Origin: Halorubrum sp. PV6 | Lineage (GTDB): Archaea; Halobacteriota; Halobacteria; Halobacteriales; Haloferacaceae | NCBI RefSeq assembly: GCF_003990725.2 | Contig: NZ_CP030064.1 | Location: forward strand, 1,488,001 to 1,552,000 | Direction: 5' to 3' | Length of the DNA: 64,000 bases | Shown: positions 1-64,000 of the stretch, one piece after another | Numbering within the stretch: position 1 is the first letter of the stretch | How the letters are laid out: every line of letters begins with the position of its first letter | Program-made: the position numbers and the translations under genes | Notes under the pieces: model-generated | The model's database searches: none | Told to the model about the DNA's origin: nothing | Seen by the model: the letters and a program-made list of their open reading frames with translations, nothing else

Positions 1-182
1 TGTTCGGCGTCTTTCTGCTCGGCGAGAACGCGTTTGCGCTGTACATCTACCTCGTCGACCCGATGTTGTCCGCGTGGTTCGCCTCGGAGGCGGTCTCGCC
101 GACCGCGTGGCGCGCGATGATGGCGCTTCACGTGCTACAGACGGCGGGACTGATCTTCCTCGTGTGGATCACGTGGGACTGA
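1..182 (+). CDS. C-terminal end of a membrane protein (partial)
   Basis: An open frame runs from the window edge (first full codon at base 3) to a TGA at 180-182. It gives about 59 residues, mostly hydrophobic, with two probable membrane segments (one near FGVFLLGENAFALYIYLV and one near ALHVLQTAGLIFLVWIT), ending in the polar stretch TWD. The start and most of the protein lie outside the window, so the family cannot be named. Codon use is typical of the neighbours. It is upstream of, and on the same strand as, the TFB gene, but an AT-rich 240-base gap with its own promoter separates them. Confidence 0.6.
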   Translation, partial: FGVFLLGENAFALYIYLVDPMLSAWFASEAVSPTAWRAMMALHVLQTAGLIFLVWITWD

Positions 183-424
183 CCGCCGGGAGGTCCTCGA
201 CACGACTATTTATATACCTCTACGGAAATCGGCGCGAAAAATCGAAGCCGCTGAAAATCGCGCAGATACCCACCGAGGCTTCTCGAGTGGCTCTCACGGC
301 TATTGACGATATCATTGTTGAGAAATAACACAACATATATATACTCTCGTAACTTACTATTTGTTAACTAATCGGCGAGCCCGGCGCCAGTATTTCTGTC
401 GGGAGTTCGATCGGTGACGACACC
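183..424 (+). promoter_or_regulatory. AT-rich promoter region of the TFB gene
   Basis: This 242-base gap holds no convincing gene. It is clearly AT-richer than its surroundings. A strong TATA-like stretch, ACATATATATAC, lies at about 333-344, roughly 85 bases before the TFB start. That would give a transcript with a leader of about 50-60 bases, which is longer than usual for haloarchaea. A second AT-rich element (TTACTATTTGTTAACT) follows at about 354-369. Leaderless initiation from this second element cannot be excluded. Confidence 0.5.
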
Positions 425-1423
425 ATGAACACCATGACTGAAACACACATACGCGGCTACGACAGCGAGGCGGAGCGGGACCGATCGACCGAGACGACCA
501 GCGAACAGGAGTCGGGAGACGAACAGCGCACGGTCTGTCCCGAGTGTGAAGGCAACCTCGTGACCGACACGGAACACGGCGAGACGGTCTGTGACGACTG
601 CGGCCTCGTCGTCGAGCAGGACGGGATCGACCGCGGGCCGGAGTGGCGGGCGTTCGATTCGAGCGAGCGCGACAGCAAATCCCGCGTCGGCGCTCCGACG
701 ACGAACATGATGCACGACAAGGGGCTCTCGACGAACATCGGCTGGCAGAACAAAGACGCCTACGGGAAGTCGCTTTCAAGCCGTCAGCGCCAGCGAATGC
801 AGCGGCTGCGGACCTGGAACGAACGGTTCCGCACCCGCGACTCGAAGGAGCGCAACCTGAAACAGGCGCTCGGCGAGATCGATCGGATGGCCTCGGCGCT
901 CGGCCTCCCGGACAACGTCCGCGAGACAGCCAGCGTCATCTATCGTCGGGCACTGAGCGAGAACCTGCTTCCGGGCCGGTCCATCGAGGGCGTCGCGACG
1001 GCGGCGCTGTACGCCGCCGCCCGACAGGTCGGTAACCCCCGAAGCCTCGACGAGTTCACCGCGGTCTCGCGGGTCGACAAGATGGAACTCACCCGGACGT
1101 ACCGGTACGTGATCCGAGAGCTCAAATTAGAGATCCAGCCCGCCGACCCCGGCAGTTACGTCCCCCGATTCGTGTCGCGGCTCGACTTATCGGAGGAGAC
1201 CCAGCGCGTCGCCCACGAACTCCTCGACAGCGCGAAGGAAGCCGGGATCACGAGCGGGAAGTCTCCGGTCGGACTCGCCGCCTCTGCCGTGTACGCGGCC
1301 GCGCTGCTCTCGAACGAGAAAGTGACCCAAAGCGAGGTCAGCGACGTCGCCGACATCTCGGAAGTGACCATCCGGAACCGCTACAAGGAGCTCCTCGAAG
1401 CGAGCGAGGAGCTGACCGCCTAG
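425..1423 (+). CDS. tfb: Transcription initiation factor IIB (TFB)
   Basis: General transcription factor that binds the TBP-TATA complex and the BRE element and recruits RNA polymerase. The 332-residue protein has an acidic tail, then an N-terminal zinc ribbon at about residues 38-61 (CPEC ... CDDC), the B-finger/linker region (SRVGAPTTNMMHDKGLSTNI), and two cyclin-like repeats (about 145-235 and 240-330). The second repeat ends in the usual helix-turn-helix (VSDVADISEVTIRNRYKEL). Length and domain order are normal for the family. ATG codons at 425 and 434 are both possible. Haloarchaea carry several TFB paralogues; which one this is cannot be told from the window. It lies about 12 kb from the TBP gene. 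Confidence 0.96.
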   Translation: MNTMTETHIRGYDSEAERDRSTETTSEQESGDEQRTVCPECEGNLVTDTEHGETVCDDCGLVVEQDGIDRGPEWRAFDSSERDSKSRVGAPTTNMMHDKGLSTNIGWQNKDAYGKSLSSRQRQRMQRLRTWNERFRTRDSKERNLKQALGEIDRMASALGLPDNVRETASVIYRRALSENLLPGRSIEGVATAALYAAARQVGNPRSLDEFTAVSRVDKMELTRTYRYVIRELKLEIQPADPGSYVPRFVSRLDLSEETQRVAHELLDSAKEAGITSGKSPVGLAASAVYAAALLSNEKVTQSEVSDVADISEVTIRNRYKELLEASEELTA

Positions 1424-1514
1424 AAGACGGTCATTCGTCGGCACCGCGCCGTGACGCGACGTGTTTGTCATACAGTCACGTACGTTTTTAACCTACGCGA
1501 GTGTACACCGGGGT

Positions 1515-1694
1515 ATGGTGGATGCGTTCGTCAGACTCGTCTGTCCAGAGTGTACCAAGGAGTGGCAAGCAAATCCCGCAGACCTACAGGAACTGCGCTC
1601 GAATTTTAGCTGTCCCGACTGTCACGCGACGCGTCGCCTGACGGAGTTCATGCGGACCGAACGCGATCTTGAAGCCGTCAAACAGTTCCAGTAG
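1515..1694 (+). CDS. Small zinc-ribbon-like protein
   Basis: A 59-residue protein with two CxxC knuckles (CPEC near residues 9-12 and CPDC near 34-37), so it probably binds one zinc ion. It resembles the short, conserved haloarchaeal DUF-type zinc proteins found throughout the class. The frame stays open upstream of 1515, but the ATG at 1515 begins the typical short form and gives MVDAFVRLVCPECTKEW. It follows the TFB gene on the same strand after about 90 bases, and an AT-rich TTTTTAACC element about 30 bases upstream is a plausible promoter. Its function is unknown; a nucleic-acid or protein-binding role is inference. Confidence 0.75.
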   Translation: MVDAFVRLVCPECTKEWQANPADLQELRSNFSCPDCHATRRLTEFMRTERDLEAVKQFQ

Positions 1695-1870
1695 CGCGGC
1701 GACCGCGCGTGAGTAAGACGCGTGAGGCCGACGACCCGCTGTTTTTACCAACCGTCAGTCGACCCGCCGTCACGAACGAGCGGATTCTTCCCGATCGTTA
1801 ACGCAAAAGTAGCCGTTTCCGCCCTCAGAACCGGGAACTCGTGGTTAGCCATGGTAACGTGGCTCAGGAT

Positions 1871-1882
1871 AATAATATAAAC
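1871..1882 (+). promoter_or_regulatory. TATA box of the UPF0058 gene
   Basis: AATAATATAAAC is centred about 30 bases before the ATG at 1908, the usual spacing for a near-leaderless haloarchaeal transcript. The remaining part of the 213-base gap from 1695 holds no gene that I can support. Confidence 0.6.
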
Positions 1883-1907
1883 CTCCGGTAGCAAAGAACG
1901 GGTACTC

Positions 1908-2141
1908 ATGAAGAAGCAGGAGCTCATCCATCTTCACGGCCTCCTCGCAGAAGTACGAAAACAGTGCGAGTTCTGGAACGAAGACATTGACCTGGACGCC
2001 TACGAAGAACTCGGCGTCAAACCGACATCGATTCACAAGTCGAAAACCGACCACAAAGCCGCTGTTTTTAAACTGACTGAAGGAATCACCGAGCCGATGG
2101 ACGAGTCCGAGTCGGAGCCGCTGGCCCCGACCGCAGACTGA
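1908..2141 (+). CDS. UPF0058 family protein
   Basis: A 77-residue protein opening with MKKQELIHLHGLLAEV, the hallmark of the archaeal UPF0058 family. These small, mostly helical proteins are widely conserved in euryarchaea. Two histidines and one cysteine in the first 25 residues have led to the suggestion that members bind metal, but no activity is established as far as I know. The C-terminus is the acidic, probably disordered tail usual in halophiles. It stands alone with its own TATA box and is followed by a convergent DNA glycosylase gene. Confidence 0.85.
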   Translation: MKKQELIHLHGLLAEVRKQCEFWNEDIDLDAYEELGVKPTSIHKSKTDHKAAVFKLTEGITEPMDESESEPLAPTAD

Positions 2142-2242
2142 GAACTTCGCCGCTGTCTCCCGCTGACCGTTACTCGCCGAGTGACGACGCCGTCGACCGC
2201 GTTGCGTGTGAGAACGCGGCGTGGACGGTCGCCGCACTCACT

Positions 2243-3169
2243 CTACTCGCCGCCGGCACGGAGATAGTAGAAGACGTACGTCTGAGCGTAGCCCGCAAAC
2301 TCACCCCCAAACCGCTCGCGGATCGCGCGCGACGTCTCGGTGTAGTTCCCGCCCTCACACTCCGGGTAGTACTCCTCTATCGTCGTTCGTATCCAGGTGT
2401 CGAGCGGGACGGCTTCGAGGAACCCGAGCGAGAACAACAGCACGCAGTCCGCGACCTTCTCGCCGACGCCCACGAACCGCGTCAGCGACTCGCGCGCCTC
2501 CTCGTAGGGGAGGTCCGCCGCCTCCGCGGGGTGTGCCTCGCCGGAGGCGACCATCTCCGCGCTCCGGCGGACGTACGGCGCGCGGTACCCTAAGGAGAGG
2601 TCGCGGAGTTCCTCTTCCGTCCGTGACGCGAGTTGATCCGGTGTCGGGAACGCACGGTACTCGTTCCCGTCGAGCGTTAGGGTGTCGCCGTAGGTCTCTC
2701 GGAGGCGGCGCTGCATCCCGTGGATTCGCGCGACGCGCATCTGTGCCGAGCAAATAAACGAGATGAGACACGGGAACACCGGATCGCGCGTGAGCCGCAT
2801 CCCCTCGTAGGCGTCGTACGCCCGTTCGAGGAGCGGGAGGTCGGGGGTCGCATCGAGGATCGCATCGAGGTCGTCGTCGAGGCGGAACAGGTGCGTCAAG
2901 AGGGGTACCACGTCGTCCGACGACTGCCAGTGAAGCGTCCCGTCGTGGACGCCGCCCGTTTGTCGTACCCTGACCGGCATCCGCTCGTCGGTCACGCCGG
3001 GTATCGGGTCGACGACGGTCTCGTACCACGCGTCGCCGCCGTGAGCGTGTAGGTCCTCGTACGTCTTGCCGTCGGCGCGATTCCAGAGGTAACTTTGGCC
3101 GCTCTCGACGGTCGCCTGCAGGTCGAACGGGCCGGCCAGATCCGCGATGTCGATCGCGCCGTGTTCCAT
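2243..3169 (-). CDS. ogg: OGG1-type 8-oxoguanine DNA glycosylase/AP lyase
   Basis: Base-excision repair enzyme of the HhH-GPD superfamily, 308 residues. The N-terminal part (about 1-110) matches the OGG1/AlkA-type antiparallel beta domain. The helix-hairpin-helix is GVGEKVADCVLLFSLGF, whose lysine is the expected Schiff-base nucleophile. It is followed by VPLDTWIR, whose aspartate is the conserved catalytic acid. Lys plus Asp in these positions favours a bifunctional OGG1-like glycosylase/lyase over a monofunctional AlkA. No iron-sulfur cysteine cluster is present. ATG at 3169 gives a normal length. The gene is divergent from the SRPBCC gene, with a gap of about 110 bases. Confidence 0.88.
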   Translation of the reverse strand: MEHGAIDIADLAGPFDLQATVESGQSYLWNRADGKTYEDLHAHGGDAWYETVVDPIPGVTDERMPVRVRQTGGVHDGTLHWQSSDDVVPLLTHLFRLDDDLDAILDATPDLPLLERAYDAYEGMRLTRDPVFPCLISFICSAQMRVARIHGMQRRLRETYGDTLTLDGNEYRAFPTPDQLASRTEEELRDLSLGYRAPYVRRSAEMVASGEAHPAEAADLPYEEARESLTRFVGVGEKVADCVLLFSLGFLEAVPLDTWIRTTIEEYYPECEGGNYTETSRAIRERFGGEFAGYAQTYVFYYLRAGGE

Positions 3170-3279
3170 TACGCTTCAAGCGGGGCCGCGAGCGTATGCG
3201 GGTTTCGGTGGGGACCGACGTGGGCTCCGCAAATCGCCGTCGAAGGGGGGTTTTTGCCCCTCGCCACCGTATAAATCGT

Positions 3280-3777
3280 ATGCCAACGTATCGCCGGACG
3301 ACCCGCGTACCAGCCCCGCTCGACGAGGTGTGGGCGTTTCACTCCACGATCGACGGCCTCCGTGAACTCACGCCCGCGTGGATGAACCTGCAGATTCCGG
3401 AGGTCAGAGGGCCAGACGGAGCGGTAGATCCGGAGACCCTCGTCGAGGGGTCGCGGATCGAGATGTCGATGCGGCCGTTCGGCGTCGGCCCGCGCCAACG
3501 CTGGACTTCGGTGATCACCGAGCGCGTTCCCGACGGAGAGCGTCAGCCGGACGGCCGCGCTCAGTTCGTCGACGAGATGTCCGGCGGGCCGTTCCGGACG
3601 TGGGAACACACACACGCGTTTTACGCCGACGGCGAGGAGACGCTGCTCGTCGATACCGTCGCGTACCGACTTCCGCTCGGTCCGCTGGGCGACGCGGCGG
3701 GACCGTTCGCGAAGGTCGGCTTCGAGGGTATGTTCCGAGACCGGCACCGCCGGACCGTCGATCGGTTCGAATCGTAG
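3280..3777 (+). CDS. SRPBCC (START/Bet v 1-like) family protein
   Basis: A 165-residue protein with the SRPBCC signature: an opening strand PTYRRTTRVPAPLDEVWAF, a central basic/acidic region and a C-terminal long helix (FAKVGFEGMFRDRHRRTVDR). The fold makes a hydrophobic ligand pocket; members act as cyclases, dehydrases or lipid carriers, and the ligand here is unknown. ATG 3280 was chosen because the conserved strand starts there; the frame is open further upstream but that part is not conserved-looking. A TATAAA-like stretch at about 3270-3276 overlaps the start and the true promoter is probably near the poly-T at 3251. Confidence 0.75.
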   Translation: MPTYRRTTRVPAPLDEVWAFHSTIDGLRELTPAWMNLQIPEVRGPDGAVDPETLVEGSRIEMSMRPFGVGPRQRWTSVITERVPDGERQPDGRAQFVDEMSGGPFRTWEHTHAFYADGEETLLVDTVAYRLPLGPLGDAAGPFAKVGFEGMFRDRHRRTVDRFES

Positions 3778-3807
3778 ATCCGCCGGCGGCGCCGGGACGG
3801 TCCGCCC

Positions 3808-5382
3808 TTAGGCCGGAGAAACCGCGGCTTCCGTCTCGAAGTCGAGTTCGAACACCGCTCCGTCGTCGTTCTTGACGTTGACGTCCCAGCCGTGTGCGTC
3901 CACGATCCGTTCGACGATAGCGAGGCCGATACCCGAACTGTCGGCGGTCGAAAACCCAGGGTCGAAAAGCGAGTCGCGTACGTCGGGCTCGATCCCTGGT
4001 CCGTCGTCGGCGACGTACATTCCGGCACCGGAGTCGCCGGCTCGCGTCCCGATCTCGATGGCGACGCTGGGGCCGACGTGGTCGATAGCGTTTCTGAAGA
4101 GGTTCTCGAACACCTGTCGGAAGCGGATCGGGTCGGCACGGACGCTTCCGATGTCGTCTTCGATCGTCAGGGTCGCGTCCGGCGCGCGGATCGTCTGCCA
4201 CGCCTCTTCGGCGACGGCGACGACCGAGGTCGGTTCGGTCTCACCGATCGTCTCCCCGCGTCTGGCTAACATGAGGAGGTTGTCGATAAGCGTCTCCATC
4301 CGCGTCACCGCACGATCCATCGGCTCGTACGTCGACGGCGACACCTCGCTTTCGACCATCTCCAGGTAGCCCGAGAGCACGTTGAGCGGGTTTCTGAGAT
4401 CGTGTGAGACGACGGCGCTGAACTGCTCGAGCTGTTCCGTCCGCCGACGCAGTTCCAGTCGACGGTCGTTGCGCGCGATGGTGTAGGCGATGAGATCGGC
4501 GAACGTCCGGTAGAGGGCGACCTCCTCGTCGGTCCACACGCGCCACGCGTCGGTCTCGAAGGCCAGCACTCCGACCAGATCCCAGTCGGCGACGAGAGGC
4601 ACGTGGACGGTCGCCGGCGGCTCGGTCTCCCGCTCGCGTGCCTCGCGACTCTCGGCGGCCGACCAGGGAGACGACTCCGCCGGGGACGACGAGTGAACGA
4701 CGTTCTCGAACGTCGAGAGGCGGTCCCCGTCCGGAAACTCGGCGAGTGACCGGACGTGAGGGTCACACCCGTCGGGACACCACGCGTACGACGGGTCGAA
4801 CGCCTCCACGTCGGAGTCACGGAGGTAACAGACGATCCGGTCCAGTTCGGCGGTTTCCCCGACGTTTTCCATCGTCCAGCTGATCTTCGTGTCCACCTCG
4901 TCGGACCGCGTGCTCATTAGCGTCGAGCCGGAGTCTAACAGGACTTCACGGAGTCTGTTTGCGTCGTCCGACCCGAACCGAACCTGTTCCGGTTCTATCA
5001 CCGCGGCTAACCGATCGGCGAGGGGGTCGCTCGCAGCGTCAGGGTCCGCGACGACATCGTCGGCGTCCGCCCGGACCGCGAGCCGGAACGATTCGACCGT
5101 AACGCCTTCAAGAAGAACGATGACTGGGATGCGGTCCGGTGTTTCTGTGAGACGATCGGCGACGGCCGAATCTGCGAGCGCACTAGCCGCTGTAACGATA
5201 CCGGCGGTTCCGGCAAGGAGCCGGTCGTCCGGGTCGTCTGCGGCGGTTAGTAGCCGTTCCGGCTCTACCGGATGGAAATCGGGAATCCGAGACCCATCCC
5301 ACGCCGCGTCTACCGCACGCGACACGCGCGCTCGCGTCTCCGGGTCGGCTCCGACGTAGGTTACAGCGGAGCGCCGATGCAT
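3808..5382 (-). CDS. Histidine kinase with receiver-like, GAF and HATPase domains
   Basis: A soluble sensor histidine kinase of 524 residues with no membrane segments. Domains in order: a receiver-like fold (about 1-130), a GAF sensor (about 140-310, with VHVPLVADWDLVGVLAFETD), a HisKA dimerisation domain with the phospho-acceptor H in AVVSHDLRNPLNVLSGYLE (about 350), and a HATPase_c domain with N box (LFRNAIDHV) and G boxes (DDGPGI, SSGIGLAIV). The receiver-like part lacks the usual phospho-accepting aspartate (see findings). Its signal and partner are unknown; no response regulator lies next to it, as is common in haloarchaea. ATG 5382 was used. Confidence 0.88.
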   Translation of the reverse strand: MHRRSAVTYVGADPETRARVSRAVDAAWDGSRIPDFHPVEPERLLTAADDPDDRLLAGTAGIVTAASALADSAVADRLTETPDRIPVIVLLEGVTVESFRLAVRADADDVVADPDAASDPLADRLAAVIEPEQVRFGSDDANRLREVLLDSGSTLMSTRSDEVDTKISWTMENVGETAELDRIVCYLRDSDVEAFDPSYAWCPDGCDPHVRSLAEFPDGDRLSTFENVVHSSSPAESSPWSAAESREARERETEPPATVHVPLVADWDLVGVLAFETDAWRVWTDEEVALYRTFADLIAYTIARNDRRLELRRRTEQLEQFSAVVSHDLRNPLNVLSGYLEMVESEVSPSTYEPMDRAVTRMETLIDNLLMLARRGETIGETEPTSVVAVAEEAWQTIRAPDATLTIEDDIGSVRADPIRFRQVFENLFRNAIDHVGPSVAIEIGTRAGDSGAGMYVADDGPGIEPDVRDSLFDPGFSTADSSGIGLAIVERIVDAHGWDVNVKNDDGAVFELDFETEAAVSPA

Positions 5383-5474
5383 ACAGAATCACTTCGCTGC
5401 CGCCATTTGAAGGTTCATCCGTAAATATCGGCTTCGAGAATTTCTCTCCCCTGAGGCGCCTCCTCGTCGACCGG

Positions 5475-6362
5475 TTACGTCCCGCGTCCGGTCGCGGTGA
5501 GCGTGATTCCGCCGAGGACGACCGCCCCGCCGACGAGCGTCGCGAGCGTTGGCGCTTCCGAGAGGAACACGAACGCGAGGAGCGTCGCGCCGACCGGTTC
5601 TCCGAGTAGCGACACGGAGACGACGCTCGATTCGAGGTGGGCGAGCGCCCAGTTGACGACGGTGTGGCCCAGCAATCCCGGCCCCACGGCGAGGCCGAGG
5701 AAAAGCGCCCACTCGGTCGGCGGATAGCCCGTTAGACTGTGGCCCTCGAGTAGGACGATCGCGAGAAGCGAGAGCGTACAGATCCCATAGACGACTACCA
5801 CGTACGGAACGAGCGCGACCCGTTGGCGAATCGAGCGACCCGCGAGTACGTATCCGGCGGCCATCACGGCACCGAAGAGCGCCAGCCCGTTGCCGTATAT
5901 CGGTCTCGGGCCCACCAGCACGCCTCCGAGCAGGTCGCCGAGTGACATCGCCACCATGCCAGCGACGGCGATCGCGATCCCGACGGCCATCCGAGTCGTC
6001 ACTCGCTCGCGTAAGAGCAGCCACGCGCCGAGGGCGACGAACACCGGTTGGGCCTGGACGAGCGTCACGCTCGCTGCGACGCTCGTCCACGCGAGACTCT
6101 CGAACCACGCGGCGAAGTGCAACGCGAGCGCCACGCCGGACAGCGTCGCGAATCCGAGGTCGCGGCGCGTGATAGCTGCGAGTTGCGTCCGATACCGCCA
6201 GACTGCGATGGGCGCTAGCGGAACGGTCGTAAACAGTACGCGGTAGAACGCAGCAATCGAGCTCGGCGCCCCGCTAAGCCGGACGAGAATCGCCCCGCTA
6301 CTCACTGCGGTCACCGCGACAACGAGTCCGATGATCGGTGAGACACGGGGGGCGTCCGCCAT
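5475..6362 (-). CDS. EamA (DMT superfamily) transporter
   Basis: A 295-residue integral membrane protein with about ten predicted membrane segments in two homologous halves, as in EamA/RhaT drug/metabolite transporters. Signature pieces include the N-terminal AVSSGAILVRLSGAPSSIAAF, ERVTTRMAVGIAIAVAGMV at the end of repeat one and LGEPVGATLLAFVFLSEAPT in repeat two. Substrates vary across the family (amino acids, nucleotide sugars, metabolites) and cannot be predicted. ATG 6362 (MADAPRVSPIIG) was chosen over a longer frame because the extra 61 residues are basic and not halophile-like. Confidence 0.88.
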   Translation of the reverse strand: MADAPRVSPIIGLVVAVTAVSSGAILVRLSGAPSSIAAFYRVLFTTVPLAPIAVWRYRTQLAAITRRDLGFATLSGVALALHFAAWFESLAWTSVAASVTLVQAQPVFVALGAWLLLRERVTTRMAVGIAIAVAGMVAMSLGDLLGGVLVGPRPIYGNGLALFGAVMAAGYVLAGRSIRQRVALVPYVVVVYGICTLSLLAIVLLEGHSLTGYPPTEWALFLGLAVGPGLLGHTVVNWALAHLESSVVSVSLLGEPVGATLLAFVFLSEAPTLATLVGGAVVLGGITLTATGRGT

Positions 6363-6507
6363 TCGTTCTACTCTCTTCTCTGGGGTACTTTTCGTTAGCG
6401 GTTTCGAGAGGCGGCCGACTGAAGCGGTACAGTCGAACCGAGCGTATCGGTTCCGGGCAGTCGCCGCGTCCGACGGGACTTTGCAAGCGCGGGCCGAATA
6501 TCCGACG

Positions 6508-6813
6508 ATGTGTGCAGATACGTTCGGGGTCGGCATCCACCTCACCGAGGCAGAGTTTCAGGTCGTCGTCGGCGTTCCGTCCGACGTCGACTCGGGGTGG
6601 ACCGACCCGGAAGCATTCCAATCGCTCGTCGCAGCCGTGGTCTGGGATCACCTCGACCGCCAGCGCGTACTCGAAGCGATCAGCGACAACTTTCGGGAAG
6701 GCGAGACCGCAACGCTCGGGACGGTGACGCTCGAACCGGACGGCACCGTCGTCTCACATGACCTTACGCCGCCGAATTCCGCCGATGGAGGAGACGAGAA
6801 CCAGTCCGCGTGA
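6508..6813 (+). CDS. Hypothetical small acidic protein
   Basis: A 101-residue protein, acidic and without membrane segments, starting MCADTFGVGIHLTEAEFQ and ending in a disordered acidic tail. I do not recognise the family. A beta-alpha composition (TATLGTVTLEPDGTVV near the end) suggests a small globular domain. The ATG at 6508 is preferred to an upstream frame that overlaps the divergent EamA gene. It converges with the next gene, leaving only 12 bases between them, which argues that both reading frames are real. Confidence 0.6.
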   Translation: MCADTFGVGIHLTEAEFQVVVGVPSDVDSGWTDPEAFQSLVAAVVWDHLDRQRVLEAISDNFREGETATLGTVTLEPDGTVVSHDLTPPNSADGGDENQSA

Positions 6814-6825
6814 CCACATGTCCTG

Positions 6826-7707
6826 TCAATCGTTAGTTGGTTCGCCATCGGTTCGATCGGCCGCAAGCGTCGCTCCGACGGCCCACATGCGACCGGGGTC
6901 GTAGGCGGTCAGATCGTATCGCGTTGGGCCGACGGTTTCACCCCACGTCTCCAGGACGCCGAGCGTGGCCAGTCCCGACAGCGTCATTCCCAGCGTTCGG
7001 GGCGTCGTTTCGGGGTCGGAGAGGCCGGTATGCGCCTGTTTCGCTTGTGGATAGTTCCGCTCACAACCTTCGATAGCGGCTTGCGCTTCCCACCAGTGGC
7101 GACGAACATACCCGAACGTCGTCGGGTCGTCTCGCCGGAGGGCAGCGAGTTCGACGGCGACAGGGTGGTCTATTTGATCGACATCGGTTCGGGGGTCGAA
7201 CAGGGCTGCGACCGAAGCCGCCGTCGACTCAGTGAGCGAACACCCGACCACGACGCTCCCGCGGCAGCCGTCGAGCGTTTCGGCTAATCCGTCGACGAGC
7301 GCCTCCACCGCTTCTCGGCCGGCGCCGACCAGCAGGGGTGCGACATCGTCGATGAGTACGGTGAGTCCGAACTCGCAGTCGTCCCCGAGATGTCCGGCGA
7401 CTGCCTCGATGATCTGTTCGACATCAGCGTTCGATCCGAGGAGGGTGTACGCGAGTCGCCGATCCGGGACGACTTGCGTTGTCGCGTCGGCCCCTCGAGT
7501 CGAGTCGTTCGCTGAGATGATCGCTTCCCTGCCGGGAGAGGTTCCGACCGTGCGGCTCCATCCGCGTCGCCACTCCTCGATGTCGGTGTCAAACAAAAGC
7601 GAAATGACCCGTTCCTCGGTGACGGCATCGCGTACTCGCGGGCGTCCACGACTGGACACGCGAACCGCGAACTTGCCGCCGAACTCTGCAGGAACGGGCA
7701 TATTCAA
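6826..7707 (-). CDS. Haloarchaeal protein with RecA/KaiC-like degenerate domain
   Basis: A 293-residue soluble protein. The middle (about 95-170) reads like strand-helix units of a RecA/KaiC-type fold: LAYTLLGSNADVEQIIEAV, FGLTVLIDDVAPLLV with a Walker-B-like hydrophobic run ending in DD, and GSVVVGCSLTE. There is no Walker A loop, so ATP use is doubtful. The C-terminus (about 235-293) resembles a winged helix (LGMTLSGLATLGVLETWGE). It is similar in plan to the RecA-like DUF proteins common in haloarchaeal genomes, but the exact family is not certain. ATGs at 7707 and 7701 are both usable. It lies just past the rRNA terminator on the same strand. Confidence 0.6.
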   Translation of the reverse strand: MNMPVPAEFGGKFAVRVSSRGRPRVRDAVTEERVISLLFDTDIEEWRRGWSRTVGTSPGREAIISANDSTRGADATTQVVPDRRLAYTLLGSNADVEQIIEAVAGHLGDDCEFGLTVLIDDVAPLLVGAGREAVEALVDGLAETLDGCRGSVVVGCSLTESTAASVAALFDPRTDVDQIDHPVAVELAALRRDDPTTFGYVRRHWWEAQAAIEGCERNYPQAKQAHTGLSDPETTPRTLGMTLSGLATLGVLETWGETVGPTRYDLTAYDPGRMWAVGATLAADRTDGEPTND

Positions 7708-7838
7708 CTTTATTTCTCGAACAACCCGAATAAATGTGTGGGGGAATGTATCAGAATTGAGAGTTGCGCATGTCGGTGAGACGGTCGCGTGCGTGTGTGG
7801 GGTCGTGTGTGAGCGACGAGCGCGTCGCTCGTCACCAG

Positions 7839-7867
7839 AAAAAAATCGAGTGGGAGTATACTCCCGT
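7839..7867 (-). terminator. Terminator after the 5S rRNA gene
   Basis: Reading leftward from the 5S end there is a perfect 14-base palindrome GGGAGTATACTCCC (7852-7865) followed six bases later by seven T residues on the minus strand (seven A at 7839-7845). A second hairpin (GAGCGAC/GTCGCTC arms, 7811-7830) follows. The T-run is the expected archaeal termination signal. Confidence 0.65.
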
Positions 7868-7878
7868 ATGAATGGGCA

Positions 7879-7997
7879 GGCGGCGAACCGCGGTTCCCAG
7901 AGGATCGCTCACTCCAGTACTTCCCGGTACGCTGGTGGGCTTAACTTCCGTGTTCGGAATGGGTACGGGTGTTTCCCCACCGCTCTGGCCGCCTTTA
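7879..7997 (-). rRNA. rrf: 5S ribosomal RNA
   Basis: About 119 bases read on the minus strand, starting AAAGGCGGCCAGAGC and ending near CGGTTCGCCGCC. The terminal stem (GGCGGC with GCCGCC), the ACCCGTACCCATTCCGAACA loop and the CCAGCGTACC segment are those of archaeal 5S rRNA. It is the last gene of the rRNA operon. Ends are accurate to a few bases. No tRNA-Cys follows it within the visible spacer, unlike some haloarchaeal operons. Confidence 0.93.
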
Positions 7998-8144
7998 CGC
8001 CGACTCTCGGATTCGAACCGAGACTCTCCCGCAATCTCGCGGAGAGAGACGCCTGTGTCGGTGGTTCCGATCGAATGATCGGCCGACCGTGTATACGTGC
8101 GATCCAGTTACCGCCTGAACTCATACGAACTGTGGTGTCAGTGC
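7998..8144 (-). other. 23S-5S transcribed spacer with hairpins
   Basis: About 147 bases between the mature 23S and 5S RNAs. It contains the distal arm of the 23S processing stem (8085-8132), a perfect short hairpin (CCGATC-ATTC-GATCGG arms at about 8067-8082), a longer imperfect CTCTCC/GGAGAG hairpin (about 8025-8050) and a T-arm-like hairpin CTCGG-TTCGAAT-CCGAG (minus strand, about 8006-8022). No functional tRNA can be folded here. Confidence 0.6.
8085..8132 (-). other. 23S rRNA processing stem, 3' arm
   Basis: This stretch is the reverse complement of 11153-11200 over about 20 perfectly paired bases on the outer side (ACCGTGTATACGTGCGATCC) and about 13 on the inner side, broken by a short internal loop. 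The two arms bring the ends of 23S together for cutting by the splicing endonuclease. Confidence 0.75.
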
Positions 8145-11065
<2,921 letters not shown>

Positions 11066-11152
11066 TGTCAGTCAACTCTCCAAAAGAGAGTACTGACGGT
11101 GTCAAGTGACTAGATGTCACCCGACTGTATATGGTTCACTGACGTTCCACGA

Positions 11153-11200
11153 ACTCGTATGAGTTCAGTGGACGTCTGGATCGCACGTATACACGGTCGT
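11153..11200 (-). other. 23S rRNA processing stem, 5' arm
   Basis: Pairs with 8085-8132. In the RNA the stem is interrupted by a CAC bulge on the 5' strand, a four-pair helix CGTC/GGCG, and a bulge of about three bases plus one A-A mismatch on the 3' strand. This is close to the bulge-helix-bulge cut by archaeal splicing endonuclease. Confidence 0.72.
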
Positions 11201-11340
11201 CATCGGATCACGTCCAGGCATGGAGCGTGTCCGTCGAACCCTTCCCATCCGCGGTTTCCCGAGATGGTGCATCGGTCGTCGTCTATCCATTCCGAATCGC
11301 GTCTCCCACTTAAGGGGACGGTTTCGGAGTGGGGCTGACA

Positions 11341-11412
11341 TGGACTCACTGGGATTCGAACCCAGGGCATCCTCCTTGCAAAGGAGGCACTCTACCGCTG
11401 AGCTATGAGCCC
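11341..11412 (-). tRNA. tRNA-Ala (UGC)
   Basis: 72 bases in the 16S-23S spacer, the standard place in haloarchaea. The acceptor stem GGGCTCA pairs with TGAGTCC (one G-T). The anticodon arm is CCTCC-TTTGCAA-GGAGG with anticodon TGC, the T-arm is CTGGG-TTCGAAT-CCCAG, and the discriminator is A. No intron, and CCA is not encoded. It is co-transcribed with the rRNAs and released by tRNA processing enzymes. Confidence 0.97.
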
Positions 11413-11437
11413 ACCTTCCCGTGTGGGAAGGAAGTGT

Positions 11438-11466
11438 GAACCGTGGTAGTTCGTCGGTGTCCAGGG
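11438..11466 (-). other. 16S rRNA processing stem, 3' arm
   Basis: Pairs with 13142-13166 across the whole 16S gene. In RNA form the two arms give a 12-pair helix (CCGTGGTAGTTC), a GAC bulge on this strand, a four-pair helix GGTG/CACC, a TCA bulge on the other strand and a six-pair helix TCCAGG/CCTGGA. This is an exact 3-4-3 bulge-helix-bulge motif. Confidence 0.85.
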
Positions 11467-11561
11467 CGGCGGATGGACGGACGGGTAGACCGTGCATGAG
11501 TAGTGACCGTTCTGGTGAACGGTCGTAAGGTGAGCTCCCTGGGATGGGAGTCTCGGGTCGG

Positions 11562-13031
<1,470 letters not shown>

Positions 13032-13037
13032 GTATAA

Positions 13038-13101
13038 CCTCTGTACCTGATTCCCGGTACAGAGGGGTGTTGGCGGGTTTTGACTTGCGATAAGTCAAAA
13101 C
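13038..13101 (-). other. Two perfect hairpins in the 16S leader
   Basis: Directly before the 16S 5' end lie two perfect 10-pair hairpins: CCTCTGTACC with GGTACAGAGG (13038-13065, loop of 8) and GTTTTGACTT with AAGTCAAAAC (13077-13101, loop of 5). They lie inside the processing stem. A role in leader folding or 5' maturation is inference. Confidence 0.65.
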
Positions 13102-13141
13102 ACCATTGCATGGTCTATGTGGTGTCCGGTTCACCCAGCGA

Positions 13142-13166
13142 CCTGGATGACACCGAACTACCACGG
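13142..13166 (-). other. 16S rRNA processing stem, 5' arm
   Basis: Partner of 11438-11466; carries the three-base TCA bulge of the bulge-helix-bulge motif. Cutting here and in the partner arm releases pre-16S as in other haloarchaea. Confidence 0.85.
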
Positions 13167-13307
13167 CTCACATCAGATTTCCGCTTACGCCGGAGCGCAG
13201 GGGGCGAAATCCTCATTCAGGTGAGTCGGATAACCCGACTCTGCGAAACCGGAACGAATTGAACGTCCCGAGTCCGCGGTGCGTTCTTCGCGTTTCAACC
13301 GAACGGG

Positions 13308-13331
13308 CTTATACACTTAAGCACGTCGGAA
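13308..13331 (-). promoter_or_regulatory. rRNA promoter P1 (proximal)
   Basis: On the minus strand this reads TCCGACGTGCTTAAGTGTATAAG, matching the haloarchaeal rRNA promoter pattern TTCGACG...TTAAGTGTA. A start-like CGCGAA sequence lies about 20-25 bases downstream, near 13290. Confidence 0.7.
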
Positions 13332-13340
13332 CGCTTCAAC

Positions 13341-13380
13341 CGGCCGCGGAGCGGCCGACCGTTGTCCCCCACGCCGGGGG
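13341..13380 (-). other. Paired GC hairpins between rRNA promoters
   Basis: Two strong perfect hairpins lie end to end: CGGCCGC-3-GCGGCCG (13341-13357) and CCCCC-5-GGGGG (13366-13380). They sit just downstream of the presumed P2 start and just upstream of P1. They could affect read-through from P2 or insulate the promoters; that is inference. Confidence 0.55.
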
Positions 13381-13408
13381 ACCTTCGCATTCATCACAAA
13401 TGCCGGGT

Positions 13409-13428
13409 TGTATTTAACCCCGTCGAAC
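13409..13428 (-). promoter_or_regulatory. rRNA promoter P2
   Basis: Minus strand TTCGACGGGGTTAAATACAA with TGCGAAGG about 25 bases downstream (13382-13390). This is an almost exact match to the classical haloarchaeal rRNA promoter and start-site pattern. Confidence 0.75.
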
Positions 13429-13548
13429 TATCGCCGCTACGTCATGCGTTTTCATTGAGAGCAGTTCACACGAGAATAGGAAATTGTCGGACTGAGATTC
13501 AACCTAACTGCGGAGAGAACAAATCGCTGGCACACGCGAGATCAGCCA

Positions 13549-13560
13549 TTTATACCACAT
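13549..13560 (-). promoter_or_regulatory. Probable rRNA promoter P3
   Basis: Minus strand ATGTGGTATAAA, a good TATA element, with CTCGCG about 20 bases downstream. A similar GTGGTATAAA on the minus strand at about 13763-13773 may be a fourth, most distal promoter. Stacked promoters are normal for haloarchaeal rRNA operons. Confidence 0.5.
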
Positions 13561-13645
13561 TCCTTTCATGTGTTTCGTCAAGGTGAGTGTACGTTTCAAC
13601 CAAGGAGACGAGGACGAATTGGCGGGCGCAACGAGACAGCATTCG

Positions 13646-13661
13646 CGCCCACGCGTGGGCG
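13646..13661. promoter_or_regulatory. 16-base perfect palindrome between rRNA promoters and TBP gene
   Basis: CGCCCACGCGTGGGCG is its own reverse complement. It lies in a stretch without genes between the divergent rRNA and TBP transcription units. It could be an operator for a dimeric regulator; no protein is known for it from this sequence alone. Confidence 0.4.
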
Positions 13662-13778
13662 ACTTCGTGCAGAGACAGACGAGCGTCGCATCACAAACAG
13701 ACGAGGGTCGTGTCACAACGACAGCGTAACCCCCTATCACAACAGCGGGCGTCCCAGCGGTTGTTTATACCACGGGCG

Positions 13779-13786
13779 TTTATAAG
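13779..13786 (+). promoter_or_regulatory. TATA box of the TBP gene
   Basis: TTTATAAG lies about 30 bases before the ATG at 13814, giving a nearly leaderless transcript. A further ATATAAAA at about 13799-13806 is too close to the start to be the main box for leaderless initiation. Confidence 0.6.
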
Positions 13787-13813
13787 GGAGGGGGACACAT
13801 ATAAAAGCGAACG

Positions 13814-14374
13814 ATGACGAACCCTGCAGACTCGATCGAGATCCAGAACGTAGTTGCATCGACGGGGATCGGCCAAGAACTCGATTTAGAAGCGCTCGCT
13901 GAGGACCTTCCGGGTGCGGATTTCAATCCAGACAACTTCCCCGGTCTCGTGTACCGGACGCAAGAACCGAAAGCCGCGGCCCTCATCTTCCGGTCGGGAA
14001 AGATCGTCTGCACGGGTGCAAAAAGCATCGACGATGTCCACGAGGCGCTCGGGATCATCTTCGAGAAGCTCCGCGGGCTGCAGATCCCGGTGGAAGACGA
14101 TCCGGAAATCACCGTCCAGAACATCGTCTCCAGCGCTGACCTCGGTCACAACCTCAACCTCAACGCGCTCGCGATCGGACTTGGCCTCGAAGACGTTGAG
14201 TACGAACCAGAGCAGTTCCCCGGTCTCGTGTACCGGATGGACGAGCCGGAAGTCGTGATCTTGCTCTTCGGGAGCGGAAAAATCGTCATCACCGGCGGGA
14301 AGCGGACCGACGATGCCGAGGAGGCCGTCGAAGAGATCGTCGAACGGATCGAAGGGCTCGGTCTGCTGGGATAG
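13814..14374 (+). CDS. tbp: TATA-box-binding protein (TBP)
   Basis: General transcription factor that bends TATA DNA and nucleates the TFB-RNA polymerase complex. The 186-residue protein consists of the two direct repeats of the TBP saddle (about 7-88 and 97-180). Each repeat has the expected FPGLVYR motif and strands such as AALIFRSGKIVCTGAKS in repeat one and VILLFGSGKIVITGGK in repeat two. Length and acidic surface are typical of haloarchaea. It is divergent from the rRNA operon and converges with orc1, whose end is about 95 bases away. Haloarchaea can carry several TBPs; this chromosomal copy next to the rRNA operon is a good candidate for the main one. Confidence 0.98.
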   Translation: MTNPADSIEIQNVVASTGIGQELDLEALAEDLPGADFNPDNFPGLVYRTQEPKAAALIFRSGKIVCTGAKSIDDVHEALGIIFEKLRGLQIPVEDDPEITVQNIVSSADLGHNLNLNALAIGLGLEDVEYEPEQFPGLVYRMDEPEVVILLFGSGKIVITGGKRTDDAEEAVEEIVERIEGLGLLG

Positions 14375-14469
14375 TCGGTCGATATCGGACTGGAGTTGAA
14401 CGGAAGAGACGGAAGCGGATCCGGTCGAACCGCATTCGTCTGGGACTGCCGAACGCGTTTTCACACGAG

Positions 14470-15669
14470 TTACGAGTCGTCTTCAGTCAGTACCTCTTTC
14501 ACCACGCTTGGGTCCTCCAGCAGCTGGTGTTTCGTGTAGCTCCCTTCAGCGCTTCCGCCGCTGTGTTTGGACTGTTCGATAATGTCGAGGAACGCGTGCT
14601 CTTTGAGCAGGTCTCGAACGCGGCGAAGCGAGAGGCTGTCCGACCCCTCCTGCCGACAGATGTTCTCGTAGATCTCGTACACGCGACTGGTTCGAAACCC
14701 GTCTTGGCGGCCGCTCGAAAGCGAGAGCAACGCGAGCGCCTGCAACACGTACCGGGAGTGTGGCGTCGATCCGCGGATGAGCTCGCGGAAGCGATCTGTC
14801 TCTGCGCGCTCGCGTGCCTGCGTGACGAACTCCTCTTTGACCGTCGGGTCGCCGTTGCTCTGTGCAATCTCGCCCGCATAACGGAGGATGTCGATCGCTT
14901 TGCGGGCGTCACCGTGCTCGCGTGCGGCGAGCGCGGCGGCGCGCGGGATCGTTGACGGTTCAAGCACGTCGTCGTGGAACGCGTCGGCACGCGCCTGCAT
15001 GATCTCGCGAAGTTGGTTCGCGTCGTACGGGGGAAATACGAACTCGCGTTCACAGAGGCTGGATTTGACTCGCTCGTCCATGCGGTCTTTGTACTGGATC
15101 TTGTTGCTGATCCCGACCACGCCGAGTTTGCAGTCGGTGATCTTCCCGGCCTCACCGGCCCGAGACAGCTGCATCAAGATCGCGTCGTCGTCGAGTTTGT
15201 CGATCTCGTCGAGGATGATGAGAACGACATCGTACCGCTGGTCGAGGATCCGCCAGAGCCGTTTGTAGTACGTCGAGGTAGAGAGCCCCTTATCCGGGAC
15301 GTTGATGCCGGTGGCGTCCGGGTCGTTCACCGCGTCGGCGATGGTCTGGACGGCCTGCGTCTCGGTCGTGTCCTGTGCGCAGTCGACGTAGGCGAAGGTT
15401 GCGTTGACGCCCTCCTCGCCCGCCGTCGACACGAGACGTTTGGAAACGTACTTTGCACAGAGCGACTTCCCGGTCCCGGTCTTCCCGTAGATCAACACGT
15501 TGCTTGGGCTCTGTCCGAAGATCGCGGGGTTGACAGCCGTCGCGAGGTTGGATATCTCGTCGTCACGGCCGACGATCCGTCCCTCTCCGGGAAGGTGGCT
15601 GATCTCGAGGAGTTCCTTGTTCGCGAAGATCGGGTCCTCCCTAGTGAAGAGGTCGTCCGCTGCGTCCAT
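14470..15669 (-). CDS. orc1: Orc1/Cdc6 replication initiator
   Basis: AAA+ origin-binding protein, 399 residues. Walker A is YGKTGTGKS (about 60), Walker B is VLIILDEIDKLDD (about 150), and the C-terminal winged helix (about 300-395, RVRDLLKEHAFLDIIEQ) contacts the origin boxes. ATG 15669 was chosen; a longer frame would run through the first origin box at 15685. The gene starts directly beside the probable origin and is read away from it toward the rRNA operon, the arrangement known for the main chromosomal origins of haloarchaea. Its promoter lies inside the origin region, so binding to nearby boxes could control its own expression (inference). Confidence 0.96.
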   Translation of the reverse strand: MDAADDLFTREDPIFANKELLEISHLPGEGRIVGRDDEISNLATAVNPAIFGQSPSNVLIYGKTGTGKSLCAKYVSKRLVSTAGEEGVNATFAYVDCAQDTTETQAVQTIADAVNDPDATGINVPDKGLSTSTYYKRLWRILDQRYDVVLIILDEIDKLDDDAILMQLSRAGEAGKITDCKLGVVGISNKIQYKDRMDERVKSSLCEREFVFPPYDANQLREIMQARADAFHDDVLEPSTIPRAAALAAREHGDARKAIDILRYAGEIAQSNGDPTVKEEFVTQARERAETDRFRELIRGSTPHSRYVLQALALLSLSSGRQDGFRTSRVYEIYENICRQEGSDSLSLRRVRDLLKEHAFLDIIEQSKHSGGSAEGSYTKHQLLEDPSVVKEVLTEDDS

Positions 15670-15684
15670 GCGATCGACACCGCG

Positions 15685-15696
15685 TTTCCGGTGAAA
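15685..15696 (+). repeat. Origin recognition box 1 (mini-ORB)
   Basis: TTTCCGGTGAAA, preceded by GACACCGCG, starting 16 bases upstream of the orc1 ATG. No G-string follows, so it is a mini box. Its position overlaps the expected orc1 promoter. Confidence 0.8.
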
Positions 15697-15744
15697 TGCG
15701 TTCCGCTTCGGTCGTGTGGGAAGTTGGTTGGGACACACACCGTG

Positions 15745-15756
15745 TTTCCGGTGAAA
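15745..15756 (+). repeat. Origin recognition box 2 (full ORB with G-string)
   Basis: CACACACCGTG-TTTCCGGTGAAA followed by GGGGTGTGGGG and further G-runs to about 15788. The G-string marks a full ORB and sets its orientation. Confidence 0.85.
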
Positions 15757-15884
15757 CGGGGTGTGGGGTGGGTGGGGTGTGGGGGGAGGGTGTAGAGAGG
15801 TGGCGAGAAGGCGACACAGCAGATCCAGACGAATCGTGGAGTTGAGGGCTGTGAGTGAAATATTGCCGCGTCTAAGCAGCCAGA

Positions 15885-15895
15885 TTCACCGGAAA
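15885..15895 (-). repeat. Origin recognition box 3
   Basis: TTCACCGGAAA followed by CGCGGTGTC, the reverse form of the box. It lacks the G-string and loses one base of the palindrome. Confidence 0.75.
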
Positions 15896-16241
15896 CGCGG
15901 TGTCACCAACTTCGAACGCGTACGGTGACCGGATAAATGACGAAGGGCCGACTGAACGCAACTGAGAGTACCAACACGTAGTCGGCAACGCTGGGCCAGC
16001 GACGCATGAGAGCAGGTGAGCGACGGGCGAGAACGAGAGAGCGACAGATGAGAGCGGGAAAGCGACGGGAGAGCAGCGGATGAGCGGCGAGTAAGCAACG
16101 AGCAATAGTTAGTAACCAGTATACGTGGCCTCATTTAAGCGGCAGACGTTATTTCGAACGACGAGCGGATTACGAGCAACGAGCGCTATTTAAACAGCGA
16201 ACACGGCCGACGGAACGACGATCAAAAGCCGGGAGACCGGA

Positions 16242-16253
16242 TTTCCGGTGAAA
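16242..16253 (+). repeat. Origin recognition box 4
   Basis: TTTCCGGTGAAA within GATTTCCGGTGAAATC. It lies about 50 bases from the AT-rich stretch that is the likely unwinding site. Confidence 0.75.
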
Positions 16254-16447
16254 TCACAGCCTTCGAGATGGATCTCTCGGGCTTTTTGACTTGGAGGAAT
16301 GTACTCAAAACTAGTTTAAAGTTGTTTCTATCGCTAGTCTAGATTGAACACCAGCAACGCGTAGAGTTGTTCAGTACGGAATAGACGAATTCCGAGATCC
16401 AAGCCGACGCAACCGGCGAAACCACACCCAACCCCCACCAAACCCTA

Positions 16448-16459
16448 TTTCACCGGAAA
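16448..16459 (-). repeat. Origin recognition box 5 (full ORB, inverted)
   Basis: TTTCACCGGAAA followed by CACGGTGTG; the C-rich run CACACCCAACCCCCACC on its left is the G-string on the minus strand. It mirrors box 2 across the origin, so Orc1 would load facing inward from both ends. Confidence 0.85.
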
Positions 16460-16574
16460 CACGGTGTGTCTCTCCACCACTCCCACACAATCAACAGACC
16501 GGTAATACAGAGATGAGAGACTGCCGAGGGAACGCTGCCGCACGCGACGACCGAACTCCGTCGCTTCCTCGCTA

Positions 16575-18827
16575 CTACTGCTGTGCGTCAACGACAGCCA
16601 CGCTGGCGAGGTTCACGATGTCTTTGACCTCGTCACCGCGCTGGAGCACGTGGACCGGTTCGTCCATTCCGACCAGCATCGGACCGATGGCCTCTGCACC
16701 GCCGAGCCGCTGGAGCAGTTTGTACCCGATGTTCCCGGCTTCGAGGTTGGGGAAGACCAGCACGTTTGCCGCCTCGTCCAGTTCCGAGAACTCGTAGGTG
16801 TCGTTAAGGATGTCGTCGACGACGGCCGTGTCGGCCTGCATCTCACCGTCGACGGGGAAGTCGACGTCGTCGTCGTTGTGGAGGATTTCGACCGCCTCAC
16901 GCGGCTTCTGTGTCCCCTCGTTGTCGACGCTTCCGAAGTTCGAGTACGAGAGCATCGCCGCACGCGGCTCGACGTTGAACCGCCGCGCAAGGTCGGCCGT
17001 GTGGCGAGTGACCTCTGCGAGCGTCTCCGCGTCCGGGGACTGATTGACCGTGGTGTCGGCACAGAACACGACCCGATTTTTGAACGTGAGCATGTAGACG
17101 CCGGCGACGGTATCCGTGTCTGCGGCGGACCCGATGACCTGTAGCGGCGGCCGAAGCGCCGACGGGTAGTGATGCGTCAATCCCGTGAGCATCGCGTCGA
17201 CATCCCCCGATTTGACCATGACGCTCCCGAGGTAGTTCGTGTCTCTTCGGACCAGTTCGTTCGCCTCTCGACTGGTGATGCCCTTCCGCTTGCGGAGTTG
17301 GTAGAGCTGATCGCCGTACGCCGAAACGTCTCGTGTGTCGGGGTCGACGACCTCCGGGCGGAACGAGAGCCCGAGCCGATCTGCGGTCCGAGCGATCTCG
17401 TCGCTGTCCCCGAGCAACACCGGCTCGGCGATCCCCTGCTCGGAGAGCTGGTAGGCCGCACGGATCATCTTCTCGTCGGTCCCTTCCGCGAGCGCGATAC
17501 GCTTCGGGTCGCTTTTCGCCTTGTTCAACACGACCCGCATCATCTCGCGCGACTTCCCGAGACGCGCCTCCAGCTGCTCTCGGTACTGTTCGAGATCGAT
17601 TTCGGACCGTGCACACCCGGACTCCATCGCCGCTTCCGCGACGCGCGGAGCGACCTCGAAGAGCACGCGGGGGTCGAGCGGCTTCGGGATGACGTAATCC
17701 GCCCCGAACTGCAGCGGATCGTCGCCGTACGCTTTGACAACCGCGTCCGGCACGTCCTTTCGAGCCAACTCCGCAAGCGCCGAGGCGGCCGCACGCTTCA
17801 TCTCTTCGTTGATCTCTGTCGCGCGCACGTCGAGCGCGCCACGGAAGAGGAACGGGAACCCGAGGACGTTGTTTACCATGTTCGGGTAGTCAGACCGCCC
17901 CGTCGCCATGATCACCGTGTCGTCGCGGGCGTCTTTGGCGTCCTCGTAGGTGATCTCCGGGTCAGGGTTCGCCATCGCGAAGATGATCGGGTCCGAGGCC
18001 ATCGACTGGACCATCTCTTGAGAGACAATCCCGCCGACGGAGAGCCCGACGAACACGTCCGCGCCGTCCATCGCGTCCGCGAGGTCGCCGCCTGCCGCGT
18101 CGCTGACGAACTGGCTTTTATATTCGTTGACGTCGCCGTTCGCGACGCGGTCCTCGGTGATGATACCGGAGGAGTCGCACATCGTGATGTTCTCTTTGCG
18201 CGCGCCGAGTGAGACGTAGAACCGAGCCGTCGCGATCGCGGACGCCCCTGCTCCCGAAAAGACGATCTCGATTTCGGACAGGTCCTTCCCCGAAATCTCT
18301 GTCGCGTTGAGCAGCGCCGCGCCCGAGATGATCGCCGTTCCGTGTTGGTCGTCGTGGAACACGGGAACGTCCATCTCCTCGCGGAGTCGCTCTTCGATCT
18401 TGAAACACTCGGGAGCCTTGATATCCTCGAGGTTCACGCCCCCGAAAGTCGGTTCCATCGCTTTCACGGCCTCGCAGAAGGGGTCGACCTCGCTGATGTC
18501 CAACTCGATGTCGAACACGTCGATGTCGGCGAAGCGCTTGAACAAGACGCCTTTCCCCTCCATCACCGGTTTCGAGGCCGACGCTCCGATGTCGCCGAGG
18601 CCGAGCACAGCAGAGCCGTTCGAAACGACAGCGACGAGGTTCCCCTTCGCGGTGTACTCGAACACCGACTCCGGGTCAGCAGCGATGTCGCGACACGGTG
18701 CCGCGACGCCCGGCGAGTACGCGAGCGAGAGGTCTCGCTGCGTGTTCGTCGGCTTCGTGGTCTCGATTTCGATCTTTCCCGGCGGATCCTGCCGGTGATA
18801 CTCTCTCGCGTCGTCGTCCAGTCCCAT
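16575..18827 (-). CDS. maeB: NADP-dependent malic enzyme, MaeB type
   Basis: Oxidative decarboxylation of malate to pyruvate with NAD(P)H formation, a cytosolic link between the citric acid cycle and gluconeogenesis. The 750 residues form two parts: a malic enzyme (about 1-425) with [15 protein letters not shown], the metal-site region [19 protein letters not shown] and dinucleotide loop [12 protein letters not shown]; and a phosphotransacetylase-like domain (about 430-750). In MaeB proteins the second domain is regarded as regulatory (acetyl-CoA sensing in bacteria), not as an active transacetylase. Length is normal. It is read toward the origin and has its own promoter at about 18840-18860. 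Confidence 0.93.
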
Positions 18828-19198
18828 GACTCTCCCAATTCGGTAACGGAGTAAAAAGGTATGTGAACCCGTCGAACAGTAACTCGACGTTCGACGAACG
18901 AGCGACGCCGCTCAAGAGACCACACCACACTCCGGCACCTGTCACAACGCCCTGGAACTCGAGGACGCAGAACAGCAGATTCCGCCCGTCAACCCCTGCA
19001 ACGACTCCCAACGACTCCCAACGACTCCCAACGACTCCCAACGACTCCCAACGACTACACACTAGGCCGGTTGTCGCTTCCCCCTATCGGAATTGCCGTT
19101 TGCTCGCTGTCTCGACTGTCGGCCACCGTACCCGCTCTATCGTCTAACCACGAGTTCGGCTAGACTCACGCCTGCACCACACACCGCCGAGTGACCTG
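18828..19198. other. Intergenic region with a tandem repeat
   Basis: About 370 bases between maeB and the next leftward gene. It contains the maeB promoter (AT-rich around 18845-18865) and a 10-base tandem repeat at 19001-19056. I see no gene; short open frames here lack the expected codon bias. Confidence 0.5.
19001..19056. repeat. 10-base tandem repeat (ACGACTCCCA)
   Basis: Five perfect head-to-tail copies of ACGACTCCCA from 19001 to 19050, then a partial sixth (ACGACT). Perfect copies imply recent slippage or expansion. Confidence 0.9.
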
Positions 19199-20311
19199 CT
19201 ACTCGCGGCGGGCCGCTTTCTCTTCGGCGTCTGTCTCGTACTCTCCCCCGCCGGTGGCGGCGGTCTCACTGCCGACATCGAGCAGCTGCACGCTCGGATC
19301 GATGCCACCGAGCGCAGCCACCTCGTACGTTATCACGTACGTGCGAGTGAGGACGGCGACCGGAACGATCAGAAGCAGAAGCGCCACCACCGCAGCGAGC
19401 GTGACGAGGCCACCGACTACGAGCCCGACCGTCGTCCCGACCAGCGCCTCGAGACCGCCCAGAAGGGCCGCGACGAGTAGCAGCGCGACACCGCCGGCCG
19501 CGGCCACGCTCATCCCGAGAATAGCGACGACGACCGCTCCGACGAGTGTGGACCCGAGACCGACGAAGGAGTGAACCACGAGGTACGCCACCGACTCTCG
19601 CCACTCCGTGAACACCGCGTGCACGACCCGCTCCCAGCCGGCGAGGACACCGATATCCTCGGCGACCATCGTCGGGACGACGAACTCGTAAGTGAGCCGG
19701 AGCGCGAGCGACGCCCCGAGAACGGCGAGGCCCGCCAGGGCCCAAGCAACGACTACCGATCCGACGGGAAGCGCTTCGGTTGCGCCGGCGAGCGACCCGA
19801 TCGGTGCCCACCGTATCGGCGTCGCCGAAACGACTCCGACGACGGCGGCCAGTGCGGTCGCTCCGACGGCGACGACCCGGAGCGTCACGACGGCGACGAA
19901 CAGCCCGATTGCCTGTCGAAACCGCCCGAAGAACGGACCGAACAGCCGAACATCGCTGGTTTCGAGCGCATCGTAAAAGACCAGCCGGAGTGTTAGCGAC
20001 GCGACCGAGAGCGCCACCGCGGTCCCGCCCGCGACGACGGCGACGGCCAGCGACAGCCTGTCTGCCGCGGCGCCGCCGGCGAGACGCAGGGTCGCGGCGG
20101 TCACGCTGGCTTCTCCCGTCCCTGCGCTCCCGACGAGTTCTGTGAGAAACACGTCGGCCGCCACGAACGTCCACACGCCGGCGCTCACGCCGGTAGCCAT
20201 CGCGAACAGAAGAAAGGCGAGTATCCCCCAGCGAACGGGGCGAAACGGAAACAGAAACCGGCGAGTGGCCTCGACCGCGTCGTCGACGGCGGCGGCGGTT
20301 CGCCAAGTCAT
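19199..20311 (-). CDS. Haloarchaeal multi-pass membrane protein (DUF7544-like)
   Basis: A 370-residue protein with about six to seven membrane segments, for example WGILAFLLFAMATGVSAG near residue 28, and a long hydrophobic run at about 260-325. The opening VDDAVEATRRFLFPFRPVRW recalls the haloarchaeal DUF7544 family, whose members start with a DAxEATRxFL-type helix followed by membrane segments. That assignment is from memory of the family and is moderate. Function unknown; the tail (last 40 residues) is charged and cytoplasmic. It is divergent from the zinc-ribbon gene at 20514. Confidence 0.6.
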   Translation of the reverse strand: MTWRTAAAVDDAVEATRRFLFPFRPVRWGILAFLLFAMATGVSAGVWTFVAADVFLTELVGSAGTGEASVTAATLRLAGGAAADRLSLAVAVVAGGTAVALSVASLTLRLVFYDALETSDVRLFGPFFGRFRQAIGLFVAVVTLRVVAVGATALAAVVGVVSATPIRWAPIGSLAGATEALPVGSVVVAWALAGLAVLGASLALRLTYEFVVPTMVAEDIGVLAGWERVVHAVFTEWRESVAYLVVHSFVGLGSTLVGAVVVAILGMSVAAAGGVALLLVAALLGGLEALVGTTVGLVVGGLVTLAAVVALLLLIVPVAVLTRTYVITYEVAALGGIDPSVQLLDVGSETAATGGGEYETDAEEKAARRE

Positions 20312-20513
20312 GCCCCGATGTCGCCGCCAACACGTAAATAATGCATCGAGACGGTGAACGTATCGAGGCTCTCAGCACCTGATGTTCCTCGCACAGCCAC
20401 TTTCTCTTCATCCGCTCGCTCCGGACGTCGAGTGTACCCACGCGGTTCCTCCCCGAAACTCGGCACGGACGCGACCCACAGCCCTTTACGACGAACGCGC
20501 CGAACGAATCAGC

Positions 20514-21359
20514 ATGAAAGTTCGCGGCGAACGCGAGTGTCGAGCGTGCGGCGCGCGCTGGTCGTACTACGAGGTCGGGTCCGTCGAGTGCCCCGACTGC
20601 GGCAGTCTCGTGAGCGTCGGGGTCGGGGCGCGGTCGACCCACACAGACGCCGCGATAACGCTCGATCTCAGCGCCCACAGAGCCCGGTTCGGAGACGCGA
20701 GAGCGACGCTACCAACAGCGGGCGTCGACGATCTGAAAAGCGACCTCCGCGAGTACACGCGGAAGCGCGGATTCATCCGCGGCGGCGAGCTCCGCCCCCT
20801 CGATGACACGTATCTCGCGGCCCGCGAACTGTTGGAAGCGGTCGACCTGTACGACCGCCTGCGCGACCCGGCCGACCGCGACAGCGAGTACCTCCTCACG
20901 CTGCTCGGCGAGGCCGACGCCGGCGAGCGACCGCCAGCCGGGTCGGTCCCGGACGCCTTCCACGAGGCGCGCGGGATGGCCGCCGTCCACGCAGTCGACG
21001 ACTACCGGAGCGACGTTCTGGCGTTCCTCGACGAACTCGAAGCGCCCGACGCCGAAGAGGCGAACGCGAACCAACCAGACGCGGGCGCAGAGAACGAACT
21101 CGGAACGAACGCCGACGGCGAGGGCCCGTCGGTCTCCGTGACCGGAGACGACCCGCACGCCCGGATCGACCCTGCGCGAGCGCTCCTCGAACGCCTCCGC
21201 GACCGGACGAAGCGCGTCGAGGCGTTCTCCGGAGACGTGCCGCCGGCCGAGGCGGACGCGCTCGTCGACGCGGCGGACGGACTCGGCGAGTACGTTCGGA
21301 CCGGCGAGGAGCGCGTGGCCGGCCGCGTTCGCTCACAACTCACCGCTGACGAACTGTAG
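20514..21359 (+). CDS. TFIIB-type zinc-ribbon protein (DUF7117-like)
   Basis: A 281-residue soluble protein. The N-terminus holds a CxxC-CxxC zinc ribbon (CRACGARWSYYEVGSVECPDCG, residues about 8-30, listed here by its key cysteines C8, C11, C26 and C29 approximately). The rest is helical and acidic, with a low-complexity linker (about 190-225) and a C-terminal helix bundle. It resembles the haloarchaeal DUF7117 family. No reaction is known. ATG 20514 places the zinc ribbon at the N-terminus; the upstream open frame is not halophile-like. Confidence 0.7.
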   Translation: MKVRGERECRACGARWSYYEVGSVECPDCGSLVSVGVGARSTHTDAAITLDLSAHRARFGDARATLPTAGVDDLKSDLREYTRKRGFIRGGELRPLDDTYLAARELLEAVDLYDRLRDPADRDSEYLLTLLGEADAGERPPAGSVPDAFHEARGMAAVHAVDDYRSDVLAFLDELEAPDAEEANANQPDAGAENELGTNADGEGPSVSVTGDDPHARIDPARALLERLRDRTKRVEAFSGDVPPAEADALVDAADGLGEYVRTGEERVAGRVRSQLTADEL

Positions 21360-21470
21360 CTCGGCGACTCATCGAACCACAGTCCGCAACACAAGCGACC
21401 TGCACCCCGCTGCAATCACGACTGATACGCGCGGAGTCACGTTCAACTACCGTCCCACAGACCAACGCGT

Positions 21471-21698
21471 ATGCCCACCTTCGACGTCCACGACCACCGT
21501 CACGAACTGAAACAGCTCAAGGACACCGGCACGACGAGGCTGTGGGAGAACCGCAAATCGCTGGACTGTCCGGTGTGTGACGCGCCCTTCGACCGGCTCT
21601 TTACCACGAAGAAGACGGGCACGACGTTTCCGGAGAACGACGGCGCGCGATTCTGTCTCCTCCGCGACGACGACGCGATCCACCTCTTCCGCCACTGA
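21471..21698 (+). CDS. Flagella-cluster-type small protein (DUF7385-like)
   Basis: A 75-residue protein with MPTFDVHDHRHELKQLKDTG, a pattern shared with the small archaellum (fla) cluster protein of haloarchaea. It has a CPVC knuckle near residue 33 and a single later Cys, so a metal site is possible. No archaellum genes lie nearby in this window, so a motility role should not be assumed. It has an own promoter region (21360-21470) and is followed by a tandem repeat. Confidence 0.65.
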   Translation: MPTFDVHDHRHELKQLKDTGTTRLWENRKSLDCPVCDAPFDRLFTTKKTGTTFPENDGARFCLLRDDDAIHLFRH

Positions 21699-21734
21699 AA
21701 CAGATAAAAATCGGCGTCGCTCCGCTTTCGTCCG

Positions 21735-21828
21735 GCAGGTTAGTCGCGGCTCGACGGTCAGCAGGTTAGTCGCGACTCGACGGTCAGCAGGTTAGTCGCG
21801 ACTCGACGGCCGGCAGATCAGTCGTCGC
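21735..21828. repeat. 26-base tandem repeat
   Basis: Units start at 21735, 21761 and 21787 (GCAGGTTAGTCGCG...), with a decayed fourth at 21813. The first three differ by only one to three bases. The array runs into the last codons of the MATE gene, so the protein's final residues (PTSDD) come from the decayed copy. Confidence 0.85.
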
Positions 21829-23626
21829 TCGTCGGGCCGACGCTCGGTTCCGGGTCGTCGATGTACCGCTCGGTCCACGTGCCGCGCGCGAACCACGCGA
21901 CGGCGATGGACGCGCCCAACACGTTGCCGAGCGCCATCCCCACCCAGATGCCCGTCTCGCCCCAGCCGGCGACGAAGACGAGGTAGCCCACGCTGGCGAC
22001 CCGTCCGACCCAGAGGGTGAGAATCGATAGCACCATGGCCGTCTTCGTGTTGCCGGCGCCGCGGAACGCGCCGAGGATGACCTGTGTGACGCCGATGAAG
22101 GCGAACTCGACGGAGCGGATCTCCACGTAGTCGGCCGCGTACGCGATAGTCGCGGGCGCGTCCGGCACGTCACCGATGAAGGCGCCGACGATCGGCTCCG
22201 TGAACGCCACGGCCACGACCGCGACGAGGAACATCACCCCAGCGCCGGTCGACGCCGCGAGCTTGACCGAACGCGCCGCGCGGTCGGCGCGATCCGCCCC
22301 GAGATTCTGTCCGACCATCGTATCGATGGCGCGCCCGAGCCCCATCGCGGGGAGGAAGACCAGCGAGATGAGCCGGTTCCCGAGGCCGTACGCCGCGACC
22401 ACCGGCGGCGAGAACGTGACGACCATCGCCGTTAGCGTGATCATCGCGAGCGCGCTGGTCGTCTGCTCGACGCTGGAGGGCAGCCCCAGCCGCACGATGT
22501 CCCTGATGAACGACAGGTCCGGAGCGAGATGGCCGACCGTGACCGCCGGGCCGTGGTCGGTTCCGAACAGCACCCAGATGCCGATGGCGGTCGCGACGCC
22601 CCGCGAGAAGATCGTCGCTATCGCGGCGCCCTCGATCCCGTATCCCGTGAACTCGGTGGCCGCAAACAGCGTCGACTGCAGCGCGACCGGATCGAGCGCC
22701 GCGATCACCGGAACGCCGGCGAGCCAGCCGAAAAGCGGGTTCTCGGCGAACCCGAAGATGAGGAACGGGTCGAGAACGACATTTAAAAGCACCGAGACCA
22801 GCATCACCACCATCGGCGTGCGGGTGTCTCCGTACCCCCGCATCAGCGCGGAGAAGACGAAGAAGCCGAACATCAGCGGAATCCCGACGAAGATGACCTC
22901 CATGTAGTCGGCCGCGAGCGGAATCACCGTCGCCGCCGTGTCGGCGTCGCTCGGGAGCAGCTCCAAGGCCGGACGCGTGTAGAAGTACCCGACGATCCCG
23001 ATCACCACCGACAGCAGGGAGACGGTGAAGATGGTCTGGCCGGCGACGAGACCCGCGGACCGGTCGCCTTTGGCCCCCGTGTACTGCGCGACGAGGATGG
23101 CCCCCGCGGTCGTGAACCCGCCGGCGACGGCGATAAGCAGGAATATCAGGGGGAACGCGAGGCTGATCGCGCCGACCGCCTCGGCCGACAGCCGCCCGAG
23201 GTACAGCGTGTCGACGACGTTGTACATCACCTGTAGCAGTTGGATGACGACGATGGGCCACGCGAGATGGAAGAGCGGCCGTATCAGGCTGCCCTCTGTG
23301 ATCGACTCCGCCGCGACTCGCTCGGGGGTATCGTCCGCAGGCGCTTCGGCGGAGTCGTCTTGCGGGCTGTCGGTAGAATCGCCTTCACCACCGTCGGCAG
23401 AGCCGTCTTCGTGATCGCCGGCGGAACCGTCATCGGATTCGTCGGTGCCGCCGTCAGTCATCACTCTCGGCGGGTCGTCGGCCGTCGTCGCCTCGCCATC
23501 GGGAGCTTCGGCATCGAGAGTGTCGGCGTTAACACTGACTGCGTCGGGATCGGCGGCTAAATCGTTGGCAGCACCGTCGAACCCCGAAGGCGACACGACC
23601 GGGTCTTCGGAGGGCTCGTCACTCAC
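21818..23626 (-). CDS. MATE family efflux transporter
   Basis: Multidrug/toxin extrusion transporter with about twelve membrane segments in two homologous halves (about 110-330 and 340-585), exporting cations or drugs against H+ or Na+. Typical pieces are LFHLAWPIVVIQLLQVMYNV and FLPAMGLGRAIDTMVGQNLG. It carries an unusually long acidic N-terminus of about 110 residues. The frame begins with GTG 23626, but a good TATA element (TTTATAAAG) lies at 23629-23637, almost touching that codon. Translation may therefore start at ATG 23461 (MTDGGTDESDD), giving 547 residues. Confidence 0.9.
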   Translation of the reverse strand: MSDEPSEDPVVSPSGFDGAANDLAADPDAVSVNADTLDAEAPDGEATTADDPPRVMTDGGTDESDDGSAGDHEDGSADGGEGDSTDSPQDDSAEAPADDTPERVAAESITEGSLIRPLFHLAWPIVVIQLLQVMYNVVDTLYLGRLSAEAVGAISLAFPLIFLLIAVAGGFTTAGAILVAQYTGAKGDRSAGLVAGQTIFTVSLLSVVIGIVGYFYTRPALELLPSDADTAATVIPLAADYMEVIFVGIPLMFGFFVFSALMRGYGDTRTPMVVMLVSVLLNVVLDPFLIFGFAENPLFGWLAGVPVIAALDPVALQSTLFAATEFTGYGIEGAAIATIFSRGVATAIGIWVLFGTDHGPAVTVGHLAPDLSFIRDIVRLGLPSSVEQTTSALAMITLTAMVVTFSPPVVAAYGLGNRLISLVFLPAMGLGRAIDTMVGQNLGADRADRAARSVKLAASTGAGVMFLVAVVAVAFTEPIVGAFIGDVPDAPATIAYAADYVEIRSVEFAFIGVTQVILGAFRGAGNTKTAMVLSILTLWVGRVASVGYLVFVAGWGETGIWVGMALGNVLGASIAVAWFARGTWTERYIDDPEPSVGPTSDD

Positions 23627-23719
23627 TGCTTTATAAATCGGTATCTCGGTCTATCAGACTTCCGATCCGCTTGACAGCGCCGTCACACAGGTTCACAAAC
23701 GGAGGCTGTGGTCGTGTCG

Positions 23720-23805
23720 AGAGTAACGCCGACTCGCGCCAAGCCGAGAGCAGCGCCGACTCGCGCCGAGGTGCGGCATTCACTGCGTAGGCATTCACCG
23801 CGTAC
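23720..23805. repeat. Two short tandem duplications (27 and 15 bases)
   Basis: A 27-base unit (core CGCCGACTCGCGCC) occurs twice at 23720-23746 and 23747-23773. A 15-base unit (GCATTCAC.GCGTA) occurs twice at 23776-23805. The rest of the 216-base gap between the MATE and MscS genes holds the MATE promoter at about 23629-23637 and no gene. Confidence 0.75.
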
Positions 23806-23842
23806 GGTGCGGGGCTCGTGAGCCGACCGACCACCGCGCGGG

Positions 23843-24916
23843 TCAGGTTGGCCCGTTCGCTCCCGCAGTCGACTCCTCGTCGTTCGGTGCCGACGTGGCG
23901 GGCGCCGAGTCGGCGGGGTCGCCGTCCTCTGCCGTGTCGGTGCCGCGCCCCGTCACGTCGGGTTTGCTGCCGGCCCGCTCACCCTCCGGCCGACCGTCTT
24001 CCGGGCCGCCGACGCGGGCGATGCCCGACGTGTCGTCGAACACCAGATGTCGGTGCGGGTACGCCATCTCCACGTCGGCGTCCGCGAGTCGCTCGCGGAT
24101 CAGCGTGTTCACGTCCGACTGCACCTTCGCGAGCTTGTACGGCTTCTTGACCCAGTAGCGAAGACGGAGGAGCACGCCGTCGTCGCCGAACTCGTGAAGC
24201 CGGCAGTCGGGGCTGGCCACGTACCGCGCGACGCCGACCCGGATGTCGGGACCGCCGTCGATCACGGCGTCACAGTCCCGAGCCGCGCGCTCGATGAGGC
24301 GTCGGGCCTCGTCGATGTCGCTTTCGTACGTGACCAACACGTCGATCGTTCGCCGGGTCCGCTCGTCTTCGGCGGAGTAGTTCGTCACGTCGCGCTCGCG
24401 CATCGTTCCGTTCGGCACGACGAGGAACGTGTTGTCGAGCGTGAATATCTTCGTGTATCGAATCGTGATGTCCTCGACGAACCCGGTGGTGCCGTTCTCT
24501 AACTCGATCATGTCGCCGATTTCGAACGGCTGGTCCGCGAGGATGAACACGCCGTTGATGAAGTTCCCGACGAGCGGCGCGAGGATGATCCCGATCACGG
24601 CCGAGAAGACCGCCGTCCCCAAGAGGAGGTCGGCAAACCGGAACCCGACGACCCAGAGGCCGACGAGCAGCGAGACCGTGATCGTCCCGACGCGGACGCC
24701 TCTGACGATCGTCTGTGCGACGCTCTGTCTCGACACGCGGCGGGCGACTGGGCGCCCGATGAGCCGCACGAGGAACTTCGACGCGAGGACCCCGACCGCG
24801 ACCGAGAGGACGACGAGGAGCAGGCGTCCGGCGGCAGAGCCCACCGTGCCCGCGAGCACCTCGGCGAGTCGGGTGAGCCGCGCCGCGATCGAGATCGGAA
24901 CCTCGGGCGATGCCAT
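23843..24916 (-). CDS. mscS: Small-conductance mechanosensitive channel (MscS family)
   Basis: Pressure-release channel in the cell membrane. The 357-residue form from ATG 24916 (MASPEVPISIAARL) has three to four N-terminal membrane segments, then the pore helix and beta domain: GIILAPLVGNFINGVFILAD followed by GDMIELENGTTGFVEDITIR and the NTFLVVPNG motif. The cytoplasmic alpha/beta part ends at about 275. A long acidic, disordered tail follows. ATG 24937 would add seven residues. The gene is read leftward, alone, and is divergent from the TrmB gene. Confidence 0.9.
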   Translation of the reverse strand: MASPEVPISIAARLTRLAEVLAGTVGSAAGRLLLVVLSVAVGVLASKFLVRLIGRPVARRVSRQSVAQTIVRGVRVGTITVSLLVGLWVVGFRFADLLLGTAVFSAVIGIILAPLVGNFINGVFILADQPFEIGDMIELENGTTGFVEDITIRYTKIFTLDNTFLVVPNGTMRERDVTNYSAEDERTRRTIDVLVTYESDIDEARRLIERAARDCDAVIDGGPDIRVGVARYVASPDCRLHEFGDDGVLLRLRYWVKKPYKLAKVQSDVNTLIRERLADADVEMAYPHRHLVFDDTSGIARVGGPEDGRPEGERAGSKPDVTGRGTDTAEDGDPADSAPATSAPNDEESTAGANGPT

Positions 24917-25071
24917 AGCCAACCCGCCGTCGCCCACCCGAAAAAGCGTTTCTCCCGGCGCCCGATCGAGACGGGCCGCGCGGCCGGTCGCCCGTGATTA
25001 CGCGGCTCTGAAAACGCGTGCTACTCGGCTCATAGTAAAAACCTATACCGATGGAATACCTCGGCGAGCGT

Positions 25072-26124
25072 ATGACAGACGATCTCCGCGACACGCTCGA
25101 CCGCGTCGGGGACCGATTTAATCTCGGAGAATATGAGATCGACGCGTACCTCGCCGTCCTCGAACACGGCGAACTGACGGCGAGCGACATCGCCGACCGG
25201 ACCGACATCCCGCAGCCGCGCGTGTACGACACCGTCCGCAGCCTCTCTGACCGCGGGCTCGTCGAACTCCGGGAGTCGCGGCCGATGAAGATCGTCGCCG
25301 TCGACCCCGACGACGCGTTCGGCGACCTGCGCTCGTCGTTCGCGGAGATGGTCGACGAACTGGAGGCGCGCTACACCGCGCCGACCCGCGAGACCGAAGC
25401 GGTCTCGCTCGTGAAGTCGCGCTCGACGATCCTCCGGTACCTCGAAGAGGTGATCGCGGGCGCCGAGTACGAGCTTGCCCTCTCGCTGACGCCGGGGCTC
25501 CTCCGCCGCTTCCGCGACGAACTCGCGGCGAAGGTCCAAGCCGGCGTCAGCGTCGAACTCCTCGTCACGCCGGCCTCGCGAGCGCCGGACCCCGACAACT
25601 TCGACTACCTGGAAGTCGCGACCATCGCCCGCGCGCGCCGCGGCATCACCACGCCCATCCTCGCCGTCGGCGACGGGGAGTACTCCGTATACGCCACCCA
25701 AGACGCGCTCAGAGACGACCGCGAGCGCTACGGCGTCATCTTCAACCGCTCCGCGCTCGGCTTCCTCGTCTCCGGGTTCTTCGGGACCGTCCTGTGGACG
25801 ACCGCCGAGACGCTCGCCGCGGACGGCGCCGCCCGCCCGTTCCCGCGTCGCTACGCCTCGATCCGCCGTGCGGTGAAAGACGTCCGCGAGTTCGGCGACG
25901 AGGACCTCTACGCGACCGTCGAGGGGCGCGACATCGAGACGGGCGACTCGGTGACGGTCCGCGGCCGCGTCGTCGACCTGGCCTTCGAAGACACCGAGGA
26001 AGTCGCGTCGCTGACCGTCGAGACCGAGGCCGGCCGCGTCGACATCGGCGGGCGCGTCGCCGCGCTCGAAGACGTCGAGGGTCAAGAGATCGTGCTCGGG
26101 CGCGACGAGCCTCCCGCGCTGTAG
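25072..26124 (+). CDS. trmB: TrmB family transcriptional regulator
   Basis: 350 residues or, as chosen here, 350 minus seven. An N-terminal winged helix (about 10-80, with [23 protein letters not shown]) binds DNA. The middle (about 105-230) is the TrmB effector domain with the PLD-like [16 protein letters not shown], and the C-terminus is a beta-rich sugar-binding module. Halobacterium TrmB controls glycolysis, gluconeogenesis and cofactor genes in response to sugar; the near match through the HTH makes an orthologous or paralogous role likely. ATG 25072 is preferred because the AT-rich TAGTAAAAAC at 25033-25042 fits it better than ATG 25051. It is followed by an aldo/keto reductase. Confidence 0.9.
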
Positions 26125-26207
26125 GCGACTCGCGCCGTTCGCGGCTCCCGTTGCTCCCGGCGAGGCGCAGCGCCCTGATTTTTAACCCTCACGGCCGGCA
26201 GATCGGT

Positions 26208-27176
26208 ATGGAGTACACGACGCTCGGGAACACCGGCGCGACCGTGAGCCGACTCGCCCTCGGGTGTATGAGTTTCGGAAGCGAGCACAAGTGGATGCTC
26301 GACGAGGAGGAGGGCCGCGAACTGATCGAGCGCGCGATCGGTCTGGGAATCACGTTCTTCGACACCGCGAACGTCTACTCGAACGGCGAGAGCGAGTCGA
26401 TCCTCGGCGACGTGCTCGGCGAGTACGACCGCGACCGGTTCACCGTCGCCACGAAGGTGTACGGCGAGATGGACGAGACGAATCCTAACTCGGGCGGGCT
26501 CTCGCGGAAGGCCATCGAACAGGAACTGGAGAACAGCCTCGACCGACTCGGGATGGAGACGATCGATCTGTATCAGATCCACCGCTGGGACGACGAGACG
26601 CCCATCGAGGAGACGCTCGCCGCGCTCGACGACGCGGTGCGGCGCGGGAAAGTCCGCTATCTCGGCGCCTCGTCGATGTGGGCCCACCAGTTCGCGGCGG
26701 CGCTCCACGCCAGCGAGCGCGAGGGGTACGACCGGTTCGTCACCATGCAGAACCTCTACAACCTCGCGTACCGCGAGGAGGAGCGCGAGATGGTTCCGCT
26801 CTGCGAGCGCGAGGGGATCGGCATGCTCCCGTGGAGCCCCGTCGGCGCCGGCTACCTCGCGCGCCCCTACGAACAGGACGACGCGACGGTCCGCGGGGAA
26901 CACGAGACGGCGCTCGGGCGGCCGTATCGCGAGGGCGGCGGCGAGGAGATCAACCGCCGAGTCGAGGAGCTCGCCGACGAGAAGGGCGTCGAGATGGCCC
27001 AGATCGCGCTCCGGTGGGTCGCCGGGAAGGACGTGGTCGACGCACCGATCGTCGGCACGTCGAGCGTCGACCACCTCGAAGACGCCGTCGAAGCGCTCGA
27101 CATCGACCTGTCCGACTCGGATATCGAGTGGCTCGAAGCGCCGTACGAGCCGGTCCGCGTCTCGGGCCACGAGTAG
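26208..27176 (+). CDS. Aldo/keto reductase
   Basis: NADPH-dependent carbonyl reductase with a TIM-barrel fold, 322 residues. The catalytic tetrad is visible: Asp and Tyr in FFDTANVYSNGESE, Lys in VATKVYG and His in LYQIHRWDD. It resembles the YajO/auxin-induced (AKR11-13-like) group. The substrate is unknown. An AT-rich ATTTTTAACC element lies about 30 bases before the ATG at 26208. It follows trmB on the same strand after about 80 bases; a regulatory link is possible but not shown. Confidence 0.92.
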   Translation: MEYTTLGNTGATVSRLALGCMSFGSEHKWMLDEEEGRELIERAIGLGITFFDTANVYSNGESESILGDVLGEYDRDRFTVATKVYGEMDETNPNSGGLSRKAIEQELENSLDRLGMETIDLYQIHRWDDETPIEETLAALDDAVRRGKVRYLGASSMWAHQFAAALHASEREGYDRFVTMQNLYNLAYREEEREMVPLCEREGIGMLPWSPVGAGYLARPYEQDDATVRGEHETALGRPYREGGGEEINRRVEELADEKGVEMAQIALRWVAGKDVVDAPIVGTSSVDHLEDAVEALDIDLSDSDIEWLEAPYEPVRVSGHE

Positions 27177-27279
27177 CCTCGGAGTCACGGACGACGGCGA
27201 TCCGGTTGCCCCCCGCTCGCGACCCGACTCCCCTGACACGGCGTAACAAACTTAACGGTTCACTCTGTACCAGTAGGTA

Positions 27280-27993
27280 GTGGCATCCCGACAGGGCGGG
27301 CCGGGGAACACCGAGTCACCCCGTCCCGGATCGACGGAGCGTCGGACCGCGTCCACGACCGCGCCGGCGGGGGCTCGCCGGCGGACACCACAGAGAACCG
27401 ACTCCCTTCCTCACCGTCCGGACTCGCCGCGGGCGCAGGCGCCGGGGGTGGACCGACCGACCGGACGCACCGCCGAGGACCCGCCCGTTCGCGACCCCGT
27501 ACGCTACGCGCTCACCGATCACTTCCGCGAGCGGCTGGAACAGCCGGGCCGGTACGTCTCGACGCGGGCCGTCAGCGACGCCATCCGGCGGGGGCAACTC
27601 CGGTGGAACCGGACGGACGGCTGGCGGTTCGCCCTCGTCGACGGCGGGGTCCGGTTCGTCGTCGTCGTGGGCGACACGGAGACGAACTCCCCGGTCGTCG
27701 TCACCGGGTGGACGGAGGTCGCCGACCGCGAGGCGGCTCTCGAAACCCCTCGCTGGGACCCGGTCGACATCGACACCATCGCCGTGCGGACGGCCCTGAG
27801 CGAGTCCTCGTCCACGCCGATTCCCGACCGCATCCGCCCTCGGACCGTGACGCGCCCCTTCGTCGTCGGCGACCACCGGCTCGAAACGGCGCCCGGAGAG
27901 CCGTTCGTCCGCTGTACGACCTGCGGCTGCCGATTCCGCTCGAAAGACGCGATCACCGAGCGCGGGTGTCGCGGCGGGCAAACGGGCCGGTAG
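27280..27993 (+). CDS. Hypothetical protein with C-terminal zinc-like motif
   Basis: A 237-residue frame starting at GTG 27280. The first 65 residues are rich in R, P and T and look disordered; they may not all be translated. A globular part (about 72-200) contains VRYALTDHFRERLEQPGRYV and the strand FALVDGGVRFVVVVGDT. A C-terminal motif (CTTCGCRF ... GC) could bind metal. I do not recognise the family. The basic N-terminus is unusual for a halophile protein. Start codon uncertain; the conserved-looking part is likely coding. Confidence 0.55.
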   Translation: MASRQGGPGNTESPRPGSTERRTASTTAPAGARRRTPQRTDSLPHRPDSPRAQAPGVDRPTGRTAEDPPVRDPVRYALTDHFRERLEQPGRYVSTRAVSDAIRRGQLRWNRTDGWRFALVDGGVRFVVVVGDTETNSPVVVTGWTEVADREAALETPRWDPVDIDTIAVRTALSESSSTPIPDRIRPRTVTRPFVVGDHRLETAPGEPFVRCTTCGCRFRSKDAITERGCRGGQTGR

Positions 27994-28059
27994 CGACCTC
28001 GCTGTCCGCCCGCGCTCGCGGACGCTATTCATTTCCGCGTCGGTGCCGAATCGTGCGTA

Positions 28060-31000
28060 ATGACCGACGATTCCGGCGCACCCGCTGCGGACGCCGAGGC
28101 CGGGGCCGATGCCGGCGACGCGGACGACCCGGCCTCTGACGCCGCGGAACCCGACAAAGGACTCTCGCTCGACCGCTTTCACGAGGCGTTAGAGGCCGAA
28201 GAGCGTCCGGTCGCGACCGCCAGCGAGGTCGCGAGACGGCTCGGGACGACGCAGGCGGCCGCGCGAGACGCACTCGGTGCGCTCGTCGACCGCGGCGACG
28301 TCGACCGACTGGACGTCGAGAGCGACCCGGTCGTCTTCTTCCCGAGGGACTGGGGCCGACTGGCGACCCGCGAGCGCGTGGTCGCGTTCCCGGATCGGCG
28401 CGAAATCGTCGTCGACCGCCCGACGCAGTTCACCCGCGCGCGGCTCTCCCAATTTGCCCACCTCGTCGACACCACGGGGACCGACCCCGGCACTCGCGGG
28501 TACCTCTATCGCATCAGACAGGAGGACGTGTGGGCGGCGCCCTTCGACGACGCCGACGCGCTGATCGCGAGCCTCCGGTCGGTGCTCCCCCGCCGGTTCA
28601 GCCACCTCGAAGAGTGGATCCGCGACCAGTGGCGCCGCGCGCACCGCTTCCGGTTATATACCCACGAGGACGGCTACGTCGTCTTGGAGGCCGCCGCGGA
28701 GAGTCTGATGGGGAACGTCGCCGACCAGCACCTCGACGACGACCACCTCCGGGCGCCCATCTCCGAGACGGAGGCGTGGGTCAACGAGGACGCCGTCGCC
28801 GGCGTCAAACGCGCCCTCTACGACGCCGGCTACCCGGTCGAGGACGACCGCGACCTCGACGTGGGCGACCCGGTCGACGTCGAGTTGACGACCGACCTCA
28901 GGGCCTATCAGGAGACGTGGGTCGAGACCTTCCTCGACGCGCGCTCCGGGGTGTACGTCGGGCCGCCCGGCTCCGGCAAGACCGTCGCCGCCATCGCCAC
29001 CATCGCCGCGGTCGGCGGCGAGACCTTGATTCTCGTCCCCTCCCGCGAACTCGCGGGCCAGTGGCGCGAGGAACTCCTCGACCACTCGACGGTCGACCCG
29101 GCCGACATCGGCGAGTACCACGGCGGACAGAAGGATATCCGACCGATCACGATCGCGACCTACCAGATCGCCGGGATGGACCGCCATCGCGCGCTGTTCG
29201 ACTCGCGGAAGTGGGGGTTGATCTGCTTCGACGAGTGTCTGACCGGAGACACTATCGTTGAAACCCCGTCTGGAAGGACGACGTTCGATGAACTCGATGA
29301 GAGATATGAGCTGGAGGATGGGTGGACGACAGATATCGATCTCTCGGTCCGTACTTTCAACCGGGAGCGTGGCACGTACCGATTTACCCCCATCACGGGT
29401 ATTTATAAATCGACGGCGCCGGTCGAACGGATCGAAACACGTCAGGGATACCCGATAACGGCGACTCCGAGGCACACTCACTTCGTTTTCGACCCCGGCT
29501 CTGCACGTATCTCGAAGCAAAAAGGTGTCTCTGAGGGTGATTTCATTGTAAGGCCGCAAACAGAGTCGAAGAAGTATACGGAGACAAACGCGTTGAGTCT
29601 TGCATCTGCCGAACTGCTCGGCTGGTTCCTCGGAGACGGTCACCGAGATCGTCACGGCCACGCAAAGTTCTCTTTCGCACGGAAAAAGCGGGAACAGATC
29701 AGTATACTCGAAGATCTGTGTAACCGGATCGAACTCGACTACTCGGTGTTTGAGAACAGTAGAGGTGATCTCACGTTGTGGTCGAAACGCTTTGCAGATA
29801 CACTTCCGTGGGACATCCCTTCCGGGAGTAAGGCGGAGAGAGTGACTGTTCCGCGGGACGCATACGGATGGCACCCAGACCAAGTCGGCGCGCTGTTGAG
29901 GGGACTATTCGATGCCGAGGGCTCTGTTGACAAGAAGGGACGAATACAGCTTAACACGATCTCAGAGCGACTCGCGAAGGACGTCGTATTGCTTCTACAG
30001 CACCTCAGAATCCCGTCGAAATGTCTCAACCTTGACCGAGACTCTCCGCACAGCGATCTGTTTCGGATACTGATCGCCTCGCGGTACGGGGTGTTATTCT
30101 CTGAGAAAGTCGGATTCAGATTACAGTATAAATCGGAGCGGATATCGGTTGGCAAGACACCTGCAACGGGGGTTCCCGTCGGAACGTATCTAAAACGGAT
30201 CAAAGACGACGTGGAACTTTCGAATGAACAGATCGCAGATATGACCGACGTCTCCAAACAAACGATCGGTGATGTCATTCGCGGGAAGAACCGTTTGGGA
30301 CAGCAACATCTGAGTTCCCTCGCTGAGGGGCTTCGAAAATACGCACAAACCGATCCAATCTCAATCAATGCGATGCGTGAAGATAGTAACATCACGTACG
30401 CGGAAATCGGCGACAAACTAGATGTCTCAACCAGTCATGCGTATACACTGGTTGGCCGAGGAAATGAGCGAACGGTGAAAGTGATCGGTGAACGCGATCG
30501 GGACTGTCGGAGAAAGGCAGCCGCGCATGCAGATCGGTTGGATCGGCTCGCAGATTTACAACTTGTCGAAGTCACATCGGTCACGAAAAAAGGCGTTGAG
30601 ACGGTGTATGACTTCGAGACACGGGATCACACGTTCGTCGCAGATGGCTATCTAACGCACAACTGCCACCACATCACGGCGCCGGTCTTCTCCAGATCTG
30701 CCGAGTTACAGACCAGACACCGCCTCGGCCTCTCGGCCACGCCGGTCCGCGAGACCGGCAGCGAGGAGGAGATATACACCCTGATCGGCCGACCGATCGG
30801 CGCCGACTGGGACGAACTCTTCGACGCCGGCTTCGTGCAAGAACCGGAAGTCGAGATCCGGTACGTCCCGTGGCGCGACGAGATGGCTCGCAACGAGTAC
30901 GCCAGCGCCGACGGGCGCGAGCGACGCCGGCTCGCGGCCGAGAACCCCGCGAAGATCGAGGAGATCCGGTACCTGCTCGCCGCCCACCGCGACAAGAAGG

Positions 31001-31443
31001 CGCTCGTCTTCATCGAGTATCTCGATCAGGGGGAGGCCATCGCCGACGCGCTCGGCGTCCCGTTTATAAGCGGGGAGACGCCGCACCACGAGCGCGCGGC
31101 GTTGTTCCGACAGTTCCGCGACGACGGCGCGGACGCCGGACCCAACGACGCGGACGCCGGCCCCGACGGAAAGGGGAGCGGAGTCGACACAATCGTCGTC
31201 TCGCGCGTCGGCGACGAGGGGATCGACCTGCCGAACGCCGAGGTCGCGATCGTCGCCAGCGGGCTCGGCGGCTCGCGCCGCCAGGGCTCACAGCGCGCAG
31301 GCCGCACCATGCGACCGTCCGGCTCGGCGCTCGTGTACGTCCTCGCGACCCGCGGGTCGAGCGAGGAGGACTTCGCGCAGCGACAGATGCGACACCTCGC
31401 ACGCAAGGGGATCCGGGTGCGAGAGACGAACGTCGCGGAGTGA
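28060..31443 (+). CDS. rad25: XPB/Rad25-type DNA helicase with in-frame intein
   Basis: Superfamily 2 helicase/translocase (XPB relative). The 1127-residue precursor would splice to a 651-residue enzyme. The N-terminal part has a winged-helix-like region (ASEVARRLGTTQAAARDALG) and a damage-recognition-like region. Walker A is VGPPGSGKTVAAI (about 305). The DExH box is FDE/CHHITA, split by the intein after the E. The C-terminal RecA domain has LVFIEYLDQGEAIADALGVP and the motif VI region GSRRQGSQRAGRTMR. An acidic insertion rich in D, A and G (about 1020-1040) is an ordinary haloarchaeal loop. Role in DNA repair or transcription-coupled processes is inferred from XPB. Confidence 0.93.
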   Translation: MTDDSGAPAADAEAGADAGDADDPASDAAEPDKGLSLDRFHEALEAEERPVATASEVARRLGTTQAAARDALGALVDRGDVDRLDVESDPVVFFPRDWGRLATRERVVAFPDRREIVVDRPTQFTRARLSQFAHLVDTTGTDPGTRGYLYRIRQEDVWAAPFDDADALIASLRSVLPRRFSHLEEWIRDQWRRAHRFRLYTHEDGYVVLEAAAESLMGNVADQHLDDDHLRAPISETEAWVNEDAVAGVKRALYDAGYPVEDDRDLDVGDPVDVELTTDLRAYQETWVETFLDARSGVYVGPPGSGKTVAAIATIAAVGGETLILVPSRELAGQWREELLDHSTVDPADIGEYHGGQKDIRPITIATYQIAGMDRHRALFDSRKWGLICFDECLTGDTIVETPSGRTTFDELDERYELEDGWTTDIDLSVRTFNRERGTYRFTPITGIYKSTAPVERIETRQGYPITATPRHTHFVFDPGSARISKQKGVSEGDFIVRPQTESKKYTETNALSLASAELLGWFLGDGHRDRHGHAKFSFARKKREQISILEDLCNRIELDYSVFENSRGDLTLWSKRFADTLPWDIPSGSKAERVTVPRDAYGWHPDQVGALLRGLFDAEGSVDKKGRIQLNTISERLAKDVVLLLQHLRIPSKCLNLDRDSPHSDLFRILIASRYGVLFSEKVGFRLQYKSERISVGKTPATGVPVGTYLKRIKDDVELSNEQIADMTDVSKQTIGDVIRGKNRLGQQHLSSLAEGLRKYAQTDPISINAMREDSNITYAEIGDKLDVSTSHAYTLVGRGNERTVKVIGERDRDCRRKAAAHADRLDRLADLQLVEVTSVTKKGVETVYDFETRDHTFVADGYLTHNCHHITAPVFSRSAELQTRHRLGLSATPVRETGSEEEIYTLIGRPIGADWDELFDAGFVQEPEVEIRYVPWRDEMARNEYASADGRERRRLAAENPAKIEEIRYLLAAHRDKKALVFIEYLDQGEAIADALGVPFISGETPHHERAALFRQFRDDGADAGPNDADAGPDGKGSGVDTIVVSRVGDEGIDLPNAEVAIVASGLGGSRRQGSQRAGRTMRPSGSALVYVLATRGSSEEDFAQRQMRHLARKGIRVRETNVAE
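29236..30663 (+). mobile_element. Intein with DOD homing endonuclease and HTH
   Basis: A 476-residue protein-splicing element at precursor residues 393-868. It begins with C in CLTGDTIVETPSG (block A), has block B TATPRHTHF, two LAGLIDADG motifs (LLGWFLGDGHRD and LLRGLFDAEGSVD), a helix-turn-helix insert (about 30211-30345) and a C-terminal VYDFETRDHTFVADGYLTHN block ending in HN. The +1 residue is the Cys of CHH. All splicing residues are present, so it should be active. Its base composition is visibly less GC-rich than the flanking extein codons, consistent with lateral spread by homing. Confidence 0.95.
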
Positions 31444-31554
31444 GGCTGCCGCGGCGCCGACGCCGTGCGAGGTCGATGTCAGTCGACGCCGACGCCGTGC
31501 GACGACCGCCCCCTCCGTCGAAGGTTTCAACTCCCGGTCCGTCGACCTCGCGGT

Positions 31555-33288
31555 ATGGACACCGACGAGTCCCCGACGGCCCCCAGTGCGTCCGACACCC
31601 CCACCGTCGCCGAGGCAGTCGTTGACCACATGCTCGACGCTGGGATCGACACCGCCTTCGGCATCCCCGGCAAGCAGACGCTTCCCTTAAATAGAGCGCT
31701 CGGCGAGCGCGACGCCCGCTTCGTCGTCGCGCGCCACGAGACCGCGGTGACACACCAGGCGTGGGGGTACGCCGAAACCAGCGAGTCCGGAGAAATGGCG
31801 GCGTCTATCGTCGTCCCCGGTCCCGGCGACATGAACGCGATGAACGGCTTGAAGAACGCCCTGAACGACTGCGTCCCGCTCTTGCATCTCGCGGTGGAGA
31901 CCGAACGCGAGGTCCGCGGCGGCGAGGGGATCCACGAGACGCCGCCGGAGACGTACGACACGGTCGTCAAAGAGAACATCTTGGTCGACTCGCCCGCCGG
32001 CGCGGTCCCGGCCGTCGCGGAGGCGATCCGCGTCGCGCGTGAGCCCCCACAAGGGCCCGTCCGGGTCGGCATCCCGAAGGACGTGCTCGCGAGCCACACC
32101 CGACAGCCGGCGGTCGGCGATCGGAAGCCGGCGGCCCCGCCCGACCCGCCCGCGGCCGCGGTCGAACGGGCGACCGACCGCCTCGCCGCGGCCGACTCGC
32201 CGGTGATCCTCGCCGGCGGCGGCGTCCGGCGCGCCGGGGCGAGCGACTCGCTTCGCGCGGTCGCCGAGCGGCTCGACGCCCCGGTCGTGACGACGTATAA
32301 AGGAAAAGGGACGCTCCCGGAGACGCACGCCCTCTCCGCGGGCGTCCTCTGTGGCGGGTCGAGCGCCGAACTCCGCGACCTCCTCGCCGACGCGGACTGC
32401 GGACTGGTCGTCGGCTCCGACCTCGACGCGGTCGCGACCGCCACGTGGTCGGTGTCGCTCCCCGAGACCCTCGTTCACGTCACCCTCGACGGCGACGACA
32501 TCGGCTTCGGCTACGAGACGGACCTCGGCATCGTCGCCGACGCGGACCGGTTCCTCCGAGCGCTCGAAGGCGAACTGCCGGCCGCCGACGCTGGCTCGGC
32601 CAGCGCGTCGACGTCGGCGTCGCGAGCGGTAACCGGCGCCGACCGCGCGACCGCCGTCAGGGTCGCGGACCGCGATCGGTTCGCGGCGCTCGCGGACGAG
32701 CGCGCCCCCGACGACCCCCTCAGATCCGTCGAGGTCCTCCGCGAGGTCCGCGAGGCGCTGCCGGCCGAGGCGGTCGTCGCCGCCGACGCGGGCGGGTTTC
32801 GGCTGTGGACGCTCGTCTCCTTCCTCGCGTCGGGGCCGTCGCGGTACGTGAATCCGGGGTCGTGGGCGACGATGGGAACGGGCGTCCCCGCCGCCATCGG
32901 CGCCAAACTGGCGAACCCCGACCGCGACGTGGTGGCGCTCACCGGCGACGGCGGGCTCATGATGTGCGTTCACGAACTTCACACTCTGGCCGCGGAAGAT
33001 ATCGACGTGACGGTCGTCGCGTTCAACAACGACGACTACGCGATCATCAGCGAGGAGGCGTCGCGATCCTACGACCTTCCGGGAGGGGCGTACGGCTGGG
33101 CGGAGACCGGCCTGGACCTCGTCGCCGTCGCGTCCGGAATGGGGCTCCGCGCCGACCGGGTGACCGAGCGCGACGCGGTCGGCGAGGCGGTCGCCGACGC
33201 GCTCGCCGTCGACGGACCGGCGCTCGTCGAAGTCGTCACCGACCCTGCAGAGCCGCAGGCGAGCGAGTGGATGACCCGCGAGCGCTGA
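31555..33288 (+). CDS. Thiamine-diphosphate-dependent enzyme (acetolactate-synthase-like)
   Basis: A 577-residue ThDP enzyme with the three usual domains. The PYR domain (about 18-185) contains the activating glutamate in VVARHETAVTHQAWGYAE. The central domain (about 200-340) lacks an obvious FAD signature. The PP domain (about 400-570) has the GDGGLMMCVHEL ... FNNDDY ThDP/Mg motif. The family includes acetolactate synthase, sulfopyruvate/phosphonopyruvate decarboxylases and benzoylformate decarboxylase; the sequence alone does not decide. No small regulatory subunit or ilv gene lies next to it, which argues against a biosynthetic IlvB. ATG 31555 is preceded by a GGTTTCAACT region. Confidence 0.85.
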   Translation: MDTDESPTAPSASDTPTVAEAVVDHMLDAGIDTAFGIPGKQTLPLNRALGERDARFVVARHETAVTHQAWGYAETSESGEMAASIVVPGPGDMNAMNGLKNALNDCVPLLHLAVETEREVRGGEGIHETPPETYDTVVKENILVDSPAGAVPAVAEAIRVAREPPQGPVRVGIPKDVLASHTRQPAVGDRKPAAPPDPPAAAVERATDRLAAADSPVILAGGGVRRAGASDSLRAVAERLDAPVVTTYKGKGTLPETHALSAGVLCGGSSAELRDLLADADCGLVVGSDLDAVATATWSVSLPETLVHVTLDGDDIGFGYETDLGIVADADRFLRALEGELPAADAGSASASTSASRAVTGADRATAVRVADRDRFAALADERAPDDPLRSVEVLREVREALPAEAVVAADAGGFRLWTLVSFLASGPSRYVNPGSWATMGTGVPAAIGAKLANPDRDVVALTGDGGLMMCVHELHTLAAEDIDVTVVAFNNDDYAIISEEASRSYDLPGGAYGWAETGLDLVAVASGMGLRADRVTERDAVGEAVADALAVDGPALVEVVTDPAEPQASEWMTRER

Positions 33289-33441
33289 CCGACGCGTCGC
33301 CGTTTCGTTTATAATTGGTTTCTCTCGGCGTCGCGTCGCTCGTCGTGCCCATCGCGTCGGGCACTCCTCCCGGTTCGCTTCACGCCTCGCGTTTCGGGTA
33401 TCTGAAGCGAACTATATACTCTCCCCCGGTCGACGTGACAT

Positions 33442-33882
33442 ATGCGCAACCCGTGGGTCCACGACGAGATGCCGGAGGGTGCCGGCACGGGGTACAACGG
33501 GCACGTTCGGCTCCTCGCGACCCTCGTGTGGGGCACCCTCGCGGTCGGCGTGGGCGGATTCATGCTGCTCTCGGGGACGGGGATCATCGACCCCGCGCTC
33601 GGGCAGTCCGCGGCGTCGGTGATATCCTACGTGGTCACCGCTGTGGCGGCCGCGCTGCTGCTCCCGCTCGTCTTGCGGCTCGTCCTCATCTCCCGGCTCC
33701 TCGCGACGATGGTGTTTCTCGGGGGGAGTTGGGGGCTCGGCCGATTCCTCTGGACGCGCGAATCGGCCCGCATCGAGCGACTGCTCACCGACAGCGAAGG
33801 CGTCGGCGCCGGCGCGGAGTCCGTCGATCGGCTGATCGAGGTGGTCGACGTGGCCTTCGCGGTCGTCACGGCGGCCGCGTGA
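33442..33882 (+). CDS. Small membrane protein of unknown function
   Basis: A 146-residue protein with three probable membrane segments (about 26-46, 58-82 and 84-103) and a short charged C-terminal helix. The soluble N-terminus, MRNPWVHDEMPEGAGTGYNG, is not a signal peptide. I do not recognise the family. A good TATA element (ACTATATACTC at about 33410-33420) lies about 27 bases before the ATG, so the gene is very likely expressed from its own promoter. Confidence 0.65.
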   Translation: MRNPWVHDEMPEGAGTGYNGHVRLLATLVWGTLAVGVGGFMLLSGTGIIDPALGQSAASVISYVVTAVAAALLLPLVLRLVLISRLLATMVFLGGSWGLGRFLWTRESARIERLLTDSEGVGAGAESVDRLIEVVDVAFAVVTAAA

Positions 33883-33965
33883 CGACGCGGGCGCGGTGGA
33901 CCCGATCGACCGGCGCCTGCCGACCGAAGCGTGATGCTTAACAGCGGCCGTCGTGACTCCAATCC

Positions 33966-35036
33966 ATGACTCACGCGAACGACGTGGCCGTCGGCATCGT
34001 CGGTCTCGGCGGCATCGGCCACCACCACGCGAACAAGCTCGTCGACCGCGGCGCGAACCTCGTCGGCGGGATGGATATCGATGCGGACGCGCGGACCAAG
34101 TTCCACGAGGAGTTCGGCGTCCACGCCTACGAGGACGAGTCGGCGCTGTACGACGCCTGTAGCGCCGTGTTGATCACGACGCCGAACCGCTTCCACGAGG
34201 AGTACGCGGTCTCGGCGCTCGAGGCCGGCCTCGACGTGCTCTTGGAGAAGCCGCTGGCGCACTCGGTCGAGAGCGCGGAGCGTATCGCCGCGGCCGCCCG
34301 CGCCGCCGAGGGGTTCTGTATGGTCGGGTTCAACAACCGCTTCGCGGAACCGGTACAGGTCGTCAAACAGTACCAAGACGAGGGGCGGTTCGGCGAGACC
34401 ACCCACGTCGAGGCGAACTACGTCCGTCGCCGGGGCGTCCCCGGCCGCGGGTCGTGGTTCACCGCGAAGGACGTCGCCGGTGGCGGGGCGCTCATCGACA
34501 TCGGCGTCCACGCCATCGACCTCGCGCTGTACTTCCTCGACCACCCCGATGTCGTCGAGGTGTCCGGGGAGACGCGCTCGGAGTTCGGCGGGCGCGACGA
34601 CTACGCCTTCGTCAACATGTGGGGCGAGGACGCGGGCGCCGAGGGGTTCGACGTCGAGGACTCCGCCTCGGCGTTTATCCGTGACGCCGACGGCAACACC
34701 GTTTCGCTCGAAGTCGCGTGGGCGACGAACCGCCCCGCCGACAACGAGTTCGTGATTCGCGGGACGGAGGCCGGAGCGACGTTCGACCGCGAGAGCAACG
34801 AGCTCACGCTCCACGAGGCGGCCGCCTTCGGCGACGAACAGCACCACCTCTCGGACGCCGAAATCGAAGTCCGCGGAAGCGACAGCCACGCCGCCGAACA
34901 GGGGGTCTTCCTCGACGCTGTCGCGGCCGGAGAAGCGCCGAGCATCAACACCGTCGACGAGGCGCTTTTGGTCCAGCGAGTCATCGGCGCCATCTACCGG
35001 TCCTCGGAGCGCGGCGAGGCGGTCAGGCTCGACTGA
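33966..35036 (+). CDS. Gfo/Idh/MocA family oxidoreductase
   Basis: NAD(P)-dependent sugar or polyol dehydrogenase-type protein, 356 residues. The Rossmann part has VGIVGLGGIGHHHANKLVD (residues 9-27) and the EKPLAHSVESAE motif whose Lys is catalytic in the family. The C-terminal alpha/beta domain has GGGALIDIGVHAIDLALYFL, with the typical D and H. Substrate unknown; such genes in haloarchaea often serve sugar or inositol degradation, but no other sugar gene is adjacent. It ends 67 bases before a DUF418 gene on the same strand. Confidence 0.9.
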   Translation: MTHANDVAVGIVGLGGIGHHHANKLVDRGANLVGGMDIDADARTKFHEEFGVHAYEDESALYDACSAVLITTPNRFHEEYAVSALEAGLDVLLEKPLAHSVESAERIAAAARAAEGFCMVGFNNRFAEPVQVVKQYQDEGRFGETTHVEANYVRRRGVPGRGSWFTAKDVAGGGALIDIGVHAIDLALYFLDHPDVVEVSGETRSEFGGRDDYAFVNMWGEDAGAEGFDVEDSASAFIRDADGNTVSLEVAWATNRPADNEFVIRGTEAGATFDRESNELTLHEAAAFGDEQHHLSDAEIEVRGSDSHAAEQGVFLDAVAAGEAPSINTVDEALLVQRVIGAIYRSSERGEAVRLD

Positions 35037-35103
35037 CGCGCGGTAGCGCGCGCGGACGTATCCGAACCTATTCGGTCCTGCGTCTCGTCTCGGGAACCAA
35101 CTC

Positions 35104-36306
35104 GTGACCAGCGACGCCGGCCCGACGCCGCCCGCCGACCGCATCGTCAGCCTCGACGCGCTTCGCGGGGTCGCCCTGCTCGGGATTCTCCTGATCAACG
35201 TCTGGGTGTTCGCGATGCCCGAACAGACCCTGCTCAACCCGAGGGTGTACGGCGACTTCACCGGCGCGAACTACTGGGCGTGGGCCATCCCCCACGTCTT
35301 CGCGCAAAACAAGTTCATCACGCTGTTCTCGGCGCTGTTCGGCGCGGGCATCCTGCTCTTCATCGACAGCAAAGAGGCGAAAGGCCAGAACGCGGTTCGG
35401 CTCCACTACCGCCGGACGGCGATTCTCATCGCCATCGGCCTCCTGCACGCGTACCTGCTGTGGTACGGCGACATCCTCGTCGCGTACGGGGTGACGGCGC
35501 TCGTCGTCGTCGCGTTCCGCGATTTCAGCGCGCGAAAACTCGCCGGGCTCAGCCTGGTCTTCCTCTCGTTCCTGCCGGTCGTCGAGCTGTTCGCCGCGTT
35601 CACCATCGGCGGCGACGCCATCGCGTCGGGGTGGGCTCCGGCGGAGGCCGCGATCCGCCAGCAGGTGGCGGCGTACCGCGGCGGGTGGGTCCAACAGCTC
35701 AGTCACCGCGTCCCCTCGTCGTTCAGCCGGCAGACGGTCGGCCTACTCAACGGGTCCTTCTGGCAGATCGGCGGCACCATGCTGCTCGGCATGGCGCTGT
35801 ACCGCTGGGGCGTGTTGACGGGCGAGCGGTCGGCCGCCCTGTATCGGCGACTCGTCGCGTTCGGCGTCGTCGGGCTGGCCATCACGGTCGCCGGCGTGTT
35901 CTACATCGAGGCCAACGACTGGAGCGCCGACGCCGCGCTGGTCTGGCGGCAGTTCATCTACGTCGGGAGTTTCCCCCTCGCCGGCGGCTACCTCGGACTC
36001 GTCATGTTGTACACCCGTCGTCGGCCGGACGGACCGATAACGCGCGCGCTCGCCGCGGTGGGCCGGACGGCCTTCACGAACTACCTCCTGCAGACGGTGA
36101 TAGCGACCACCGTCTTCTACGGCCACGGGCTCGGGCTGTTCGGCTTCGTCAGCCGGGTCGAACTGCTGGGCTTCGTCGTCGCCGTGTGGGCGGTCCAGAT
36201 CGCGCTGTCGGTGGCGTGGCTCCGCCGCTTCCGGTTCGGTCCCGTCGAGTGGGTGTGGCGGACGCTCACCTACGGCGAGCGACAACCGATGCGGAATCCG
36301 GAGTAG
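35104..36306 (+). CDS. DUF418 family membrane protein
   Basis: A 400-residue integral membrane protein beginning at GTG 35104. The opening IVSLDALRGVALLGILLINV is the classic DUF418/acyltransferase-3-like start. There are about ten membrane segments, and the C-terminal DUF418 core includes LAAVGRTAFTNYLLQTV and FGPVEWVWRTLTYG. Related proteins have been proposed to be transporters or acyl transferases; no activity is certain. No in-frame ATG exists near the N-terminus, so the GTG is very likely the real start. Confidence 0.9.
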   Translation: MTSDAGPTPPADRIVSLDALRGVALLGILLINVWVFAMPEQTLLNPRVYGDFTGANYWAWAIPHVFAQNKFITLFSALFGAGILLFIDSKEAKGQNAVRLHYRRTAILIAIGLLHAYLLWYGDILVAYGVTALVVVAFRDFSARKLAGLSLVFLSFLPVVELFAAFTIGGDAIASGWAPAEAAIRQQVAAYRGGWVQQLSHRVPSSFSRQTVGLLNGSFWQIGGTMLLGMALYRWGVLTGERSAALYRRLVAFGVVGLAITVAGVFYIEANDWSADAALVWRQFIYVGSFPLAGGYLGLVMLYTRRRPDGPITRALAAVGRTAFTNYLLQTVIATTVFYGHGLGLFGFVSRVELLGFVVAVWAVQIALSVAWLRRFRFGPVEWVWRTLTYGERQPMRNPE

Positions 36307-36352
36307 GCGTCGGCTCTCGCACCCCCCGTGCTCTTTTAAAAAGCGGCCGCCG

Positions 36353-37072
36353 CTACTCCCCGTCGATCACCTGATTCGAGAGCGTCCCGACCCCCTCGTA
36401 GGTGATCTCCACCCGCTCGCCCGGCTCGACGAGTCCCGGATTCGCCGGACTCCCGAACGCGATACAGTCGCCGGGTTCGAACGTGAACCGCTTCGAGAGG
36501 TACGAGACGATCTCGTGCGGGCCGAACAGCATCAGCTCGGTGTTGGCGTCTTGGCGCTGCTCGCCGCCGACAGTCGTCGAGATGTCGAGGCTCGTCGGGT
36601 CCACGTCGGTCTCGATCCACGGGCCGAGGGGGGCGGAGCCATCGAACGCCTTCCGCGCCGTCCGCCCCTGCTGGTCGAGGGCGTCCACGTCGTTCATGAT
36701 GGTGTACCCGCGGACGACGTCGGCGGCCTCGTCGGGGGCGACATCGCGGCACCGCTCACCGACGACGGCGACCAACTCCCCGGCGTAGGTCAGCTCGTCG
36801 GTCCAGTCGGGGTACCGAATCCGCTCGCCGTGCGCGAGCAGGCTCGCCGGCGGCTTGATGAAGAAGTCCGGCTCCTCGGGGCGCTCGTACTCCATCTGGT
36901 CGAGCGTCGCCGCGTAGTTGCGGCCGACGCAGTAGAGCGCGCTCGGGTCACAGGGCGGGAGCAGCCGGCCGTCGCGACCGACCTCGTATCGACCGTCGTC
37001 GGTGACGATCGTTCCGTCCTCGTAGCGTCCCGATACGGGCCCCTCCGGCGTGAGCAGTCGAGCGAGTCGCAT
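36353..37072 (-). CDS. Fumarylacetoacetate hydrolase family protein
   Basis: A 239-residue FAH-domain protein. FAH enzymes split or decarboxylate 2-oxo/enol acids in aromatic and sugar-acid degradation. Visible marks are the VGRNYAATLDQM motif, the substrate/metal region FFIKPPASLLAHGERIRYP, and GYTIMNDVDALDQQGRTARKAFDG. The usual first metal-binding glutamates fall in the TYAGELVAVVG stretch. The exact substrate is unknown: acylpyruvase, oxaloacetate decarboxylase and dehydratase activities all occur. ATG 37072 gives a normal length. Confidence 0.88.
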   Translation of the reverse strand: MRLARLLTPEGPVSGRYEDGTIVTDDGRYEVGRDGRLLPPCDPSALYCVGRNYAATLDQMEYERPEEPDFFIKPPASLLAHGERIRYPDWTDELTYAGELVAVVGERCRDVAPDEAADVVRGYTIMNDVDALDQQGRTARKAFDGSAPLGPWIETDVDPTSLDISTTVGGEQRQDANTELMLFGPHEIVSYLSKRFTFEPGDCIAFGSPANPGLVEPGERVEITYEGVGTLSNQVIDGE

Positions 37073-37154
37073 GGGTCGGACTCTCCGTGTGGCGCCGAAA
37101 AGGCGTCGGTGGCTGCAAGCGAGGCGCCCGACCGGGGCCGTGGCACCGCCCCCC

Positions 37155-37544
37155 TCACTCGGCGTCGCCGCCGTCCGGCAGGCCGATCACGACGCCCGAC
37201 CGGATCTCCAGCGCGGTCTCGAACTCCGAGCGACGCTCCCTGCCGCCGACGCGTTCGACGGCGGCCTCGTGGGCTCTGACGACCGCGTCGCGCTCGCGGT
37301 CCGAGAGGCCGAGCCGGTCGCCCACCCCCTCCCAGTGGTCGGGTTCGACGAGGAACGCCTCGCGGTCGGCCGTGGCCGCAATCTGCTCGTACCGTCTGCG
37401 GTAGTCGTCGAGGTGCGGCCCGAGGTCGGCCTGCACGCACGCGAGCAGTTCCGGGAGGCGTCCGGCGGGGACGCTCGCGAGCGCGGCCGACTTCACGAGC
37501 GCCGTCCCCTCGATCGGATACGGACCGGGGTCGTCGTCGGCCAT
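37155..37544 (-). CDS. Hypothetical protein, end of the MoaD cassette
   Basis: A 129-residue soluble, largely helical protein starting MADDDPGPYPIEGTALVKSA. The family is not recognised. Its ATG (37544-37542) overlaps the stop of the gene before it, so the two are translated together. It is the last gene of a compact leftward cassette of three overlapping genes that begins with a MoaD/SAMP-like protein, which suggests a role linked to sulfur carrier, molybdopterin or protein conjugation chemistry (inference). Confidence 0.65.
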   Translation of the reverse strand: MADDDPGPYPIEGTALVKSAALASVPAGRLPELLACVQADLGPHLDDYRRRYEQIAATADREAFLVEPDHWEGVGDRLGLSDRERDAVVRAHEAAVERVGGRERRSEFETALEIRSGVVIGLPDGGDAE

Positions 37545-37942
37545 CAGCCGCCGGCGCGCATCGCCTTCTGCCGGTACTTCGGAAGCAGCGCGGCGAGCGC
37601 GTCCGGGTCGCCCGCGAACGCCGCGGTCACTTCGGTGAGCGAGATGGAGCCGGCGGCGTTCACCGTCTCGGCGCTGAGTGCGACCCGCCAGCCGTCGCCG
37701 TCGACCCGAGTCGCCTCCGCGGGGTCGTCGGTGCCGACGAGGGTCCCGCCGAGGTTCGTGAGGTAGTGGGCCGCCAAGCGCCGGGAGATGCCCCGATACG
37801 CGACCGTCTCGCGGTCCCATCCCGGTTCGGTCGGCGGGAGGTCGCTCTCGGGTGTATCGCCGTCGGGTGTATCGCCCTCGGGCGTGTCGTTGTCGCTCTC
37901 GTTACCGTCGCTCCCGGCACCGTCGCTTCCCCCGCCCGTCAT
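37544..37942 (-). CDS. MoaD-linked protein (possibly MoaD-related C-terminal domain)
   Basis: A 132-residue protein. The first 45 residues are an acidic, repetitive linker (TPEGDTPDGDTPESD). The globular part (about 46-132: TVAYRGISRRLAAHYLTNLG ... LPKYRQKAMRAGG) resembles the small alpha/beta domain annotated as MoaD-related C-terminal domain in some prokaryotes, where it is fused or adjacent to MoaD. That match is from memory and moderate. Its ATG overlaps the stop of the SAMP-like gene by four bases (ATGA), so coupling is clear. Confidence 0.6.
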   Translation of the reverse strand: MTGGGSDGAGSDGNESDNDTPEGDTPDGDTPESDLPPTEPGWDRETVAYRGISRRLAAHYLTNLGGTLVGTDDPAEATRVDGDGWRVALSAETVNAAGSISLTEVTAAFAGDPDALAALLPKYRQKAMRAGG

Positions 37943-38220
37943 GTCCCGCCCGCCACCGGGGGGAACACCGAGACCCGGTCGCCGTCGTCTAAGGTCGTCT
38001 CTAACCCCTCCAAGTGGAGTACCTCGCGGCCGTTTTTTAAGACGTTAATCTGTGGCGCGAGGTCGCCGTCGACGATCAGACGCCCCTCCATCCCCTCGTA
38101 CTCCGCCTCTAACTCGCGGAGCACGTCGCCGACGGTCGAGTCGTCCGCGAACGACGCGGTGACGGTCTTCCCGCCGGCGGCCTCGCGAAACGTCGCAAAG
38201 AATCGCAGTTCCAGTTCCAT
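37939..38220 (-). CDS. MoaD/ThiS-like ubiquitin-fold protein (SAMP type)
   Basis: A 93-residue beta-grasp protein: MELELRFFATFREAAGGKTV, then VGDVLRELEAEYEGMEGRLI, then INVLKNGREV and the terminal LDDGDRVSVFPPVAGGT. Such proteins act as sulfur carriers for molybdopterin or thiolated tRNA and, in haloarchaea, as protein tags (SAMPs). The C-terminus is GGT and not the free GG needed for adenylation by the E1 enzyme (see findings). First gene of the overlapping cassette; no E1 (UbaA) gene is nearby. Confidence 0.85.
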   Translation of the reverse strand: MELELRFFATFREAAGGKTVTASFADDSTVGDVLRELEAEYEGMEGRLIVDGDLAPQINVLKNGREVLHLEGLETTLDDGDRVSVFPPVAGGT

Positions 38221-38286
38221 GGGCGATCAACGCACCGGGACGGCTTAAAAACGGGCGGCACCGGGGACGCTCCGCGGGGAGCGTAC

Positions 38287-38670
38287 TTATAAATCTGACA
38301 GGCGGATCCCGTCTTCGACGAGCCGGAAGTTCTGCTCGCGCCCGAGGTCGTCGGCGAGCCACTCCTGTTCGTACAGTTGGCCGATGAGTTCGACGTAGAG
38401 GTTCCGCCACGCGATCGCGTAGATCGGCGACTGCCCCCACGCGCGCAGTTCCGGGACGAACTCGTGGTACGTGCTCGCCTGCGCCTCCATGCGCTCGACC
38501 GCGTCGGCGACGACCTCGGCCGCCTCGCTGGCGTCGGTGTCCGCGATCTCGTCGTTCAGCCGCGACTGGATCCCGGCGATCGCTCGCCGCATGTCCTGTT
38601 CGGCGGTGCCGTCCTCCTCGGGCAGCGACTCGACGACCCCTTTCGGCACGCCGAGTTCGATCTCTGGCAT
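38287..38670 (-). CDS. Hypothetical haloarchaeal helical protein
   Basis: A 127-residue acidic, helix-rich protein without membrane segments or metal motif. The core includes YHEFVPELRAWGQSPIYAIA and WRNLYVELIGQLYEQEWLAD. I do not recognise the family. ATG 38670 (MPEIELGVPKG) is chosen over 38697. It is 66 bases upstream of the SAMP-like gene, on the same strand, so it may share its transcript. Confidence 0.65.
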   Translation of the reverse strand: MPEIELGVPKGVVESLPEEDGTAEQDMRRAIAGIQSRLNDEIADTDASEAAEVVADAVERMEAQASTYHEFVPELRAWGQSPIYAIAWRNLYVELIGQLYEQEWLADDLGREQNFRLVEDGIRLSDL

Positions 38671-38754
38671 ACGAGCAACTCCGGCGGCGACGCTCAAAAA
38701 ACCCGCTCACCCGGTAACGCGGCCCTCGCTGACGCTGACGACGACCCGTCTCTA

Positions 38755-39753
38755 CTACGGCGTCGGCGCGGCTTCCTGAAGCGCCGTCTCCGCGATGTTG
38801 CCGCCGTAATCGGCCGACCGGAGCACGGAGTCGACGACCAGGCCGAGCAGCTGCGCGCGGGCCGGATCGAGGTCGCGGAGCAGTTCGTCGATCGCTCGCA
38901 CGCGCTCGTCGATCGCTCGCACGCCGGTGCGCGCGTCGTTCGCGAGCCGGGTCGCCTCGTCGTTGTCGTCGGCGAACAGCGCGTCCATCGCGGTGTCGAT
39001 GACCTCCACGGCGTCACCGTGCAGTTCGCTCACCGCCTCCACGACGTCGTCGGGGAGCGGCTCGTCGATGTTGAGCGTCAGGTGAGCGATCTTGGTCGCG
39101 TGGTCGCCGATCCGCTCCAGCTGACGGGCGCTCGAGTGGTAGTCGAAACACTCCTCGCGGGGGAGCCCGAGCTCCTCGGCCGCTTTCGGCGTTCGGAGGG
39201 TCGAGCGAAAGATGCGCGAGACCACGAGCCAGAGTCGGTCGAGGTCGTCGTCGCGGCTGATAACGTCGTTTGCGATGTCGTGGTCGTGCTCGGACAGCGC
39301 GGTGATGGCGTCTTCGAGCATCGACAGCGAGATGAGCCGCATCCGCGTCACCGCGTTGTGGATCGACAGCTCAGAGGAGTCGAGTAAGTCCCGGATGACG
39401 ACGCGGTCGCGGGTCTCCTCTAACACCTCCAAGCCGACGAGGCTCTGGACCGACTCGCGGACCGTGGACCGCTGTTCGGTGGTTATCTCGGCGCCCTCCA
39501 GTTCGATCACGTCGAAGCCGCTGACGTACATCGTCGTCACCGCGCGGGTGAGCGCACGCTCCGTGAGATTCGAGACGTCGAGCGTCCCGCGGGTCCGTTC
39601 CGCCTCCGAGCGCGGCGTGAGGAAAAGCGAGTCACCGTCCGGGTGGAACTCGATTTCGGTCCCGGCCTCGACGCCGTTGTCGGTCGCCCACGTCTTCGGT
39701 ATCGAGACTGTGTACGTCGAGCCGCCGGTGACTTGCACTTTTCGCGTCTCCAT
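38755..39753 (-). CDS. PhoU-type regulator with AbrB/SpoVT N-terminus
   Basis: A 332-residue cytoplasmic regulator. The first about 45 residues (METRKVQVTGGSTYTVSIPK) are an AbrB-like swapped-hairpin DNA-binding domain. Two PhoU three-helix bundles follow (about 115-220 and 225-325), with the metal-cluster-like motif ARQLERIGDHATKIAHL. In haloarchaea such AbrB-PhoU proteins control phosphate uptake or signalling. No pst genes are adjacent. ATG 39753 is chosen so that the DNA-binding domain starts at the N-terminus; the frame upstream overlaps the promoter (GATATAAACTTGG at about 39776-39788). Confidence 0.88.
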   Translation of the reverse strand: METRKVQVTGGSTYTVSIPKTWATDNGVEAGTEIEFHPDGDSLFLTPRSEAERTRGTLDVSNLTERALTRAVTTMYVSGFDVIELEGAEITTEQRSTVRESVQSLVGLEVLEETRDRVVIRDLLDSSELSIHNAVTRMRLISLSMLEDAITALSEHDHDIANDVISRDDDLDRLWLVVSRIFRSTLRTPKAAEELGLPREECFDYHSSARQLERIGDHATKIAHLTLNIDEPLPDDVVEAVSELHGDAVEVIDTAMDALFADDNDEATRLANDARTGVRAIDERVRAIDELLRDLDPARAQLLGLVVDSVLRSADYGGNIAETALQEAAPTP

Positions 39754-40006
39754 ATCGCAGTATGACGGCCCGTCCGATATAAACTTGGCTGAAATATATA
39801 CACCTGACGAGCCGTCCCAAGACGAGGTTAGACCGTACTGAGGCCGCAATAGAAGAATAGTTGATGTCGAATGGGCTGTAATTTAATACCGGAGTAATGA
39901 GGGTATATATTTCTATATATCTGCACGAGACAGGACGCACGGCGGTCCCGCCGACGTTCGAGGGTGAACCTCGGGGTTGAGGCCGCCGGCGACCCACCTG
40001 TTCGGT
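39754..40006. promoter_or_regulatory. Divergent AT-rich promoter region
   Basis: 253 bases between the PhoU-type and MaoC genes. The AT-rich stretches CGATATAAACTTGGC (about 39774) and GAAATATATACACC (about 39791), and TATATATTTCTATATATCTG (about 39904-39923) are TATA-like elements for the two divergent genes. No gene seen. Confidence 0.5.
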
Positions 40007-40414
40007 ATGCCAGTCGCGACTGTCGGCGAGACGGCGTCCCACGAGGTAGCGGTCACGACGGAGACGATCGACGCGTTCGCGGGGCTCTCCGGCGACGAGA
40101 ACCCGATTCACCTCGACGAGTCGTACGCCGCGGAGACGATGTTCGGCGGTCGAGTCGCCCACGGGATGATCGCGGCCGCCGCCGTCTCGGCCGCCCTCGC
40201 GTCGCTGCCGGGGGACATCGTGTATCTCCAGCAGGACCTGTCGTTCGAGGACCCGGTTCGCCCCGGCGAGACGGTCCGAGCCGCGGTCGAGGTGACCGAA
40301 CACCTCGGCGGCGACCGGCTCCGAGCGCGGACGGAGGTGTTCGTCGACGCGCGCGACGAGCGCGTTCTCGACGGCGAGGCGACCGTGCTGTCGCTCCCGC
40401 ACGACGCGGCGTGA
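40007..40414 (+). CDS. MaoC-type enoyl-CoA hydratase
   Basis: A 135-residue single hot-dog-fold protein. The hydratase motif is visible: FAGLSGDENPIHLDESYAAE followed by FGGRVAHGMIAAAAVS, with the catalytic Asp and His. It would hydrate trans-2-enoyl-CoA to (R)-3-hydroxyacyl-CoA, used in polyhydroxyalkanoate or acyl-CoA metabolism. It is read rightward, away from the ketoacyl-synthase-like gene that lies just to its right; a metabolic link is possible but they are not one operon. Confidence 0.88.
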   Translation: MPVATVGETASHEVAVTTETIDAFAGLSGDENPIHLDESYAAETMFGGRVAHGMIAAAAVSAALASLPGDIVYLQQDLSFEDPVRPGETVRAAVEVTEHLGGDRLRARTEVFVDARDERVLDGEATVLSLPHDAA

Positions 40415-40461
40415 GGACGCCACCGGCCGCTCCTTAGCCCGCTAACACTGAGAGAGCGACC

Positions 40462-40677
40462 CTACGATCGCTCGCCGTTCGGGTCGAACCAGTAGTTGAA
40501 CGCGGACAGCGTCACGAACATCGTGACCGCGAACACCCAGTCCGGCGAGCCCAGGAGCGCGCTCACCGCGAGCGAACTGAGGCCGGCCGCGACCCCGACG
40601 AGGAGGGCGTAACTCCCGCGAGAGAACCCGCGGATCCAGCGGTCGAGACGCCTGTACGTCTCTTTTAAACGGACCAT
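40462..40677 (-). CDS. Small two-segment membrane protein
   Basis: A 71-residue protein, MVRLKETYRRLDRWIRGFSR then two membrane segments (about 22-42 and 46-62) and a charged end. The positive-inside N-terminus suggests it faces the cytoplasm. Function unknown. Its stop is 47 bases from the end of MaoC (converging), and a TATA-like TTTTTGCGC upstream is weak. Start at 40677 is preferred to 40701. Confidence 0.6.
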   Translation of the reverse strand: MVRLKETYRRLDRWIRGFSRGSYALLVGVAAGLSSLAVSALLGSPDWVFAVTMFVTLSAFNYWFDPNGERS

Positions 40678-40733
40678 ACACCCACGCGTCACCGCGCGCA
40701 AAAAGTCGTGTCGCCCTCGCTACCGACCGCGGG

Positions 40734-41753
40734 TTAGCCGTGCCACCGAAGCACGGTGGCCGCCCACGTGTACCCGGTGCCGGCGGCGAGGAAGCAGACG
40801 AGGTCGCCGGCGGCGAGGCGACCGTCGGCCAGCCCCTCCTCGACGGCGAGCGCCTGATCGACGCTCTGGACGTGTCCGTACTCGTCGAGGTAGTAGCCGT
40901 CGCGCTCGGGGTCGAGTCCGAGTTCGTCGAGGACGAGTTCGTGAAACGACCGTTTCATATGCGTGAGCGCGACGAAATCGAGGTCGTCGCGCTCGAATCC
41001 GGAGCGCTCCAGCGCCTGGTCCGCGACCGAACAGAACGCCGGCAGCGAGACGGGTCCCAGCCGCTCTTTCATCCCGTCCGGATCGGGAACGGTGAGCGTG
41101 TGGAGCCCCTCGCGAACCGTCTCGTCGCTCGCCGGTCGCTTCGAGCCGCCGGCGGGCATCACCACGTCGCCCGCGAAGGAGCCGTCGGTCTCGGCGGCGC
41201 TGGCGTGGACGGTCGCTCGGGCGCGGTCGCCCGGCTCCGACTCGACTACGTACGCGCTCGCGCCGCTCCCGAAGTTGAACATAAAGGACGCGTCCGCGTC
41301 TCCGTAGTCGACGAGGTCCTCTTCGCGGCTCGCGGAGACGAGCAGGGCGGTGTCTATCGGCTCGACGCTGAGCTGGGCGGCCGCCTGCCGGAGCGCGATC
41401 GGCGCGCCCGCACAGAGGGTGTAACTCTCCGTCGCGTACGCGTTCTCGGCGCCGATCGCCTCGGCGATCGCGGCCGCGGCTGACCAGACGACGTGGTCTT
41501 TGAACTCGGAGCCGTGGTACACGACGAGATCGACCGCCTCCGGATCCACGTCGGCGTCGGCGAGCGCCGTGCGCGCCGCGGCCGCGGCCATGTCGGTCGC
41601 GTGGTCCTCGTCGGGGGCGCAGACGCGCTTCTCGGCGACGCCCATCTTCTCGACGACGACTTCCTCCGGAATCCCGCTGATCTCGGCGATCTCCGCGCCG
41701 GTGATCCGGTCCGGCGGGACGTAAGTCCCGAGTCCGGTGAGTCCGACCGTCAT
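40734..41753 (-). CDS. Beta-ketoacyl-synthase-III-like (thiolase-fold) enzyme
   Basis: A 339-residue thiolase-fold protein like KAS III (FabH)/HMG-CoA synthase relatives, which condense an acyl thioester with a second carbon unit or move an acyl group. Cys114 (YTLCAGAPIAL) is the expected nucleophile and His265 (ALTHMKRS) fits the second catalytic residue. The third position, normally Asn in GNTSA, reads GHVQSVD here (His294). Haloarchaea lack a classical fatty acid synthase, so the product is unknown. Its ATG overlaps the stop of the ABC permease by four bases, the last gene of the importer operon. Confidence 0.85.
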   Translation of the reverse strand: MTVGLTGLGTYVPPDRITGAEIAEISGIPEEVVVEKMGVAEKRVCAPDEDHATDMAAAAARTALADADVDPEAVDLVVYHGSEFKDHVVWSAAAAIAEAIGAENAYATESYTLCAGAPIALRQAAAQLSVEPIDTALLVSASREEDLVDYGDADASFMFNFGSGASAYVVESEPGDRARATVHASAAETDGSFAGDVVMPAGGSKRPASDETVREGLHTLTVPDPDGMKERLGPVSLPAFCSVADQALERSGFERDDLDFVALTHMKRSFHELVLDELGLDPERDGYYLDEYGHVQSVDQALAVEEGLADGRLAAGDLVCFLAAGTGYTWAATVLRWHG

Positions 41754-43132
41754 CGGCGGTACCTCCGGAGCCGTTCGGGGAGCCGCTCGCCGACCGGCCC
41801 GTCGAGCCGGTCGCGAAGCGTCCCGAGGATGCCGTTCGGGACGAACAACACGAACAGCACGAAGATGATCCCGAGATACAGCGGGGCGCGCCCGTCGACC
41901 GCGGTGTTGACGAACAGCTCCACGCTCACCCCGAACAGGTCGGCTTCGAGGACGCTCGCCGGGAGCCCCTCGCGTATCAGCGTCGCCACGCCGCCGCTCT
42001 CCGTCGAGAGGACGTCCTCTAACCCCTGCGTGAACAGGGTGCCGTACACGGGCCCCGCGAGGGTGCCGAACCCGCCGATGATCGTCGTGATCAGCGCGTC
42101 GGCGGTGACGAGGAAGTAGAAGGTCCCGTCCGGCGCGACGGACCGCGAGTAGGCCGCGAAGATGCCGCCAGCGATGGCGCCGAAGAAGCCGCTGATGGCG
42201 AACGCGGCCAGTTTGAACCGATACGTCGGGTAGCCGACCGCGCGGGCGCGTTCCTCGTTTTCGCGGATCGCGACCATCACGCGGCCGAACGGCGAGTGGA
42301 GAATCCGCTGCATCGCGAAGTAGCAGGCGACGACCACGATCCCGAGCGCGTAGTACGAGATGACGGTCGTCGACAGGTCGACCCCCAGCCCGAGCAGGTT
42401 CTCGACGCTCTCGCCCGTGAGCCGCCCCACGTCGAGGCTCAGCGCGTCGACGTAGGGGACGCCGATCGCGAGCGCGTCGCCGCTCACCGTCGCCCCCTCG
42501 GTCGGGTTCGTCGAGACGTAGCCCCACGAGCGAATCAGCTCGTAGATCACCTGCGCGAACCCGAGCGTGATCATCGCGAAGTAGACGCCCGTGAGCCGGA
42601 ACGAGACCGACCCGATGACGAGCGCTAAGAGTCCGGCGAGCACCGCGCCCAAGAGCAGGGTGAACATGAACGGCGTCCCGCCGGGGATGCCCGGAACCTG
42701 TCCGTTCGCGGCGAGCACGACGAAGTAGCCGCCGGTCCCGAAGAAGGCCGCGTGACCGAAGGAGAGGTAGCCGGTGTAGCCGCTGATGAAGTCGAAACTC
42801 ATCGCGAACAGCCCCATGTACAACACGACGACCATGAACGTGACCGCGGGGAGGAACGCCTCCGCGAACGGTGCGGCCCCCGTCTCGAGCAGCGCCTCGT
42901 ACACGAGCGGGTACAGAACGAACCCGACGACGACGGCGGCGTGAACGGCGTGGTCACGCAGGTACCCACGAAGACCGGGGGTGCCGCGGTCAGACCGGTC
43001 CGTCTCGGTTTCGTCACGATCCGTCTCGGTCTCGCCACGATCCGTTTCGGTCTCGCCACGATCCGTTTCGGCGTCGGCTCGGTCCGCGTCGGCGTCGGGA
43101 GGCGCCTCGGCGGGAGCGTCCGCGTCGCTAAT
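41750..43132 (-). CDS. livM: Branched-chain-type ABC permease (LivM), probable ATT start
   Basis: Second permease of the importer. From GTG 42904 the frame gives 384 residues, but that cuts the first membrane segment (AAVVVGFVLYPLVYEALLE). The frame stays open upstream for 76 more codons with no ATG, GTG or TTG. It reaches ATT at 43132, eight bases after a strong GGAGGT, and overlaps the livH stop (ATTAG). This gives 460 residues with an acidic N-terminal tail (ETETDRG repeats), then about ten membrane segments with the LivM signature SGYTGYLSFGHAAFFGTG. ATP-coupling EAA-like loop: REENEERARAVGYPTYRFK region. Confidence 0.85.
   Translation of the reverse strand: MSDADAPAEAPPDADADRADAETDRGETETDRGETETDRDETETDRSDRGTPGLRGYLRDHAVHAAVVVGFVLYPLVYEALLETGAAPFAEAFLPAVTFMVVVLYMGLFAMSFDFISGYTGYLSFGHAAFFGTGGYFVVLAANGQVPGIPGGTPFMFTLLLGAVLAGLLALVIGSVSFRLTGVYFAMITLGFAQVIYELIRSWGYVSTNPTEGATVSGDALAIGVPYVDALSLDVGRLTGESVENLLGLGVDLSTTVISYYALGIVVVACYFAMQRILHSPFGRVMVAIRENEERARAVGYPTYRFKLAAFAISGFFGAIAGGIFAAYSRSVAPDGTFYFLVTADALITTIIGGFGTLAGPVYGTLFTQGLEDVLSTESGGVATLIREGLPASVLEADLFGVSVELFVNTAVDGRAPLYLGIIFVLFVLFVPNGILGTLRDRLDGPVGERLPERLRRYRR
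42997..43073. repeat. 21-base in-frame tandem repeat in livM
   Basis: About three and a half copies of GATCCGTCTCGGTCTCGCCAC (plus strand), units from about 42997, 43018, 43039 and 43060. On the coding strand this makes the heptapeptide ETETDRG/ETETDRD, a charged tail before the first membrane segment. Confidence 0.85.
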
Positions 43133-44180
43133 GGCCCCCCACCTCCTCGATGCCGTACAGCCCCTGCGGGCGGATGATGAGCATCACCACGAGCAGGAGG
43201 AAGATTGTCACCTCGGAGAGGCCGGGGAAGGTGACGATCCCGGTGGTGAACAGCCACGTCGTCACCGAGTCGGTGACCCCGACGATGCCCGCCGCGACGA
43301 GCGTCCCGGTGAAACTCCCGAGGCCGCCGATGATGACGACGACGAACGCGTACAGCAGCACGTCGATGCTCAACAGAACGCTCGGCCCCCAGATCGGGTC
43401 CCACATCAGCAGCACCCCGCCGACCGCGGCGAGGCCGGTGCCGACGCCGAACACGACGGTGAAGGCCCGCCGCACGTCCACGCCGAGCGCCTGCACCATC
43501 TCCGTGTCCTCGCTTCCCGCACGGATGTAGAGGCCGTACAGCGTCTTCGTCAGGAACGCCCAGACCGCGACCGCGACGACGGCGCCGATCGCGACCTCGA
43601 AGAGGTACAGCCGCCTGACGCCGATTCCGAGCAGTTCGGTCCGCCCGAGCAGCACGTCGGGCGCGGTGCCCATCGGCGCCTGCCACTGCGGGTCCGGCTG
43701 GATCCCGCGGAGCGTCAGGACGATCCGGGCGATCTCCTCGATGATGAGCGAGACGCCGAACGTCAACAGGATCTGGTAGGTGGGCGTGCGGTCGTAGATG
43801 GGCCGGATGAGCGCCACTTCCATGGCGCTGCCGGCCGCGGTGGTGACCGCGAACACGACCGCCAACGCGACGAAGAAGACGAGGATCGTCGCGAGCGTCC
43901 CGGTGTTCGCACCGACGACGAGAACGAGCACCAACCCGCCGAGGTACGCGCCGACCATCGCGACCGCGCCGTGCGCGAAGTTGAGCACGCCCATCAGGCC
44001 GAAGACAAGGGTCAGCCCGACGGCGATGGTGAAGTACACCGCCCCCTTCCCGACGCCCTCCGCGAGCACGCGCGCGGCGGTCTGGGCGCTGTCGACGGCG
44101 CCGCTCGTCGACAGCAGGACGCTCTGGTCGAGAAGCGGCGCGACTTGCGGAAGGACGGCGGCGAACGCGTCGAGGCTCAT
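43128..44180 (-). CDS. livH: Branched-chain-type ABC permease (LivH)
   Basis: First permease of the importer, 350 residues, about eight membrane segments. The family motif GLMGVLNFAHGAVAMVGAYLG lies at about 60-82, and the C-terminal IIGGLGSFTGTLVAAGIVG is the LivH EAA-like region. ATG 44180 overlaps the livF stop (ATGA). A 40-residue soluble-looking N-terminus precedes the first segment. The stop TAG at 43128-43130 overlaps the probable ATT start of livM. All members of this block are translated as a coupled chain. Confidence 0.92.
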   Translation of the reverse strand: MSLDAFAAVLPQVAPLLDQSVLLSTSGAVDSAQTAARVLAEGVGKGAVYFTIAVGLTLVFGLMGVLNFAHGAVAMVGAYLGGLVLVLVVGANTGTLATILVFFVALAVVFAVTTAAGSAMEVALIRPIYDRTPTYQILLTFGVSLIIEEIARIVLTLRGIQPDPQWQAPMGTAPDVLLGRTELLGIGVRRLYLFEVAIGAVVAVAVWAFLTKTLYGLYIRAGSEDTEMVQALGVDVRRAFTVVFGVGTGLAAVGGVLLMWDPIWGPSVLLSIDVLLYAFVVVIIGGLGSFTGTLVAAGIVGVTDSVTTWLFTTGIVTFPGLSEVTIFLLLVVMLIIRPQGLYGIEEVGGH

Positions 44181-44875
44181 GCGGTGAGATACCTCCGGAT
44201 GCGTTCGTCGTCGCTCGTGACGCCGGCGGTCTCGCCCTCCTCGACGACGACCCCGTGGTCGATGAGGTAAAAGCGGTCGGCGAGATCCATCGCCAGCCGG
44301 AAGTTCTGTTCGACCAGGACCATCGTCGTGTCCGCGGAGGCCGCCCGAAGGGCCTCCACCACGTCCTCGACGATCTGCGGGGCGAGCCCCTCGCTCGGCT
44401 CGTCGACGAGCAGCAGGTCGTTGTCGCCGAGCATCCCGCGAGCGATGGCGAGCATCTGCTGTTGGCCGCCGCTCAGGTCGCCGGCGTCCTTGTCGCTGAA
44501 CCGATCGAGCGCCGGGAACAGCTCGTACGCCTCCGCGATCCGCCCGGCGGCGTCCGCGACCGAGTGCGCGGCGACACGGAGGTTCTCCTCGACTGTGAGG
44601 TGTGAGAACACGCGACGCTCTTCGGGCACCCACCCCATCCCCCGGGCGGCGATCTCGTGGGGTTCCATCCCCGTCACGTCCGTTCCGTCGAACCGAACCG
44701 CTCCCTCGCGGGGCGGCGTCAGCCCGAGCGCGGTGCGGAGCGTGGTCGTCTTGCCGACCCCGTTTCGGCCGACGAGCGCGACGATCTCACCCTTCTCGAC
44801 GGACAGGGACAACCCCTGGAGGATGTGGCTCTCGCCGTAGTAGGTGTGGATCCCGTCGAGTTCGAGCAGGCTCAC
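44177..44875 (-). CDS. livF: Branched-chain-type ABC ATPase (LivF)
   Basis: Cytoplasmic ATPase of the importer, 232 residues. Walker A GRNGVGKTTTLRTALGL, signature LSGGQQQMLAIARGML, Walker B LLLVDEPSEGLAPQIV and the switch His region LVEQNF are all present. Typical LivF length. It overlaps livG at its start (44872-44875) and livH at its stop, both by four bases. Confidence 0.95.
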   Translation of the reverse strand: MSLLELDGIHTYYGESHILQGLSLSVEKGEIVALVGRNGVGKTTTLRTALGLTPPREGAVRFDGTDVTGMEPHEIAARGMGWVPEERRVFSHLTVEENLRVAAHSVADAAGRIAEAYELFPALDRFSDKDAGDLSGGQQQMLAIARGMLGDNDLLLVDEPSEGLAPQIVEDVVEALRAASADTTMVLVEQNFRLAMDLADRFYLIDHGVVVEEGETAGVTSDDERIRRYLTA

Positions 44876-45768
44876 GGTCCGTCACCCCCCGCGCTTACGC
44901 GGCGACCGCCGTCGGCCGCGGCGTCACCGTCCGCTCCGGCATCGCCGGCGGCGCCCGCCGACTCCTCGCGACCGTACCCGCCGAGGTACGCCTCCTGTAC
45001 CGCCTCGTCGCCCTGTACGTCCTCCGGCGGCCCGTCGGCGATGAGTTCGCCGCGGTGGAGGACCGCGATCCGATCGGAGATGTCCATCACCACCTCCATG
45101 TTGTGCTCGATGAGCATCACCGAGTGGTCCGCGGCTACGTCTTCGATCAGCGCGACGACCTCGTCGACGCCCTCGCTCGACACGCCGGCCGTCGGCTCGT
45201 CGAGCAGGAGCAGGTCGGGGTCGCCGGCGAGCGCGACGCCGATTTCGAGGCTCCGCTTCTCGCCGTGGCTCAGGTTCTGCGTGACCGTCTCGGCCTCGGC
45301 CGCCAGCCCGATCCGTTCGAGTATCTCGGTCGCCTCGGCGTAGTGGTCCTCGAAGTCTCTCACGTTGCGCCACAGCTTCCAGGAGTCGTTCCCGCGCCCC
45401 GCCTGCGCGGCGACGCGGACGTTCTCCAAGACGGACAGCGTCGGGAACAGATTCGTGATCTGGTACGAGCGGTGGATCCCCGCGAGCGCCGTCTCGTTCG
45501 GCGAGGCGTCGGTGATGTCGAGCGCCGCGTCGCCGCCAGCCGTCCTGGCGCGCGCCTGCCCGGTGTCGTCGCCGGCTGACGGCGTGAACCGAATGCGGCC
45601 GTCGGAGGGCTCTAACACGCCCGTGAGCAGGTTGAAGAACGTCGTCTTCCCCGCGCCGTTCGGCCCGATGATCGAGCAGAGTTCGCCGGCCTCTAACGCG
45701 AAGTCGACGCCGTCGACGGCGGTGATGCCGCCGAAGCGCTTCGTGAGCCCCTCGGTCTCTAGCAGCAT
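44872..45768 (-). CDS. livG: Branched-chain-type ABC ATPase (LivG)
   Basis: Second ATPase, 298 residues. Walker A GPNGAGKTTFFNLLTG, LivG-type insert with RSYQITNLFPTLSVLENV, signature NLSHGEKRSLEIGVAL (SHGEK in place of SGGQ, as usual in LivG) and Walker B LLLLDEPTAGVSSE. An acidic A/D/G-rich tail of about 35 residues follows. An unusual 35-residue insertion lies at about 55-90 between Walker A and the Q-loop. ATG 45768 shares one base with the stop of the binding-protein gene (TAATG). Confidence 0.94.
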   Translation of the reverse strand: MLLETEGLTKRFGGITAVDGVDFALEAGELCSIIGPNGAGKTTFFNLLTGVLEPSDGRIRFTPSAGDDTGQARARTAGGDAALDITDASPNETALAGIHRSYQITNLFPTLSVLENVRVAAQAGRGNDSWKLWRNVRDFEDHYAEATEILERIGLAAEAETVTQNLSHGEKRSLEIGVALAGDPDLLLLDEPTAGVSSEGVDEVVALIEDVAADHSVMLIEHNMEVVMDISDRIAVLHRGELIADGPPEDVQGDEAVQEAYLGGYGREESAGAAGDAGADGDAAADGGRRVSAGGDGP

Positions 45769-47204
45769 TACAGCGAGCAGCTCGCGTCCCCTTCGGGGAC
45801 CATCACGTCTTCCGCGTCGAGCCGTTCGAGGGGCTCTCCGGGCATGATCGGCGCGCCCCAGGTGTCGGCGTACTCGTCGCTGGTCGGGACCGGCCACGCG
45901 ACGGTCATCTGTGAGGCCGCCTGGTTGTTGTGCGATTGGAACGTGTACCCGTCCGCGCCCTTCGGCGTGTCGGCGACGGTCATCCCGCGCAGCGCGTCGG
46001 CGACGTCGGCCCCGTCCGTGGAGCCGGACTCCGAGATGGCCTGCGAGAGCGCCGAGGCGGCGGTGAAGGTCCCGGCGCTGAACAGGTCGGGGACGATGCC
46101 GTACGCGTCGATGTGCATCTGCCGGAACTCGTCGTTGATCGGGTTCTCGTACTGGTTCCAGTGGTAACGACTGGTGAAGGGGCCGAGCCCGGCGTCTTTG
46201 ATGTCCTGTTCCGTGAACCCCTCGCCGAGCGCCGACTCGATGGTGCCGCCGATGAGCTGCGTCGTCAGCAGGGCCGCGAACCCGCCGAACACCTGCACGT
46301 CGTAGGAGATGGCCGAGGTGAGGAACTGCGGCAGCGTCGACGCCGTGAAGCCGCCGACGACGCCCGTCGCCCCGTCCGACATCGCCTGCTCGAAGAGCCC
46401 GTCGAACTCGGAGTAGCCGACCTCGACGAACCGCGGTTCCAGCACGTCGACTCCCTGCCCCTCCAACACCGCGGTGTAGTTGCTCGCGACGCTCTGTCCG
46501 AACGCGTTGTCGGAGGCGAACACGGCGACCGTGTCGATGTCGAAGTTCTCGGCGACGTACGTCCCGCCCGCCCGCGCGTCCATCGCGGTGTGTTCGCTCG
46601 CGCGGAACGCGAGCGGGTGACAGAACTCCTCGTTCACCGTGATGCCGGCGTCGGCCGCGGGGCCGATCAGGTAGGGCACGTCCGTCTCGTCGACGACGGT
46701 GTCGATGAGTCGGCGCGCGCTGTCCGAGGACGTACCCCCGAACAGGATGTCGATGTCCTCCTCTAAGACGAGGTCGGTCGCGACGCTCTGGGCCGTGTCG
46801 GGGCTGAACCCGGTGTCCTCGACGATGATCTCGTAGGTCGGGCCGCCGTCGGGGTCGACCGTGTACGTCCCCGGCGTCGCGTCCTCGATCGGATCGAGGT
46901 CGTGTTTGTACGCCAGCCCGGAGTAGAACCCCTGCAGGCTGATCTGGCCGTAGTACTTCAGGTCGCCGGAGGTCGGCTGCAGCGCCCCGATTCGGATCGT
47001 CTCACCGGCGAGGTCGCCGCCACCGTCGCTTCCGTCGGTGCCGTCGCTTCCGCCGCCGCTCCCGCCGCTCCCGCCGCTCCCGCCGCTCCCGTCGCCGCCG
47101 TCCCCACCGTTGCCCGAGCAGCCGGCGAGTCCGGCCAGGCCGGCCCCTCCGACCGCGGCGCCAGTTCCTCGCAGATACGATCGTCGTGTGGTTGCGTCTC
47201 GCAT
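45768..47204 (-). CDS. Branched-chain-type ABC substrate-binding lipoprotein (LivK-like)
   Basis: Periplasmic-type binding protein anchored outside the membrane, 478 residues. The signal has a twin arginine (RRSYLRGTGAAVGGAGLAG) and a lipobox LAGC, then a G/S/D-rich linker. The Peripla_BP_6 domain starts at IRIGALQPTSGDLKYYGQIS. Typical of type I folds: ILFGGTSSDSARRLID and FASDNAFGQSVASNY. Members bind amino acids, but also amides, aromatic acids and other organic acids; the neighbours here favour a carboxylic acid. ATG 47204 puts the twin arginine near the N-terminus. The gene leads the livKGFHM-KAS operon. Confidence 0.93.
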   Translation of the reverse strand: MRDATTRRSYLRGTGAAVGGAGLAGLAGCSGNGGDGGDGSGGSGGSGGSGGGSDGTDGSDGGGDLAGETIRIGALQPTSGDLKYYGQISLQGFYSGLAYKHDLDPIEDATPGTYTVDPDGGPTYEIIVEDTGFSPDTAQSVATDLVLEEDIDILFGGTSSDSARRLIDTVVDETDVPYLIGPAADAGITVNEEFCHPLAFRASEHTAMDARAGGTYVAENFDIDTVAVFASDNAFGQSVASNYTAVLEGQGVDVLEPRFVEVGYSEFDGLFEQAMSDGATGVVGGFTASTLPQFLTSAISYDVQVFGGFAALLTTQLIGGTIESALGEGFTEQDIKDAGLGPFTSRYHWNQYENPINDEFRQMHIDAYGIVPDLFSAGTFTAASALSQAISESGSTDGADVADALRGMTVADTPKGADGYTFQSHNNQAASQMTVAWPVPTSDEYADTWGAPIMPGEPLERLDAEDVMVPEGDASCSL

Positions 47205-47299
47205 ACCTACGAACGACACGACCCACCGACAAAAGGGGGCGAGTTAAGATGTTAACAACCACCGAGGATTCGGCGCCGGTCGGGTCGCGTGCGTCCGGC

Positions 47300-48001
47300 T
47301 CAGTTCATCCGTTCGAGCGCCTGCACGACGCTGCGGAGCAGTTTCTTTTCGCCGCGGCGCATGTTCTTCGAGACGGCCGCCGTCGAGACGTCGAACTCGT
47401 CGGCGAGCGTCGACAGCGTCGCCTCGCGCGGCGACTCGAAGTACCCGGCGTCGGCGGCCGTCTCTATCGTGTCGCGCTCGACGTCGGTCAGATCGCGACA
47501 CGCGTCGAGCATCGTCGACGCGGCGTTGGCGTTGCGCATGGTGTCAAAGAGTGACTCCATCGACAGCCGCGAGCGGTCCTCGACGACGAACTCGTTGCCC
47601 TTCGCTAAGTCGTGGAGCGCCGCCTCCGTCGTCGACTCGTCGTCGAAGCCGACCTGCCACTGCTCGGAGCCGTCCGCGATCCGGAACGGGCCGGTGATGT
47701 AGCCGCCGTGGTCGGTGATCGTCGACATCGCGTTGGTCTCCTCGATGACGGTCCGGATGATCGCGGTCCCGTCCTGCTTCGAGAACAGTCGGTACTCCGC
47801 CATGTTGTCGTGGTCGCGGAGCATCGACAGCCCCTCGCCCAACTCGTAGCGGTCCGGCGACTCGACGAGGAGCCGCGTTTCGAGCTGCTCTGCGGCCGTG
47901 TCGAGCTGCCAGTGCATCGCGGAGAAGCTGACGTCGTGGTCGGCGGAGGTGTCGATGAACGGGCAGTCGAACTGCTCCATGTCCATCGTGACGTCAATCA
48001 T
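47300..48001 (-). CDS. HTH_10 (Bat-like) transcriptional regulator
   Basis: A 233-residue regulator of the haloarchaeal bacterio-opsin-activator type. The N-terminal about 165 residues form a bacterioopsin-activator-like sensor/GAF-type domain (FDCPFIDTSADHDVSFSAMH). The C-terminal HTH_10 (about 168-230) has LTDVERDTIETAADAGYFES, SPREATLSTLADEFDVSTAA and VSKNMRRGEKKLL. It sits between the acyl-CoA ligase and the importer operon, on the same strand, so it is the prime candidate regulator for both. Upstream of it is a 46-base gap; downstream about 95 bases lead to the binding protein promoter. Confidence 0.9.
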   Translation of the reverse strand: MIDVTMDMEQFDCPFIDTSADHDVSFSAMHWQLDTAAEQLETRLLVESPDRYELGEGLSMLRDHDNMAEYRLFSKQDGTAIIRTVIEETNAMSTITDHGGYITGPFRIADGSEQWQVGFDDESTTEAALHDLAKGNEFVVEDRSRLSMESLFDTMRNANAASTMLDACRDLTDVERDTIETAADAGYFESPREATLSTLADEFDVSTAAVSKNMRRGEKKLLRSVVQALERMN

Positions 48002-48047
48002 GGGCTGAAATTGCGCCCGACATACATAATGGTTGTTCCTTAAATAC

Positions 48048-49652
48048 TCACTCGCCGAAGCGCTCCTCGACGGCCGTCCGGTCGATCTTCGAGGGGCCGG
48101 CGGTGGGCATCTCGTCGACGAACGCGAGCGACTTGGGGATCGCGAACCGCGCGACGCGGGAGGCGAGATGGGAGCGAACGTCGTCGAGCGTCAGCGACTC
48201 GTCGCCCACGAGGACGGCTTTACCGACGGTGCCCCACTCCGTGCTCGGCACGCCGATAACCACGGCCTCCTCGATTCGAGAGTGATCCGTGAGCGCGTCC
48301 TCGACGCGGGGCGGATACACGTTCTCGCCGCCGGAGACGAACATGTTCTTCTTCCGGCCCTCGATGTGGTAGTAGCCGTCCGCGTCGACGCGGGCCAGGT
48401 CGCCCGTCGACACCCAGTCGCCGAACGTCTCCGCGGTCTCCGCCGGGGCGTTCCAGTAGCCGTCCGCGGCCGCCGGGCCGGCGAGTTCGAGTTCGCCGAC
48501 GATCCCGTCCGGAACCGGGCCGTCCTCGTCGACGACGCGCGCGTCGACCGCGACGGCGGGCACGCCGACGCTTTTGGTCTTCTCCGGCGGGAAGCCGTCC
48601 GGCATCGCGAAGTTGTTCGGCCCGCACTCGGTGAGCCCGTACCCTTGCGATATCTCGACGCCACGGTTACGCCACGCGTCGATCACGCTCTCGCGGCAGG
48701 GGCCGCCGCCGCTCTTGACGAAGCGGAGCGTCGAGAGGTCCGTCGTCGCCCAGTCGTCGTGGCGCGCCATCATCCGGAGGACGGCCGGGACCGCCACGAG
48801 CGTCGTCGCGCCCTCGCGTTCCACGTCGGCGAGGACGCGGCCGGGGTCGACCTCCGGGCTCAGGAGGATGCGCGCGCCCATCTGGAAGAACGGGACCGTG
48901 AGGACGTTCCAGCCGCCGGTGTGGAACATCGGGAACACCATCGGCGTCACGTCGTCCTCGCGGAGCCCCCACGCCGTGATGGTGTTGAAGGCGTTCCAGT
49001 GGACCGCGCCGTGGCTGATCACCGTCTCCTTCGGCGTCCCGGTCGACCCGCCGGTGTGGAGGAACAGGCGAGGGTCCGCGAGCGACACGTCGGCCGTCTC
49101 GACCGGCGACCCGTCGTCGGGAAGGTCGTCGGTGTAGGGGCGCCACGCGTTGTCCGCGCCGGTGGGGATCGCTCGGACCGGCGGCTCCGCGTCGGCGCGC
49201 TCTAAGGCGTCGACCACGTCCCCCTCGAAGGGCGTCTCGACCAGCAGGAGCGCGGGGTCGACGTCGCCCAAGACGGCCGCCAGTTCGCGCTCGGCGAGTC
49301 GGTGCGACAGCGGCGCCAGCACCGCGCCGACCTTCCCGGTCGCGAAGAACAGGTCGACGAGCTCCACGCGGTTCCGGGAGACGACCGCGACCCGGTCTCC
49401 CTTCGAGACGCCGACCTCGCGGAGGAGCCGGGCGGTGCGGTTGGCGCGCTCGTCGAGGTCGGCGTAGGTGTACTCCTCGCCGGCCGCGGTGTCCGTGACC
49501 GCCACGCGGTCCGGCGAGAGGCGGGCGCGGCGCGCCGAGAGCGATCCCACCCAGTCGTACCCGCGGTCACCGTGCGGATGCGGTCTGGTGTCGGTGGTCT
49601 CCCCGGCTCCGTCGCTCCCTTCGTGTGTCGCCCGCGGATCGTTCCCGACCAT
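48048..49652 (-). CDS. AMP-forming acyl-CoA synthetase
   Basis: Activates a carboxylic acid to its CoA thioester with ATP, giving AMP and pyrophosphate. 534 residues. P-loop-like A3 motif LHTGGSTGTPKETVISHG, A5 GYGLTECGPNNF, A7 STGDLARVDADGYYH, A8 GRKKNMFVSGGENVYPPRVE, and a C-terminal Lys in MPTAGPSKID (A10). The chain-length preference cannot be read from sequence; medium/long-chain or aryl acids are all possible. It is one base downstream of the alpha/beta hydrolase stop and 46 bases upstream of the regulator, so these form one transcription unit. Confidence 0.93.
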   Translation of the reverse strand: MVGNDPRATHEGSDGAGETTDTRPHPHGDRGYDWVGSLSARRARLSPDRVAVTDTAAGEEYTYADLDERANRTARLLREVGVSKGDRVAVVSRNRVELVDLFFATGKVGAVLAPLSHRLAERELAAVLGDVDPALLLVETPFEGDVVDALERADAEPPVRAIPTGADNAWRPYTDDLPDDGSPVETADVSLADPRLFLHTGGSTGTPKETVISHGAVHWNAFNTITAWGLREDDVTPMVFPMFHTGGWNVLTVPFFQMGARILLSPEVDPGRVLADVEREGATTLVAVPAVLRMMARHDDWATTDLSTLRFVKSGGGPCRESVIDAWRNRGVEISQGYGLTECGPNNFAMPDGFPPEKTKSVGVPAVAVDARVVDEDGPVPDGIVGELELAGPAAADGYWNAPAETAETFGDWVSTGDLARVDADGYYHIEGRKKNMFVSGGENVYPPRVEDALTDHSRIEEAVVIGVPSTEWGTVGKAVLVGDESLTLDDVRSHLASRVARFAIPKSLAFVDEMPTAGPSKIDRTAVEERFGE

Positions 49653-49653
49653 C

Positions 49654-50460
49654 TCAGGCCACCTCGTCGAGGAACGACCGGATTCGAGGGTTGACCGCGT
49701 CGCGTCGCTCGATGAAAAAGAGGTGCGGTCCGCCGTCGACTCGCTCGACTGTCGCGTGCGGGAGGTAGTCGGCGAGCAGGTCGGCGTTCGCGACCGGCAG
49801 GACCCGGTCGTCGGTCCCGTGGAGAATCAGCGTCGGCACGTCGATTTCGTCAAGCTGGTCGGTCGCGTCGAACGCGGCCACGGCGGCGGCCTGAGCCTCC
49901 CGACCGGCCGGCGTCGCGTCGCCCGCGAGCCGCCAGTCGACGATTCGGTCGACGAGGTCGGGCTCGCGCTCGTACAAGTCGTCGGAGACGGCCGGCTCCA
50001 TCAGATAGCGGATCCGCTCGCGCGGCCCGTACTCGTCCGGCACCGAGAAGATGTGTTCCTGTACCGCCGCCGGCGTCTCCACCGCGTCGTCGCCGCCGGG
50101 CGAGGTACAGAGCAGGGCGAGCGAGGCGACGCGGTCGTCAGCGACGGCGAGCTCCTGCGCGATCATCCCGCCCATCGAGGCGCCGCAAACGTGGACGCGG
50201 TCGGCGCCGTGGTCGTCGAGGACCGCCCGCGCATCGGCGGCCATCTCCGGGACGGTGTACGGCCCCTCGGGCACGTCGGAGCCGCCGGTGCCGCGGTTGT
50301 CCGGGCGGATCACCTCGTACTCGTCCGCGAGGGCGTCGGTCAGCCACCGCCACATCCAGCGGCCGTACCCCAACCCCTCCAAGAGCAGCACCGTCGGCCC
50401 GTCTCCCGGTCCGTCGACGGCGTACTCGATGGAAACGCCGTCCCGTGTCACACTGTGCAT
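49654..50460 (-). CDS. Alpha/beta hydrolase
   Basis: A 268-residue serine hydrolase. Nucleophile Ser lies in CGASMGGMIAQE (about residue 107), the acid in LILHGTDDRVLP and the His in VDGGPHLFFIERR. The pattern is like that of 3-oxoadipate-enol-lactonase and related esterases. It may release or open an acid (ester or lactone) that the next gene activates. ATG 50460 is used; 50466 adds two residues. First gene of the leftward block. Confidence 0.9.
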   Translation of the reverse strand: MHSVTRDGVSIEYAVDGPGDGPTVLLLEGLGYGRWMWRWLTDALADEYEVIRPDNRGTGGSDVPEGPYTVPEMAADARAVLDDHGADRVHVCGASMGGMIAQELAVADDRVASLALLCTSPGGDDAVETPAAVQEHIFSVPDEYGPRERIRYLMEPAVSDDLYEREPDLVDRIVDWRLAGDATPAGREAQAAAVAAFDATDQLDEIDVPTLILHGTDDRVLPVANADLLADYLPHATVERVDGGPHLFFIERRDAVNPRIRSFLDEVA

Positions 50461-50617
50461 ACACAACAGGGGACGCGGTGCCCTATCAACCCGGACGTTA
50501 ACTGTTCAACCGCGCGCTACCGACGCGACCGAACCGGGAGACGCGACCCTGGCGACGGCTCTCACGGTGCCGCGACTTGAGAAGAGTTAAATTGGATGCT
50601 CCACTATCCTGATTTGC

Positions 50618-50728
50618 GCTCGGTTGGTGTAGTCCGGCCAATCATGTTGGCCTTTCGGCAGACGCGGCGCATCGGCGCGCCGGTTTGGAAGACAGCCGAC
50701 GACCAGGGTTCAAATCCCTGACCGAGCA
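50618..50728 (+). tRNA. tRNA-Glu (UUC) with a 36-nt intron
   Basis: Exon 1 is 50618-50657, intron 50658-50693, exon 2 50694-50728. The joined 75-base RNA has acceptor GCTCGGT/ACCGAGC, an anticodon loop CTTTCGA (anticodon TTC), T-arm CAGGG-TTCAAAT-CCCTG and discriminator A. The splice sites form a textbook bulge-helix-bulge: bulge CG/G, four-pair helix CTTT/GAAG, bulge AC/A. The intron itself folds into a CAGAC/GTTTG and CGGCGC/GCGCCG hairpin. CCA is not encoded. AGTTAAATTGG about 30 bases upstream is a likely TATA element. Confidence 0.95.
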
Positions 50729-50824
50729 CTTCTCTCAGTCCCACGCCGCTACCGGCTGGACTCCCCGTCTCTCCGCTCGCCCGAGAAGGGGAAGAATCAC
50801 TTCTCTCGACGACGACGACCCGGT

Positions 50825-52030
50825 ATGAGCGAGCACCCCGCGACCGAGACGGACGACGAGTCCACCGAGGGCGACGACGACCGGCGGTTCGAAACCCGCG
50901 CGATCCACGCCGGACAGGCGCCGGATCCGGAGACCGGCGCGCTGATGACGCCCATCCACGCGAACTCCACGTACAAACAGGACGGGCCGGGCGACCACCG
51001 CGGCTACGAGTACAGCCGAACGGGGAACCCGACCCGTAGCGACCTCGAAGCGAACCTCGCCTCCCTGGAGTCGGGGAGCCACGCGCGCTGCTTCTCGTCG
51101 GGAATGGGCGCGATAAACACCGTCTTAAACCTCTTGGAGGCCGGCGATCACGTCGTCGCCGGCGACGACGTGTACGGGGGGACCCATCGAATTCTCACGC
51201 AGGTGTACGAGCAGTACGACATCGACACCAGTTTCGTCGACACGACCGACCACGACGCGGTCCGGGACGCGATGCGCGCGGAGACGGCCCTCCTCTGGGT
51301 CGAGACGCCGACGAACCCCCTGATGAACGTCAACGACATCGGCGCGCTCGCCGACATCGCGCACGCGAACGACGCGCTCTGTGCGGTCGACAACACGTTC
51401 GCGACCCCGTACCTCCAGCGCCCGCTCGAACACGGCGCCGACATCGTCTCGCAGTCGCTGACGAAGTACCTCGGCGGCCACTCCGACACCATCGGCGGCG
51501 CGCTGATCGTCGACGACGCGGATCTCGACGAACGGATCGGCTTCTACCAGAACTCGGTGGGCGCGACGCCCGGCCCCTTCGACGCCTTCCTCGTCTTACG
51601 CGGGACGAAGACGCTCCCCGTTCGCATGGACCGCCACTGCGAGAACGCGATGGAGCTGGCCGAGTGGCTGGAAGACCACGACGACGTGAGCCGCGTGTAC
51701 TACCCCGGACTGGAGAGCCACCCCGACCACGACCTCGCGGCCGAGCAGATGGACGGGTTCGGCGGCATGCTCTCGTTCGAGTTCGACGGCACCCTCGACC
51801 AGGCGTCGACGGTCGTCAGCGAGACGGACGTGTTCACGCTCGCGGAGTCGCTCGGCGGCGTCGAGAGCCTGATCGAGCAGCCGGCGGCGATGACGCACGC
51901 CGCGATTCCGCGCGAGGAGCGACTCGCGGCCGGGCTCACGGACGGACTCATCCGCGTGTCGGTGGGGATCGAACACGTCGACGATATGAAGGCGGACCTC
52001 CAGCGCGCGTTCGACGCGGCGCTCGACTGA
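50825..52030 (+). CDS. Cystathionine gamma-synthase/lyase family PLP enzyme
   Basis: A 401-residue Cys/Met-metabolism PLP enzyme. YEYSRTGNPTRSDLEANLA, the PLP-binding SSGMGAINTVLNLL, and the Schiff-base Lys in SQSLTKYLGGHSDTIGG are all present. Members catalyse cystathionine synthesis or cleavage, or O-acetylhomoserine sulfhydrylation; no adjacent gene decides between them. The first 20 residues are an acidic extension. Read rightward, followed after about 80 bases by a D-2-hydroxyacid dehydrogenase. Confidence 0.92.
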   Translation: MSEHPATETDDESTEGDDDRRFETRAIHAGQAPDPETGALMTPIHANSTYKQDGPGDHRGYEYSRTGNPTRSDLEANLASLESGSHARCFSSGMGAINTVLNLLEAGDHVVAGDDVYGGTHRILTQVYEQYDIDTSFVDTTDHDAVRDAMRAETALLWVETPTNPLMNVNDIGALADIAHANDALCAVDNTFATPYLQRPLEHGADIVSQSLTKYLGGHSDTIGGALIVDDADLDERIGFYQNSVGATPGPFDAFLVLRGTKTLPVRMDRHCENAMELAEWLEDHDDVSRVYYPGLESHPDHDLAAEQMDGFGGMLSFEFDGTLDQASTVVSETDVFTLAESLGGVESLIEQPAAMTHAAIPREERLAAGLTDGLIRVSVGIEHVDDMKADLQRAFDAALD

Positions 52031-52107
52031 GAGTCCGGCGCGACGACTTCGGCGCTGCGGGCGGACAGACGGCTACGCTTTTATCCGTCGCGGCGAGTTG
52101 CCCGGCC

Positions 52108-53055
52108 ATGAGCGACCCAGACGTCGCCGTGTTGCGACAGACGATCCACGGCGCGGACGCGAGCGAGCTGGCCGCGGCGATCCGCGAGCGACTCCCCGAC
52201 CGGTCCGTCGCGCTGGCGCGGACGCCGGCAGAAGAACGCGAACTGCTGTCCACCGCGCGGGTCGCGGTCGGCCTCCACATCGACGAGTCGCAACTCGCCG
52301 CCGCCGAGAACCTGAAGCTCTTCGCGTGCGTGTTCGCCGGCACCGGCCACCTCCCCCGCGAAGCGCTCGCGGACCGGTGTGTCGCCGTGACGAACGCGTC
52401 GGGGGTCCACGGGCCGACCATCGCCGAACACGTCGTCGGATCGATGATCACGCACGCCCACGGGTGGCCGCAGGCGCAGCGCCAGCAGGCCCGACGCGAG
52501 TGGCGAAGCTACGAGACGAGAGAGGTGTACGGCTCGACGGTCGCCGTCGTCGGACTCGGAGCGATCGGGTCGGCGGTCGTCGACCGATTGGAGCCGTTCG
52601 GCGTGAAGACGGTCGGCGTCCGGTACTCCCCTGAAAAGGAGGGTCCCACGGACGAGGTGTACGGGTTCGACGCGTTCCACGAGGCGATTGCGGAAGCGGA
52701 GTTCGTCGTTCTCGCCTGCCCGCTCACCGAGACGACGCGGGGGCTCGTCGACGCCGACGCGCTCCGGACGATGCGGGCCAACGCGGTACTGATAAATATC
52801 GCTCGCGGGGCGGTCGTCGACACCGACGCGCTCGTCGCCGCGTTACAGAAGAGCCGGCTCGGCGGCGCCGCGCTCGACGTGACCGACCCCGAACCGCTCC
52901 CCGAAGACCACCCGCTGTGGGGGCTCGGTAACGTCACCATCACCCCGCACAACGCGGGCCACACGCCCGAGTACTACGACCGCGTCGCCGACATCCTCGC
53001 GGAGAACGTCGACCGACTCGACGCGGACGCGGAACTGCGGAACCGCGTCGAGTGA
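52108..53055 (+). CDS. D-2-hydroxyacid dehydrogenase
   Basis: NAD(P)-dependent reduction of a 2-oxo acid or oxidation of a D-2-hydroxyacid, 315 residues. The Rossmann fold has VAVVGLGAIGSAVVDRL. The catalytic residues are visible: Arg in NIARGAVVDTDALV, Glu in DPEPLPEDHPLWG and His in ITPHNAGHTPEYY. Substrate unknown. An AT-rich TTTTATCCG element about 28 bases upstream of ATG 52108 suggests its own promoter in addition to read-through from the PLP enzyme gene. Confidence 0.92.
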   Translation: MSDPDVAVLRQTIHGADASELAAAIRERLPDRSVALARTPAEERELLSTARVAVGLHIDESQLAAAENLKLFACVFAGTGHLPREALADRCVAVTNASGVHGPTIAEHVVGSMITHAHGWPQAQRQQARREWRSYETREVYGSTVAVVGLGAIGSAVVDRLEPFGVKTVGVRYSPEKEGPTDEVYGFDAFHEAIAEAEFVVLACPLTETTRGLVDADALRTMRANAVLINIARGAVVDTDALVAALQKSRLGGAALDVTDPEPLPEDHPLWGLGNVTITPHNAGHTPEYYDRVADILAENVDRLDADAELRNRVE

Positions 53056-53156
53056 CCGACTCAGGGGCGTCGCGACCGCCGTTTATAAAAGCGAGTCGGC
53101 GAGTTGCCCGCCTCGACACCTATCCTTAAGAGCGGATCGGGTGGCTGACGCTTCAG

Positions 53157-53435
53157 TTACCACCGGACCTCGAAGCCGTCGAGCCCCTCCGGCTCCTCGT
53201 ACGTCGCGTCCACCGCGCCGACCGAGGCGGCGCGGCTCCCCGTCTCGCACCACGCGACCATCTCCTCGACGGCGCTCTCCGGCCCCTCGAAGACGGCCTC
53301 GACGCGCCCGTCGTCGAGGTTGCGCACCCACCCGTCGACGCCCGTCTCCTGGGCCGTGTCGCGGGTCGTCGCGCGGTAGTAGACGCCCTGCACGCGGCCG
53401 GAGACGTACACGTGTGCTCGCGTTCGGTCGCTCAT
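53157..53435 (-). CDS. acyP: Acylphosphatase
   Basis: A 92-residue acylphosphatase that hydrolyses acyl phosphates such as carbamoyl- or 1,3-bisphosphoglycerate. The signature GRVQGVYYRATTRDTAQE holds the catalytic Arg, and VRNLDDGRVEAVFEG holds the catalytic Asn. Length and motif are exact for the family. Convergent with the dehydrogenase and divergent from glmM, it is a single-gene unit. Confidence 0.96.
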   Translation of the reverse strand: MSDRTRAHVYVSGRVQGVYYRATTRDTAQETGVDGWVRNLDDGRVEAVFEGPESAVEEMVAWCETGSRAASVGAVDATYEEPEGLDGFEVRW

Positions 53436-53555
53436 GCGTGGAGGCTGCGTCCGGCGTGCTTATAAATGGTGTGGGGGAACCGGTCGCCTCGCGGCGGGGC
53501 GTCGCCGGCGGCCGCAACCGACGACTTCTAACGAACGCCGACCGACACGGGAGGT

Positions 53556-54998
53556 ATGGACTTGTTCGGAACCGCGGGCATCCGCGGGAGCGCCGAGACG
53601 CGAGTGACGCCGGAACTCGCGCTGGCCGTCGGCCGCGCGGTCGCGGCCGAGGTACGGGCGACTGAAGCGGCAGCGACCCCCGAAATCGTGCTCGCCCGCG
53701 ACGGGCGCGTGACGGGCCCCGCCATCGCGGCCGCGATGGAGGCCGGCCTTGCGTCCGGCGGCCTCCGCGTGCTCCGCGCCGGGCGGCTCCCCACCCCGGC
53801 GTTGGCGTACGCCTCGCAGGACCGATACGGCGTGATGCTCACCGCCTCGCACAACCCCCCGACCGACAACGGGATCAAACTGTTCCGGGACGGCAGCGAG
53901 TTCGACCGCGAGGCGGAGCGGGCCGTGGAAGAACGTGTCGCAAACGACGAGCCGCCGGCGGCGTGGGACGCGTGGACCGAGTCCGAGAACGTCGACACGC
54001 TCGACGACTACCTCGACGCGGTCCGGACGTACGCCGAGGGGTTCGGCGCCGACCTCGACGGCATCCGGATCGCGGTCGACTGCGGCAACGGGATGTCCGC
54101 GCCCGCGACGCCGACCGTCCTGCGCGAACTCGGCGCCGACGTCGTCACGCTCAACGGGAACGTCGACGGGCACTTCCCCGGTCGCGGGAGCAAACCCACC
54201 CCCGAGACGCTCCGCGACCTCCGCGCGTTCATCGCCGACGCCAACGAGGGCGTCGCGGAGCCGGGGCGACCTGCAGACGGCGACGCCGAGGGGTTCGCGT
54301 TCGGAATCGGTCACGACGGCGACTCGGACCGCATCGTGATCGTCGACGCCGACGGTGAGGTGGTCCACGAGGACACCGTCCTCGCGCTGCTCGCCGAGCG
54401 GTACACGCGCGAGAGCGACGCCGCGGACCCGGTCGTCGTGACGACCCCGAACGCGTCGGGGCGGATCGACGAGCGCGTTCGCCAGGCCGGCGGGCGCGTC
54501 GAGCGCGTCCGTCTCGGCGCGCTGCACGAAGGGATCGCGACGGTGCGGGCGGACGCCGACCCGGGCGCGGACACCCGCGTCGTCTTCGCCGCAGAGCCGT
54601 GGAAACACATCCACGTCGGCTTCGGCGAGTGGATCGACGGGGTCGCCTCCGCCGCCGTCATTTCCCGACTCACCGCGGAGTCGAGCCTCGACGACCTCCG
54701 TGACCCGATCACGGAGCGCCCATACCGGAAGGTGAGCGTCGACTGCCCGGACGAGGCGAAGGCCGGCGCGATGGAGCGACTGACGACGACGCTGCCCGAC
54801 GCCTTCGCCGACGCGGCCGTCGACACCGACCACGGGGTTCGGCTGGAGTTCCCGGACGCCTCGTGGACGCTCGTCCGCCCCTCCGGTACGGAGCCGTACG
54901 TCCGGGTGTACGCCGAGAGCGACGCGGTCGACGACCTGGTCGCGGACGTCGAAACCGTCGTGGCGGACGCGGTGGCGGCGGCCACCGATGAGGAATAG
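53556..54998 (+). CDS. glmM: Phosphoglucosamine/phosphohexomutase (GlmM-like)
   Basis: Phosphohexomutase, 480 residues, that moves phosphate between C1 and C6 of a sugar (glucosamine, mannose or glucose phosphate). Four domains: phospho-serine loop LTASHNPPTDNG (Ser about 96), metal loop GHDGDSDRIVI, sugar-binding EPWKHIHVGFGEWIDG, and phosphate-binding RPSGTEPYVRVYAES. An archaeal GlmM supplies UDP-N-acetylglucosamine precursors for glycosylation. The sugar-binding loop does not settle GlmM against a mannose/glucose mutase. Own promoter; followed by a BMP importer on the same strand. Confidence 0.88.
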   Translation: MDLFGTAGIRGSAETRVTPELALAVGRAVAAEVRATEAAATPEIVLARDGRVTGPAIAAAMEAGLASGGLRVLRAGRLPTPALAYASQDRYGVMLTASHNPPTDNGIKLFRDGSEFDREAERAVEERVANDEPPAAWDAWTESENVDTLDDYLDAVRTYAEGFGADLDGIRIAVDCGNGMSAPATPTVLRELGADVVTLNGNVDGHFPGRGSKPTPETLRDLRAFIADANEGVAEPGRPADGDAEGFAFGIGHDGDSDRIVIVDADGEVVHEDTVLALLAERYTRESDAADPVVVTTPNASGRIDERVRQAGGRVERVRLGALHEGIATVRADADPGADTRVVFAAEPWKHIHVGFGEWIDGVASAAVISRLTAESSLDDLRDPITERPYRKVSVDCPDEAKAGAMERLTTTLPDAFADAAVDTDHGVRLEFPDASWTLVRPSGTEPYVRVYAESDAVDDLVADVETVVADAVAAATDEE

Positions 54999-55152
54999 CC
55001 GAATCGATCCTGACACAGCATGAACGTGGGATAGAACTCCGCCGATTCCGGCTAACAACCGGCAATTTTTCCGCAGTATCACGCGAACGTGCAATTATCG
55101 AGACGAGGAGAGCGACGAATTTATGCCGCGCACCCTCCCCGTTGTAGGTGAC

Positions 55153-56316
55153 ATGGCATCCGACTTCGATCGGCGGCGGTTCATCAAGGCGGCGAGCGCG
55201 GCGGGCCTCATCGGCCTCGCCGGCTGTAGCGGCGGTCCGGGCGACGGTTCGGACGGGTCTGACGGCTCCGACGGGTCCGACGGATCCGACGGTTCGGACG
55301 GGTCCGACGGCTCCGATGGCTCGGACGGGTCTGACGGCTCCGACGGCGGGAGCAGCGCGGCGGCGAACATCGGGATGGTCTACGCGACGGGCGGCCTCGG
55401 CGACGGCTCGTTCAACGACCAGGCACAGCAGGGAGCGCTGCAGGCCGAAGAGGAGCTCGGGATTTCCTTCCGGGAGTCCCAGCCCGACGAGGTCGCGCAG
55501 TTCAGCACCTTCCAGCAGCAGTTCGCGGAGTCGAGCGACCCGAACTACGACCTGGTGTGCTGTATCGGCTTCCTCCAGGCCGACTCCCTCTCGGAGACGG
55601 CGAGCTCCTACCCCGACCAGGACTTCATGATCGTCGACTCGGTCGTCCAGTCCGACAACGTCGCGAGCTACGTCTTCCAGGAGCACGAGGGCTCGTACCT
55701 CGGCGGCCTGATGGCGAGTCTGCTCTCGACGCGCGACTTCTCGGCCGGCGGCGGGTCGACCGCGGGCGACACCACGAACGTCGGGTTCGTCGGCGGCGTC
55801 GAGTCCGGCCTGATCCAGAAGTTCCAGGCCGGCTTCGAGGCCGGTGTCGCTGCCGGCGACGGCGACGTGGACGTCAGCGTCAACTACGTCGGCGATTTCA
55901 ACGACCCCGCCGGCGGACGCGAGGCCGCCAACGCGATGTACAACAGCGGCGCCGACATCGTCTACCACGCCGCGGGTAACACCGGCACGGGCGTGTTCCA
56001 GGCCGCGCAGGAACAGAACAAGTTCGCCATCGGCGTCGACCGCGACCAGTCCGTCACGCGTCCCGACTACGCCGACGTGATCCTCGCGAGCATGGTCAAA
56101 CGCGTCGACACCGCGGTGTTCAACGCGATCGACGCCACCGTCGACGGCGAGTTCCCCGCCGGCGAGAACATCGCGCTGGGCCTCGAGAGCAACGGTGTCG
56201 AGCTCGTCTTCGGCGACCAGCTCGGCTCGGAGCTCCCGCAGGACGTCCGCGACCAGGTGGCGACCGCGCGCGACGAGATCATCGCCGGCAACATCGACGT
56301 TCCCTCCCAGGTCTAA
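55153..56316 (+). CDS. BMP-family ABC substrate-binding lipoprotein
   Basis: Binding protein of the basic-membrane-protein (PnrA/BmpA) type, usually for nucleosides, 387 residues. The signal has a twin arginine DRRRFIKAASAAGLIGLAGC ending at the lipobox Cys. A (GSD)n linker of about 35 residues separates it from the domain. The BMP domain begins AANIGMVYATGGLGDGSFND and has GFVGGVESGLIQKFQAGFE and the IGVDRDQS motif. ATG 55153 sets the signal at the N-terminus. It leads the importer with the ATPase and two permeases downstream. Confidence 0.93.
   Translation: MASDFDRRRFIKAASAAGLIGLAGCSGGPGDGSDGSDGSDGSDGSDGSDGSDGSDGSDGSDGSDGGSSAAANIGMVYATGGLGDGSFNDQAQQGALQAEEELGISFRESQPDEVAQFSTFQQQFAESSDPNYDLVCCIGFLQADSLSETASSYPDQDFMIVDSVVQSDNVASYVFQEHEGSYLGGLMASLLSTRDFSAGGGSTAGDTTNVGFVGGVESGLIQKFQAGFEAGVAAGDGDVDVSVNYVGDFNDPAGGREAANAMYNSGADIVYHAAGNTGTGVFQAAQEQNKFAIGVDRDQSVTRPDYADVILASMVKRVDTAVFNAIDATVDGEFPAGENIALGLESNGVELVFGDQLGSELPQDVRDQVATARDEIIAGNIDVPSQV
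55240..55345. repeat. Simple in-frame repeat coding for (Gly-Ser-Asp)n
   Basis: GGTTCGGAC/GGGTCTGAC/GGCTCCGAC-type nine-base units repeated about 11 times. Third positions vary among copies, so the repeat is kept at protein level as a flexible linker between lipid anchor and binding domain. Confidence 0.85.
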
Positions 56317-56347
56317 GCCTCGGGCGGTCGTCGTTTTCGGATCGATC

Positions 56348-56451
56348 GACCGGATCGCCGTTCGCGGCCGACCGACCAAACCGCCGTTCGCGGCCGACCG
56401 ACCAAACCGCCGTTCGCGGTCGATCGGACGGATTCCCGTTCCGAATCGACC
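56348..56451. repeat. 26-base tandem repeat before the nucleoside ABC ATPase
   Basis: Four head-to-tail units at 56348-56373, 56374-56399, 56400-56425 and 56426-56451 (core CCGCCGTTCGCGG). The inner two are nearly identical and the outer two decayed. It fills the gap between the binding-protein stop and the promoter of the ATPase gene, a TATA-like AAACATATTCAATC being at about 56466. Confidence 0.9.
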
Positions 56452-56506
56452 GGAACCGCGTATCCAAACATATTCAATCACGCTTCTACCAGAAGGTAAT
56501 AGACCA

Positions 56507-58114
56507 ATGGCCACAGCCGTCCACCTCGACGGGATCACAAAGCGGTTTCCCGGAGTCGTGGCAAACGACGACGTCGATCTCGAAGTCGAGCGGGGCACCG
56601 TCCACGCGCTCCTCGGCGAGAACGGCGCCGGCAAGACGACGCTGATGAACGTGCTCTACGGGCTCTACGAACCGACGTCGGGGCAGGTTCGGCTCGATGG
56701 CGAGCCGCGGTCGTTCCGCTCGCCGCGAGACGCGATCGACGCCGGGATCGGGATGATCCACCAGCACTTCATGCTCGTCGACCCGATGACCGTCACCGAG
56801 AACATCACCCTCGGCAGCGAGCCGCGGAAGTGGGGCGGTCTCGCGGTCGACCGGGACGCCGCGCGCGAGGCCGTCGTCGATCTGGCCGACCGCTACGGGT
56901 TCAACGTCGACCCCGACGCCCGCGTCGAAGACATCTCGGTCGGCGAACAACAGCGCGTCGAGATCCTGAAGGCGCTGTACCGCGGCGCCGACACGCTCAT
57001 CTTAGACGAGCCGACGGCCGTCTTGACGCCTCAGGAAGTCGAGGAGCTGTTCGACGTGCTCGAAGAGCTCACCGCACAGGGAAAGACGATCATCTTCATC
57101 ACCCACAAGCTCGGCGAGGCGATGCGGTCGGCCGACGAGATCACCGTCCTCCGAGACGGCAAGAAGGTCGGGGCCGTCGACGCCGACGCGACGAGCCAAG
57201 AGGAGTTGGCCGAACTGATGGTCGGCCGCGAGGTCCTCTTGGACGTCGACCACGGGGCCGCAGAGACCGGCGACGTGGTCGCCTCAGTCTCGGACGTGGT
57301 CGTCGAGGACGACCGCGGCGTCCGGGCGGTCGACCGCGTCTCGTTCGATGTCCGCGCCGGCGAGGTGTTCGGCATCGCGGGCGTCGACGGGAACGGCCAG
57401 TCAGAGCTCATCGAGGCGATAACCGGGCTCCAGGAGGCCGATGCCGGCGAGATACGCTTCCTCGGCGAGGACGTCACCACCGCGTCGCGGCGACAGCGCA
57501 TCGAGGACGGCATGGCGTACATCCCCGAGGACCGCCAGGAGCGCGGGTTGGTGATGGAGTTCGACCTCGTCGAGAACGGGCTCTTGGGGAGCCAACACGG
57601 CGCCGAACTCGCCTCCAGCGGCCGCATCGACTGGGCGGCCACGCGGGACCACGCCGAGGCGATCATCGACGAGTACGACGTGCGCCCGCCGGACGCGAAC
57701 GCCGACGCTCACTCCCTTTCGGGCGGGAACCAGCAGAAGTTCATCGTGGGACGGGAGTTCGAACGCGACCCCGAACTCGTCGTCGCGTCGCACCCGACCC
57801 GCGGCGTCGACGTGGGCTCTATCGAGTTCATCCACGAGCGACTGCTCGAACTCCGCAAACAGGGCGTCGCGATCCTGCTCGTCTCCTCGAAACTCGAGGA
57901 GGTCCAGGGGCTCTCCGACCGACTCGCCGTCGCGTACGAGGGCGAGTTCGTCGACGTCGTCGACCCCGACGAGACGACCGAAGAGGAACTCGGCCTGCTG
58001 ATGGCCGGCGAACAGCCGGATTCGGGCGACGGCGCTCCGGCCGATCCACCGACCGACCACTCGGGCGCCCCCTCGCCCGCCGAGGGCGACCTTCCGGACG
58101 GTGAGCAGGCGTGA
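56507..58114 (+). CDS. Nucleoside-type ABC transporter ATPase (two ABC domains)
   Basis: A 535-residue ATPase with two fused ABC cassettes, like RbsA/YufO. The first (about 5-245) has LGENGAGKTTLMNVLYG, ISVGEQQRVEILKAL and LILDEPTAVLTP. The second (about 265-500) has a degenerate Walker A, GVDGNGQSELIEAI, but a good signature LSGGNQQKFIVGRE; this asymmetry is normal for the family. A disordered acidic tail ends it. The stop overlaps the GTG of the next permease (GTGA at 58111-58114). It works with the BMP binding protein. Confidence 0.95.
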   Translation: MATAVHLDGITKRFPGVVANDDVDLEVERGTVHALLGENGAGKTTLMNVLYGLYEPTSGQVRLDGEPRSFRSPRDAIDAGIGMIHQHFMLVDPMTVTENITLGSEPRKWGGLAVDRDAAREAVVDLADRYGFNVDPDARVEDISVGEQQRVEILKALYRGADTLILDEPTAVLTPQEVEELFDVLEELTAQGKTIIFITHKLGEAMRSADEITVLRDGKKVGAVDADATSQEELAELMVGREVLLDVDHGAAETGDVVASVSDVVVEDDRGVRAVDRVSFDVRAGEVFGIAGVDGNGQSELIEAITGLQEADAGEIRFLGEDVTTASRRQRIEDGMAYIPEDRQERGLVMEFDLVENGLLGSQHGAELASSGRIDWAATRDHAEAIIDEYDVRPPDANADAHSLSGGNQQKFIVGREFERDPELVVASHPTRGVDVGSIEFIHERLLELRKQGVAILLVSSKLEEVQGLSDRLAVAYEGEFVDVVDPDETTEEELGLLMAGEQPDSGDGAPADPPTDHSGAPSPAEGDLPDGEQA

Positions 58115-59358
58115 GCGTCGCCGACCGTGCGCGCGACGCCCTCGCTCGCCTCGTCGACGCGTCAGCGACCGAGCGAATTCTCATCAGTTCCGCGGCGCTC
58201 GTCCTCTCGGTCCTCATCGGGGCCGTGCTGGTCCTCGTCGCCGGGCGCATGACGACCTGTTCGCCCAGTGAGGCGGTGTACTACTTCGGCACCGGATTCT
58301 GTTACGACCCCGTCGTCGTCTTCGACCGGCTGTTCCTCGGTGCGCTCGGGGACCCGTTCAGCGGCGGCTGGTCGCCTGACGGCCAGTTCGCGGTCACGCT
58401 CAGAGAGACGACGCTGCTGGTGTTCACCGGACTGTCGGTCGCGCTCGCGTTCCGCGCCGGCATCTTCAACATCGGGACGCAGGGCCAGATGGTCGTCGGC
58501 GCGCTGGCGACCGCGCTCGGCGTCCTCTGGGCGTCGGCGTTCGTCTCGGGCGTCGTCGGCACCGTCGTGTTGATCCCCTTCGGCATCCTCGTCGGCGCCA
58601 CGTTCGGCGGGCTGTACGGCGCGGTGCCGGGCGTGTTGAAGGCGTACGCCGACGCCAACGAGGTGATCACGACGATCATGCTCAACTTCATCGCGACGGG
58701 CGTCGCGCTGTACCTCGTCAGCGGGGTGTTCAAAGACCCCGACAGCGCCGCGAACCAGACCGTCCCGCTCGCTGACTTCGCGCAGTTCCCGGCCGTGCTC
58801 TTCGGCGCGCGACAGAACTTCTCGCTCGTCGCGCTGGCGTTCGGGCTCATCGCCATCGCCGCGCTGTACTACGTCCTCGAACACACGGCGTTCGGCTACG
58901 ACGTGCGCACGAGCGGCGTCCAGCCCGAGGCGGCCGAGTACGGCGGCGTCGACGCGAAACGCACCATCGTGGCGAGCCTGACGCTCTCTGGCGCGCTCGG
59001 TGGCATCGCCGGCGCGATGTACGTGATGATGGTGCTCGGCACGTTCCAGACAGGGATCCCGGCGTACGGCTTCGACGGGATCACGGTCTCGATTCTCGCC
59101 GGCAACAACCCGCTCGGGGTCGGGGTCGCCGCGCTGCTTTTCGGCGTCTTAAAAAGCGGGACGACGGTCGTGCAGTTCGCGACCGACGTCCCGCCGCAGC
59201 TCGTCGGGGTCCTCCGCGGGCTGATCATCCTGTTCGTGGCGATGCCGGAGTTCTTCCGGCTGCTCGCGAAGGGGCTGCCGGGCGCCGGGTCGAAGCCGGA
59301 GGCGGTCGCGACCGACGGCGGGACGGTCACCGAGAACGGAGGTGGCGCCGATGAGTGA
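58111..59358 (+). CDS. Nucleoside-type ABC permease 1
   Basis: A 415-residue permease, GTG start 58111 overlapping the ATPase stop by four bases. About nine to ten membrane segments. The BPD_transp_2 motif includes GLSVALAFRAGIFNIGTQGQM and VPGVLKAYADANEVITTIML, as in BmpB/NupP proteins. A large soluble loop (about 50-90) follows the first segment. It pairs with the second permease, whose ATG overlaps its stop. Confidence 0.93.
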   Translation: MSVADRARDALARLVDASATERILISSAALVLSVLIGAVLVLVAGRMTTCSPSEAVYYFGTGFCYDPVVVFDRLFLGALGDPFSGGWSPDGQFAVTLRETTLLVFTGLSVALAFRAGIFNIGTQGQMVVGALATALGVLWASAFVSGVVGTVVLIPFGILVGATFGGLYGAVPGVLKAYADANEVITTIMLNFIATGVALYLVSGVFKDPDSAANQTVPLADFAQFPAVLFGARQNFSLVALAFGLIAIAALYYVLEHTAFGYDVRTSGVQPEAAEYGGVDAKRTIVASLTLSGALGGIAGAMYVMMVLGTFQTGIPAYGFDGITVSILAGNNPLGVGVAALLFGVLKSGTTVVQFATDVPPQLVGVLRGLIILFVAMPEFFRLLAKGLPGAGSKPEAVATDGGTVTENGGGADE

Positions 59359-60439
59359 CGCCACCGAGCCGACCGGGGCCGACGACGACCTCGCGGACGA
59401 CGGGTTCTTCGAGCGATACTCGTCGCGCGCGCTCTTCGCGGGGGCGACGGTCGCCGCCGTGCTCGCGCTGTTGGTCGCCGGAGCGCTGTTCCCGAACACG
59501 CTCGCCGGGACGCTCGCGAGCGTCCTCACGAGCGAGAACACGCTCGCGTCGGCCCTGCGGCTCTCGGTGCCCATCGCGTTCGCCGCCCTCGGCGGTATCT
59601 TCGCCGAGAAGTCGGGCGTGATCAACATCGGGCTGGAGGGGCTCCTGATCATCTCGGCGTTCGGCGCCGTCTACGTCACGGAAGTCACCGGGGGCGTCTG
59701 GCTCGGCTTCGTCGGCGGGGTCATCGCGAGCACGCTGCTCGCGGGGGTGTTCGCCGTCGTGACGATCAAGTTCCGCGCGGACCAGATCATCGCCGGCCTC
59801 GCCGTCTGGCTCATCGCGCTCGGGCTCGCCCCGTTCGCCTCGCAGGTCATCTACAGCAGCCCGAACACGCCGACCGTCCCGACGACGGGATCGATCACGG
59901 TGCCGGTGCTCGCCGACCTCCCGTTCTTCGGCGCGCTCTTCTCGGCGTCGCCGTCGGTGTACCTGCTGTTTGCCGCCGTCTTCTGCTCGTGGTACGTCTT
60001 CGAGCGGACGGCGTTCGGTCGGTGGATCCGCGCCAGCGGTGAGAACCCGAAGGCGCTCGACACCGCCGGCGTGAGCGTCACCCAAGTCCGGTACGCGGCG
60101 GTATTGATATCGGGGGTCCTCGCCGGGATGGGTGGTGCGGCGCTGTCGCTCGACCTCGGGCAGTTCACCGGGAACGGGCCGACGATGGTCAACGGAAAAG
60201 GGTTCATCGCCATCGTCGCGTACCTGTTCGGGAACTACAACCCCATCGGGGCGTTCCTCTCGACGATGCTGTTCGCGGGCCTCGACGCGGTACAGACGGT
60301 CCTGCAGCTGCAGGGGATCGGAATCCCTCGACAGCTCATCCGGATCACGCCGTTCGTCGTGGTGATTCTCGTCTTAGCGCTGGTCGGTCGGACCCGGCTT
60401 CCGGAGGCGGCCGGCGAGCACTACGACACCGAAGAGTAG
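59351..60439 (+). CDS. Nucleoside-type ABC permease 2
   Basis: A 362-residue permease with about nine membrane segments. RLSVPIAFAALGGIFAEKSG followed by VINIGLEGLLIISAFGAVY is the family motif for the second (BmpC/NupQ) permease. ATG 59351 lies within the overlap ATGAGTGA with the previous stop; GTG 59342 is also in frame. It ends the four-gene importer: binding protein, ATPase, permease 1, permease 2. The likely cargo is a nucleoside or other purine-containing compound; the family makes sugar possible too. Confidence 0.93.
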   Translation: MSDATEPTGADDDLADDGFFERYSSRALFAGATVAAVLALLVAGALFPNTLAGTLASVLTSENTLASALRLSVPIAFAALGGIFAEKSGVINIGLEGLLIISAFGAVYVTEVTGGVWLGFVGGVIASTLLAGVFAVVTIKFRADQIIAGLAVWLIALGLAPFASQVIYSSPNTPTVPTTGSITVPVLADLPFFGALFSASPSVYLLFAAVFCSWYVFERTAFGRWIRASGENPKALDTAGVSVTQVRYAAVLISGVLAGMGGAALSLDLGQFTGNGPTMVNGKGFIAIVAYLFGNYNPIGAFLSTMLFAGLDAVQTVLQLQGIGIPRQLIRITPFVVVILVLALVGRTRLPEAAGEHYDTEE

Positions 60440-60558
60440 CCGCCTCCCGGCCACCCCTCGTCCGCCGCTTTTTCCGGGGCCGCCGTGGTTCTCGTCGTCC
60501 GACAGGCGACCAAAATGGGAACAAAGAGTTTTGCCACCGGAGCGACCAGCCACGTGGT

Positions 60559-61929
60559 ATGAGCATCGACGAGTACGACGTCGTCGTGGCGGGCGCCGGC
60601 ACCGCCGGCTGTTACGCGGCTGCGACGATTGCGAACGAGGGGCTCGACGTCGTCATCGTCGAGCGAAAAGACGCCGAGGAGGCAGGGCACATCGCCTGCG
60701 GTGACGCCCTGAAGGGCGCGGACGCGTTCCCGGAAGCGATCCCGAAGGAGCGACTGGAGCCGGCCTTCACCAACACCGGCGTCGACCACGGCCGCTTCGA
60801 GATCCCGCAGGAAGACACGATCCTCGAAATCCCGGTCCCCGGCGAACTCGCCGTCATCGATCGGTGGGAGTACGGCCGGCAGGTCATCTCGGGCGCGGAA
60901 GACGCCGGCGTCGACTTCCACTACGACACCGTGATCAACGACGTGACCCAGGCCGACGACGGACGGGTCACCGGGCTGCGCGCCACCCGGAAGGGCGACG
61001 CCGTCACGTACGAGGCCGACCTCGTCATCGACGGGGCCGGGTCGCTGTCGCTGTTACAGGACAAAGCCGACTTCGGCGGGACGACGTTCGACACCAACGT
61101 CCGCTACTCGCAGTTCTGTTCGGCGTACCGCGAGATAGTCGAAGTCCCCGAGCCGGTCGAGTGGGACGACGCCTTAGTGTTCAAAGCCACCGACCGCGCC
61201 GCGGGCTATCTCTGGTACTTCCCGCGGACCGCGACCGAGATCAACGTCGGGCTCGGCTTCCAGATGAACGAGGAGCCGATGCAGCTCGTCGAGGCGCTGA
61301 AACGCGACCTCAGGAACCGCCCCGAGTTCGAGGGCGCGGAGGTCAAAGACAAACTCGGCGCCGCGCTCCCGACCCGCCGCCCGTACGACTCGGCGGTCGC
61401 GCCGGGGTACATGGCGGTCGGCGACGCGGCGGGCCACGTCAACCCGACGACCGGCGGGGGGATCGCCGGCGCGGCGTACGCGGGCAAGTACGCCGGCGAG
61501 CAGGCGGTAAAGGCCGTCTCTGACGGCGACGTGAGCGAGGAGAACCTCTGGCGGTACAACACCCGCGTGATGGACCACTTCGGCGGTCGGTACGCCGGCC
61601 TCGACGTGTACAACGTCCTCGCGACCGCGGTGGACGTCGACGACCTGATGGGCCTGCTCGCGTCGCTGCCGGGCGAGAAGCTCGCGGAGGCGCTGTACGA
61701 GGGGTCGACCTCGATGTCGTTCGGCCTCAAGCTGAAGGCGGCGGTCAAGAGCTTCGGCTACTGGGGGACGATCCGGAACTTCTACCAGACGAAGTCGCTC
61801 GCGGACGAACTGATCGACCACTACGACGCGTACCCGACGAGCCCGGCCGCGATGGCGAACTGGACGGGCGAGCGCGACGCGATCATGGACCGCATCTACG
61901 AGACGACCGGCGCGGACGCGAAGTACTGA
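60559..61929 (+). CDS. Geranylgeranyl reductase (archaeal lipid)
   Basis: FAD-dependent reductase that saturates the geranylgeranyl chains of archaeal membrane lipids (or of isoprenoid side chains), 456 residues. The N-terminal dinucleotide-binding motif is VVVAGAGTAGCYAAATIANE, then the FAD/active-site VIDGAGSLSLLQDKADF and a second FAD-binding GDAAGHVNPTTGGGIAGA. The PxxYxWxFP-like motif appears as AAGYLWYFPRTATEINVG. Length normal. Promoter AT-rich AGAGTTTTGCC about 30 bases before ATG 60559. Confidence 0.9.
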   Translation: MSIDEYDVVVAGAGTAGCYAAATIANEGLDVVIVERKDAEEAGHIACGDALKGADAFPEAIPKERLEPAFTNTGVDHGRFEIPQEDTILEIPVPGELAVIDRWEYGRQVISGAEDAGVDFHYDTVINDVTQADDGRVTGLRATRKGDAVTYEADLVIDGAGSLSLLQDKADFGGTTFDTNVRYSQFCSAYREIVEVPEPVEWDDALVFKATDRAAGYLWYFPRTATEINVGLGFQMNEEPMQLVEALKRDLRNRPEFEGAEVKDKLGAALPTRRPYDSAVAPGYMAVGDAAGHVNPTTGGGIAGAAYAGKYAGEQAVKAVSDGDVSEENLWRYNTRVMDHFGGRYAGLDVYNVLATAVDVDDLMGLLASLPGEKLAEALYEGSTSMSFGLKLKAAVKSFGYWGTIRNFYQTKSLADELIDHYDAYPTSPAAMANWTGERDAIMDRIYETTGADAKY

Positions 61930-61976
61930 GCCGGGAGTTCGGCTCGGCCCCCGGTTACTTATAAACCGCTCTCCGC

Positions 61977-63254
61977 TTACGGCTGAGTCTCCGCCACGCG
62001 CCGAATCGCGCCCGCCAGCACGTCGATGCCGACCGCGATGTCGGGCTCGACCACGTCGAACGTGCTCGTGTGGTGGCCGCCGGGATGGTCGGTGCCGACG
62101 CCGACGTAGCAGGCGAGCCCGCCGCGTCGCTGGACCGACCGCATCAGGTAGGTAGCGTCTTCCGAGCCGCCGAGGTCGTCGCGGTCGACGATCTCCGTGA
62201 CCCCGTCGACCCCGCCGGCGACGTCGCCGACGATCCCCGCGAGCGCGGCGTCGCTGGTCGCGCTCGGCGCCTCTCCTTTCGTCGCGATGTCGACCTCGCA
62301 GTCGTGCATCGCGGCGGCCGACTCCAAGATCCGGTCGGCGTGGTCGGACATGTAGTCGGCGAGCGCCGTCGTCGCCCCGCGGAGTTCGCCCTCGATGTAC
62401 GACTCCTCGGGGATGACGTTCGTCGCCGTGCCGCCGCCGACGAGCCCGGCGTTCACGCGGGTCGGCCCGTCGGCGTGGCGGGGAATCGCGTAGAGGTTCT
62501 GGACGGCCGCGGCCATCGCCTGTACCGCGTTGCGGCCGTCCTCCGGTCTCGCGCCCGCGTGTGCCGGCGCTCCGGTGAACTCCGCGAGGAAGTGCCGCAC
62601 GGCGAGGAACCCGTCGACGCCGCAGACGACCTCGCCCGACGGGTGGTCTAAGCCGACGTGGACCGCGTACAGGTAGTCCACGTCGTCGAGGTGGCCGGAC
62701 TCGGCCATCGGCTTGCCGCCCGCGACCTGCTCTTCGCCGGGCTGGAAGAACACCTTGAGCGTGCCGGAGAAGTCGGACGCTAACACCGCGTCGAGGGCCC
62801 CGAGTCCCATCGTCGCGTGCGCGTCGTGGCCGCAGGCGTGCATGTAGCCGTCACGCTCCGAGCGGAATCCGTCGGCCGCCGGCGCGTGGTCGTCCGCGTC
62901 CGACTCGGTGACGGGGAGCGCGTCGATGTCGACTCGGAGGCCGATCACGGGGCCGGGGCCGCGCTCGGCGACGGCGACACAGCCCGTGAATCCGCCGGAG
63001 AGCGCGTCGACGACGTCCGGGTCGGCGCCCGCGTCGCGCGCTCGCTGCTCCCACTCGGCGAGCGTCTCGTCGTCCGGGACATTCAGTCGGTCCTCGGTCG
63101 CGAGGGCGTCGGGGCCGACGTGGAGGTCGGTGAGGTCGCGCTCGCGGAGCGCGGCGACGATCTGTGCGGTCGTGTAGAACTCGCACCACGCGGGCTCCGG
63201 GTGGCGGTGTAGGTCGCGGCGAAACGTGCGGTAGCCGTCGTCGAGAACGCTCAT
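61977..63254 (-). CDS. M20-family amidohydrolase
   Basis: Metal-dependent aminoacylase/carboxypeptidase-like protein, 425 residues. Metal ligands fall in CGHDAHATMGLGALDAV (His, Asp-like His), FQPGEEQVAGGKPM with the catalytic and metal Glu, and the VHVGLDHPSG region. The dimerisation domain is inserted at about 215-330. Related to hippurate/N-acyl-amino-acid hydrolases. The substrate is unknown. ATG 63254 gives the typical length. Convergent with the geranylgeranyl reductase. Confidence 0.9.
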   Translation of the reverse strand: MSVLDDGYRTFRRDLHRHPEPAWCEFYTTAQIVAALRERDLTDLHVGPDALATEDRLNVPDDETLAEWEQRARDAGADPDVVDALSGGFTGCVAVAERGPGPVIGLRVDIDALPVTESDADDHAPAADGFRSERDGYMHACGHDAHATMGLGALDAVLASDFSGTLKVFFQPGEEQVAGGKPMAESGHLDDVDYLYAVHVGLDHPSGEVVCGVDGFLAVRHFLAEFTGAPAHAGARPEDGRNAVQAMAAAVQNLYAIPRHADGPTRVNAGLVGGGTATNVIPEESYIEGELRGATTALADYMSDHADRILESAAAMHDCEVDIATKGEAPSATSDAALAGIVGDVAGGVDGVTEIVDRDDLGGSEDATYLMRSVQRRGGLACYVGVGTDHPGGHHTSTFDVVEPDIAVGIDVLAGAIRRVAETQP

Positions 63255-63379
63255 GGAACTGGATGGCCGCGACCGGGCTTAAACGATCGCGTGTCGGGAA
63301 CCGTCGAGTGCAGCGAGGACGGGTCCGGAGTGGGGGCGGGTCCGGAGCGGGGACGGGTCCGAAGCGGCGCCGACCCTCG

Positions 63380-63712
63380 TCAGTCGCGTCGGTGGCCGAG
63401 CGGCTTCTTCTGGTCGACTTCGACCTCGACGTGGATCGAGTCGGGGAAGTCGCGCGCGACGACCTCGCGAGCGATGTCGTCCGCGCCGTGGATCTCCATG
63501 CGGCGCTTATAAACGTCGTAGGTCCACGGCGAGAACTCGTCGCCCGCTCGGAGCCGTTTATAAAGCGGGACGCGAACGGACTCGGCCGGGGCGGCGTGCG
63601 GGCCCTTACACTCGGCGCCCTTGCGTTCGAGCGTCGATTTGAGGTCTTGAACCGTCTCGGCGAGCACGTCGCGGTCACCGGACGCGAACGTGAGTTTCGT
63701 GACGAAGGTCAT
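63380..63712 (-). CDS. uS10-like ribosomal protein paralogue
   Basis: A 110-residue protein with the S10 fold: MTFVTKLTFASGDRDVLAET, then a long basic-acidic loop, then YDVYKRRMEIHGADDIAREV and the terminal FPDSIHVEVEVDQKKPLGH. It resembles uS10/mL48 family members that exist beside the canonical ribosomal S10 in haloarchaea. No other ribosomal or elongation factor gene lies next to it, so it is probably not the main S10. ATG 63712 is preferred to 63781. Confidence 0.75.
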   Translation of the reverse strand: MTFVTKLTFASGDRDVLAETVQDLKSTLERKGAECKGPHAAPAESVRVPLYKRLRAGDEFSPWTYDVYKRRMEIHGADDIAREVVARDFPDSIHVEVEVDQKKPLGHRRD

Positions 63713-63915
63713 GGCTGGGGGTTGTCCGAAGATGGTGGCCCAAAGAGTAAAAACGCATCTACCGACGCCGAGGGCCTCCATTCAGCGCGGCGCGGCCCGT
63801 ATAAACTCTCACCGGTCGCGACTAACGCGGCGCAGATCGGTCGAACGGGCCCGTAACGCCCGGTGCGTTCGCGACTCCGACACCCTCTTTAGGGGTGGTT
63901 GCTAACCGGACGGTA

Positions 63916-64000
63916 ATGACGGTTGAAGCGACCAGCGCTGGAGCCATCCTCTTCCGCGATACCCGCGGCGAACGGGAGTACTTACTCCTGAAGAGCCGAC
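63916..64000 (+). CDS. NUDIX hydrolase, N-terminus (partial)
   Basis: Open frame from ATG 63916 to the window edge: about 28 residues MTVEATSAGAILFRDTRGER continuing YLLLKS. The SAGAILFRDT...YLLLKS strand pair is typical of NUDIX Ap4A-hydrolase-like proteins (bis(5'-nucleosyl)-tetraphosphatase), where the NUDIX box follows about 40 residues later. A TTTAGGGG element about 30 bases upstream is a likely promoter. Assignment rests on a short piece only. Confidence 0.65.
   Translation, partial: MTVEATSAGAILFRDTRGEREYLLLKSR

Follow-up and report, generated by a model that had tools for sequence, protein, structure and literature searches.

The window analyzed here is a 64,000 nt stretch from Halorubrum sp. 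PV6 (positions 1,488,001–1,552,000 of contig NZ_CP030064.1), and all coordinates refer to it unless otherwise indicated. It contains a gene for a Rad25/XPB-like helicase whose coding sequence harbors, within helicase motif II, an active-looking intein. The following features, all on the + strand, are considered:

28060–31443, +, rad25/XPB-like helicase gene with intein, coding for a precursor of 1127 aa and a predicted spliced product of 651 aa (open reading frame, XPB/rad25 profiles)
28060–29235, +, N-extein, 392 aa, with the N-terminal region, motif I (GPPGSGKT) and the 'DE' of motif II
29236–30663, +, intein, 476 aa, precursor residues 393–868 (C1 ... H475-N476), starting with CLTGDT and ending in LTHN, with a G+C content of 0.53 versus 0.70 in the extein
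29236–29565, +, N-terminal splicing region with block A (C1) and block B (T77xxH80), delimited by TIGR01445 (residues 1–81) and invariant residues
29593–30165, +, LAGLIDADG homing endonuclease domain (PF14528, alignment to PI-PfuI 1dq3, fold match, dN/dS of 0.09–0.20)
30181–30441, +, accessory region with two helix-turn-helix modules (Pfam; predicted helices with pLDDT mostly 70–90)
30553–30663, +, C-terminal splicing region with block F (D459, H465) and block G (H475, N476), delimited by TIGR01443 and invariant residues
30664–31443, +, C-extein, 259 aa, with the remainder of motif II, motif III (SAT) and the helicase C-terminal domain ERCC3_RAD25_C
30664–30666, +, codon TGC for the +1 Cys, third residue of motif II once spliced (DECH), Cys in 11/11 carriers
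30667–30714, +, 48-bp tract downstream of the insertion site, the substitution and mosaic hotspot of the gene in Halorubrum

A preliminary description of this DNA had placed an intein at 29236–30663 within a Rad25/XPB helicase, and these coordinates proved exact: the element sits between E392 and C869 of the precursor, the next residue being a Cys, and splits motif II within an open frame. The joined exteins add up to 651 aa, with a junction reading ...ICFDE-CHHITAP..., and the host protein matches Pfam ERCC3_RAD25_C (above cut-off) and ResIII. The spliced sequence yields a single continuous alignment of 350 bits to the XPB model NF045503, which upholds the name Rad25/XPB for the family but not at the equivalog level, for which the cut-off is 610 bits; against TIGR00603 (rad25) it reaches 154.8 bits, with a cut-off of 328.7. 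By these scores, which lie below the cut-offs of both models, the helicase is therefore a divergent haloarchaeal member of the Rad25/XPB family, not a close XPB. A shorter, intein-free rad25 paralogue occurs in the same genome as a 482-aa open frame, and relatives in public records come from H. trapanicum, H. salsamenti and H. halophilum. Because motif II is split by the intein, the precursor is probably inactive as a helicase, and it is reasonable to assume that it could not act as one before splicing.

The anatomy of the element is that of a full-length class-1 intein with a LAGLIDADG endonuclease, apparently in working order. Pfam models Intein_splicing and LAGLIDADG_3, as well as NCBIfam intein_Nterm (TIGR01445), match above their cut-offs. 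The diagnostic motifs listed in the preliminary description are all present, namely the block A Cys, the TxxH of block B (T77-P-R-H80), two LAGLIDADG motifs (LLGWFLGDG, with D134, and LLRGLFDAEG, with D226/E228) and the terminal HN/C, and their key residues are invariant in 11 full-length homologs occupying the same rad25 codon boundary, the copy from the window included. Residues C1, T77, H80, D134, D226, E228, D459, H465, H475, and N476 are identical throughout this set, with all the splicing residues and LAGLIDADG acids kept in 11/11; the reading frame is open and PF14528 is found in every copy, and the other copies are 40–88% identical to that of the window. Overlooked in the preliminary description were two helix-turn-helix modules spanning approximately intein residues 316–402, an HTH_3 at 320–367, which Pfam detects in 11/11 copies, and an HTH_24/AsnC-type module at 377–400.

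In pairwise comparisons of the five Halorubrum copies, dN/dS was 0.09–0.20 for the endonuclease and 0.08–0.19 for the helix-turn-helix region, and values ranged from 0.04 to 0.20 across all intein domains, with the exception of 0.47 for the short C-terminal region in one pair; by these ratios, the endonuclease and the helix-turn-helix region are under purifying selection. The G+C content of these five inteins is 0.52–0.54 (0.52–0.60 in third positions) versus 0.70–0.72 (0.92–0.94) in the flanking exteins, and we did not use intein versus extein dS as a clock because of this difference in third positions (around 0.55 and 0.93, respectively). It was also observed that the G+C of the five inteins (the window and L002–L005) stays near 0.53 despite protein differences of up to 20%, escaping the GC pressure of the host.

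As to its type, this is an ordinary intein of class 1 equipped with a LAGLIDADG endonuclease, a kind of element already known. Its predicted structure (mean pLDDT of 66 and pTM of 0.37), used here as domain-level support, has as best PDB matches the TliVMA intein, PI-PfuI, PI-SceI, and I-DmoI. The first of these, from Thermococcus litoralis (PDB 7qss/7qsu), likewise combines HINT and LAGLIDADG domains with an accessory domain resembling a helix-turn-helix (PMC8966425); however, it resides in a V-ATPase gene, whereas the intein in rad25 has two helix-turn-helix modules, each with its own Pfam family (HTH_3 and HTH_24). The best PDB sequence match over the endonuclease was PI-PfuI (1dq3) from Pyrococcus furiosus, with both acidic residues aligned, although identity is about 20% and the host gene and accessory domain are different. 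Inteins with a patchy distribution and horizontal movement have been described from this same class in genes for replication and repair, a table of halobacterial inteins (Soucy et al., 2014; PMC4071816) comprising 24 sites in 13 genes. No gene in that table goes by the name of rad25 or XPB, one of its entries being a 'helicase-b'. The preliminary description had assumed that rad25 inteins were already reported in haloarchaea; we found none for rad25/XPB in the literature searched, although the site may be on record elsewhere.

The intein is carried by 11 of 391 haloarchaeal genomes, belonging to four families by search codes, and an orthologue of the rad25 gene is present in nearly all of the remaining ones. 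Occupied and precisely empty alleles coexist within a single genus, since only five out of 52 Halorubrum species contain the intein, while the gene is uninterrupted at the site in 46 and fragmented in one. In an extein tree of 51 Halorubrum sequences, constructed with the site codon excluded, carriers occupy two well-supported regions amid species with DEAH and DEVH. The intein label needs five changes on this tree, at least two of them forced by well-supported branches, with gains and losses being indistinguishable, and the Cys state needs ten. The near relatives of carriers mostly have DEAH or DEVH, as in the pairs L004/L060 (DEVH) and L005/L061 (DEAH); a carrier next to such a relative implies either that the invasion brought the Cys codon or that the intein was lost and the codon later replaced. 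Within Halorubrum, the two subgroups of the intein correspond to the two groups of exteins, and dS is in most cases as high in the intein as in the extein or higher, with no very recent transfer visible among the five species.

The same intein was also found, at the same site, in a contig assigned by binning to Candidatus Nanohalarchaeota (L071, positions 1658–4777), which has a uniform G+C content of 0.46 and an adjoining TIP49 gene. The extein of L071 is 37–43% identical to full-length haloarchaeal exteins, on a branch of 3.9 changes per site, versus 41–48% identity to the haloarchaeal copies and 0.81 changes per site for its intein. Since inteins in this set otherwise diverge faster than exteins, the opposite pattern in this one MAG contig suggests that the intein moved between haloarchaeal and nanohaloarchaeal lineages. 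A search of viral contigs for relatives of the intein gave seven pattern matches, none of which was confirmed.

Several other inteins and rad25 copies were encountered in the survey. Genome G123 (L011 and L272) has an uninterrupted rad25 orthologue, 65% to the extein of the window, and a second, divergent copy (about 51%) bearing the intein, which is the sole carrier in which intein and gene have the same G+C content. A second intein site exists in motif III of the same rad25 gene, with the pattern RLGL-[SV(D/E/H)G(D/E)T ... HN]-SATP and Ser at both position 1 and +1, and is occupied in eight of the 391 genomes (loci L069, L276, L278, L279, L282, L283, L284, and L287); Halosegnis rubeus (L069; ORF holding the match at 4001–5425) contains both inteins in a single frame of 1596 residues. 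Lastly, the genome of strain PV6 has other inteins outside of the window (G000:C1:2544426-2547965 and G000:C1:165436-166674), apparently two in a frame of 1844 residues and one in a frame of 1784 residues.

Cys869 is the +1 nucleophile and would become position 393 of the spliced helicase, the third residue of motif II. Counts from the alignment, with DECQ-type alleles included, give Cys at this position in 11/11 carriers and in 29 of 156 intein-free genes, the other 127 having Ala or Val. The numbers of Ala, Val and Cys are 32, 5, and 9 in intein-free genes from Halorubrum and 25, 61, and 17 in those from other genera, plus 2, 2, and 3 in genes with another intein further on. The association of Cys with the intein has a Fisher p of 4.6e-8 for the class and 8.5e-4 for the genus, in a test that ignores relatedness. 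The term 'DECH box' used in the preliminary description is hence adequate for carriers but not for the usual state of the helicase, which is DEAH or DEVH. Because Ala or Val occupies the position in most intein-free orthologues, the helicase does not need the +1 Cys. This residue is set by splicing chemistry, leaving no ground on which to regard it as a redox sensor of the helicase. Besides, the only nearby Cys able to trap C1 in a disulfide is Cys389, at position -4, which 50 of 51 Halorubrum alleles have regardless of the intein and which carriers of other genera lack; in the alleles compared, it goes with the genus Halorubrum and not with the intein. A redox gate was set aside after these two surveys.

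The sequence just downstream of the insertion site is the most variable of the gene in Halorubrum. With the tract region left out of the tree, the number of changes assigned to the codons peaked, over the 1350 bp examined, in the 45-bp windows that start at the site and just after it (271–293, the mean being 131 and the sd 37). So as to rule out a relaxation of protein constraint, we chose an amino-acid-matched scan of synonymous third-position changes, the reference for each codon being the mean for its amino acid in the remainder of the gene. In the first 16 codons, counted downstream from the site, synonymous change was 2.13 times the expected value, the highest among 434 windows, and 2.04 times when considering only intein-free alleles; both the 20 codons upstream and codons 16–30 downstream were at 0.9–1.1 times the expected value. 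The corresponding tree-free pairwise ratio was 1.71 for this gene in Halorubrum; in 100 loci from other genera it was 0.95–1.02, and a similar span of the Halorubrum rad25 paralogue (40 loci) gave 0.89.

The tract is also a mosaic. Its pairwise distances hardly correlate with those of the gene (rho of 0.07, the median window having 0.47). Carriers L001 and L005, from different clades, are identical in the 26 bases past the +1 codon and 85.8% identical in the rest, and L005 is only 77% identical to its near empty relative L061 in this stretch, versus 93% elsewhere; carrier L004 lacks the shared stretch. Additionally, four related empty alleles with DEAH (L035, L037, L040, and L042) contain an A+T-rich patch, with a G+C content of 0.44–0.52 in genes of 0.68–0.70, which comprises the 48 bp after the DEAH codons and starts at the empty intein site. 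A search for its donor in the 391 genomes retrieved only the same Halorubrum clade and ordinary homologs. Excluding these four alleles, the excess drops to 1.4–1.6 times, though the window keeps first place in the tree-based synonymous scan.

Altogether, we believe that this is probably a mobile, most likely selfish, homing intein, which would splice from the rad25 product and spread by homing with co-conversion of its flank. The anatomy, the invariant residues, purifying selection, the patchy distribution with carriers in separate clades, the rule of a Cys at +1 and the local hotspot, confined to this gene and genus, are read directly from the sequences; splicing, cleavage and the homing origin of the hotspot are deduced from them. 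During splicing, C1 would attack, the +1 Cys would take the N-extein and N476 would cyclise, yielding a continuous helicase of 651 residues with a DECH motif II. The endonuclease, probably assisted by the C-terminal helix-turn-helix modules, would cut rad25 alleles that lack the intein at the codons for motif II, and repair from an intein-bearing template would insert the intein while co-converting a short flank downstream, +1 codon included. Since Ala and Val cannot act in splicing, this flank must bring a TGY codon to a DEAH or DEVH recipient, and co-conversion would thus turn its motif II into the DECH required for splicing. Loss of the intein, or repair of the cut from another empty allele, would leave or import a new flank, reshuffling the tract among intein-free genes, and we infer that recurrent homing left the hotspot as its footprint. 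No gain for the host helicase is visible, and we regard the intein as most likely parasitic. We tentatively extend this scheme to propose that the homing cycle may have repeatedly rewritten motif II and approximately 48 bp across the genus, intein-free species included, leaving a one-sided synonymous mosaic tract; that DEAH and DEVH would be splicing-incompatible, and hence resistant, states; and that the intein would have crossed between haloarchaea and a nanohaloarchaeon.

The hotspot could be unrelated to homing, and either reflect a recombination or mutation hotspot in the linker between motifs II and III of Halorubrum or result from escape from the endonuclease by point mutation, both being compatible with a working intein. 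We regard this as unlikely, though it deserves serious attention: the linker is variable also at the protein level, in first and second codon positions, and carriers are a minority. The hotspot is also one-sided, with an upstream ratio of about 1.0–1.1, which counts against homing because co-conversion could run both ways, as do the drop of the excess without the four A+T-rich alleles and the lack of the shared 26 bases in L004. Moreover, given a single hotspot and some 27 independent windows, we estimate at a few percent the likelihood that the site coincides by chance with the top window. Conversely, the excess is synonymous, begins at the insertion codon and is absent from other genera and from the paralogue, and the tracts conflict with the gene tree and are common to separate clades, which points to import rather than to point mutation. 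A domesticated or degenerating intein, still splicing but with an endonuclease that no longer cuts and vertically inherited in Halorubrum, would agree with the correspondence between intein and extein groups and with the dS values in this genus. Nevertheless, it is improbable in view of the invariance of both LAGLIDADG acids, the low dN/dS of the endonuclease, the scatter of carriers amid empty species, and the presence of the same intein in other families and in the nanohaloarchaeal contig.

It is also conceivable that the intein works as a conditional-splicing switch, with salt or redox conditions controlling its excision and gating a repair helicase, in line with the proposal in the preliminary description that Cys393 and Cys869 could gate activity. 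Some haloarchaeal inteins show salt-dependent splicing. Likewise, splicing of DnaB inteins is oxidant-sensitive (PMC6195587, PMC8557812), and such a switch would be favored by the probable inactivity of a precursor with a split motif II and by the Cys at -4 in Halorubrum. However, the patchy occupancy, in 11 of 391 genomes, speaks against a conserved regulatory role and the tree demands repeated gain or loss; the Cys at -4 is missing from carriers of other genera and present in empty alleles, and 127 of the 156 intein-free orthologues have Ala or Val at +1. Furthermore, Haloferax volcanii showed no growth defect after losing all four of its rad25 paralogues (PMC11276520). We therefore find a switch very improbable, and the gating through Cys393 and Cys869 is not sustained.

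The homing reading has a close parallel in the haloarchaeal MCM-d (cdc21) intein, in which occupied sites have Ser at +1 and empty sites mostly Pro, and for which a requirement of flank co-conversion for invasion was proposed (PMC10643990). In both genes, occupied sites always have the +1 residue required for splicing and most empty sites have another. In contrast to MCM-d, the residues in rad25 are Cys versus Ala/Val, the site is within helicase motif II, and the putatively converted flank shows up as a hotspot of synonymous change that intein-free alleles display as well. Our results would thus add a second, independent co-conversion site, located in a helicase motif, together with a quantitative trace in intein-free alleles that is backed by genus and paralogue controls. 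They also indicate that a parasite, and not enzyme function, can dictate which residue comes third in helicase motif II (DEAH/DEVH/DECH), and caution against reading a Cys in motif II as a redox sensor. The footprint of homing would be measurable without the intein being present and, if this is general, genomes without the intein could serve to count past invasions; should it hold at other intein sites, the escape of hosts through changes in the +1 residue would become directly testable.
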